A stretch of DNA of 34,094 nucleotides, from the IMG/VR virus record IMGVR_UViG_3300044715_000581, positions 1-34,094 of that record, one strand, 5' to 3'. Position 1 is the stretch's first letter, and each line of letters begins with the position of its first letter. Source of the stretch: a virus. Shown here one piece after another: positions 1 to 34,094 of the stretch. The notes beneath the pieces were generated by a model. The model ran no database searches, was not told the DNA's origin, and saw only the letters and a list, made by a program, of their open reading frames with translations. The position numbers and the translations under genes are program-made.

Positions 1-491
1 TAAATCGAATCTAAACTAATTGAATTAATAACAGGATTCGAATAATAAAACGGCGTTTGTGGGCAAATAGCTTCTTCGTGTTTTAATTTAATTTGAAATT
101 GCAAAACAACGCCCGTTAAATTTTGATCGAGAAAATTAAAAACATCGTTTAACGAAACGTCGCCCACTTCGGAAACTTCGGGATGCGAAATTAAATTAGT
201 AACGAATTGATAAGCAATTAAACGCCGCGTCTCAATTATTTCGTTATGCTGGTCCTGTGTGAATTCAGGTTGCGACTTATCGCAAAATAAAATAATCGGG
301 GAATACTGTTCGTTAATTTGTGCAAATTTTGAAACCCGAAGAAATTTAAAATCTATCGGCTGGTCCATAAATACGCAAGGCAAAGAAACATTATCGGCTT
401 GCACGTTTTGAAGCCATTTAGGACCTGAATAAAACAAGCCCGCGCCCATTATAGGGTTTGAACAACTTTTTAAAATCTCAACTATTCTCAT
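1..491 (-). CDS. Tail terminator-like protein, partial, allele A
   Basis: This is the N-terminal 163 codons of the same gene that lies complete at 33081-33809, in a diverged version. The start codon is the ATG at 491 and the frame stays open to the window edge. At 61-120 I count 10 mismatches in 60 aligned positions against 33379-33438, mostly silent. The two copies align without gaps inside the gene; a 2-base length difference falls only in the spacer before the start. The window edge cuts the gene where its C-terminal Ig-like domain would begin. It is best read as a strain variant of one gene, not as a second gene in the genome. Confidence 0.8.
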   Translation of the reverse strand, partial: MRIVEILKSCSNPIMGAGLFYSGPKWLQNVQADNVSLPCVFMDQPIDFKFLRVSKFAQINEQYSPIILFCDKSQPEFTQDQHNEIIETRRLIAYQFVTNLISHPEVSEVGDVSLNDVFNFLDQNLTGVVLQFQIKLKHEEAICPQTPFYYSNPVINSISLDSI

Positions 492-493
492 AA

Positions 494-772
494 TTATTTT
501 TTATGTTTTCTTTCGTGTTCTTGCATTACAATTTTTTCGTAACGCTGGTTAAACTTTCTTAATTCGGTTCGCATTTTAAAAGTTAAATTCACTTCATACA
601 TTGACAAATCTAAAACCGCACTAAATTTTAACGGGTCGCCCTCTGCGAGCGAATAAACCGTGCCGAATTTACCAAACTTTTCCAGCTCTTTAATTCCAGC
701 GCGGGTTTCGAGTTCGGAATAACTTTCATCGCTTCCCTTTGCTTTTGTACTGAAAGCTGCAATTTGTTCAAA
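494..772 (-). CDS. C-terminal extension reached by -1 frameshift from the tail chaperone gene, allele A
   Basis: In the -1 frame relative to the gene at 628-1299, an open frame runs from the T-run at 770-778 to a TAA at 494-496. It encodes about 92 residues, beginning FEQIAAFSTKA and ending MQEHERKHKK. It has no good start codon of its own near the T-run. The diverged copy at 33814-34094 keeps this frame and most residues (its end reads MQEQERKHKK) while changing many third positions, so the frame is under protein-level selection. Joined at the T-run, the fused protein would be about 268 residues, against 223 for the unshifted product. This matches the short/long pairs of siphophage tail assembly chaperones (lambda G and GT). 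Confidence 0.68.
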   Translation of the reverse strand, partial: FEQIAAFSTKAKGSDESYSELETRAGIKELEKFGKFGTVYSLAEGDPLKFSAVLDLSMYEVNLTFKMRTELRKFNQRYEKIVMQEHERKHKK

Positions 773-1299
773 AAAAAAGCGGAAACAGGATAAGCAATGT
801 AAACAGGCATTTTCATTACTTCATTATTTGCAATGTTTTCAATATCCTTTCGCGCTTCTATTTCTCGATCGCGAAACTTTCCTTTATAAATCATTGAAGC
901 AAGCATTAAAGGAATTTTTTCGCAAAAGTTGGTTGTTTCGTTTGAAATTGTTTTTTCGAAAATCTCCATACAACCGTAATTCATTAATCCCGGATCCATC
1001 GAAGTTTTATAAACATTTTCCCCGCACTTAAATTCCTTCGGGCAGCTCCAATCGTCCTTATCCAGTGACGTTTGCATAATAAAGTTATAAGCCGGTGCCG
1101 CAATTTTTGTAATTATTTCGTACGGAAGATCTAAAAGTTCGGACTTATCCATCGTTGAAACAATCGAAGCAAGCGTTACAAGATCTTTTTCGTCCCCGTT
1201 TGCCCATTGCAGCAAATCGATTGTTTGACCTACGGTTAAATCTTCCCAACTTCCAGCGATTAAAATAGTTTTTCCGTTAATTTCAAAAGGTAAATTCAT
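628..1299 (-). CDS. Tail assembly chaperone-like protein, short (unshifted) product
   Basis: This 223-residue soluble protein follows the large terminase by 4 bases. Its N-terminus (LPFEINGK, then SWEDLTVGQTIDLLQW) resembles phage tail assembly chaperone-like proteins, in which a short domain is followed by a mostly helical region. Residues 174-177 (AFFL) are encoded by nine consecutive T, and a second open frame takes over from there. That layout is the hallmark of a G/GT pair, in which both products bind the tape measure during tail assembly. The unshifted stop is kept at the equivalent place in the second allele (TAA at 628, TAG at 33948). The gene is far from the tape measure here, which is unusual, so the role is inferred from the frameshift and the start pattern. 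Confidence 0.6.
   Translation of the reverse strand: MNLPFEINGKTILIAGSWEDLTVGQTIDLLQWANGDEKDLVTLASIVSTMDKSELLDLPYEIITKIAAPAYNFIMQTSLDKDDWSCPKEFKCGENVYKTSMDPGLMNYGCMEIFEKTISNETTNFCEKIPLMLASMIYKGKFRDREIEARKDIENIANNEVMKMPVYIAYPVSAFFLNKLQLSVQKQREAMKVIPNSKPALELKSWKSLVNSARFIRSQRATR
648..774. repeat. 127-base exact repeat shared with the right end of the window
   Basis: These bases are identical to 33968-34094. Position 647 (g) differs from 33967 (a), and the right copy ends at the window edge, so the exact match is 127 bases, a common de Bruijn k-mer length. It lies inside the tail chaperone gene. I read it as an assembly overlap marking circularity, not a biological repeat. Confidence 0.85.
769..780 (-). 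other. Probable -1 ribosomal frameshift site (nine-T run)
   Basis: Read on the minus strand this is GC followed by nine T and then G. In the unshifted frame the codons are GCT TTT TTT TTG, which contain the slippery heptamers T TTT TTT and T TTT TTG. Sliding back one base continues as TTT GAA CAA into the frame at 494-772. I did not find a clear downstream hairpin by eye. Confidence 0.6.
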
Positions 1300-1303
1300 T
1301 TTT

Positions 1304-2533
1304 TTAATATCTTTTTCCGGGTGTCGTTATAATTGATTCTTTTGTTTTTTTTCCCAGCAAACCAACAACCCCGTAGCGAACTGCATCGAGAGCGTGATTA
1401 AATCGGTCCACTGGTTTATTAATTGTTTTTCCTTGTTTGTCTACTTGCCAAATATAGTTTTTAATTTCCTTTTGGATATTTGGACTGCGAACTAAAAAAA
1501 CAGGGTATTGTTTTATTTTTTGAATTCCCTGAATAATACTATCGGGACCTTTTACCGTTGCCTGAATATTAAAGCCGCTTGTTAGAATTTCCCGAATCGA
1601 TTTTGGTTCTGCCGAATCTGCGAAAATTATATCGTTTCTTTTTATTCCAGCTTCCGACATTCTTTTGCAAATTTCAGGGTTCGTTAATCCATAGTCGTAA
1701 ATTATTTCCTGAATGTAAATGGCGCCCTCCGAAAGTCGAATGTGAACTAACGCACTGGGATCATTTGTAAAACCAAAATCGAGCCCGTAACATTCCATTT
1801 TAAAATTACTCGGCATTGTTTCTACCGATTGCCAGTTCTCGAATACTTTGCCCCTTTTACCACCGCCCCAGAAACCAAAAACATCGGACCTCGCAGCTTC
1901 AGGATCATCGTTGACCATTCGCTCCAAAACTCGAATGTAATCGGGATGCAAGTTTTTAAAATTATCTTTATACGTTGCATGGATCAATAAAGTATCTTCC
2001 GGTCGAACCTTATCGTGGAATTCAGATTTTAGAAAACAATCTTCATTATCGGTATTGTACGTAAAAATGATCTCAAGCTCGGCCCCTTTTACAGAACGTA
2101 AAGATTTATCGAGCTTATCGAAATCGTCCTTTGAAACCTCGTCCGCTTCCTCAATCCAAACAAATGTCGCTTCAGTTATGGACTTCATTTTCGCAGTTGA
2201 ATTTCCAGATGCCGCCCGGAACCCTTTTGCGAAAATTCTATTGCCAGTTTTTAAATGCGTTATTTGCATTGTATTATCGAGAATGTGAAAATCGCTCTGC
2301 AGTTCTTTGTCCTCAATAATATCGATTATTTGCTGGAACGAGCTCCCACGAATATCTGCGAAATGTTGCCGTGCTAAAATGCCTCGAAAATATTCAGGTG
2401 AATAAAGTTTCGTGATTGCGTATTGAGCGACCTCGAATGATCTTCCAGCCCCGCGGCCACCGAATAAGTGCTTATATCGCTTCTTTGCCCTGTATAAATC
2501 TACGTAAGCCGCATTAACGTTAAGTTCTTTCAT
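1304..2533 (-). CDS. terL: Terminase large subunit
   Basis: This is the DNA-packaging motor: an ATPase that pumps DNA into the prohead plus a nuclease that cuts the concatemer. The 409 residues show an N-terminal ATPase with a deviant Walker A (GGRGAGRS, 25-32, with Arg where Lys is usual), a Walker B segment (TFVWIEEADE, 123-132) and a coupling motif (IFTYNT, 156-161). The C-terminal RNase H-fold nuclease has its acidic residues in YGLDFGFTND (D252), FADSAEP (D306) and FNHALDAVRY (D383). The length is typical of compact Bacteroidota phage TerL proteins. The start overlaps the end of the small subunit gene by 14 bases, which suggests translational coupling. Confidence 0.95.
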   Translation of the reverse strand: MKELNVNAAYVDLYRAKKRYKHLFGGRGAGRSFEVAQYAITKLYSPEYFRGILARQHFADIRGSSFQQIIDIIEDKELQSDFHILDNTMQITHLKTGNRIFAKGFRAASGNSTAKMKSITEATFVWIEEADEVSKDDFDKLDKSLRSVKGAELEIIFTYNTDNEDCFLKSEFHDKVRPEDTLLIHATYKDNFKNLHPDYIRVLERMVNDDPEAARSDVFGFWGGGKRGKVFENWQSVETMPSNFKMECYGLDFGFTNDPSALVHIRLSEGAIYIQEIIYDYGLTNPEICKRMSEAGIKRNDIIFADSAEPKSIREILTSGFNIQATVKGPDSIIQGIQKIKQYPVFLVRSPNIQKEIKNYIWQVDKQGKTINKPVDRFNHALDAVRYGVVGLLGKKTKESIITTPGKRY

Positions 2534-2858
2534 TCATGTTCTGGAATATAACTCGTAGAGGTTCCCCGTCCTTTCCTGAATGCTCGAAACTTTGCACGGC
2601 CTTTCCATGTGCCGAATCCATTAATTCTTTAAACGCTTGAGTATCGCCCTCTCGAGCCTTTTTAATTTGGGCCAAAGTAATAATATCTTGCTGTTCGAGT
2701 TTTTCAGTTACTCCCGTAATCGGGTTTTTAATTTCCTGTTCAACTTCCAACCATTCACGAACTATCGTTGCCCTGTTTCGAGATCCTTTTGGCCTCCCGT
2801 TAGGGTTCCCGCTTTGGCCTTTTTCCCAATTCGGTTTTAAATTATCTAAGCTCGACAT
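2520..2858 (-). CDS. Terminase small subunit-like protein (DUF5681-type)
   Basis: This is a 112-residue protein just upstream of the large terminase, where the DNA-recognition subunit normally sits. Its N-terminus, WEKGQSGNPNGRPKGSRNRA, is the signature of DUF5681, found in phage packaging loci. The rest is helical and charged. I chose the ATG at 2858 over an in-frame ATG at 2933. It begins just before the conserved motif and leaves 20 bases after the upstream glycosyltransferase stop, whereas the longer version would overlap that gene by 55 bases. Assignment as TerS rests on position and the DUF5681 signature; a DNA-binding accessory role is the alternative. Confidence 0.75.
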   Translation of the reverse strand: MSSLDNLKPNWEKGQSGNPNGRPKGSRNRATIVREWLEVEQEIKNPITGVTEKLEQQDIITLAQIKKAREGDTQAFKELMDSAHGKAVQSFEHSGKDGEPLRVIFQNMNERT

Positions 2859-2878
2859 AAATCGGTGTTTTTTCGGTG

Positions 2879-3781
2879 TTAAATTCTTTTTGGTTCCATC
2901 GTAAACGGGTGATCCTCCTCGTATGAATCCCAAGCAATATTATCGACGTTAATTGTTTTAATTAATCGAGGATATAAATATTTATTTTTAATGTGGTGGT
3001 GCAATCGCCCTCCGTTTTTTATTTGTTTTTCTGCAAATATTGCCGACGGAAATTGAATAGGGCAAACTAACGATTTGCTCAATAACTTGCACTCGTTGTA
3101 AAGTTCCGTAAGTCCGCCCTTTGCCGTTGCCGATGCTGTTTGTTTTAATGCCAGACCGTCCCCAAGCGAACCAGTAAATAAACCGTTATTCATGATGTTT
3201 ACGAACTGGCTCGTATCGTTATCCTGAACGCCGCACTCGCCTCTATAAATAAACTTTGTTAATACGAAAGTCGTATTCATTACTTTGTTGCGCAAAAGTT
3301 TTTTATTAAAGCCTCCAATAAAATCGCCCGTTTGTGGAACTCCAAAAAGGCCGATTTTTCTTTTATACATGAAATCTTTTACGCCCTCGAAAACATTGTA
3401 AATATCATCGAACTCCGCAAGCCGTTGGTACTTTCCAAACTTTTTAATTTCGTAAGCGTTTGTATCGTCGTCTTGGACCATGTAGAATTCGATGCCGAGC
3501 TCCAGTGCCTTATCGTAAAACATATTTCTGGCCTGTCCCGCAGATCTTCTCGAAACGCTTGGACGGTGCACATAGTTATATCGCTCTCTCGATTCTTTCA
3601 TCGAAAAGATATGCAAGTTAAAACCTTTTTTTTCTGCGATTTCTGAATACTCAAAAAGATCATCGGCCTCGTCGTCAATAAACACGTGAATGTTTTTAGC
3701 ATTCCAGCCTATTTTTAAAAAGTATAAAACCGTTTTAAGGTTCTCGGGTCGATGGTACGACGGAATAAATATATCAATCAT
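2879..3781 (-). CDS. GT-A glycosyltransferase, putative DNA-base glycosyltransferase (TAGT/GREB1-like)
   Basis: This 300-residue enzyme has a GT-A glycosyltransferase layout. It starts with IDIFIPSYHRPENL, continues through IHVFIDDEADD and a conserved SAGQARNMFYDKA helix, and has the metal/nucleotide-sugar motif MVQDDDTN. The C-terminal half contains GGLTELYNECKLLSKSL and GGRLHHHIKNKYLYPRLIK. From family knowledge this pattern resembles the 'TET-associated glycosyltransferases' (GREB1 C-terminal domain class), proposed to add sugars to hydroxymethylated DNA bases in phages. I chose the ATG at 3781 because it overlaps the ParB-like stop as ATGATTGA, the same coupling seen at 17080-17087. An ATG at 3793 is the alternative. 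No base hydroxylase or hydroxymethylase is visible in the window, so the acceptor is unknown. Confidence 0.65.
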   Translation of the reverse strand: MIDIFIPSYHRPENLKTVLYFLKIGWNAKNIHVFIDDEADDLFEYSEIAEKKGFNLHIFSMKESRERYNYVHRPSVSRRSAGQARNMFYDKALELGIEFYMVQDDDTNAYEIKKFGKYQRLAEFDDIYNVFEGVKDFMYKRKIGLFGVPQTGDFIGGFNKKLLRNKVMNTTFVLTKFIYRGECGVQDNDTSQFVNIMNNGLFTGSLGDGLALKQTASATAKGGLTELYNECKLLSKSLVCPIQFPSAIFAEKQIKNGGRLHHHIKNKYLYPRLIKTINVDNIAWDSYEEDHPFTMEPKRI

Positions 3782-4502
3782 TCGACCATTCATTAATTAA
3801 TTGATGCACGCGCAAAAGATCGTCCTCGATGAATCCATTAATACCGGAATCACAAAGCACTAATCGCAATCTTTCGATCACATTTTTTTCGTTTTCGTCA
3901 GCATTGAAATAATAATAGTTTGCAACGTTTTCAAAATCAATTTTAATAAATCGATATGCAAAAAAAGTAAGTACCGATTTTTGATCTTCAGTTAATTCAG
4001 CGTTATTTATTATTTCAATTTTTTTATTAAATTTTTCAAGATCCAAACAATCGCTCAATTTAATATTTGGAACCTCAACGGGGTTAAAATAAATATCTTC
4101 AAATTTTAATTCGCTCAGTTTTTCAGTTTCCGAGATTTCTGGAACGTCAAGGCCCCACTCCTCGAGCTTGTCGGGGTTCCAATTAATCGCAAGATCTTGC
4201 CAGTCCCACTCGCCGAACCCTACGTTGTCCTTAATTATAAACTCCCGTTGCTGATCTTCCGTTAAATCGCTCGCCATTATAACGGGAATTTCTTTTAGTT
4301 TGGCCTCAATGCACGCTTTTAAACGCATATTCCCTCCGAGTACTACATTATCCTCGTTAATAACAATTGGCCGTATTTTAAGCATTTCGGGAAATTGCTT
4401 AATTGAATTAACCAGCTTAAGAAATTTATCGTCCTTAATTGTTCGAGGGTTACTGGGATTCGGTTTAATATCCGAAATTTTATAAAGTTTTGTTTCGATC
4501 AT
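3774..4502 (-). CDS. ParB/Srx-fold protein with extra C-terminal domain
   Basis: This is a 242-residue protein. Residues about 1-110 are a ParB/sulfiredoxin-like domain, with DIKPNPSNPRTIKDDKF, IRPIVINEDNVVLGGNMR and a following LTEDQQREFIIKDN. Then comes the WDWQDLAINWNPDKLEEWGL segment common in phage ParB-like proteins next to DNA-modifying enzymes. The C-terminal about 100 residues (ELTEDQKSVLTFFAYRFIKI onward) form a separate helical domain, where other phages often have a methyltransferase. It is coupled to the glycosyltransferase, so a shared role in modifying or marking DNA before packaging is likely. A TAACTTTG box ends 4 bases before the ATG, so the mRNA may be nearly leaderless. 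Confidence 0.75.
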   Translation of the reverse strand: MIETKLYKISDIKPNPSNPRTIKDDKFLKLVNSIKQFPEMLKIRPIVINEDNVVLGGNMRLKACIEAKLKEIPVIMASDLTEDQQREFIIKDNVGFGEWDWQDLAINWNPDKLEEWGLDVPEISETEKLSELKFEDIYFNPVEVPNIKLSDCLDLEKFNKKIEIINNAELTEDQKSVLTFFAYRFIKIDFENVANYYYFNADENEKNVIERLRLVLCDSGINGFIEDDLLRVHQLINEWSND

Positions 4503-4506
4503 TCCA

Positions 4507-4514
4507 CAAAGTTA
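4507..4514 (-). promoter_or_regulatory. Bacteroidota-type promoter -7 box (TAACTTTG) for the late operon
   Basis: The minus strand reads TAACTTTG, fitting the Bacteroidota -7 consensus TAnnTTTG. It sits directly behind an intrinsic terminator and 4 bases before the ATG of the ParB-like gene. No TTG -33 element is visible at the usual spacing. Transcription would begin at or next to the start codon. Confidence 0.5.
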
Positions 4515-4517
4515 AAT

Positions 4518-4549
4518 AAAAAAAGCCGAACGAATTAACGAACGGCTTT
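4518..4549 (-). terminator. Intrinsic terminator upstream of the ParB-like gene
   Basis: On the minus strand the 7-base stem AAAGCCG/CGGCTTT (4522-4528 with 4543-4549) encloses a short inner CG/CG pair and is followed by a run of seven T. It closes off transcription entering from the replication region just before the late promoter. Confidence 0.75.
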
Positions 4550-4592
4550 CTCGAAACTAAGTGTAACCCCTTACACAATTATTCAAAACCTC
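4518..4592 (-). ncRNA. Candidate small RNA with two hairpins
   Basis: A TAACTTTG box at 4597-4604 lies just after the stop of the gene at 4607. The about 75 bases behind it hold no reading frame of note. They contain a perfect hairpin GTGTAA-(4 loop)-TTACAC at 4561-4576 and then the intrinsic terminator at 4518-4549. A promoter, a structured body and a terminator in so little space suggest a short transcript, though this could also just be the 3' end of the replication operon. No known RNA family is recognised. Confidence 0.35.
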
Positions 4593-4606
4593 GAAACAAA
4601 GTTAAT

Positions 4607-4939
4607 TTAATTTTCGATTGCTGCGCGGTTTAAATAATTTTCTTCAGGAAATATTTCGACGTCAACGATGCAATAATCAAAGTTTATTAAATCGCCCTCT
4701 GGCATATCATTGCAGAAATAATAATTTATTTCGAGATTAATTCTATTTCTTATTTTCTCGAATTCCTTATTTGATATATTTAAATAATCGATTTCTAACT
4801 TATTGAATGTTAGCGCTTTAACGCCAACGTCGATCGTTTCTTCGTTGAATAGATCAATTAAATTATAATTCATTTTATCGAGCTGTTTTATTAATTCAAC
4901 TTTCGTAAAAACTAACTTTTGTCGATTATAATTTTTCAT
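4607..4939 (-). CDS. Hypothetical protein, 110 aa
   Basis: No family is recognised. The protein is acidic and soluble (MKNYNRQKLVFTKVELIKQL at the start) with no membrane segment or metal motif. It is the last gene of the replication operon, 14 bases after the stop of the gene at 4954, and is followed by the two hairpins at 4518-4576. Confidence 0.65.
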   Translation of the reverse strand: MKNYNRQKLVFTKVELIKQLDKMNYNLIDLFNEETIDVGVKALTFNKLEIDYLNISNKEFEKIRNRINLEINYYFCNDMPEGDLINFDYCIVDVEIFPEENYLNRAAIEN

Positions 4940-4953
4940 CTTTTAAATGTTTT

Positions 4954-5436
4954 TTATTTTCCCAATTTTCCCAATTTTCCCAATTTTCCCAATTTTCCCA
5001 ATTCCGGTATTTCCGGTATTTCCGTCTTTTTTTGCATACCTAAATTATCGATTGTTTCTGGCGAATCATTCCAGCAACAAATTAACTTTTCGTTTGCTGT
5101 TCTGAAATCTGAATATAAAATGTTTAAGGGGTTTAAATTACCGTGCTTTGAAATAACCGTTTCGTCTCGTCTAAGCTCACATCGTGAAATTATAAACTCA
5201 ATCATTGAATCGTGATCAATAAACTCGAAGCCGTTCGCTTTTAATGCTTCTCGGATTCCATTTTCAATGAAACGAGTATATTGTTCTTGCGTTGAATTTA
5301 ATATTTCAATCGCATCGCTATTATCTTTCAATCTAGTTTTTAAAAGATCATTGCCGTAAATTTCTGCAGTAAATTTTAAAGCTCCTTTTATTTTCTCTCG
5401 CTTATTAAAATCTGGTTTTGCTTTTTTTGATTTCAT
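4954..5436 (-). CDS. Hypothetical protein with (LGK)n C-terminal tail, 160 aa
   Basis: The first about 125 residues form a helical, charged domain (KREKIKGALKFTAEIYG early, then EFIISRCELRRDETV) that I do not recognise. The C-terminus is low-complexity: EIPEIPE followed by five LGK triplets running to the stop. The triplets come from a 9-base tandem repeat, so copy number can change without breaking the frame. It follows the DnaB helicase by 13 bases, suggesting a replication accessory role such as loading or binding, but nothing in the sequence proves this. Confidence 0.7.
   Translation of the reverse strand: MKSKKAKPDFNKREKIKGALKFTAEIYGNDLLKTRLKDNSDAIEILNSTQEQYTRFIENGIREALKANGFEFIDHDSMIEFIISRCELRRDETVISKHGNLNPLNILYSDFRTANEKLICCWNDSPETIDNLGMQKKTEIPEIPELGKLGKLGKLGKLGK
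4957..5019. repeat. 9-base tandem repeats (five ttttcccaa units, then two ttccggtat units)
   Basis: Five exact copies of ttttcccaa occupy 4957-5001 and two exact copies of ttccggtat occupy 5002-5019. They encode the LGK and EIP repeats at the C-terminus of the protein at 4954-5436. The unit is divisible by three, so slippage keeps the frame. Confidence 0.9.
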
Positions 5437-5449
5437 ATTATTTTTTTTT

Positions 5450-6847
5450 TTAGAAAGGCATTTCTCGATCGACTTCGTAAAAGTTTTTATTTGGCTGCAA
5501 ATTACTTTTAATTGATGGAATATTAACAGGGCTTTCGTTCATTCCATAAAAACTCGACATCGTTGAGTTATGCCGAAAGCCTACCGATCCCGTTGCCCCT
5601 TGTCGATGCTTCTCGAACAATAAAAATATTTCATTTGTGTAAGGCTCGTTTGTATCTTCATTTTTCAACTCGTAGTATTCAGGTCGCCAAATGAAAGCAA
5701 CCGTGTCCGCATCCTGTTCAATCGATCCAGATTCACGAAGATTTGAAAGCATCGGCTTTTTATCTGCCGTCTGTTCACATTGTCGATTCAATTGGGCCAA
5801 AACTATAAACGGAATGTTTAATTCTTTTTGAGCCGCTTTTAAAGTTCTTGAGATCTGCGAAACTTCAGCTTCTCGATTTCCTCCTTTGAAACCCTCTAGC
5901 GTCATTAACTGCAAGTAATCGATAACAACCCAAGAACATCGATTTAATTTTACCTTTCGCTTTATTATTCTTATCGCTTCATTAACTCCGCATCCAGCTT
6001 TGTCGTAAATCTGGAAAGGTTTATTTTCAACTATTCCAATAGTCTTTTCGAAATGGATCAATTCCTCGTTGCTTAATGTTCCGTCCCTTAATGCCGCAGA
6101 TCTTATTTGCTCGTTTGCGTTCTGTAAAATTAATCGTTGAGTTAATTGCGATTGGCTCATTTCTAAGTTGAAATATATTCCGGGTTTTCCTGTTTGCATT
6201 CCAAAAAATAAAGCAAGTGCCGTTTTTCCCATCGATGGTCGTGCTCCCAGAATTATAAACTCGTTTTGCCAGCCTCCCGTAAATTTATTTATTGCTTCGA
6301 TTCCAGTATTCAATCCGCTTGTTTCGCCAGACTTCGCAAGCTCCGCACGTCGATAATAAGCATCCCGTTCGTTAGTTGTTAGTTCTGGCATTTCAACAAC
6401 TTTTTGCAGCTCTGCGCCCTCCTCCGTTAATTTGCTCAATCTTTTGATCATTTCCTCCGCAATATCGCGGCCCGGTTTATTTTCGTGCAGTCCAATTCCG
6501 ACCTCGTAATAAATTTTAGTAATATTTCTCGTTATAAAGGCGTTTTTAAGCGTTTCTATTACTTCGTTTATATTCTCATTGAATGTAACGTTTTGCGTGT
6601 ACGAGATCGCTTCTAAATATTCAGGCATTAAAAACGAATCGGAAGTTTTCCAAGCCGTCAAAAGTGTAATCGCTTGAGGCGTTTTGTTTTCTTCAGTTAT
6701 TTTTTTTATTAATCGAAATACTTTTCGGCAAAGATCATTCTCGAAGTGCCCTGTATCGATCTGCGATATAATTTCTTTATGGACCTCGCCCGGACTTAAC
6801 AGGATCCCGATTAATGTTTTCTCAATTTGTTCGTTGGGGTTATTCAT
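5450..6847 (-). CDS. dnaB: Replicative DNA helicase, DnaB family
   Basis: This is a hexameric helicase that unwinds phage DNA at the fork. The 465 residues comprise an N-terminal helical domain starting NEQIEKTLIGILLSP and a RecA-like ATPase with Walker A GARPSMGKT (201-209). A Walker B segment reads VVIDYLQLM, and later motifs read FIVLAQLNRQCE and LRESGSIEQDADTVAFIWRP. These are standard for DnaB. I chose the ATG at 6847 because it overlaps the stop of the DUF6291 gene as ATGAATAA and begins at the conserved N-terminus; an in-frame ATG at 6895 would lie 56 bases inside that gene. Loader and helicase are thus translationally coupled. Confidence 0.95.
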   Translation of the reverse strand: MNNPNEQIEKTLIGILLSPGEVHKEIISQIDTGHFENDLCRKVFRLIKKITEENKTPQAITLLTAWKTSDSFLMPEYLEAISYTQNVTFNENINEVIETLKNAFITRNITKIYYEVGIGLHENKPGRDIAEEMIKRLSKLTEEGAELQKVVEMPELTTNERDAYYRRAELAKSGETSGLNTGIEAINKFTGGWQNEFIILGARPSMGKTALALFFGMQTGKPGIYFNLEMSQSQLTQRLILQNANEQIRSAALRDGTLSNEELIHFEKTIGIVENKPFQIYDKAGCGVNEAIRIIKRKVKLNRCSWVVIDYLQLMTLEGFKGGNREAEVSQISRTLKAAQKELNIPFIVLAQLNRQCEQTADKKPMLSNLRESGSIEQDADTVAFIWRPEYYELKNEDTNEPYTNEIFLLFEKHRQGATGSVGFRHNSTMSSFYGMNESPVNIPSIKSNLQPNKNFYEVDREMPF

Positions 6848-7472
6848 AGTGCAATTTAAGTTTTGAGGTTGTTTTAATATCGTACTTTCCAGCATTCTTC
6901 GGATCGTTCTTCATTTCATAAAGTTTATTTTTAATTCCAAAGCTCGAGAACTGGTTTACTCGAATGCCGCCGTTTTCATTTGGCGTTGTGTAGTGGTTTA
7001 TAAAGTCCTGAAATAAAATTTCAGGGTAACCGTTGCTCGGATTTTCGTTCCTGAATTTTTGAACTTCCGAAATGAATTCAGATTCGGAACATTTTTTAAA
7101 CCATTTACCCGTTATTAATTGATTTCTTAAATCAATTTTATTCTTATTATTATCTTTATCCTTATCGTTATCCTTATCCTTATCCTTATAGGCTTCGGGT
7201 TCGCTTTCGATTCGCTTCAATTTGGCTTCGGTTTGGCTTCCCGTTGGCTTCCGTTTCGGTTTACTTCCGTTTATGAAATTAGTATTTCCTTTTTCCAGAA
7301 CTGGCCGTATTAATCCAAAAAATGCTTTGTTAATTCCAGTTAAATTCGGCTCGTTAAAATTCAAAGAATACTCGAAGATCGCATTATAAATTATCGCTTG
7401 ATCTTCTAAATCGAGTTCCTGTAATGATTCATAAATTGATCGGTAAAATATGCAAGTATCGCGGTTTTCCAT
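6840..7472 (-). CDS. DUF6291-type replication initiation protein
   Basis: This 210-residue protein precedes dnaB. The N-terminus (FYRSIYESLQELD, then AIIYNAIFEYSLNF) matches the DUF6291 pattern common beside replication genes in Bacteroidota phages. A low-complexity linker rich in alternating K and D (about residues 95-112) comes from 6-base repeats. The C-terminal domain (FRNENPSNGYPEILFQDFINHY and later QFSSFGIKNKLYEM) could serve as a helicase-binding part. From position it is the likely origin-binding or helicase-loading protein, the counterpart of lambda O or DnaD-like proteins. It begins 17 bases after the structured RNA terminator at 7490-7548. Confidence 0.7.
   Translation of the reverse strand: MENRDTCIFYRSIYESLQELDLEDQAIIYNAIFEYSLNFNEPNLTGINKAFFGLIRPVLEKGNTNFINGSKPKRKPTGSQTEAKLKRIESEPEAYKDKDKDNDKDKDNNKNKIDLRNQLITGKWFKKCSESEFISEVQKFRNENPSNGYPEILFQDFINHYTTPNENGGIRVNQFSSFGIKNKLYEMKNDPKNAGKYDIKTTSKLKLHYE
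7151..7186. repeat. 6-base tandem repeat in the DUF6291 gene
   Basis: Six units of tatcNt (tatctt, tatcct, tatcgt, then three tatcct) follow one another and encode alternating Lys-Asp pairs of the linker. Copy number changes would keep the frame and only alter linker length. Confidence 0.85.
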
Positions 7473-7485
7473 TTTTTAAAATTAA

Positions 7486-7586
7486 AAAGGCCCGTTAACG
7501 GCTGCGGTCGAAGCGGTTTATTTCTAAACCTCGCAGCCCTCAACGGGCGAAATGCTTTTTATTCATTCAGGCTTCGACCTCCGAAT
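7486..7586 (-). ncRNA. Candidate structured RNA with pseudoknot, ending in an intrinsic terminator
   Basis: On the minus strand, GCCCGTT (7548-7542) pairs with AACGGGC (7496-7490) and GGCTGCG (7538-7532) with CGCAGCC (7506-7500). Inside, GGTTTA-GAAA-TAAACC (7530-7515) forms a GNRA-capped hairpin. The 8-base strand left unpaired, GCTTCGAC (7514-7507), is the exact complement of GTCGAAGC in the leader (7578-7571), which gives an H-type pseudoknot or an alternative fold. A run of five T follows the outer stem. A TATATTTG box lies just upstream at 7593-7600. No reading frame of note is present. It is at least a terminator; a discrete RNA is likely but unproven. Confidence 0.5.
7490..7548 (-). terminator. 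Long-stem intrinsic terminator before the DUF6291 gene
   Basis: Two 7-base stems separated by a 3x3 internal loop are followed on the minus strand by CTTTTTAA. It ends transcription coming from the recombination genes upstream and forms the 3' part of the candidate RNA. Confidence 0.7.
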
Positions 7587-7592
7587 GTTTTA

Positions 7593-7600
7593 CAAATATA
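7593..7600 (-). promoter_or_regulatory. Promoter-like -7 box (TATATTTG)
   Basis: The minus strand reads TATATTTG (TAnnTTTG consensus), 6 bases after the Gp88 stop and immediately before the structured RNA. No TTG -33 element is seen, so this is suggestive only. Confidence 0.35.
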
Positions 7601-7605
7601 GGTTT

Positions 7606-8226
7606 TTAATCCTTTTGTTTTTTTTTGTTTTTGCTGTTATCCAATAACGCAAAATTTACTTTGGGCTTTCTCGCCCAGTCGTCGTTATAATCGATCGGTA
7701 AATTTTCAGGAACTAGATTAATACTTTCAAAAACCTTAACGCATTTTAAATTATACCTTTCAATTAAATCGTCTTGTTTTCCGCCGTAGCTTGCCGTCAA
7801 AATAAAGTTTTTTGGGATCTTATCAATTGAATTGATCCAATATTGAATCGACTTCGTATAGGCCCAAAATTCAATCGTTGGGTTATTGTTTGCAATCTCA
7901 ACCCACAAATCGAAATATTTTTGATTAAAGAAATTGCCAGATGCGTGCAGCCTTATCGATTGACATTCTTTCGGTATTTCTGGAATGCCTCCATTTTTCA
8001 CAAACTCGAAATTATTCCATCGATGTTCCCTTACTGCTGGAAATCTTTCAGGGCTCGCAGCGTAACATTTGTACTGCCCTTTTTTTATATCGAACTTTCC
8101 AGTAACCCGATCTACCGTTACCTTGCATTCCAAAGCAAACGGGCAAGTTGATCCCGTTGGTAAATTCCACTCGTAAACAATACCCGAATAGTATTTTTTG
8201 TTTTTAACAAATTTTCCTTTTTCCAT
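7606..8226 (-). CDS. Gp88-like phage protein
   Basis: This 206-residue protein matches the 'Gene product 88' family of phages. It shows a Cys-containing motif near the N-terminus (STCPFALEC, then QYKCYAASPERF), a central RLHASGNFFNQKYFDLWVEI and WAYTKSIQYW. The biochemical role of the family is unknown; the three cysteines (28, 34, 54) and HASGNF hint at a metal centre. I chose the ATG at 8226 rather than 8259, since it lies 11 bases after the previous stop and begins at the family-like start, while the longer form overlaps the upstream gene. It ends with a Lys-rich tail just before the structured RNA. Confidence 0.7.
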   Translation of the reverse strand: MEKGKFVKNKKYYSGIVYEWNLPTGSTCPFALECKVTVDRVTGKFDIKKGQYKCYAASPERFPAVREHRWNNFEFVKNGGIPEIPKECQSIRLHASGNFFNQKYFDLWVEIANNNPTIEFWAYTKSIQYWINSIDKIPKNFILTASYGGKQDDLIERYNLKCVKVFESINLVPENLPIDYNDDWARKPKVNFALLDNSKNKKKQKD

Positions 8227-8237
8227 TTTTTTATTTA

Positions 8238-8471
8238 TTAACCGCAGTTTAAATCGCAAATTATTTTGCCCTTTATAACCTTTGCGTGTTCACATTTTCC
8301 AGATCGAACTTCGTAATAACTGAATTCGCAACCCATCGCCCACATTTTACGAAATGTAAAAGAACTATTAAAAAGTTTCACAAATTGTTCGTAGTTTAAA
8401 TTCATTTCATCGAGCATTATAAAAGGCTCGTTTTTATGATTATCGAGGTAATTTCTATATTCCGCATCCAT
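8238..8471 (-). CDS. Hypothetical protein, 77 aa
   Basis: This is a small protein with three cysteines and one histidine near the end (GKCEHAK and then ICDLNCG), possibly a small metal-binding site. No family is recognised. Its start overlaps the nuclease gene by 17 bases (ATGGATGCGG), and it is part of the recombination operon. Confidence 0.6.
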   Translation of the reverse strand: MDAEYRNYLDNHKNEPFIMLDEMNLNYEQFVKLFNSSFTFRKMWAMGCEFSYYEVRSGKCEHAKVIKGKIICDLNCG

Positions 8472-8784
8472 TTTTTAAAAAGTTTAAATCCGTTATTAAA
8501 TCCTTTGAATTCTTTGCCGTGTACCGTAATAGTTTAAAATTCATTAACGAGGCCCTGTTATATTTTTCGCAGTTTGCAGTATAACCAGTTAACGTTTGAT
8601 GCCCGCCTATGCCGCTCCAGTGGTTCCCGCCAATTCCTTCGAACTCGATTAAACAATTTAACTCAAGTATAAAAAAATCGGACTTCCATCGTCTAGAAAT
8701 ATCAAATCGAAACTCCGTTGCCAGTGTTAATTCGTACGCAATACAAAATAGTTTTATTTCCGTTTCGAATGTTTTCTTGCTCAT
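8455..8784 (-). CDS. Small PD-(D/E)xK endonuclease (VRR-NUC/DUF559-like)
   Basis: This 109-residue protein has a compact nuclease core: RFDISRRWKSDFFI (D36), CLIEFEGIGG (E47, E49), and the TGYTANCEKYNRA helix followed by FKLLRYT. That order is typical of phage VRR-NUC or vsr-like endonucleases that may act as Holliday junction or branch nucleases. Its start overlaps the exonuclease stop by 4 bases, placing it with the RecT and YqaJ genes in one recombination module. Confidence 0.7.
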   Translation of the reverse strand: MSKKTFETEIKLFCIAYELTLATEFRFDISRRWKSDFFILELNCLIEFEGIGGNHWSGIGGHQTLTGYTANCEKYNRASLMNFKLLRYTAKNSKDLITDLNFLKNGCGI

Positions 8785-9476
8785 TGCTTAAAAAGGTTTT
8801 CGTTCATCCATTCTCGGCATTCCAGAACTCGTTTATTAATTGCTTCGATGGTTTCTTCATTCCTTTCAATTTCAAACTCGAATACTCGCTCATTAACTGG
8901 AATATCTTCATAAATTGAAAGTCGATCAATTTCCTCGCAGCCCTTTAAGTATTCAATTGATTCATGATCCGGACAATTTAATTTAAACCAAAGCGATTTT
9001 TTTTCCTGTTCGATCAAGTTCAAAGGCGTATTAACTAAACAATACGCAAGGCTCGCAGACTTGGCGCCAGTCAACGACATGTAACCGTGAAGCTGGAAAT
9101 AGTAATCTTTGTTAATTGGATCGTTCTGGGCCTTAAAAAAAGTAAAAATATCCCAGCTTGTTTTTATATCCGTAACAACTTCATTTTTTAAAATATCCCA
9201 CTCGCCCGTTATAAATTCGTTGCTCATTCGAGCTTTATTATTGACGAAATAATTCTTTTTAAACTTTGAATATAGCGTTATCGATTCCTCTTCTTGCGAA
9301 ATTCCTTTCTCGAAATACTTGCTCTGAATGTTTTTAGATCTTCCGTATTTTTCATTAATAAATACTTTTATTAATTCAGTTTTGCAAGTTTCTGAAAGCT
9401 GCCCGGACTTACTCCGGGCCTCAGTCATCAATGCGCCTAGCGAACTGCAGCGAAATTTTATATTATTTGCGTTCAT
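8781..9476 (-). CDS. YqaJ-type recombination exonuclease
   Basis: This is a 231-residue nuclease of the lambda-exonuclease/YqaJ class. It degrades one strand at double-strand ends and hands the tail to the annealing protein. The catalytic pattern is visible: ISQEEESI (acidic helix at 59-66), then GEWDILKNEVVTDIKTSWD with D94, D103 and K105, and later KDYYFQLHGYM. It overlaps the RecT gene by 4 bases, which supports a coupled exonuclease/annealase pair. Confidence 0.85.
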   Translation of the reverse strand: MNANNIKFRCSSLGALMTEARSKSGQLSETCKTELIKVFINEKYGRSKNIQSKYFEKGISQEEESITLYSKFKKNYFVNNKARMSNEFITGEWDILKNEVVTDIKTSWDIFTFFKAQNDPINKDYYFQLHGYMSLTGAKSASLAYCLVNTPLNLIEQEKKSLWFKLNCPDHESIEYLKGCEEIDRLSIYEDIPVNERVFEFEIERNEETIEAINKRVLECREWMNENLFKQ

Positions 9477-10333
9477 TCTTTTATAAAAACTAAGTCGTTA
9501 TATTTTGCCTGAAATGTTTCGTTAAGTTCTTCAGGAATCGAACTCGCATAAACCTCTAGCTCGTCAATTGTTTCCGAGCTTTCGATCAATTGTTTCAACC
9601 TTTCAATTTCAGGGTTTATTTTTATTTCTTCATGATCAACGTAGGTTACGTCCTCGCCAGTTTCATCGTTAATAACCGCTTGGTCGATTTTAACAGCCGT
9701 TTGCATCTCGATGGATAAAATACCCCACTTCGACAAAGTTGATTTTAAAACCGTCTTTTTCGCCATTGCATCGAATTCATTTTTCCACGGTCCATTATTA
9801 AAAGATTTCGAATATCGTTTTCCGTGCTGAATTACTTTTTCAGTCGTCCAGAAACAAGTTTTTTCAAAGCCGTTTATTAATTTGAAATAGGCTGCGTAAC
9901 CGATTATTTTACCCTCACCCGGAAGATCAAAATTCGCAGTCAAATTTTCCGTTAGTGTATTGAATGATTCGAATTGATTCTCGTAAACCTCAATAACGTT
10001 AATATTCAGGTATTGACCGGAACGCTGTGCCAGTTGAACAAGGCCCTTAACGCCTAACTGAAATTGCGCAGCTTTGCCGTAGGGAACTATCCAAGCGAAT
10101 CCGAGATTTTGATTAATCGGAAGATCCAATGTTGCCGCCATTAATGCTGAATTGTAAACCGAAATAGGATCAGCGTTTTTAAGTATTGAATTATTCGCAG
10201 TTATTTGCAGCACCGAACTAATAAACTGGTTTGATCTTTTGCCGAGCATTTCAGCAAATCGGTTTTTAACTGCGGGCTTTTCGAAAAACGTTTTAATAGT
10301 ATTCTCGATTTTTACAGGGGTTTTATTTTCCAT
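9473..10333 (-). CDS. recT: RecT-family single-strand annealing protein
   Basis: This 286-residue protein anneals single strands during phage recombination. The RecT signature is clear: LDLPINQNLGFAWIVPYG, QFQLGVKGLVQLAQRSGQY, IIGYAAYFKLINGFEKTCFW and GPWKNEFDAMAKKTVLKSTL. The C-terminus is acidic and likely interacts with its exonuclease or with host proteins. The start at 10333 is preceded by ACCCCTGTAAA, and the same string recurs a few codons into the gene (10311-10320). Confidence 0.92.
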   Translation of the reverse strand: MENKTPVKIENTIKTFFEKPAVKNRFAEMLGKRSNQFISSVLQITANNSILKNADPISVYNSALMAATLDLPINQNLGFAWIVPYGKAAQFQLGVKGLVQLAQRSGQYLNINVIEVYENQFESFNTLTENLTANFDLPGEGKIIGYAAYFKLINGFEKTCFWTTEKVIQHGKRYSKSFNNGPWKNEFDAMAKKTVLKSTLSKWGILSIEMQTAVKIDQAVINDETGEDVTYVDHEEIKINPEIERLKQLIESSETIDELEVYASSIPEELNETFQAKYNDLVFIKE

Positions 10334-10353
10334 TTTACAGGGGTTTTTAATTG

Positions 10354-10716
10354 TTAAAAGTTAAATTTAAATGTAAGTATTTTTGAAGTGGTATCGTTGT
10401 TTTCGTTGGTTTTTTTTATAGAAATCAATCCGCTTTTTTGATGGAATTTAATCGCTTTTGCAACGTCGTTAATTTGATATTTAAAACGAAGCTCATTAAC
10501 TTTTTTATCATTCCTTTTAATTTCCTTTCCGATTCCGTAATGATCTCGAAGCTCTTTTAAAAAGTCCCGAGTTTTATATTGGACCTTGTGCAAACAATCC
10601 TCGAATCGTTGAACGTTTGGGATTTCTTCCAGTGGTAAAACCGTTTGAAAGTTTGCGATTTCTTCAGGGCGAAATGTAATTTGGATCTCGCCGCTTGCAA
10701 GTTTTTGAATTTTCAT
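10354..10716 (-). CDS. Hypothetical protein, 120 aa
   Basis: Not recognised. The N-terminus is beta-like (KIQKLASGEIQITF), followed by a basic helical region (KTRDFLKELRDHYG) and a segment resembling a winged-helix end (INDVAKAIKFHQKSGLISI), so DNA binding is possible. It sits directly upstream of recT with a CCCC motif before its ATG (10725-10728). Confidence 0.65.
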   Translation of the reverse strand: MKIQKLASGEIQITFRPEEIANFQTVLPLEEIPNVQRFEDCLHKVQYKTRDFLKELRDHYGIGKEIKRNDKKVNELRFKYQINDVAKAIKFHQKSGLISIKKTNENNDTTSKILTFKFNF

Positions 10717-10735
10717 TTTTGTTTGGGGTTTTGGT

Positions 10736-11152
10736 TTAATTAAAGTGTTTATTTAAAATTTGCTCAAATGATTTCGTTAACTCAATATTCACCGAATTAA
10801 ATGCGTGCACAAAATTCGCTTCGGAAGTTTTTTCATAGCTGCGGAATAGTTCCAAACGGCACTCGTTGAAATAATCTTTTATAATACGTTCAGCATTCAT
10901 TGAGCCGCTATCCCGAACGTTTATCCCGTATCTATTCATTATATTAATAACCTCAATAAACTGCTTCGTAATCGGGTTGTAAGCGTAATAATTTAATTCG
11001 CTTGAATTGGATTTAAAATAAATCCATTCTTTAAATTTATTCGCCTTGTCGCATTCCTTTTGGGCTTCGGTTTTTCTGTTTTTCGATCTGGCTGTTAATA
11101 TTCCGCCAAATATTAAAAGAGCCGTTCCAGTTAATAAAAATAATGATTTCAT
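10736..11152 (-). CDS. Membrane-anchored hypothetical protein, 138 aa
   Basis: Residues 4-21 (LFLLTGTALLIFGGIL) form one hydrophobic segment, probably an N-terminal anchor or uncleaved signal, followed by basic SKNRK. The rest is soluble and helical, with no known motif. The start is preceded by AACCCCTTAAA and the hairpin described at 11161-11200. Confidence 0.65.
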   Translation of the reverse strand: MKSLFLLTGTALLIFGGILTARSKNRKTEAQKECDKANKFKEWIYFKSNSSELNYYAYNPITKQFIEVINIMNRYGINVRDSGSMNAERIIKDYFNECRLELFRSYEKTSEANFVHAFNSVNIELTKSFEQILNKHFN

Positions 11153-11160
11153 TTTTTAGA

Positions 11161-11200
11161 GGTTTAAGGGGTTAAAATGTGGGCGGTTTTACCCGCCCGT
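11161..11200 (-). promoter_or_regulatory. Intergenic hairpin plus AACCCCTTAAA motif
   Basis: On the minus strand a 6-base stem GGGCGG/CCGCCC with a 6-base loop (11181-11198) is followed by ACATTTTAACCCCTTAAA and then the start at 11152. The same arrangement occurs at 14171-14201 and, with a weaker stem, at 11403-11432. It may be a weak terminator combined with a translational or regulatory element. Confidence 0.45.
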
Positions 11201-11205
11201 ATCAA

Positions 11206-11388
11206 TTAGATAATTTCCTGAATTTCGGTTATTTCATCGAGATTAAAATGGCAAAAAATCGAATCACCGTCCTCATTAATATACTCGCAATAAACATTCT
11301 TTCCCAGAAATTGAACGATTCTTACGAACTCGCCATTTAGGTTTCTGTAATTGCTTTTCGTTTGGATTTTAGCTTGAAGATTTTTCAT
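11206..11388 (-). CDS. Small hypothetical protein, 60 aa
   Basis: This acidic beta-rich small protein (QTKSNYRNLNGEFVRIV, then DEITEIQEII) has no recognised family. It is preceded by the hairpin and AACCCCTCAAA motif at 11403-11432, and its ATG follows an A-rich leader. Confidence 0.55.
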   Translation of the reverse strand: MKNLQAKIQTKSNYRNLNGEFVRIVQFLGKNVYCEYINEDGDSIFCHFNLDEITEIQEII

Positions 11389-11402
11389 TTTTTAAGGTTT
11401 TG

Positions 11403-11432
11403 AGGGGTTAAAAAGTTGGCCGTTTCCAGCCC
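11403..11432 (-). promoter_or_regulatory. Weak hairpin plus AACCCCTCAAA motif
   Basis: The minus strand reads GGCT-GGAAAC-GGCC, then AACTTTTTAACCCCTCAAA, ahead of the start at 11388. It is the least stable of the three hairpin-plus-CCCC units in the early region. Confidence 0.35.
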
Positions 11433-11439
11433 TTTAAAA

Positions 11440-11610
11440 TTAAATGGATGGAACGATAATCATTTCGTGTGTTTCACGGTTAAAAATTTTATAGGTTCCA
11501 CTTTTTATCTTAGCTAAGCACTGCATCGAAAATTTAAATTTATCATTTGCAGAATAATTGATTTCGATTTCGTTTCCTTCAGTATTTATTACAACATGGT
11601 AAAACTTCAT
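11440..11610 (-). CDS. Small hypothetical protein, 56 aa
   Basis: An ATG at 11610 opens a 56-codon frame (MKFYHVVINTEGNEIEI at the start, EMIIVPSI at the end). Its size and composition are like the neighbouring early genes, and it has an A-rich leader after AACCCCTTAAA. It is the first gene behind the promoter at 11657-11664. No family is recognised. Confidence 0.6.
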   Translation of the reverse strand: MKFYHVVINTEGNEIEINYSANDKFKFSMQCLAKIKSGTYKIFNRETHEMIIVPSI

Positions 11611-11656
11611 AATTTCTTTTTTTTTAAGGGGTTTATTTTTTGTTTGTTTCGATATT

Positions 11657-11677
11657 CAAAGATAGACTTTTTCTATC
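11657..11677 (-). promoter_or_regulatory. Promoter -7 box overlapped by a 17-base palindrome (operator-like), copy 1
   Basis: The minus strand reads GATAGAAAAAGTCTATCTTTG. TATCTTTG (11657-11664) fits the TAnnTTTG box, and GATAGA-5-TCTATC (11661-11677) is a perfect 6-base inverted repeat overlapping it. A GTG lies where the -33 TTG would be (21-base spacer). The same arrangement occurs at 14809-14829. A repressor bound here would block the promoter; the XRE protein at 12852 is a candidate. Confidence 0.55.
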
Positions 11678-11763
11678 TTCCACAGCACGCCACAAAAATA
11701 TTATCGAAAAATTTTATAATGCGCTTATTTTCAGTTCGTTTATTTTCGTTTTAGACTTATAAA

Positions 11764-11792
11764 AGGCCCGAAACGGTTAGGATTTCAGGCCT
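11764..11792 (-). terminator. Intrinsic terminator ending the first early unit
   Basis: On the minus strand AGGCCTGAAA pairs with TTTCGGGCCT over 10 bases (one T-G pair) around a 9-base loop. TTT follows directly. It separates the genes at 11822-14779 from the next promoter at 11657. The remaining bases between 11610 and 11822 hold nothing else that I can support. Confidence 0.7.
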
Positions 11793-11821
11793 CAAGACTT
11801 CATAAAACAGCATTTTTTTAG

Positions 11822-11908
11822 TTATTCAGTATCAATGTCGGTTAAATGGATCGCCAAAAAGTACATTGAAACCGCAGTCGCTAATGATCCAAATAAAAAC
11901 GCTAGCAT
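11822..11908 (-). CDS. Possible 28-aa membrane peptide
   Basis: A short frame from the ATG at 11908 encodes MLAFLFGSLATAVSMYFLAI and a short polar tail. That is one hydrophobic helix, and its start overlaps the stop of the upstream gene by 7 bases. Size, position before the terminator and hydrophobicity fit a small membrane protein, but chance cannot be excluded. Confidence 0.35.
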   Translation of the reverse strand: MLAFLFGSLATAVSMYFLAIHLTDIDTE

Positions 11909-12195
11909 ATAACCTCGAATAAATGATGTATAATGTGGCCCTCGTGCTGGGATAAGGTCGCAACATGCTTTAAAAAGTAATCTGGATCGGAATTATTGAA
12001 AGGTCGTCCAGTGCCGATATCCTGAAAGATTCGAACTTCCGTTTCCTTTTCTTCTTGGTTACTTAAAAAGTAAACCGAAATCGTTTGATCCTTTTCGTTA
12101 ATAATTGCAGAAAGGAAAACAGAACCACGCAGAACATTCAACGTCCATCGTTGGTCGTTTTGTGGCAACGAATGTTTTATAATTACTTTATTCAT
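11902..12195 (-). CDS. Small protein resembling DUF7352, 97 aa
   Basis: The layout resembles small phage proteins of the DUF7352 type: a beta-rich start with the RGSVFLSAI segment, QTISVYFLSNQEE, and then RIFQDIGTGRPF and a HHLFEV end. Their function is unknown. It overlaps the DUF3127 gene by 4 bases and is probably co-translated with it. Confidence 0.6.
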   Translation of the reverse strand: MNKVIIKHSLPQNDQRWTLNVLRGSVFLSAIINEKDQTISVYFLSNQEEKETEVRIFQDIGTGRPFNNSDPDYFLKHVATLSQHEGHIIHHLFEVIC

Positions 12196-12461
12196 ATTTT
12201 AGAAATTTTCCAAGCGTTAACCTTTGTAAAATACTTGTCGTTATATTCTCGGCTTTCTACATTTACCGAAACGTTCAGCTTGTCGTTTATTTGGATGCCG
12301 TTTAAAAGATTTATTTTATCCCCGAATAAACTTACCGCAATCGGTTTTGGATATTGACCGTCCTGTTCGATAATTATAGTCTGGTTGGACCATTCTCCGC
12401 CTCCGTTTTTTTGCCCCGATTCAATCGGTAAAATCTTAATTAATGTTCCGTTGATTTCCAT
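12192..12461 (-). CDS. DUF3127 OB-fold, SSB-like protein
   Basis: This 89-residue protein has the DUF3127 pattern found in Bacteroidota and their phages: MEINGTLIKILPIESGQKNG, IIIEQDGQYPKPIAVSLFGD, then VSVNVESREYNDKYFTKVNAW. The family is predicted to have an OB fold and to bind single-stranded DNA. It may serve as the phage SSB for replication and recombination with RecT. The protein is complete. Confidence 0.8.
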   Translation of the reverse strand: MEINGTLIKILPIESGQKNGGGEWSNQTIIIEQDGQYPKPIAVSLFGDKINLLNGIQINDKLNVSVNVESREYNDKYFTKVNAWKISKI

Positions 12462-12463
12462 TT

Positions 12464-12865
12464 TTAGTTCGTTTTAGTTTTGAATTCGTAAACTGGTTTT
12501 TGTGCTTTGTTTGTACTTTCTTTTTTTTGCTTACCGTTAAATTTCCTTTTGTCAATTAATGAATCAATTTTATCGCAGAGCTCATTATTTAATCGTTGGT
12601 ACTTTGCCAGTATCGTTTTCAAATAATCGACATTTAAAAACTGGTTTTCCATTTGCGAACGAAGATCTGAAATCGCCTCGGCCTGTTCACTAATTACATT
12701 GTTTAAATGTGCTCGATGTCGCTTGAGCTCTGCGTTTTCTAAAAATAAATCGTTTTCCATTTTTGAGAGTTTTAAATTTTTTCTTTTTAAATAGTTCTTT
12801 TGAATTGTTTGAACAGAAATCGCAATTGCGGCCCCTGAATAGATTAATACATTAATTGCGTCCAT
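12464..12865 (-). CDS. Membrane-anchored coiled-coil protein, 133 aa
   Basis: A hydrophobic stretch at residues 4-19 (INVLIYSGAAIAISVQ) is followed by a long charged helix (about 30-105) with a coiled-coil look, then a Lys-rich tail. Its gene overlaps the XRE regulator by 14 bases. No family is recognised; it could tether a complex to the membrane. Confidence 0.6.
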   Translation of the reverse strand: MDAINVLIYSGAAIAISVQTIQKNYLKRKNLKLSKMENDLFLENAELKRHRAHLNNVISEQAEAISDLRSQMENQFLNVDYLKTILAKYQRLNNELCDKIDSLIDKRKFNGKQKKESTNKAQKPVYEFKTKTN

Positions 12866-13064
12866 TGCTTTGATTTTTAAGTTTTAACTTGTTTAAGGCG
12901 TTTATAATGATCTCTGCGTAATCATTTGAGCAGTTACGGAAACCGCTTTCAATGTGCGAAATATACTTCCCGTTTTGAAGTCCTATTTCCTTTCCGATTT
13001 GATCTTGAGTAATATCGAGATCCCGCCTTAATTTTCTTATCCGCATTCCGTTTTCGTTTTTCAT
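12852..13064 (-). CDS. XRE-family HTH regulator, 70 aa
   Basis: This small protein consists of a single helix-turn-helix of the Cro/C1 type: IRKLRRDLDITQDQIGKEIG, then KYISHIESGFRN and an AEIIINALNKL helix. Proteins of this size usually act as dimeric repressors or Cro-like regulators. It lies between the two operator-like palindromes at 11661-11677 and 14813-14829, which makes it the natural candidate to bind them. Its start overlaps the previous stop as ATGA. Confidence 0.8.
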   Translation of the reverse strand: MKNENGMRIRKLRRDLDITQDQIGKEIGLQNGKYISHIESGFRNCSNDYAEIIINALNKLKLKNQSNGRN

Positions 13065-13495
13065 ATATCGCCATTTTTTCTCATATCATAATACAAATCG
13101 GGATCCGGTCCATCGTCGTAACCATCGAAATCTTCCAGCTCAATAATTAATCTTTCGATTTCGTTCAGGCTTTCAATTGAAAGGAAAAAAGTAATATTCC
13201 GCCCCTTGTAAATAATTGAATGAAATTCGAACTCAATAGAATCCGGGTGGTCCATTAAACCCGGATAAAATTCGCAGCTGTAATTAACCGTGATCATTCG
13301 GCCCAAAAAAATAATACTTCTATTTTTCATTTTTAAAGTTTGTTTTCGTTTAAGTTCTTTTGTAATATTTACGTTCAGGGTTCCAACTGGAACGCTAAAT
13401 TTTTTTGAAATTGATTCGACCGTTTCGCTCCCTTGCTTCCGGAAGTAATAAGCAACAGCCTCGCTCATTTTTTTTAAATCGTACTTAATTTTCAT
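13061..13495 (-). CDS. Hypothetical protein with N-terminal HTH-like region, 144 aa
   Basis: The first about 50 residues (AVAYYFRKQGSETVESISKK, then FSVPVGTLNVNI) look like a helix-turn-helix. The rest is a beta-rich domain with an acidic end (EDFDGYDDGPDPDLYYD). No family is recognised. It is directly upstream of the XRE gene with a 4-base overlap, so the two may be part of one control unit. Confidence 0.6.
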   Translation of the reverse strand: MKIKYDLKKMSEAVAYYFRKQGSETVESISKKFSVPVGTLNVNITKELKRKQTLKMKNRSIIFLGRMITVNYSCEFYPGLMDHPDSIEFEFHSIIYKGRNITFFLSIESLNEIERLIIELEDFDGYDDGPDPDLYYDMRKNGDI

Positions 13496-13658
13496 AGTGC
13501 CGTTTATAAATTACCCGAACATCAATTAAATCGGAGAGGGCCTTAATCAAATTATTTTTTTCGCATTCCTGTTCACTGGTTAAAAAATCGAACTGCATTA
13601 ATTCAAACAATTGCGATTTGTAATTTTCGATAATCAAATTAAGAGTTTCGTTTTTCAT
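13485..13658 (-). CDS. Small hypothetical protein, 57 aa
   Basis: An ATG at 13658 opens a 57-codon frame, MKNETLNLIIENYKSQLFEL at the start and VIYKRHYEN at the end. It fills the gap between RadC and the next gene and overlaps the latter by 11 bases. It is helical and acidic, without a recognised family. Confidence 0.55.
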   Translation of the reverse strand: MKNETLNLIIENYKSQLFELMQFDFLTSEQECEKNNLIKALSDLIDVRVIYKRHYEN

Positions 13659-13663
13659 TTTAA

Positions 13664-14149
13664 TTAAATTAAGCCGTTAGCTGCAAATGAAGTAAAGCCG
13701 TTGTCTTGAGTTAATATTAAGTGATCCAATAGCGATATATTAAATAACTTTAAACCGCTTTTAATTTCCTTTGTAATTTCAATATCGGCATCGCTTGGCT
13801 TTATATTTCCAGACGGGTGATTGTGGCATAAAACAACCGCTTGAGCATTCGATAAAATGGCGAGCCTCGCAATATATTGCTTATCGACAACAACTTGCGT
13901 AGTGGCGCCCTCACCGCAGTTAACTATTCCCAGAACTTGGTTCGAACGAGTTAATAATACTACGGAAAATATTTCCCGCTGCTCGTACATTTCGGTATTT
14001 AAATACCATTGATTCATTAAATTAAAAATATCAATTTCATTTTTTATTAATGCTCGATCTTTTGCTTTCACTTTCGTAGTGTACTTTGCAGAAACATCGC
14101 AAATGTGCGAAATGTCTTTTAACAATTGATTTGTTTGAGGTTTTGACAT
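13664..14149 (-). CDS. radC: RadC-like JAB-domain protein
   Basis: This 161-residue protein carries the RadC/JAMM metal site: CHNHPSGNIKPSDADI gives H109, H111, S119 and D122, with an upstream glutamate in EQREIF (E59). RadC proteins are common on mobile elements and phages, though their enzymatic role is not settled. I chose the ATG at 14149; a TTG at 14158 is the only alternative. The upstream spacer has a hairpin and an AACCCCTCAAA motif. Confidence 0.88.
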   Translation of the reverse strand: MSKPQTNQLLKDISHICDVSAKYTTKVKAKDRALIKNEIDIFNLMNQWYLNTEMYEQREIFSVVLLTRSNQVLGIVNCGEGATTQVVVDKQYIARLAILSNAQAVVLCHNHPSGNIKPSDADIEITKEIKSGLKLFNISLLDHLILTQDNGFTSFAANGLI

Positions 14150-14170
14150 AACAAGCAATTTTAAAATTTT

Positions 14171-14201
14171 TGAGGGGTTAAAAGGGCGGAATTAACCGCC
14201 C
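14171..14201 (-). promoter_or_regulatory. Intergenic hairpin plus AACCCCTCAAA motif (copy before radC)
   Basis: On the minus strand GGGCGG-TTAATT-CCGCCC (14201-14184) is followed by TTTTAACCCCTCAAA. It resembles a short intrinsic terminator. Its stem is identical to that at 11181-11198, and both are followed by TTTTAACCCC. Confidence 0.5.
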
Positions 14202-14208
14202 GTTATTT

Positions 14209-14547
14209 TTAGTTTTTAACTTGGTAAGTTTTATCGAATGCTCCGATTGTGATCCAAACATAATGCGACGGCTGGGATCCATAGTCGCACGTTTCCCTCC
14301 ACGTAGTTCCTTTGCTTGCAATATCATAAACCTTTGAAAGTAACGCAGCCTGATCGCCTGAATAGTGCTCGTTAATGTAATACTCGTTTACTTGCTTGTA
14401 ATCGATCCCAAAATCTACATTTGAAGCTAAAACCGCAATTCGAACGCCTGAATAATGCTCGCGCTTAATTGAAAATTTTGCATTCGGGAACTGGTTTTTT
14501 AACTCCGTTCTAATTTCTTTGACTTGTTCGGTTGAAATGTACGCCAT
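14209..14547 (-). CDS. LPD29-like small protein, 112 aa
   Basis: The N-terminus YISTEQVKEIRTELKNQFPN followed by KFSIKREHYSGVRIAVL is the typical form of the LPD29 domain, a small domain found in phage and mobile-element polyvalent proteins. The C-terminus continues with SHYVWITIGAF. Function is unknown. The ATG at 14547 follows ACCCCTTAAAATTTAAAGCA. Confidence 0.75.
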   Translation of the reverse strand: MAYISTEQVKEIRTELKNQFPNAKFSIKREHYSGVRIAVLASNVDFGIDYKQVNEYYINEHYSGDQAALLSKVYDIASKGTTWRETCDYGSQPSHYVWITIGAFDKTYQVKN

Positions 14548-14584
14548 TGCTTTAAATTTTAAGGGGTTTTTGTTTTAGTTTGAA

Positions 14585-14779
14585 TTAAATTGATTTTTCA
14601 AATTGAATGAATTCCGCTTCAGTCATTCTATCGAAAAGAATGTCGATGATTACTTGAGAAACGATATCCGCAGCATCGGAATAATCTAGCATCAATTTTT
14701 TATATTCCTCGATTAAATCGTTTGTAGGAATTGTGTTAAATTTTACTAGCGCGATTTTTCTAAATTCTAAAATTGTCAT
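14585..14779 (-). CDS. Small hypothetical protein, 64 aa
   Basis: This helical small protein (MTILEFRKIALVKFNTIP, then EAEFIQFEKSI) has no recognised family. I chose the ATG at 14779. An in-frame GTG at 14809 would lie inside the promoter box and would translate the CCCC motif, so it is unlikely. It is the first gene of the early unit behind the promoter/operator at 14809-14829. Confidence 0.6.
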   Translation of the reverse strand: MTILEFRKIALVKFNTIPTNDLIEEYKKLMLDYSDAADIVSQVIIDILFDRMTEAEFIQFEKSI

Positions 14780-14808
14780 ATTGTAAGGGGTTTTTGTTTT
14801 TCGTTCCA

Positions 14809-14829
14809 CAAAGATAGATTTTTTCTATC
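14809..14829 (-). promoter_or_regulatory. Promoter -7 box overlapped by a 17-base palindrome (operator-like), copy 2
   Basis: The minus strand reads GATAGAAAAAATCTATCTTTG. TATCTTTG (14809-14816) fits TAnnTTTG, with a TTG 21 bases upstream as the -33 element. GATAGA-5-TCTATC (14813-14829) is a perfect inverted repeat overlapping the box, matching copy 1 except for one loop base. It drives the early small-gene unit that includes radC and the XRE regulator. Confidence 0.65.
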
Positions 14830-14896
14830 CAATAAAACAAATTTATTTTCGACTAAATCGCATTTTTTTCTGTAACGCCTGAATTTACTCGGTAAT

Positions 14897-15568
14897 TTAT
14901 TTTGCCGTTGCCAGTCCAAAACCGATCAAGGCCCCGATTCCAATTTTGAACCCTGTCGTTTGGAACCATTTTTTACGGTCCTTTATATATATATTCGACA
15001 TTCCTTGAATCTGGATATTCGGATTATCGATATGCAGCCTAACAACCTTATCGGATTTTCGAATTAATCTATTAATAAGGCCGTGTCGTGCGGTATCGCC
15101 AACCGAATAGGTAAATTGCCCGTTGCTAACAAGCGAATCGATTAGAAGCGTTCCTGTGGACAAAATTTGCCCATTAATAGAAAACCATCGTTCGCCCTTT
15201 GAAAACGAAACAGGAACGCGCAAATAATTAACCGAATCGATTTGCTCAATTTCTGCAATCGGGATCTCCGTTTTAATAATATACCGAGTTTTAAACTGGA
15301 TCACCTCGACAGGCTTTTTTATTTTCATTATTCGAAGTGCGAAAATTTCCTGTTCGTTTTTTTGGATCACCTCGCTGGCAATTTTAATATTTATTTTTTG
15401 CGAATAAATTAAACTAGAATCGGCCAGCCTTGAAACCTTGAAACTTTTAATTTCGGAATCCTGTTTTTTTAGTTCCGTTATATATTCCCGGTTTAAATCA
15501 CAGCTTCGAAATAAAAGTATAATTAAAACGATGCAAGCGATCAAAATAAAATTTATTCCTTTATACAT
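14897..15568 (-). CDS. N-terminally anchored coiled-coil membrane protein (spanin-like position), 223 aa
   Basis: Residues 5-22 (INFILIACIVLIILLF) form a transmembrane anchor, followed by a charged helical stretch (about 25-90). A beta-rich domain comes next (RYIIKTEIPIAEIEQ, RWFSINGQIL, VVRLHIDN), then a glycine-rich hydrophobic end (GFKIGIGALIGFGLATAK). Bacteroidota phages and prophages often carry such a protein next to the endolysin. An inner-membrane spanin-like lysis role is possible, but I see no lipoprotein partner. It is the last gene of the long late operon. Confidence 0.55.
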   Translation of the reverse strand: MYKGINFILIACIVLIILLFRSCDLNREYITELKKQDSEIKSFKVSRLADSSLIYSQKINIKIASEVIQKNEQEIFALRIMKIKKPVEVIQFKTRYIIKTEIPIAEIEQIDSVNYLRVPVSFSKGERWFSINGQILSTGTLLIDSLVSNGQFTYSVGDTARHGLINRLIRKSDKVVRLHIDNPNIQIQGMSNIYIKDRKKWFQTTGFKIGIGALIGFGLATAK

Positions 15569-15758
15569 TTGCTTGCGTTATTAACAATAATTGAATCCAG
15601 AACTTTGCGAAATCGTTTTTATTCCGGAGGTTATTTTCCAGAACATTTTTCGCAAAACTTAACGGCATTTCCTTTTCGAGAACATAGTTTGAAATTACAA
15701 TAATTAATCGTTCGTCAGCTTCCGCATCCGTTTTCGGTAGAAATGTTTCCGTATTCAT
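15561..15758 (-). CDS. Small hypothetical protein, 65 aa
   Basis: This is a helical soluble protein (TDAEADERLIIVISNYVLE, then FAKFWIQLLLITQANV) with no recognised family. It overlaps the next gene by 8 bases and sits between the histidine-box protein and the membrane protein. Confidence 0.55.
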   Translation of the reverse strand: MNTETFLPKTDAEADERLIIVISNYVLEKEMPLSFAKNVLENNLRNKNDFAKFWIQLLLITQANV

Positions 15759-15762
15759 TTTA

Positions 15763-16332
15763 TCAAATTTGCCTCGTTGCTTTTTTTAATAAATTATGAA
15801 TCGATTTATCTAATTGACCAACCGATAAATCGACCATTTTAAGGAGCTTAATATTTTCCTCGTCAGTTTGAGAAAAATCATTTTCTATTAACATTTTAAC
15901 CAGTCCGGCAATACTCGTCAAGGGCTGTCGTAGCTCGTGCGAAAGCATAAATCGAAAGTCCTCTAAAAGTTGTTTTTGTTTTTCGTGCTCGTGTGAGGTT
16001 ATCGAAGTAACGTCAGTAATCGGGAGCCCTACGAAATGCAGCGAATTAAGTATAAAATAAATATTCCAAAGGTTCCACCGCATCGACCCGTTTTTTTGTT
16101 TCGTTTTTGCATAAAATCGAATCGGAAGTGGGGCCCTTTCTTTGGATCTATTAACTGAATCCGAAAACTCATTGAAATCGGAATCGTCCGATATTATTTC
16201 AGAAACATTTTTCGGCTTAATGTGGCTCGTATATTCTTTGAATAAATCGTTGCTCCCAATAATAACCCCGTTTTCATCGGTTACTAAATAAAATAAATCA
16301 ATTGAATTCGTCAAAATATACCTTGTCGACAT
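15763..16332 (-). CDS. PAS plus HisKA phosphoacceptor protein lacking the kinase ATPase domain
   Basis: Residues about 8-110 look like a PAS sensor fold (FYLVTDENGVIIGSNDLF, and a PAC-like NGSMRWNLWNIYFIL). A linker helix (EHEKQKQLLEDFRFML) leads into a canonical histidine kinase H-box, SHELRQPLTSIAGLVKML, with phosphoacceptor H132. The second dimerisation helix ends at SVGQLDKSIHNLLKKA. The protein stops there (189 residues), exactly where the HATPase catalytic domain would begin. No ATP-binding N, G1 or G2 box exists downstream in any frame that I can see. It could accept or divert phosphate from host regulators, or form inactive heterodimers with a host kinase. It lies in the lysis and membrane cluster. 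Confidence 0.75.
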   Translation of the reverse strand: MSTRYILTNSIDLFYLVTDENGVIIGSNDLFKEYTSHIKPKNVSEIISDDSDFNEFSDSVNRSKERAPLPIRFYAKTKQKNGSMRWNLWNIYFILNSLHFVGLPITDVTSITSHEHEKQKQLLEDFRFMLSHELRQPLTSIAGLVKMLIENDFSQTDEENIKLLKMVDLSVGQLDKSIHNLLKKATRQI

Positions 16333-16378
16333 TTACCAGAAATAAAGCCGCAAAATAATCCATTAAAAGTTTATTTGT

Positions 16379-16888
16379 TTACGATTTTAATGCAAACTTA
16401 ATTTTTGAAACCATCGCAAACCAGTCGTTAAAAGAACGGATTAAATAAACCGTACTGCAAACAAGCATAAACGTAAAGATAAACCCGCAAGCATCGCCAT
16501 TTAAATCGTTTTGCTGCGTTCTTATTTCCTTTTTGGGATGCAATGCAATTAATTCATTTGCACTTCGTGTATCGCCTTGTTTCAGGTATTTCAAATCGTT
16601 TAATTTTAAAGTATCGCTGAACCGAATTTTAATAACTGGATAAACGAAGTTATAATTAACCGCAGTCGTTTCTTTTTCAGTAAAAAAGATCTGGCCGCTT
16701 TCCGAAACAAAGTAGTTATTTTTTAAATCAAAATTTTCATTTAAATAATCGGTTTGCATTTCCGTAGTTTTCCCGTATTTACTTATTACTTCAATATGTT
16801 TGTAGTTGTGTATCTTGCAAATCTCACCTATTACGCAAACGGGATCCAGCGTGTAAGTAATTAACGTATCTATATTACTATTAATCAT
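16379..16888 (-). CDS. Hypothetical protein with C-terminal membrane helix, 169 aa
   Basis: The first about 130 residues are soluble and beta-rich with no recognised motif (YTLDPVCVIGEICKIHNY near the start). Residues about 138-157 (GFIFTFMLVCSTVYLI) form one membrane segment followed by a short basic end. This is a tail-anchored design. It overlaps the two-helix membrane protein gene by 8 bases, so it is probably co-translated with it. Confidence 0.6.
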   Translation of the reverse strand: MINSNIDTLITYTLDPVCVIGEICKIHNYKHIEVISKYGKTTEMQTDYLNENFDLKNNYFVSESGQIFFTEKETTAVNYNFVYPVIKIRFSDTLKLNDLKYLKQGDTRSANELIALHPKKEIRTQQNDLNGDACGFIFTFMLVCSTVYLIRSFNDWFAMVSKIKFALKS

Positions 16889-17087
16889 TTTTTTCGCTCC
16901 TTTCTTTTGGCTTCCAAACCCATTTTAACGTGATCACAGCACCGATAATGTATGCGAATGTTTCTTTGTCTATTTGTTTTAAAAAGAATAACCAGAAACC
17001 CGTAATAATTGCCATCGAACCGACACAATAATTCCAGTATTCAAAAATAACATTTAAAATAGTTTTTATTTTTCTCGGCTCAATCAT
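16881..17087 (-). CDS. Small two-helix membrane protein, holin candidate, 68 aa
   Basis: Two hydrophobic segments, about 20-36 (NYCVGSMAIITGFWLFF) and 44-58 (AYIIGAVITLKWVW), are joined by a short charged loop. A basic N-terminus and a charged C-terminus flank them. The size, topology and position two genes from the endolysin make it the best holin candidate here. Its ATG overlaps the upstream stop as ATGATTGA. Confidence 0.55.
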   Translation of the reverse strand: MIEPRKIKTILNVIFEYWNYCVGSMAIITGFWLFFLKQIDKETFAYIIGAVITLKWVWKPKERSEKND

Positions 17088-17856
17088 TGCGAACTATTTT
17101 AAAAGGTGAATCGCCAGAAACAGAACGGCCCAATAAATCGAAATAACTTTCAAAAGTTTTTTTTTTGTTTCTGCATTCAAAAAATGCAATATCCGAAACC
17201 GTTTCATTGCCGTTTAAATCAATTTCCCGAATCGCTAAGTAATTAATGCCGCTATCGAAATTATTTGTTTGCAGTCTATAAATACTTTCGCTTGAATTAT
17301 TCTCGATTTGTGGCTCGATGGTTTCTGCTATATTCCATTTAATTAAATCTTTTGAAATAATTAATTCAAATCGATCCGTGTTTGTATTCGAACAAGTTTT
17401 AAACTCCACGCTTAAAAGATCATCGCCCATTACCGCAGAAAGCCCGCAGAAATCGACAGCAAGTGGCGAAATGATTAAGGCATACGGGCAAAAGTTATCG
17501 ATTAATTCAGACGAAATATCGTAACAAATTACAACGCTATCAATTCCAGCATTAATTAAATTTCCATAGCCGATAAAAATACAATCGGAATTATATTGCC
17601 GGATCTCATTAACAGCCAAAGGGCTGCCGAAAGGGCTGGAATAACTAAATCGTGCCTGTTGCGTTGCTAAAATTTGTTTTATCTTAACGCAAATAGTTGT
17701 ATCGGTAATATTTGCCGAAATACATTGCCCCGTGTTATTTAATGAATTAAAAGACGGGAAACCCCAAAAGGATTTTACGGCCCTTGCTGAATCGCACTGG
17801 GCGTTTCCTGAATTTATAAAAGTTAATAAGGCGAATAAAGTTATTAGGTTTTTCAT
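17080..17856 (-). CDS. Secreted protein with type IX secretion-like C-terminus, 258 aa
   Basis: A clear signal peptide (KNLITLFALLTFINSGNA) is followed by a Cys-containing beta-rich domain (residues about 20-150) that I do not recognise. The last about 100 residues read like the region before the sorting signal of Bacteroidota type IX cargo: DRFELIISKDLIKWN, then NYLAIREIDLNGNE, ending SYFDLLGRSVSG and KIVRND. This suggests export across the inner membrane and possibly through the host type IX system to the cell surface. It lies between endolysin and holin candidate, so a lysis or superinfection-exclusion role is possible. Confidence 0.6.
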   Translation of the reverse strand: MKNLITLFALLTFINSGNAQCDSARAVKSFWGFPSFNSLNNTGQCISANITDTTICVKIKQILATQQARFSYSSPFGSPLAVNEIRQYNSDCIFIGYGNLINAGIDSVVICYDISSELIDNFCPYALIISPLAVDFCGLSAVMGDDLLSVEFKTCSNTNTDRFELIISKDLIKWNIAETIEPQIENNSSESIYRLQTNNFDSGINYLAIREIDLNGNETVSDIAFFECRNKKKTFESYFDLLGRSVSGDSPFKIVRND

Positions 17857-17909
17857 ATACCCGTTTACGAGTTAATCGCATTCGGGTTTATTACTTTTTA
17901 TGTTTTTAA

Positions 17910-18359
17910 TTACATAAAGTAAAAATCGCTTTCCAGCTTTCTTCGTTTAATTAATCCTTTTGATTTTTTGCCTCCGGAATTGATCCATTTTCCGAACTCA
18001 ATTGCAATCGCTTTATCGTTTGGATTTATTTTAACTTTTTTAAATAAAGTCGAATTTGCGAATGCCGTAACTCCAATATTGAAAGTTAACGAAACAAGCG
18101 CATCGTACTGGTTTTGATTTAAAGAAACATTATAAAACAATCCAGAAATAATATTTTCGAAACTTTGCAAAGTAATTTTAAAAAGATCTTCCGCTTCTTG
18201 AATGTTTTTTAATTTGTCGCCCATTTTAACCGCAGTTTTATCTGGATAAAATGTCGAACCGTACCCGATTGTTGGAACCCCTGACGTACACAAATACGCA
18301 TTTAATTTAAGGCCCTCGAAACTTTTAATTAAGTCGGTTCCCTTTTGACTAATTTTCAT
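17910..18359 (-). CDS. GH24 endolysin (T4-type lysozyme)
   Basis: This muramidase cleaves the peptidoglycan of the host. The 149 residues show the GH24 active-site layout E-x8-C-x5-T: E15 in IKSFEGLKLNAYLC, C24 and T30 in TIGYGSTF. Further family motifs are NQNQYDALVSLTFNIG and FGKWINSGGKKSKGLIKRR. It has no signal peptide, so it needs a holin to reach the periplasm. It overlaps the upstream 70-residue gene by 11 bases. The length is normal for the family. Confidence 0.92.
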   Translation of the reverse strand: MKISQKGTDLIKSFEGLKLNAYLCTSGVPTIGYGSTFYPDKTAVKMGDKLKNIQEAEDLFKITLQSFENIISGLFYNVSLNQNQYDALVSLTFNIGVTAFANSTLFKKVKINPNDKAIAIEFGKWINSGGKKSKGLIKRRKLESDFYFM

Positions 18360-18561
18360 TTAAGTAAAAGTTTAATTCGTTAAAATTTGCAAATTGATTT
18401 CCGTTAAAAGTAAATTCGTTTAATTGAATTAAATACGTTCCCGAAATCGTGTTAATATGCACCGAAATTTCATCGACGTTATCGACATCAATTAATTCAG
18501 AAATAATTAATTCATCGGAATAAATCCGAATAGTTTTGTTTTCTATTTCAATATTTTTCAT
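18349..18561 (-). CDS. Small hypothetical protein, 70 aa
   Basis: This is an all-beta, acidic small protein (NKTIRIYSDELIISELID, then SGTYLIQLNEFTFNG). It overlaps the fibre gene by 4 bases and the endolysin gene by 11. It might be a small fibre accessory or chaperone, but no family is recognised. Confidence 0.6.
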   Translation of the reverse strand: MKNIEIENKTIRIYSDELIISELIDVDNVDEISVHINTISGTYLIQLNEFTFNGNQFANFNELNFYLNEN

Positions 18562-20402
18562 AAACGTTCAATTAAAAACATTGAGCCGTAATTAACATCG
18601 GTTGCGCTATTACTTTGAATCGCAAAAATAAAATATCGGTCTAACTGCCAGTCTATTACTGCATTTGTTAATGAATTATATAAACCAAAATCGGAAGCGA
18701 CTGCAGCGCCCGCAGATAGAAACATTTCAGTATTATTCGAATTACTTTTAATCACTAAATGCCGTTGGACTTGATTTGTTAAAAAGGAAATCGCACCGGC
18801 ATTCGTATAGGTCGCAATTAAAACAGGGCTGCCGCTTAAACTTGCTGCGGAATTAACGTAAATTCTTAACGTTTGTGTTCCGTTTCCTCCCGTTTTTTTT
18901 GTTCTATAAAGCAACCTAATTATATCGCCAGAAGCGAATTTATTTGCTGGAATTAATTGCGTATAAACCGCCGTGTTAGTTAGCCCTGAATAACCAGCCG
19001 TATCAACGGTATTTTTATAATTTAACGCCTTATTGTTAAAAACATTAAAATCGGTCGAACTTAAGTAACCACTTTGCGAATACGTTGCTGCCGAAATTGA
19101 CAAAGTTAAGTTTCCACTTAAGGCCCCGCCACCGCTTAAAGGTGCCGTAGTTGAAACCGTTCTGGAATCTGGTACCGGAGTGAAACCCAAAGCCGTTGCA
19201 ATCGGTTTATTTTTCCAAAGTTGCGTAGAATTTTCATAGGTTAAAACATCGTTATCCGCAACCGAAGTAATTAAAACGTTATGAAGTTCCTGTAATTCGT
19301 AGCCGTTTTGGATCTTAAAAACTATTCGCCCCTGATTTGGATGAGAACGGGCGCAATAGCCGATAAAAACGGCGTGGTTCGGTTGAACTGGCATCGTTGC
19401 AGTTATTCCCCCAGCAACCGTCGAAGATAGCCATAAAGCGTCCCCAGCGGTAAATGCCGATGTATCTAAATCGTGCGCACTTCCAGAAACCCCAACAAAA
19501 CCGTCCGAATTGTTTGAAATATTTGCAGTAACCCAGCCGATTGTTTTTGAACTTGTCGATTCCGCATCCGCTTTTGATAGCACTGCATTTGGCCTATTGC
19601 CAGTTGCGCCAGATAAATAAACAATTTGGCCCTTTGTCAATGTGGCCCCTGTTGAATTTCGAACAATTATTTGTACCGTTTCAGCTTTGTCGACATTTCC
19701 ATCGTTATCGGTATCGTAAACCGATTTAAACATATCGCCACCGCCCGTTGTTTGTAAGGCCCAGACTGCGTTGTCTAATGTATTATCGCTGCAAATATAA
19801 ATATTTCCGTTGTCTAAAATCCATCGTGATCCAATAACAAAACCTTTTGTAATATCATCGAATTCATTTGGAATGGATCCAAAAGTATAACGAACCTCCC
19901 GAATCGTAAAGCCGTCTTGCTGCATTACATAAAGCCGCCCCGCTTCCCACTTCAATTCGTAATCAATTGAGCATATTTGCGCAACGCCCTTTGCCCCGCC
20001 TAAGCCCGAATCCGTAGTTCCTTTCTTAAACTTTGCGCCATTATCAAATAATAAACCCGCATTCGTAAAAGAAATATCGTTATCCGTTGTATTTCCAGCT
20101 TCCGTTACTTGCTGCAGCGTTGGAATAGTTCCGGTGCCGCCACCAAAATCGCCAATTAAATTATTTAATTCGCTCAGGAATTCAGAACCAGTTCGAGGCT
20201 CAATTGATGTTCCGCCATTAATTAACTCAACCTCGTTATAATTAATCTCAATTCGAGTTCGATTTGCAAAAACTATTTGCACAATATCGCCCAAATTAAA
20301 AAGCGATAAATTATCTTTTAAAACATCGTAATTATTAATTAAATCATTTCTTAAATCGGCTATTTGAATTCTACCGCCAGCATTCGTTATCGTAACGTCC
20401 AT
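18558..20402 (-). CDS. Tail fibre or receptor-binding structural protein, 614 aa
   Basis: The protein is long, rich in Ser, Thr, Gly and Asn, and has repeated beta segments. A widespread phage fibre domain is visible around residues 235-355 (NSTGATLTKGQIVYLSG, SGSAHDLDTSAFTAGDALWL, HAVFIGYCARSHPNQGRIVF). After it come LGFTPVPDSRT and APLSGGGALSGNLTLSI, typical of fibre shafts. The C-terminal about 150 residues (YKNTVDTAGYSGL to YGSMFLIERL) are probably the receptor-binding tip. It is the last structural gene before the lysis genes. Confidence 0.78.
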   Translation of the reverse strand: MDVTITNAGGRIQIADLRNDLINNYDVLKDNLSLFNLGDIVQIVFANRTRIEINYNEVELINGGTSIEPRTGSEFLSELNNLIGDFGGGTGTIPTLQQVTEAGNTTDNDISFTNAGLLFDNGAKFKKGTTDSGLGGAKGVAQICSIDYELKWEAGRLYVMQQDGFTIREVRYTFGSIPNEFDDITKGFVIGSRWILDNGNIYICSDNTLDNAVWALQTTGGGDMFKSVYDTDNDGNVDKAETVQIIVRNSTGATLTKGQIVYLSGATGNRPNAVLSKADAESTSSKTIGWVTANISNNSDGFVGVSGSAHDLDTSAFTAGDALWLSSTVAGGITATMPVQPNHAVFIGYCARSHPNQGRIVFKIQNGYELQELHNVLITSVADNDVLTYENSTQLWKNKPIATALGFTPVPDSRTVSTTAPLSGGGALSGNLTLSISAATYSQSGYLSSTDFNVFNNKALNYKNTVDTAGYSGLTNTAVYTQLIPANKFASGDIIRLLYRTKKTGGNGTQTLRIYVNSAASLSGSPVLIATYTNAGAISFLTNQVQRHLVIKSNSNNTEMFLSAGAAVASDFGLYNSLTNAVIDWQLDRYFIFAIQSNSATDVNYGSMFLIERL

Positions 20403-20945
20403 TTAAAAGATATTTCGATTGAATATACTTCTATTGCCACGAACAGCGCCCAAATAAGCCGTTCCAGTTTTGTTTATTCTACCGCGAAAATTACACGATG
20501 TTTTCCATTCAGGATATAATTCCGAATTATCGTTTAAAAAAGAAATTAATCTTTTCGCATATTCCTGTGCCGAGCCCCTTGCCGCCTGAATAGTACGCTG
20601 CAAAGTTGGTTCCGGAACTAAATCGCTAAAATCCGTTTTCTTTGAAACAACCCCGTAAGCCGTAACCGTTGTTTGGTTCTGCGAAAGTAATCTGGCGTAC
20701 GCAGAGTAACAAAGGAATCCAGCGTATTGATCTTTTAATTCAGGATAAAAATAAGTCGCTGGAAATGTTGGCGGCGTTACTTCCGTAAAAAGTTTTAGAA
20801 ATAAATCTTTTCCCAAAAGCTCGTATAAATCGAGTTCTTGAGCTTCGATAATGTATGGATCCAAACGGGCCTCGGGCACATTATCTGAAATAGCGCGAAA
20901 CATTTGGATATCGGAAACCGAAATTAATTTAATTGATTGCGTCAT
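20403..20945 (-). CDS. Head-tail connector-like protein, 180 aa
   Basis: The N-terminus (IKLISVSDIQMFRAISDNV, then LDPYIIEAQELDLYELLG) and the helical remainder match small adaptor proteins that follow the portal in Bacteroidota phages. They join head and tail after packaging. It overlaps the portal gene by 4 bases and abuts the fibre gene without a gap. Confidence 0.65.
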   Translation of the reverse strand: MTQSIKLISVSDIQMFRAISDNVPEARLDPYIIEAQELDLYELLGKDLFLKLFTEVTPPTFPATYFYPELKDQYAGFLCYSAYARLLSQNQTTVTAYGVVSKKTDFSDLVPEPTLQRTIQAARGSAQEYAKRLISFLNDNSELYPEWKTSCNFRGRINKTGTAYLGAVRGNRSIFNRNIF

Positions 20946-22279
20946 TTGTTTAAAGGATTAAGCATTGAATCAATTTGAGCCGTTGTTAAAAAAGGAAACG
21001 AGGCCCCTATAATTGCTCGACCAGTGCCAGACGGATAAACTCCGGCCGTTATGTTTGCAATGATCTCATTTAACGATGCGATTTGAGCTCCATTTAATGC
21101 CGTAGCTGCGACGTTTATGTTTTCCTCAACAGCTGGAGCCGCAGAAACATTTACATCGGGCAAAGCGCTTGTTTGAACACTTGCCGCAGAGTTTAATTCC
21201 AAAGGTAAAATCGAAACAGGCTTCCCGATTAATCTCGAGAATTGTTCTTCGAAAACAATTCGATCAGGTTCCGTTTCACTATTGTAAATAATATAGGCCT
21301 CAATTAATTCGGAACTTGTTGCCAAACTTCCCGGCTGCAGAACTCCGGCCAAAATATTCGGAATCGCGAAACATTTTACTATCGCTTGCTCAACTGACTT
21401 CTCGTGGTATTCAAATCGATTATCGACTCCCGAACCAGCATTAAAAGGCGTAAAAGTTGGCGCTTGCTGGCCCGCTTCGACTTCAACGTACATTATATTT
21501 CCAGCCCCGTCGGCCCCTTGAAATTCAGTTAATACACGTTGTTTTTCAAATCGAATGTTTTCCGATTCACTAACGCCGTAATCGATATACATTCCCGAGC
21601 TTGTAAATGAAGTTCGAATGTTTTTGTTTTTATAAAGTTTCGCTTGGTAATCTGTTTCGATATCTTCAGCAACAGGATCAGCGAGCCCAACGGGATAAGC
21701 ATTAAAACCAGCTTGCGAATACCAAAGAACTTGCCCCGGATATTTAGAAACTTTTTCCGCGTAACTTATCCCCTCAAGTTCGTTAATTTCTTCGATTACT
21801 TTTGTGGGATTAAATCGATTTAAATAAACAATATCCGCGCGATTAAACTTGCTTGTTTGACTCGATCCGTCCCAATTGTTATAATATGCAATTTGCCCAT
21901 TTAAAGCGAGCCTCGTGTCCTGAAACGGCATATAATTTCGCTCTGTAATTTGGCCCAAACCGTTATATTTTACATGGATTGCAAAACCATATAACGCAGC
22001 GTAATCATTTGCGCATAAATTCAAAAGTTTATCCATCGTAACCCCGTTTCTATTTGTAACGGATTTATAAATTAATGGATCAGAAAAACCACGCCCAACG
22101 ATAAACCTTTTAAATCGATTTACGCACCTTGTTGCAACCCCAGAACAGGCAATTAAATCGACCATTCTTTGAGGATACGCATTATCGGAATCCCAGCCGA
22201 GAATTTTTTCCTGTTTTAACGAAGTTATAATTAATCTTTTATTACTTCTCGGTATTGTTATTCGGCTGCCGTGTTCCAT
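20942..22279 (-). CDS. Portal protein
   Basis: The 445 residues follow the portal pattern: an N-terminal IITSLKQEKILGWDSDN, a helical wing (LNLCANDYAALYGFAIHVKY), a beta part with NRADIVYLNRFNP, and a helical stem region (VEQAIVKCFAIPNILAGVL). The C-terminus is Ala-rich with an added domain (TAGVYPSGTGRAIIGASFPF). The portal forms the ring for DNA entry and tail attachment. It is unusually far from the terminase, lying after capsid and tail tube in transcription order. Confidence 0.8.
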   Translation of the reverse strand: MEHGSRITIPRSNKRLIITSLKQEKILGWDSDNAYPQRMVDLIACSGVATRCVNRFKRFIVGRGFSDPLIYKSVTNRNGVTMDKLLNLCANDYAALYGFAIHVKYNGLGQITERNYMPFQDTRLALNGQIAYYNNWDGSSQTSKFNRADIVYLNRFNPTKVIEEINELEGISYAEKVSKYPGQVLWYSQAGFNAYPVGLADPVAEDIETDYQAKLYKNKNIRTSFTSSGMYIDYGVSESENIRFEKQRVLTEFQGADGAGNIMYVEVEAGQQAPTFTPFNAGSGVDNRFEYHEKSVEQAIVKCFAIPNILAGVLQPGSLATSSELIEAYIIYNSETEPDRIVFEEQFSRLIGKPVSILPLELNSAASVQTSALPDVNVSAAPAVEENINVAATALNGAQIASLNEIIANITAGVYPSGTGRAIIGASFPFLTTAQIDSMLNPLNK

Positions 22280-22298
22280 TTCAAAATAAATGTTTTAA

Positions 22299-22850
22299 TT
22301 AAATTGTTTTTTTTGGTAATCTACCGCCTCTTTTTTTTGTGATCTTCGAAAGTTTTGGAGCTACAAATTTAGCGGGATCAATTAACGAATCTTCATTAAT
22401 TGCATCTGGCAAAGTTTCCGAAACAATTTCTTTTTTTGCTGGTTTTTCAATCAATTGAAAGAACTTCGAGAACTGCGGATTTAATTTTAAAATCGCATCA
22501 ATTTTTTCGTCAGTAGCGTTCTCAATTGTAATCGTATCAGGGCTTCCAAACATTCTAAACGATGTCGTAAGCATTTTATATTTTTTTAAAATTGCCATTT
22601 TTTTTATATTAAATTGTTTTAACTCTACAGGCAAATTTAATGAATTATCCCAGCCCTCGCCAGATGTCGAAATTTTCTTCAATTCAAAGAAAGCATCCAC
22701 CGCACATTGAAAGCATCGTGATCCTCGTGGTTCACGCCCTGTAACGGCCGTATAAATTACAAAAACCCTTTGCATCGCATTCGGATTTCTCGAATGTAGC
22801 AAAGGGCCTTTTAATTCGTCCAGCTCCGTTTTTAGCTGGTTTAAAATCAT
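22299..22850 (-). CDS. Hypothetical structural-module protein, 183 aa
   Basis: No family is recognised. A CFQCAVDAFFEL motif near residue 45 follows basic REPRGSR. A second segment (KKYKMLTTSFRMFGSPDTI) precedes an acidic middle and a Lys/Arg-rich C-terminus (KKRGGRLPKKT). The gene lies between tail tube and portal, overlapping the tube gene by 4 bases. It may be an internal head or connector protein. Confidence 0.6.
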   Translation of the reverse strand: MILNQLKTELDELKGPLLHSRNPNAMQRVFVIYTAVTGREPRGSRCFQCAVDAFFELKKISTSGEGWDNSLNLPVELKQFNIKKMAILKKYKMLTTSFRMFGSPDTITIENATDEKIDAILKLNPQFSKFFQLIEKPAKKEIVSETLPDAINEDSLIDPAKFVAPKLSKITKKRGGRLPKKTI

Positions 22851-23431
22851 ACGTTAAACAAACTTTCCAAAAATGCTTTTGTAGTCGCGTAATCCGTATC
22901 GAATAATGTTGCCGGTAAATACGGCTCCTTAATTTGCTCCGAAGAACTTAAAGTAATCGTATACGCACCTTGAGTTTCTGCATCGTTTACAATACGCTCC
23001 ATGACGTTAATTGTAAGTCCTGAACGCAATCCATAGATCTCGAAAGGAACCTCGCCAGTCGATCCTTTATAATTGTTTTCTACAATCGCAACCATTTTTG
23101 TATTCGTCATAAATTCCAACTGCTGTTTTATCACGCTTGCATTATCGAATACTCTAAAAATACATTCGTGATTAAAAGTGTTTGAATATCTCGCTTTTAC
23201 CAAAGAACTTTTTGGATCAATCGAATTATTTTTACCCTCAATACGATATAACGCAGCTCCAGCCACAAGGGTAAAACTTTCAATTAAATTTGGATTTAAT
23301 AAATCCTCCGTAATCGTTGCAATATCAGCGAAATTCACCAAGTACAACATATCTTTTACGCCAGCCGAAATCGGCTTCGTACAATCTAAAAAAACATCGG
23401 CATTAATACCGGGACAACTTACGCTTGGCAT
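22847..23431 (-). CDS. Major tail tube-like protein, 194 aa
   Basis: The N-terminus SVSCPGINADVFLDCTKPIS is characteristic of an abundant Bacteroidota phage tail protein, continuing with LYLVNFADIATITEDL, RIEGKNNSIDPKSSLVKARY and TNTKMVAIVENNYKG. Size and beta-rich composition fit the protein that stacks into the tail tube. It is placed just after the capsid gene, behind an intrinsic terminator that may set the ratio of the two products. Confidence 0.65.
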   Translation of the reverse strand: MPSVSCPGINADVFLDCTKPISAGVKDMLYLVNFADIATITEDLLNPNLIESFTLVAGAALYRIEGKNNSIDPKSSLVKARYSNTFNHECIFRVFDNASVIKQQLEFMTNTKMVAIVENNYKGSTGEVPFEIYGLRSGLTINVMERIVNDAETQGAYTITLSSSEQIKEPYLPATLFDTDYATTKAFLESLFNV

Positions 23432-23456
23432 AGTTTTTTATTTTATTTAATTAGTG

Positions 23457-23486
23457 AAAAATGCGGGGAAAAATAAATTTCCCCGC
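23457..23486 (-). terminator. Intrinsic terminator between capsid and tail tube genes
   Basis: On the minus strand a perfect 9-base stem GCGGGGAAA/TTTCCCCGC (23463-23471 with 23478-23486) and a 6-base loop are followed by ATTTTTC. It is a strong hairpin inside the late operon. A partly leaky terminator here would raise capsid mRNA over the downstream genes. Confidence 0.8.
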
Positions 23487-23493
23487 GAATTAA

Positions 23494-24546
23494 TTAATAC
23501 GCAACTTGAATTAAATAATCTTGCATCAATTTAGCATCTACACGATACTTTCCTTTGAAATTATTTAGTTCGGTATCTTCCGAATAATAAACTTTGAAAG
23601 TTTCAGCATCCGCAAGTTTATCGCTTCCGACTGCCAAGTTCATTTTGGTTGTAAGTAGCGCGCGGTGTGGCAAATCGTAAGTAGTTCCGTTATCAAAATC
23701 CGATTGAATCGTGCGATCCCAGAAATCCATTCCGTAAATAGTTACATTCCTGTAACGCAATGTAGAATAGCCGTTTTCAATGCGAATAAACGACGCATCG
23801 TTTCCTTGACTTTCAAGGTATGCAGCGTAATTTTCTAATAACGTAGTGGTGCAAATAATAATTTTATCTGGCGCACTTTTTAATCTGGAATCCGCTTTTT
23901 CTAGTAACTGCTGAAAAGTTCTAAATGCTTTTGACGCATTCAAAACTAATTGATTTGCTTTTGTTGCCGCAGCGTTTTCGGTAATTGGAACTAATCGTTC
24001 AGGACTTGCCGCAACAACCGCAAAAATTTGTTTCCAAATTCCATCGATAATATTGTAATCGGTCAAAGAAACCCCGTTCTTAATTACACCGCCACCCGAA
24101 ACATTATCCGCATCTTTATCATTAAACCAAATGATACGAAGTAAATCTTCTTGAGCCGCTGCCGTCATACGCTCAACAACAAACGAAGCGATTGTAGTTC
24201 CCGTTACGTCCGAACGATCCATTCCTAACTTTTGAGCATAAACCCAAAAAGAATTTAAAAGATCTTCCGCACATAACTGCAGCCAGATTTTTAAATTTTC
24301 AGGCTCCCAAAACTTTTCCGTCATTGGGATATTATTACTCGAAACTCCAGAACCGCAGCCCGCATCTTTCTTTGTAATTTTCGACAAAGTTCCTAAAAAC
24401 GGAATTTGTTTTTTAGTTACTATTCCGTCATAAACCGTCATTAAATCAGCGACCGCTGGATTTTCGAAAATACTTTCGATAACTGCCTCGCCGATATCTT
24501 TTGCCTCTTGACCGTTAAAGGTCAAATCCGATGGATTTAAAATCAT
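23494..24546 (-). CDS. Major capsid protein
   Basis: The 350 residues lie directly after the prohead protease, as expected for an HK97-fold capsid subunit. Segments include NPSDLTFNGQEAKDIGEAVI, a long helix with ERMTAAAQEDLLRIIWF, the P-domain-like IICTTTLLENYAAYLESQ and RYRNVTIYGMDFWDR, and an ending of TFKVYYSEDTE and RVDAKLMQDYLIQVAY. The N-terminal part lacks a long scaffold-like delta domain. This fits the scaffold-like C-terminus of the neighbouring protease. A strong terminator follows. Confidence 0.8.
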   Translation of the reverse strand: MILNPSDLTFNGQEAKDIGEAVIESIFENPAVADLMTVYDGIVTKKQIPFLGTLSKITKKDAGCGSGVSSNNIPMTEKFWEPENLKIWLQLCAEDLLNSFWVYAQKLGMDRSDVTGTTIASFVVERMTAAAQEDLLRIIWFNDKDADNVSGGGVIKNGVSLTDYNIIDGIWKQIFAVVAASPERLVPITENAAATKANQLVLNASKAFRTFQQLLEKADSRLKSAPDKIIICTTTLLENYAAYLESQGNDASFIRIENGYSTLRYRNVTIYGMDFWDRTIQSDFDNGTTYDLPHRALLTTKMNLAVGSDKLADAETFKVYYSEDTELNNFKGKYRVDAKLMQDYLIQVAY

Positions 24547-24580
24547 TATTTTATTTATTAAAAGTTAATTAAAATTTGAA

Positions 24581-25648
24581 TTATTTGCTTGCGCGCTGGT
24601 TTGGTTTGATCTGCGACTTATCGAATGAAGATACCGCTTTCGTTTTGCTTGCACCCTCCGCACGACCCGGTCCTGTTTGCACCGTTCTTTGTGCTTTTGC
24701 ACTTGGAGTAAAATCGCCAGTAATCGAAGATAAATTTGCGATGATAGGTTGAACTTCCGCAAGTGCCGTTTCAAGTTCTGTAATTCTCGCTTGTAATTCT
24801 TGCACCGATTGAGCCGCTACGGGATTGATCTCCGTAATTAAACCTCCAACGGTAACGATTACCATTCCAGTATCGAGCGTATGCGTTCCATCGGGCGCAT
24901 ACTCGCCTGTTTCTGTCAAATAAACTTCGTCCCCGATTGCTGGTTCCGTTGCTTCAGTTGAAATAAAAATCGCAGTACCGTCCTCAAGTACCGCATCGAG
25001 ATTTTTTACAGCCTCGCCAGAAAGTGCTTTCAACGCTCTTTTTGCTATCGCTTTAAAGTTTTGTAAATTAAAATTTGGCTTGTTCATTTTTGGATTAATT
25101 AAATTATTATTTAAATTGTTTTCTTTATAAAGTGCAACCGCTTTCATCGTGTCTATTACTTCCGTTGCGAAGCCCATTTTCACGGCCTCACTCGCTGAAT
25201 AATAACTTTCGACTTTCATCCAGTTTAAAATTTCAGCGATTTCAATTCCTATTTTTTTGGAATAAAATTTCGCCAGCATTTTTTCTTCCTCTTTTAGCAT
25301 TGACGCATATTTCTGCATCGAGGCTGCATCGCCCTCATTTGCGCCCCACGGGTTATGGATCATAAATTCGCTATTGCTCGTGATCTTCCTAACTGGAGCC
25401 GCTAAAAATATAACCGTTGCAATTGATTTGCATTCGCCCTCCGCAATTGTTTCCAGATTAAAACCTAATTGTTTGGCTTGCGAAACTAAGTAATCGTAAA
25501 TCGCATATCCTTCGGAAACAAAACCGCCCGGCGAATGAATGTGAGCCGTTACCGTTTCCCCTGAATGTACCTCGCCAAGCTGCTCAATAACATTTTTTAA
25601 AAAAACGTCTTGGCCGATAACTCCGTACAAATAAATGTGATGATTCAT
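24581..25648 (-). CDS. ClpP-type prohead protease fused to a scaffold-like domain
   Basis: The 355 residues begin with a ClpP/S14 serine protease: VTAHIHSPGGFVSEGYAIYD, the nucleophile S75 in GECKSIATVIFLAAP, H98 in SEFMIHNPWG, and SYYSASEAVKMGFA. After a linker near residue 180 come a beta domain (AVLEDGTAIFIS to VIVTVGGLITEI, about 219-273) and a coiled coil (SVQELQARITELETALAEVQ), ending in a basic unstructured tail. The C-terminal half probably works as an internal scaffold that the protease removes. An ATG at codon 188, after an AT-rich leader, could start a separate scaffold product as in lambda C/Nu3. Confidence 0.82.
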   Translation of the reverse strand: MNHHIYLYGVIGQDVFLKNVIEQLGEVHSGETVTAHIHSPGGFVSEGYAIYDYLVSQAKQLGFNLETIAEGECKSIATVIFLAAPVRKITSNSEFMIHNPWGANEGDAASMQKYASMLKEEEKMLAKFYSKKIGIEIAEILNWMKVESYYSASEAVKMGFATEVIDTMKAVALYKENNLNNNLINPKMNKPNFNLQNFKAIAKRALKALSGEAVKNLDAVLEDGTAIFISTEATEPAIGDEVYLTETGEYAPDGTHTLDTGMVIVTVGGLITEINPVAAQSVQELQARITELETALAEVQPIIANLSSITGDFTPSAKAQRTVQTGPGRAEGASKTKAVSSFDKSQIKPNQRASK

Positions 25649-25701
25649 TTCGTAAAAGTATTTTAATAGTTAAATTGAAAGTTTATCATTAAAGTCGTAA
25701 A

Positions 25702-25953
25702 TCATTTTTCATCGATCCATTTAATCGCCCGATAAATTGTTTGGATCCCGCAGTTATATTTATTCGCCGCATTATAGATTGCATCCATTCTCGTTTGTCC
25801 TATCTTTTGAAAGGTATCGACATCGAAATAAATGTTTCGATATTTAATTGCAAAAGGTTCTATTAATCCCGCCTTATAAAGGGAAATTATTTCGCCAGTT
25901 TCGCTTAATCTTTTAATTATTTCGAGCCGAGTTTCTTTCTTAAATTGTTCCAT
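25702..25953 (-). CDS. Small HTH-like protein, 83 aa
   Basis: The C-terminal part (RMDAIYNAANKYNCGIQTIY, then RAIKWIDEK) has the look of a helix-turn-helix; the N-terminus is helical and charged. It overlaps the tape measure gene by 14 bases. A DNA-binding protein between tape measure and protease is out of place, so it may be a late regulator. No family name can be given. Confidence 0.6.
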   Translation of the reverse strand: MEQFKKETRLEIIKRLSETGEIISLYKAGLIEPFAIKYRNIYFDVDTFQKIGQTRMDAIYNAANKYNCGIQTIYRAIKWIDEK

Positions 25954-28861
25954 TTACACGAACCTCCGAATAATCGGATTGTTTTTTGTTTATATCGGTA
26001 ACCTTAACGATAGGAGAAATGCCCGAGATTGCCGCAATAAGCCGATCAGTCGAATCATTTGCTGCCGTTGGTATATTTCCGCTCCCGAAGTTAATTACTC
26101 CCGTAGCGAATCGATTTCTTGTATTCAGGAATTCCAATAAGCCGGGATAATTACTTTGCGCAAATGCCGTTCCCCTTGCCGTAATTACCGATTCGCCCTT
26201 TGAAAGCCTTGCGGGGATGGAATCGCTAGTTTCCGTTCCCGGTCCATTTAGGCCCACAACACCGCCAGCAAAACCCGGAGCCGCTGGTGGTTTCTGGGAT
26301 CTTATCGCTGCGATTTGTGCTGCCGTTGTGGCCCCTACTAAAATAGCCGCAATCGCTCCAGCAATCGGCCCAAGTTGAAAGGCCTGAATAATACCCTGTG
26401 CCGCACCGATTAACGCTTGCGTGATCTGGAACGCTTTCTGCGATTCGAATTCTTTTTTGGCAATTTCGTATCGATCCCTTGCAGCCTTTCGTTCAATTTC
26501 TTTTATTCTTTTTGCTTTGTCCTCCTCGTTTAAACTTGAATTATTTACCGCCTCGATTTCTAATTGTGCGTTTGCATCAATTGCGTTTTTTTGTGCTTCA
26601 AACCTCAACGAAACAATTTCCTGAACTTGCGCAAGTCCGCTGCTAATTGCGTCGATTGCTTTTTGAGCGTTTTCAATACCCTCGTCAGACAGGCCCAACG
26701 CCTCGCCAAATGTAGGTTCGTCAGGTTTTACCTCGCCCAGTCCTTTTCGAGCTGCAGCCAGTGCGTTTTTAATTGTTTCTATTCCTTGTAACTCGGCTTT
26801 TGTTTGTGCTCCCTCGGGACCTAAAAACGCCAATGTTAATGCGAGTTGATCTTCTAACGCCTTAATTTGTAAATCTAATTTTGCAGTTTGTTTTTCGGCT
26901 TCAGTTTGCAAACTTAAATCGACCGCATCCTGATCCAATTTTAACTGCGCATTATTTGCCGCAATTGCATTGTTAAATTCTTCCGCAGAAAAACCGTCTT
27001 TTATTTTTTGGATTTCCGCTTGTTTAATTCTTTCGATTTCAACTTCCGTTGCCCCTTGCTTTTTTAATGCAGCGGATCGCCCAGCAAATGAATTTTCGAA
27101 AACAGCCAAACGATTTGTTAACGAATCTTTTTCGATTGCTAGTAATTGAGCCTGAACGCCCAATTCATTGTCGACCCTCGTTTGTTCTAAATCGGCAGCG
27201 GCTTTTTTTGCATCTTCGTCAAACTTTTTTAATGCCGCTTCTTTTTGTTTTTCAATTGCCTCGCGAAGTTTAATTTCTTTATCGCCGTTGCCTTTTAAAA
27301 CTGCCGCTTTATCTTCGAAAGTTTTTGCTAATTTTTCCCTTGCGCTTAAATTAAATTCATTCTCAAGCGATGCAAGATCTGAATTATATTTTTTTCTTGC
27401 TGCAATCGCATCCTCGCCAGCCTTTTTATTTGCTGCTTTTATTTCGTCATTTTTTGCCGTTTCAATTGCAATATCTTTCGCAGCCGTTTCAGTTTTTGAA
27501 TCCAAAACTTTTCCCTGTAACGCTTGAATTTCACGACTTAAAGCGATTTGATCCTTTGCGCTGGCTTTTGCCGCTACCGCTAATTTTAATTGCGCTTCTA
27601 ATTGCAATATTAATTTAGCTGTGGACTCCTCGAAACTTTTTGCTTTTGCTCTTTCTAGTTCTACCGTACTTTTTCCAGCCGCAGAAACTAATTTAATTTG
27701 TCTATCGTAAGTTGCGCCAATTATTGAATTATACCTATCGTAAGAATCTCTCGCAGAATCAATTGCAGCCGCTTGTTTTTTGTATTGTTCGGCTGCAGCG
27801 CTTGCCGCCCTTTCTTGCTCGGTAGTCAAACCTAAAAAGTCCGTAATAGAATTTTTAATGTCGTCAAAATAAACAATTAACGCAACTATTCCAGCAACCA
27901 ACAAAGCGACTCCGGCCGTTGCAATCGCCCACGCAACCCCTGAAGCAACACCGAATGCCGTAGTAATTCCAGTTAATACCGTAGTTCCAAAAGTTAAAAC
28001 AGCATTTCCCGCAATTAAACTTTTTTGCGAGATCATCGAGAAAGTATCTATAATCGCACCCTTTTCTTTAACGATATTTGCGATCTGTTGCCCTATTGCC
28101 AACGACTTTACACTTGCCGCCATTGCTTCAGTAACGTTTTTATTCTCACCGAATGCCAAAGTAACCAACTGCGATGCCGATGCTGCAGCTCCAGCCGTAG
28201 CGATTGTATCTTCAAAAGTTCTTTTCGCTGGGTTCTTTGGTTCCTTGTTACCGAACTCGTCGAGTTTGCCCTCTAACTGACCGATAGAAAGGCCCAAATT
28301 GTCCGCCTCATCCTTTGCCTCTTTAAACTGAATTGAATCGACGTTGGTCGTTTGTATTATTTTTTGAAGATCTGCAAGTTTCGCCCGCATACCCTCCAAA
28401 GTATTTCCGTAATTTCCTACGTTTTGATTTCCTACGTTGATCCCAGCATTAAAATCGAGAATTCCTTTCTTTGCGTTATCGACTTGCTTTTGTGCTTGGA
28501 AATAGGCCTCCGTAACTTGAAATGTCCCGTCTGCGTTTTGCTGCAAAGTTCCAGTTAAATTTTTTAACTCAATTTCTGCAAGTTGAAAGTTTCGTAAAAG
28601 TTGTTCGTAGGAATTTTCATTTGCGTTAACGGCCTGTGCTTGGATCAATAACTGCCGTTCATTGTTTGCAATTTCTTTCGTTAGGAATTTAATATCCGTT
28701 GCCCTTTTTACATAGGCTTCGGAAATATATTGTTCGTCGGCTAAAAGTTTTTTATTTTCCTCTTTTAATCCCGCAACCTGATTTTTTAATTCAGCCGTTT
28801 TTTTAATTACGTCCTCGGATTTAAATTGAATATCTAATATTAAAGTTTGCGTTTCGGCCAT
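25940..28861 (-). CDS. Tape measure protein, 973 aa
   Basis: This protein sets tail length and helps DNA entry. It is by far the longest in the window. Residues about 1-210 and 350-790 are long Ala/Lys/Glu-rich coiled coils. A hydrophobic stretch at about 285-335 (TGITTAFGVASGVAWAIATA, then GVALLVAGIVALIVYF) would insert in the host membrane. A second hydrophobic region follows (LGPIAGAIAAILVGATTAAQ). The end has the typical GFAGGVVGLNGPGTETSDSI and RLSKGESVITA motifs. With 973 residues at about 0.15 nm each, the tail would be roughly 145 nm (inference). Confidence 0.92.
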   Translation of the reverse strand: MAETQTLILDIQFKSEDVIKKTAELKNQVAGLKEENKKLLADEQYISEAYVKRATDIKFLTKEIANNERQLLIQAQAVNANENSYEQLLRNFQLAEIELKNLTGTLQQNADGTFQVTEAYFQAQKQVDNAKKGILDFNAGINVGNQNVGNYGNTLEGMRAKLADLQKIIQTTNVDSIQFKEAKDEADNLGLSIGQLEGKLDEFGNKEPKNPAKRTFEDTIATAGAAASASQLVTLAFGENKNVTEAMAASVKSLAIGQQIANIVKEKGAIIDTFSMISQKSLIAGNAVLTFGTTVLTGITTAFGVASGVAWAIATAGVALLVAGIVALIVYFDDIKNSITDFLGLTTEQERAASAAAEQYKKQAAAIDSARDSYDRYNSIIGATYDRQIKLVSAAGKSTVELERAKAKSFEESTAKLILQLEAQLKLAVAAKASAKDQIALSREIQALQGKVLDSKTETAAKDIAIETAKNDEIKAANKKAGEDAIAARKKYNSDLASLENEFNLSAREKLAKTFEDKAAVLKGNGDKEIKLREAIEKQKEAALKKFDEDAKKAAADLEQTRVDNELGVQAQLLAIEKDSLTNRLAVFENSFAGRSAALKKQGATEVEIERIKQAEIQKIKDGFSAEEFNNAIAANNAQLKLDQDAVDLSLQTEAEKQTAKLDLQIKALEDQLALTLAFLGPEGAQTKAELQGIETIKNALAAARKGLGEVKPDEPTFGEALGLSDEGIENAQKAIDAISSGLAQVQEIVSLRFEAQKNAIDANAQLEIEAVNNSSLNEEDKAKRIKEIERKAARDRYEIAKKEFESQKAFQITQALIGAAQGIIQAFQLGPIAGAIAAILVGATTAAQIAAIRSQKPPAAPGFAGGVVGLNGPGTETSDSIPARLSKGESVITARGTAFAQSNYPGLLEFLNTRNRFATGVINFGSGNIPTAANDSTDRLIAAISGISPIVKVTDINKKQSDYSEVRVNGTI

Positions 28862-28882
28862 TTTTTTAAATGTTTTAATTAA

Positions 28883-30892
28883 TTATCCTATTCTCAATAA
28901 TTCAACGCTTGTCGACTCGCTTGAACTCGTAAAATCTTTTATTTCTTGAACGTAATAATAACCAGATGGATTTTCTAAATAAACCGGAATTGAAAAATCG
29001 AAGTCCTGAATATCGAACTCCGTTAATCGAAACGGCAGCTCAATTTTTAAAATGTTGTTTGCGATTCCATTAAATAAACTTTCATAAAATGTTTCGAATA
29101 AATATTGCCAGTCTAAATTAAAAGTTTGAAAACTTTGTTCTTCAAAACCTAAAAACGGAATATTTGTATTTTGTGTAACGTTTGCCTCGAAGAAACTTGA
29201 ATAAATAACTTGAGTATTTTGATTAAATAAAAATGCGATTCTGGGCGCCTTATTAAATTTCATCATTGTTTTATATTCAACGTTTGAACTTAAAACAATT
29301 TCCGGATTATAATTATTTAAAAATATAGTATTAAATGTTTTATTTAAAATCCTTGAAAGCCTTGAATAATTAAATTCCGATTTAACGTAATCGATTTCTT
29401 TTGGCAAACTTTGATTTAAAATATTAATTGAATATCCAAAAGTTGAATCGGGCAAATATTCAAAATTGTTTAATTGCCCGTAACCGTCAATTTTAAAAGT
29501 ATATACAGGATCATTCGATAAATCGATTTTACTTTGCCAGTCTTTTGCAATTGTTTTATTTGCATTCAATTCATTAAACAGCATTAATCGAATTGTTTTA
29601 TCGTACTCGTTCACAATTGGAATAATACCAAACAAGTTCGATATTTCTTTTATAAACTTTCCGCACGTCCAGTTCGGCAAACTTTCCTGTATATTATAAA
29701 GCCGATTGTAATGCGAAACAGGGGCGTTAGTAATTTGATCAATGTTTAAACTCAAACTATTAACTTGAAAAATTGCGGGAGTTAAATACGTATAATTAAA
29801 AGAATATTGAACGTAAACATAAATCTGGTTATTTTCAGACGCTACATTGCTCGGATTTAAAGTTCTTTCAACGAAAGAATCTACAACTACGTTCAAGTCT
29901 AAACGCCCAGTAAAATTGCCGTCAACGTCTAGTAAATTATACTGCGTTTGCCCGAGTACCGTCGTTACACCGTCTAAAATTTGTAATGCCTTAATCCTTA
30001 TCATTACCTCGTTATAAGTGTACGGAGGCACGGTGTTAATTATATCGAAATTATAATCTAACGAAACTGCATAATTGCCCGGAATTTGAAAGTAATAAAT
30101 ATACCCGACTGGATCAACGTTCCATTTGTCAACAAAAGCCCCGCCGTTTAAATTTTGAACACTATTAAAACCTTGATAAATTGCCGCATTTAATTGCAAC
30201 GGCAAATTTTGTGTCGTATTTCTAACAAATTTACATTGCAGCTCCTCGATGTTTCTTTCACCTACTTTGCAGTCGATTACTGGCATTAATAAACTTTCGA
30301 AATAACTTGCATTGAATATCGAACCAGTAAAAGTATAGCCGAAAGTTTCCCCTATTTTATTAAATAAATATTTTACAAAAACCGATGGTACTATTCCAAA
30401 ACAATTTAACGAACTTTCAAATTGAGATTGATAGCCTGAATCGTGGATTGCGTAGATATATCCATCGTTGTAAGTGTTTCCGATGGTATTAATCATTTCG
30501 GCTTTCGACCATAAATGATCGAACGCACTCATATCCAATTCACGCAAAAATGTTTTTTTAATTAAATCGAAAAATACTGCATTATCGGAATTAATTAATA
30601 GCTCAATTCTATCGCTCAAACTTTCAAAACTAAATTGAGCCGCATTCATTATCTCGATTCCATTTGCCAGAACCGAGCCGTTTTGTTTAATGTATTTCTT
30701 TGTCGAATCGTCACTCCCTTGCACCATTCCAATCGCAGCCAAATTATTTGCCGTTGTTGGCAAATTAAGCTTATTTGTAAAACTTGACTGCCGTTCCAAA
30801 GTTCCAATATTCGCAACTCGCTTAGTCGTGGAAATAACCGTTCCCGCATCCAAGTCCAAAGCCGTATCGCCTATTTTAATATTTTGATTCAT
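28883..30892 (-). CDS. Large tail-tip/baseplate protein, 669 aa
   Basis: The N-terminus (IKIGDTALDLDAGTVISTTK, then QSSFTNKLNLPTTANNLAAI) and the beta-rich body are like large tail-tip proteins of Bacteroidota siphophages. The C-terminal part (LTEFDIQDFDFSIPVYLENP, then YYVQEIKDF) fits a baseplate hub-like fold. Its start shares one base with the stop of the next gene. It is encoded before the tape measure rather than after it, which is unusual. Confidence 0.65.
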   Translation of the reverse strand: MNQNIKIGDTALDLDAGTVISTTKRVANIGTLERQSSFTNKLNLPTTANNLAAIGMVQGSDDSTKKYIKQNGSVLANGIEIMNAAQFSFESLSDRIELLINSDNAVFFDLIKKTFLRELDMSAFDHLWSKAEMINTIGNTYNDGYIYAIHDSGYQSQFESSLNCFGIVPSVFVKYLFNKIGETFGYTFTGSIFNASYFESLLMPVIDCKVGERNIEELQCKFVRNTTQNLPLQLNAAIYQGFNSVQNLNGGAFVDKWNVDPVGYIYYFQIPGNYAVSLDYNFDIINTVPPYTYNEVMIRIKALQILDGVTTVLGQTQYNLLDVDGNFTGRLDLNVVVDSFVERTLNPSNVASENNQIYVYVQYSFNYTYLTPAIFQVNSLSLNIDQITNAPVSHYNRLYNIQESLPNWTCGKFIKEISNLFGIIPIVNEYDKTIRLMLFNELNANKTIAKDWQSKIDLSNDPVYTFKIDGYGQLNNFEYLPDSTFGYSINILNQSLPKEIDYVKSEFNYSRLSRILNKTFNTIFLNNYNPEIVLSSNVEYKTMMKFNKAPRIAFLFNQNTQVIYSSFFEANVTQNTNIPFLGFEEQSFQTFNLDWQYLFETFYESLFNGIANNILKIELPFRLTEFDIQDFDFSIPVYLENPSGYYYVQEIKDFTSSSESTSVELLRIG

Positions 30893-32601
30893 TACGCGAA
30901 CTGGTTAAAATATTTCGGTTTTACAAAAGTTAATTCGACATTAAAATAATCCTCCTTTGTTGAACGAATGTTGAATGTTCCCGGCTCAACACGAACCCCG
31001 ATCCATTTCGAAAGATCTTCATTATACCAATAAATTTTCGGGCTTGTTGGTAAAACTTTTAAACCCTCCGCTTCATTCTTTGTTAGCGTATTGCTTCCGA
31101 CCTGAACGGCTGGCGAAACATTTTTCAAAGTAACATTTTCGAAATCTGAAATTGTGGAAATCTCATCGAAATAACTTTCATAGTTGTTTCCGTTCTCAAC
31201 TTTAAAGCCCTCGTAGATCTTACCCTCGAATAACCAGTAATCCCAGCCGCCTAATGTATTCAACCACCGAACATAAAAAGTATTACACGATTGCTCAATT
31301 GAACGCTTTACATTCAATGTAATCGGTGCAAACGCATCTATAAATAACCCACCGCTTCCACGCCCGAAACGAATTTCTATTTTCTTTGATATTTGAACAA
31401 AATTTAAAATTAATGGATCGCTTAAAATTAGCGCAATGTTTAACTTAGCCAAACCACCAAAAGGAGCCGTGACAAAGGGCTGCGTTAAATGCGTTGCCTG
31501 TGAACCATCGGGCGCAGTAAATTTTATTCTTACAAAATAGTTAGCGTAGTTTATCATTTGCTCGGTTCCTAAAAAAGAAAGAGTAAAAGGAAATCCGTAA
31601 AAATAAACAGGGTTTTCGAATTGTGTAATCCATTGCGGCATTAATTCAGGATAAACTAAAGTTCCTTCGGTATTGCCGTAGTATCTATCGTAATAGCCGT
31701 TATTCGGATCACCGATTTGAAATGCACCCGCAATACAAGTTTTAATATCGCCACCCGCTGGAAAACTATTCGAGCTTCCGATCCATTTTTCCAGTATTGA
31801 AAAATAAAAACCGATTGAAAGATTTGTTTCATCGATAAAAATATCATTTTCCGAAGCTGGTTCGCTATAATTTAAATTCAAAAATGTTTTAAGAGCTCCA
31901 GATATTTCCGCACGTATTTTTCCGTACTTATCCGGAGTAAATCGTAGATCTCGATAAACTGAATTTGTTCTATTTTCTGTAATTCGCAAAACAATATAAA
32001 AGTTTTTCCTTGATTCCAGATTAAAAACAATTGATGGGGTCGGTAGTCCCGGAATTTCTGCAAGGTCCAAACGCACAATTGTTCCCGATATGCTTTGAAT
32101 TCTAATCCTAACAAACGTCGGTCCGTCATTAAAATATATTATTTGAATAAATGTATTAACTACAAATTCGCCAACGTCATCGCCAGCATCAAAACAATAA
32201 AAGTCAAGTCCGAAAGGAATAAATAAATTAAAACTAAAATCGTTCCTTTCGATTAAAATTACAACGGGATTATAAGCCGCAACAACCGTAACATCCATTT
32301 CAACATTACCACCAACATCGGGCGGCAAAACAATTGATTTCGTGAACGATGGCGGATATAAAATAAATAACATTGTATCAATCGTTACATCGTTTCCCGT
32401 TATATTAATTATTTCAGTTTCGATATAATTATTGACTGCATATAAAACAAATATTTTATCGCCTACATTTAAGGAACCAGCATCGTCGGAATAAAATTGA
32501 AAGTATGCGGGTGCAAATGTCGATTGAACAAAACCAGCCGGAACTCGAATTCCTTGCTGTTGTAATTTCGATTTAATATTTTGACTAATTACCGTTGGCA
32601 T
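30892..32601 (-). CDS. Tail structural protein, 569 aa
   Basis: This is a beta-rich, aromatic-rich protein with no catalytic motif. The segments TFYVRWLNTLGGWDYWLFEG and FTAPDGSQATHLTQPFVTAP occur in large tail proteins of Bacteroidota phages, often next to the protein at 28883. It probably forms part of the tail tip or collar. It overlaps the gp10-like gene by 17 bases. Confidence 0.6.
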   Translation of the reverse strand: MPTVISQNIKSKLQQQGIRVPAGFVQSTFAPAYFQFYSDDAGSLNVGDKIFVLYAVNNYIETEIINITGNDVTIDTMLFILYPPSFTKSIVLPPDVGGNVEMDVTVVAAYNPVVILIERNDFSFNLFIPFGLDFYCFDAGDDVGEFVVNTFIQIIYFNDGPTFVRIRIQSISGTIVRLDLAEIPGLPTPSIVFNLESRKNFYIVLRITENRTNSVYRDLRFTPDKYGKIRAEISGALKTFLNLNYSEPASENDIFIDETNLSIGFYFSILEKWIGSSNSFPAGGDIKTCIAGAFQIGDPNNGYYDRYYGNTEGTLVYPELMPQWITQFENPVYFYGFPFTLSFLGTEQMINYANYFVRIKFTAPDGSQATHLTQPFVTAPFGGLAKLNIALILSDPLILNFVQISKKIEIRFGRGSGGLFIDAFAPITLNVKRSIEQSCNTFYVRWLNTLGGWDYWLFEGKIYEGFKVENGNNYESYFDEISTISDFENVTLKNVSPAVQVGSNTLTKNEAEGLKVLPTSPKIYWYNEDLSKWIGVRVEPGTFNIRSTKEDYFNVELTFVKPKYFNQFA

Positions 32602-33079
32602 ATATTTCTGTTTTTGCGCTTTGTACGAAATCCAAAATTAATCTTTTACTTAATGCCTGAATTCTCCCGTCATTGATAACTGAATTAATTATACCGGTGG
32701 GCTTTTTCATTTTACGATAGTTCTGGTTTGTTCTATGCAGTAAATCGCCCTCTCGATGGATCTTCCTCGCAATTAAAAACGCTAAAGTTTCTTTTGAAAT
32801 TTTATCTCGTGGGATTATTCCTTTTAAATTGATCCATTCTAAAATAATACCTTTTAAACTTCCGTTACCGCCCCCGCTTGTTTTCTTTCTGCCGTACTCA
32901 AGTCCATAAATAAAAGGTCGTCCATAAAGTTTATATGAATCTAAACTAATATCCGATTTTAAACTTGCTTTTGTTTTACCACTGGTCGTCGTCCCCGCTG
33001 CATCCAATGAAGCACGCAGATCATTAATTAACTTTTTATCGAATTCCTCGAGAGTTTTTTTATCCAGCGATAAGCTCAT
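32585..33079 (-). CDS. HK97 gp10-like tail completion protein, 164 aa
   Basis: It is a basic protein of typical gp10 size with an N-terminal helix (DKKTLEEFDKKLINDLRASL), a GKTKASLKSDI stretch and a central loop (YGLEYGRKKTSGGGNGSLK). A late helix reads FLIARKIHREGDLLHRTNQN. Such proteins link head adaptor and tail terminator. Neighbours support this: the tail terminator-like gene ends 1 base upstream. Confidence 0.6.
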   Translation of the reverse strand: MSLSLDKKTLEEFDKKLINDLRASLDAAGTTTSGKTKASLKSDISLDSYKLYGRPFIYGLEYGRKKTSGGGNGSLKGIILEWINLKGIIPRDKISKETLAFLIARKIHREGDLLHRTNQNYRKMKKPTGIINSVINDGRIQALSKRLILDFVQSAKTEIYANGN

Positions 33080-33080
33080 T

Positions 33081-33809
33081 TCAATCTAATAAAATCGTTA
33101 AACAATTCTCATAAACATATTGCATTGAATCGGGATTAATTACCGTTATTGACCGTGTTCCAATTAAAGCCGTACCGCTTACCGTTATGTTTATTTGAAT
33201 TTCAGTATCGGAAACAAAATCGGTAGAATTAATCGTAATTAAAGTTCCGTTTATTTCAATCGTTGCCCCGTCAATAAAATCACTTCCGAAAATTGAAATT
33301 GTTTTAGTTTGGAACTGATAAATTGAATTATCGACAATTGAATTAATAACAGGATTCGAGAAGTAAAACGGGGCCTGTGGACAAATTGCATCTTCGTGTT
33401 TTAATTTTACTTGAAACTGCAGAACAACGCCCGTCAGGTTTTGATCCAAGAAATTAAAAACATCGTTCAAAGAAACCTCGCCAACCTCAACGACATCGGG
33501 ATGCGCAATTAAATTAGTAATAAATTGATAAGCAATTAATCGCCTCGTTTCAATAATTTCATTGTGCTGTTCTTGAGTAAACTCGGGCTGCGACTTATCA
33601 CAAAACAAAATAACGGGCGAATATTGTTCGTTAATTTGTGCAAACTTTGAGGCCCGCATAAATTTAAAATCGATCGGTTGATCCATAAATACGCAAGGCA
33701 AATTAACGTTATCCGCTTGAACGTTCTGCAACCACTTCGGCCCCGAGTAAAACAATCCAGCGCCCATTATCGGGTTCGAACAACTTTTTAAAATTTCAAC
33801 TATTCTCAT
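33081..33809 (-). CDS. Tail terminator-like protein with C-terminal IPT/TIG Ig-like domain, allele B
   Basis: Residues 1-150 resemble small tail terminator or completion proteins (IKSC-like helix at the start, LPCVFMDQPIDFKFM, HNEIIETRRLIAYQFITNL, then NLTGVVLQFQVKLKH). Residues about 158-242 add an IPT/TIG-type Ig domain: NPVINSIVDNSIYQFQTKTI, SIFGSDFIDGATIEING, and GTRSITVINPD. Ig-like add-ons are common on virion surfaces and may bind carbohydrates. A diverged copy of the first 163 codons is at 1-491. The start is 4 bases after the stop of the frameshift extension. Confidence 0.7.
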   Translation of the reverse strand: MRIVEILKSCSNPIMGAGLFYSGPKWLQNVQADNVNLPCVFMDQPIDFKFMRASKFAQINEQYSPVILFCDKSQPEFTQEQHNEIIETRRLIAYQFITNLIAHPDVVEVGEVSLNDVFNFLDQNLTGVVLQFQVKLKHEDAICPQAPFYFSNPVINSIVDNSIYQFQTKTISIFGSDFIDGATIEINGTLITINSTDFVSDTEIQINITVSGTALIGTRSITVINPDSMQYVYENCLTILLD

Positions 33810-33813
33810 TTAT

Positions 33814-34094
33814 TTATTTTTTATGTTTTCGTTCCTGTTCTTGCATTATTAATCTTTCATATCGCTGATTGAATTTCCTGAGTTCTGAACGCATTTTAAA
33901 AGTTAAATTAACCTCATACATCGTTAAGTCAAGAACAGCGCTAAAAACTAACGGATTGCCCTCTGAAAGCGAATAAACCGTGCCGAATTTACCAAACTTT
34001 TCCAGCTCTTTAATTCCAGCGCGGGTTTCGAGTTCGGAATAACTTTCATCGCTTCCCTTTGCTTTTGTACTGAAAGCTGCAATTTGTTCAAAAA
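33814..34094 (-). CDS. C-terminal extension of the tail chaperone gene, partial, allele B
   Basis: This is the second version of the frame at 494-772, cut by the window edge inside the T-run. It ends MQEQERKHKK at a TAA at 33814-33816. Its residues track allele A closely (for example VFSAVLDLTMYEVNLTFKMR against KFSAVLDLSMYEVNFTFKMR) despite many silent changes. The unshifted frame also keeps its stop nearby (TAG at 33948-33950). Confidence 0.7.
   Translation of the reverse strand, partial: FEQIAAFSTKAKGSDESYSELETRAGIKELEKFGKFGTVYSLSEGNPLVFSAVLDLTMYEVNLTFKMRSELRKFNQRYERLIMQEQERKHKK
33968..34094. repeat. 127-base exact repeat shared with 648-774 (circular join)
   Basis: These bases are identical to 648-774 and run to the window edge. 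Together with the homology of 33319-33967 to 1-647, this shows that the window wraps round a circular map of about 33,320 bases. Confidence 0.85.

Follow-up and report, generated by a model that had tools for sequence, protein, structure and literature searches.

On the minus strand of the window, by which we mean the whole stretch of DNA analyzed (a virus record from IMG/VR, 34,094 bases long), a gene for a short protein that we call PAS-DHp lies within the lysis region (Table 1). The gene order is endolysin, holin-like protein, C-terminal-TM protein, PAS-DHp, a protein of ~65 residues and a membrane-anchored protein, the last three making up a conserved trio with PAS-DHp at its head. In addition to the endolysin, the window encodes a terminase, a portal, a head protease, a DnaB helicase and RecE/RecT-like genes. 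Glucosyltransferase-like (phrog_842) and ParB/DNA-methyltransferase-like genes adjoin the terminase at 2879–4502, a possible sign of DNA modification, and a RadC-like JAB protein and an LPD29-domain protein are encoded downstream of the PAS-DHp trio at 13664–14547. Nearly all cultured phages with a related portal infect Bacteroidota, which makes a member of that phylum the probable host.

Table 1. Features of the lysis region around the PAS-DHp gene (positions in the window).
Feature	Position	Strand	Basis
Endolysin (phage lysozyme)	17910..18359	(-)	PF00959, E=1.7e-36
Small hydrophobic protein, holin-like	16881..17087	(-)	Size, TM content in relatives, position
Protein with C-terminal TM segment, immediately upstream of PAS-DHp	16379..16888	(-)	
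TAnnTTTG element (TAAGTTTG), ~60 nt upstream of PAS-DHp ATG	16393..16400	(-)	Consensus match only
PAS-DHp protein, 189 aa, no CA/ATPase domain	15763..16332	(-)	ORF with ATG start; Pfam; AlphaFold model
PAS domain, residues 9–107	16012..16308	(-)	AlphaFold model and structural match, Z 13–14; Pfam PAS match not significant
DHp helix alpha-1 carrying the H-box, residues 113–150	15883..15996	(-)	Pfam and AlphaFold model
His132 codon CAC (putative phosphoacceptor), then Glu133; Gln136 = His+4	15937..15939	(-)	Conservation in ~180 distinct relatives
DHp helix alpha-2, residues 157–188, the protein's end	15769..15864	(-)	AlphaFold model
Small helical protein, 65 aa, coupled partner gene	15561..15758	(-)	ATGA overlap in relatives; ~4 nt gap in window
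Membrane-anchored protein, 223 aa, N-terminal TM, spanin-like by position only	14897..15568	(-)	ORF; no significant family match

Pfam HisKA (PF00512) matches residues 129–182 of the window protein with E=2.6e-9 and 37.4 bits against a curated cut-off of 26.9, which is also exceeded at loci L224, L210 and L346. The H-box SHELRQPLTSI is present with its histidine at residue 132, and the stop falls 57 residues past it. No HATPase domain was matched by Pfam at E≤1 in this protein, which stops at residue 189; nor was HPt (PF01627) at the same threshold, HisKA being matched instead, and no PAS match was significant. An AlphaFold model built from 45 family members (mean pLDDT 74.9, pTM 0.53) showed a mixed alpha/beta domain followed by two long helices, with moderate confidence in the hairpin (pLDDT mostly 57–76). 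Residues 9–107 of the model matched PAS domains structurally, and LOV/PAS histidine kinases took the top Foldseek ranks. According to the model, the open reading frame is a PAS domain followed by a HisKA DHp hairpin carrying His132. The frame 3′ of the gene belongs to a further conserved gene rather than to the remains of a CA domain. The intact H-box, both dimerization helices, the PAS domain and the missing CA domain, all claimed in the preliminary description, are borne out, PAS by predicted structure and not by Pfam.

Successive scans of viral contigs for relatives of PAS-DHp counted 45, 222, 270 and finally 415 candidate stretches. The first large collection comprised 271 loci, which reduce to 183 distinct proteins among the matches listed. 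Complete copies are almost all 186–194 residues long, the longer ones resulting from in-frame upstream starts, and in all 92 further distinct relatives with the motif SHE[LI]R[QH]P the stop lies 57 or 58 codons after the histidine. Across ~180 distinct relatives, His132 and Glu133 are conserved in 100% and Gln136 in 99%. Constraint acts on the protein, because codons at conserved sites vary freely (His132 is encoded by CAC in 105 relatives and CAT in 77). Among 45 representatives with a mean pairwise identity of 62%, 10 of 19 H-box positions are invariant versus 34 of 170 elsewhere (Fisher p=0.003, a guide value as positions are not independent). At residue 129, three before His132, threonine replaces methionine in about a quarter of the distinct relatives (L107–L161). 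Compared with close relatives, dN/dS is 0.03–0.06 at dS of ~1.4 or more, these being the comparisons in which dS could be estimated; for more distant relatives dS is saturated. PAS-DHp is under strong purifying selection. Retention of the histidine in relatives had been set as a condition beforehand, and it was never lost, including in the divergent L412 (L412:2714-3283), which is 43% identical, also 189 residues long and has the motif changed from SHELRQP to EHELGQP with His, Glu, Gln and Pro kept. These results uphold the earlier view of a cleanly ending frame and of a designed product as opposed to decay. One locus (L179:5051-5579) carries the gene split in two frames of 101 and 60 residues, which may be a true defect or an artifact of assembly.

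The surroundings of the gene are conserved as well, and its place among lysis genes, remarked on in the preliminary description, recurs across loci. An endolysin gene was close by in 81 of 81 first-round loci, and the small gene adjoined PAS-DHp in 80 of them; most loci missed by a simple motif filter carry the small gene too. The PAS-DHp stop and the small-gene start overlap as ATGA at 228 of 251 loci. In the divergent lineage L352 the small gene is missing and PAS-DHp is coupled directly to the membrane-protein gene. In L412, two extra genes, one of which we take to resemble an M15-type peptidase, sit between the lysis genes and PAS-DHp, and the trio is still together. Where the contig extends far enough, loci retrieved through the membrane protein, and not through PAS-DHp itself, also have the PAS-DHp gene. 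Within the sampled range PAS-DHp is apparently a core gene of this phage lineage, where the scans return nearest relatives and could have missed a more distant lineage that lacks it. As expected for vertical inheritance, pairwise distances for PAS-DHp correlate at r=0.92 with those for the membrane protein and at r=0.84 with those for the endolysin, the pairs not being independent.

The ~65-residue protein is predicted to form three helices, and R17, L18, E28, M31 and P32 are invariant in it. Its family had no meaningful Pfam match and a fold search gave just weak, unrelated matches; an Sda-like, anti-kinase identity was considered and found no support, its profile matching no Sda entry in the PDB. 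No family match was found for the holin-like protein, nor a significant one for the membrane-anchored protein of the window. That the latter is a true spanin gained little support, with one weak Rz-like match among 16 members (E=0.062), and the label stays a positional one. The link between PAS-DHp and lysis timing is positional only.

The sequence upstream of the gene may hold a promoter. An element TAnnTTTG, similar to the −7 promoter motif of Bacteroidota, precedes the start codon by 12 nt in roughly half of the 187 distinct upstream regions compared among relatives. Counted at any place within 150 nt upstream, it is present in 60% of regions versus 10% in shuffles; over the entire window it shows no enrichment. 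This resemblance is suggestive only.

PAS-DHp had no relatives among cultured phages, where a second query gave just weak matches at E≤1, and its carriers are probably a large, uncultured group of Bacteroidota viruses. A temperate lifestyle found no support in whole-record searches with working positive controls, as a tyrosine integrase was present in 0 of 36 records. Searches of the same kind, again with working positive controls, addressed a phage-encoded partner: HATPase_c (PF02518) was found in 0 of 26 whole records, HATPase_c_2 (PF13581) in 0 of 36 and a receiver domain in 0 of 26, some of which may be incomplete. A phage-encoded partner from these families is therefore unlikely, in line with the earlier expectation that the phage carries no separate CA-domain gene, and any phosphate partner must be the host's. 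PAS-DHp is accordingly not a histidine kinase in the enzymatic sense, with no CA domain in the same protein and none found among the other genes of the records searched.

Proteins of related architecture occur in cells. The closest plasmid-borne relative, Emticicia WP_015031188.1, ends right after the DHp and is ~35% identical to the window protein over half its length; a Bernardetia plasmid protein (WP_338815577.1) likewise ends at the DHp. Like PAS-DHp, both have PAS or GAF-PAS domains and then a DHp that ends the protein, but they are 445–480 residues long with several sensor domains and have Ala or Arg at His+4. A Persicobacter plasmid protein (L351:1994-3100) has a receiver-DHp-receiver arrangement without CA, possibly a one-protein phosphorelay segment. 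No Pfam match to an ATPase domain was found in any of these three proteins. In two of these three CA-less cellular proteins the residue after the histidine is not acidic, so the architecture by itself does not demand an acidic residue there. A Paracoccus plasmid match was discarded as a CA-less relative because, as in ordinary PAS kinases, its sequence goes on beyond the DHp. GTDB genomes gave no relatives to short exact patterns, which do not establish absence. The same architecture in cells, the coupled small gene and the Gln at His+4 had all gone unmentioned in the preliminary description.

PAS/GAF-HisKA proteins that keep the His but have no HATPase have been described from archaea, with possible roles as phosphoacceptors or phosphatases (Galperin 2018, PMC5847659). 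Such CA-less proteins are mostly misannotated as kinases and their function is conjectured (PMC5847659); P2CS classes HisKA-only proteins as phosphotransfer proteins (PMC2716373). PAS-DHp shares with this group the N-terminal PAS/GAF sensor (a PAS seen in the predicted structure, not by Pfam) and the C-terminal HisKA with its conserved His and no ATPase domain. The described proteins are cellular, mainly archaeal in the cited census, whereas PAS-DHp is a minimal, 189-residue phage form beside lysis genes. The architecture is thus known in cells; in the literature searched, neither a HisKA-only protein of a phage nor the minimal form as a conserved lysis-linked phage gene turned up. PAS-HisKA kinases of the PhoR/PnpS/WalK type are collinear with PAS-DHp, as judged from a match to TIGR02966 PhoR that at E=1.4e-9 is far below that model's cut-off and that stops before the CA domain of these kinases. 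The phosphotransfer proteins Spo0B and ChpT, which shuttle phosphate between receiver domains and to which PAS-DHp had been compared, also present a DHp hairpin with a phosphorylatable His and no autokinase activity. Spo0B has a Bergerat-like C-terminal domain. ChpT keeps such a domain, which is ATPase-like, after its DHp (PMC3433190). PAS-DHp instead ends at the DHp and has a PAS domain, and the comparison therefore holds for function only and not for domains.

How might such a protein work? We favor, at what we judge to be an even chance, a phosphohistidine acceptor that stands alone, is gated by its PAS domain and depends on a host kinase or receiver, most likely as a sink or relay node. 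The model builds on the domains, the failure to find phage CA or receiver genes, the invariant His and Glu, purifying selection and the conserved lysis-region trio. PAS-DHp presumably dimerizes through both PAS and DHp. Having no ATP-binding domain, it could not phosphorylate itself, and His132 would take phosphoryl groups from a host protein, either a phosphorylated receiver domain or the CA domain of a host kinase acting in trans. With neither a kinase nor a receiver found in the phage, donor and acceptor of the phosphate would both be host proteins. PAS-DHp would draw off phosphate or hand it on, and as such a sink or relay node it would alter what a host His-Asp pathway puts out, probably at a late stage of infection; the coupled ~65-residue helical protein would be its likely partner. 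Dimerization, phosphate acceptance, the host partner, the way in which phosphate moves and any influence on lysis are all inferred. The conservation is so strict that, judging from sequence, the protein probably plugs into the phosphate-signaling network of the host.

The residues around His132 bear on its chemistry. In HisKA kinases, the acidic residue after the His is needed for the kinase reaction and Thr or Asn at His+4 for phosphatase activity; in one of them, CrdS, the Glu beside the His is kinase-specific and N375Q abolished phosphatase activity (PMC3510030). The PAS-DHp family has Gln at His+4 in 99%, in place of Thr or Asn. By analogy, Glu at +1 and Gln at +4 suggest that the histidine has been kept competent to accept phosphate, and they speak against a phosphatase. 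Some considerations weigh against the acceptor model: H-box conservation could reflect binding rather than chemistry, the acidic residue is missing from two CA-less cellular proteins as noted above, and host transcriptional output may matter little by late infection.

The acceptor reading is favored over two alternatives, each of which we consider unlikely. The stronger is a dominant-negative decoy, in which the DHp would form mixed dimers with a host histidine kinase or titrate its response regulator, and so shut the pathway without phosphate chemistry. An intact dimerization hairpin with no catalytic domain would suit this role, and a precedent exists in PIT4 of Pseudomonas phage LSL4, which binds the histidine kinases FleS, PilS and PA2882 (PMC10714779). 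PIT4 is reported to be a phage protein that targets histidine kinases of the host, while PAS-DHp is itself kinase-derived, and the two are compared here by description only. A pure decoy, however, needs no invariant His and Glu, and both stay even where their H-box neighbors have changed, as in L412; the retained PAS sensor also suggests a regulated activity.

Close behind the decoy comes a phage-internal lysis regulator, in which PAS-DHp, the small protein and the membrane-anchored protein would sense cell state and time lysis in one complex, with little or no use of host two-component systems. At the examined loci with enough upstream sequence, the PAS-DHp gene sits shortly before that of the membrane protein, the trio is unbroken in L412 despite the genes inserted upstream, PAS-DHp distances track those of the membrane protein and endolysin, and an ATGA overlap is typical of subunits of one complex. 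Synteny, though, holds for unrelated neighbors too in compact phage genomes, and lineage L352 has no small gene between the other two. Moreover, no receiver is present to accept phosphate from the His, and a structural role leaves the invariant His-Glu pair unexplained. A lysis-gating phosphorelay encoded by the phage is improbable in our estimation: the PAS would read cell state, His132 would exchange phosphate with a host receiver, and the phosphorylation state would be relayed via the small protein to the membrane-anchored protein and the holin region, such that host signaling sets the time of lysis.

We give little credence to a phosphatase, in which the DHp would dephosphorylate a host response regulator, as suggested for archaeal HisKA-only proteins of the same architecture (PMC5847659), given that Gln stands where HisKA phosphatase activity needs Thr or Asn, that the Asn-to-Gln change abolished it in CrdS, and that Glu133 is invariant though not needed for phosphatase activity in that study (PMC3510030). 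Decay of a captured host kinase, for which the missing CA domain might speak, is ruled out for practical purposes by a length and stop conserved in hundreds of contigs, by the low dN/dS, and by the failure to find a CA remnant downstream or elsewhere.

As a minimal, strictly conserved and apparently core gene of an abundant phage lineage, PAS-DHp suggests a selected function for the CA-less PAS-HisKA architecture, and it offers a small model protein with which this architecture can be tested. Should PAS-DHp exchange phosphate with receivers of the host, then host two-component signaling would have a phage component built into it, one that is physically linked to the lysis genes.
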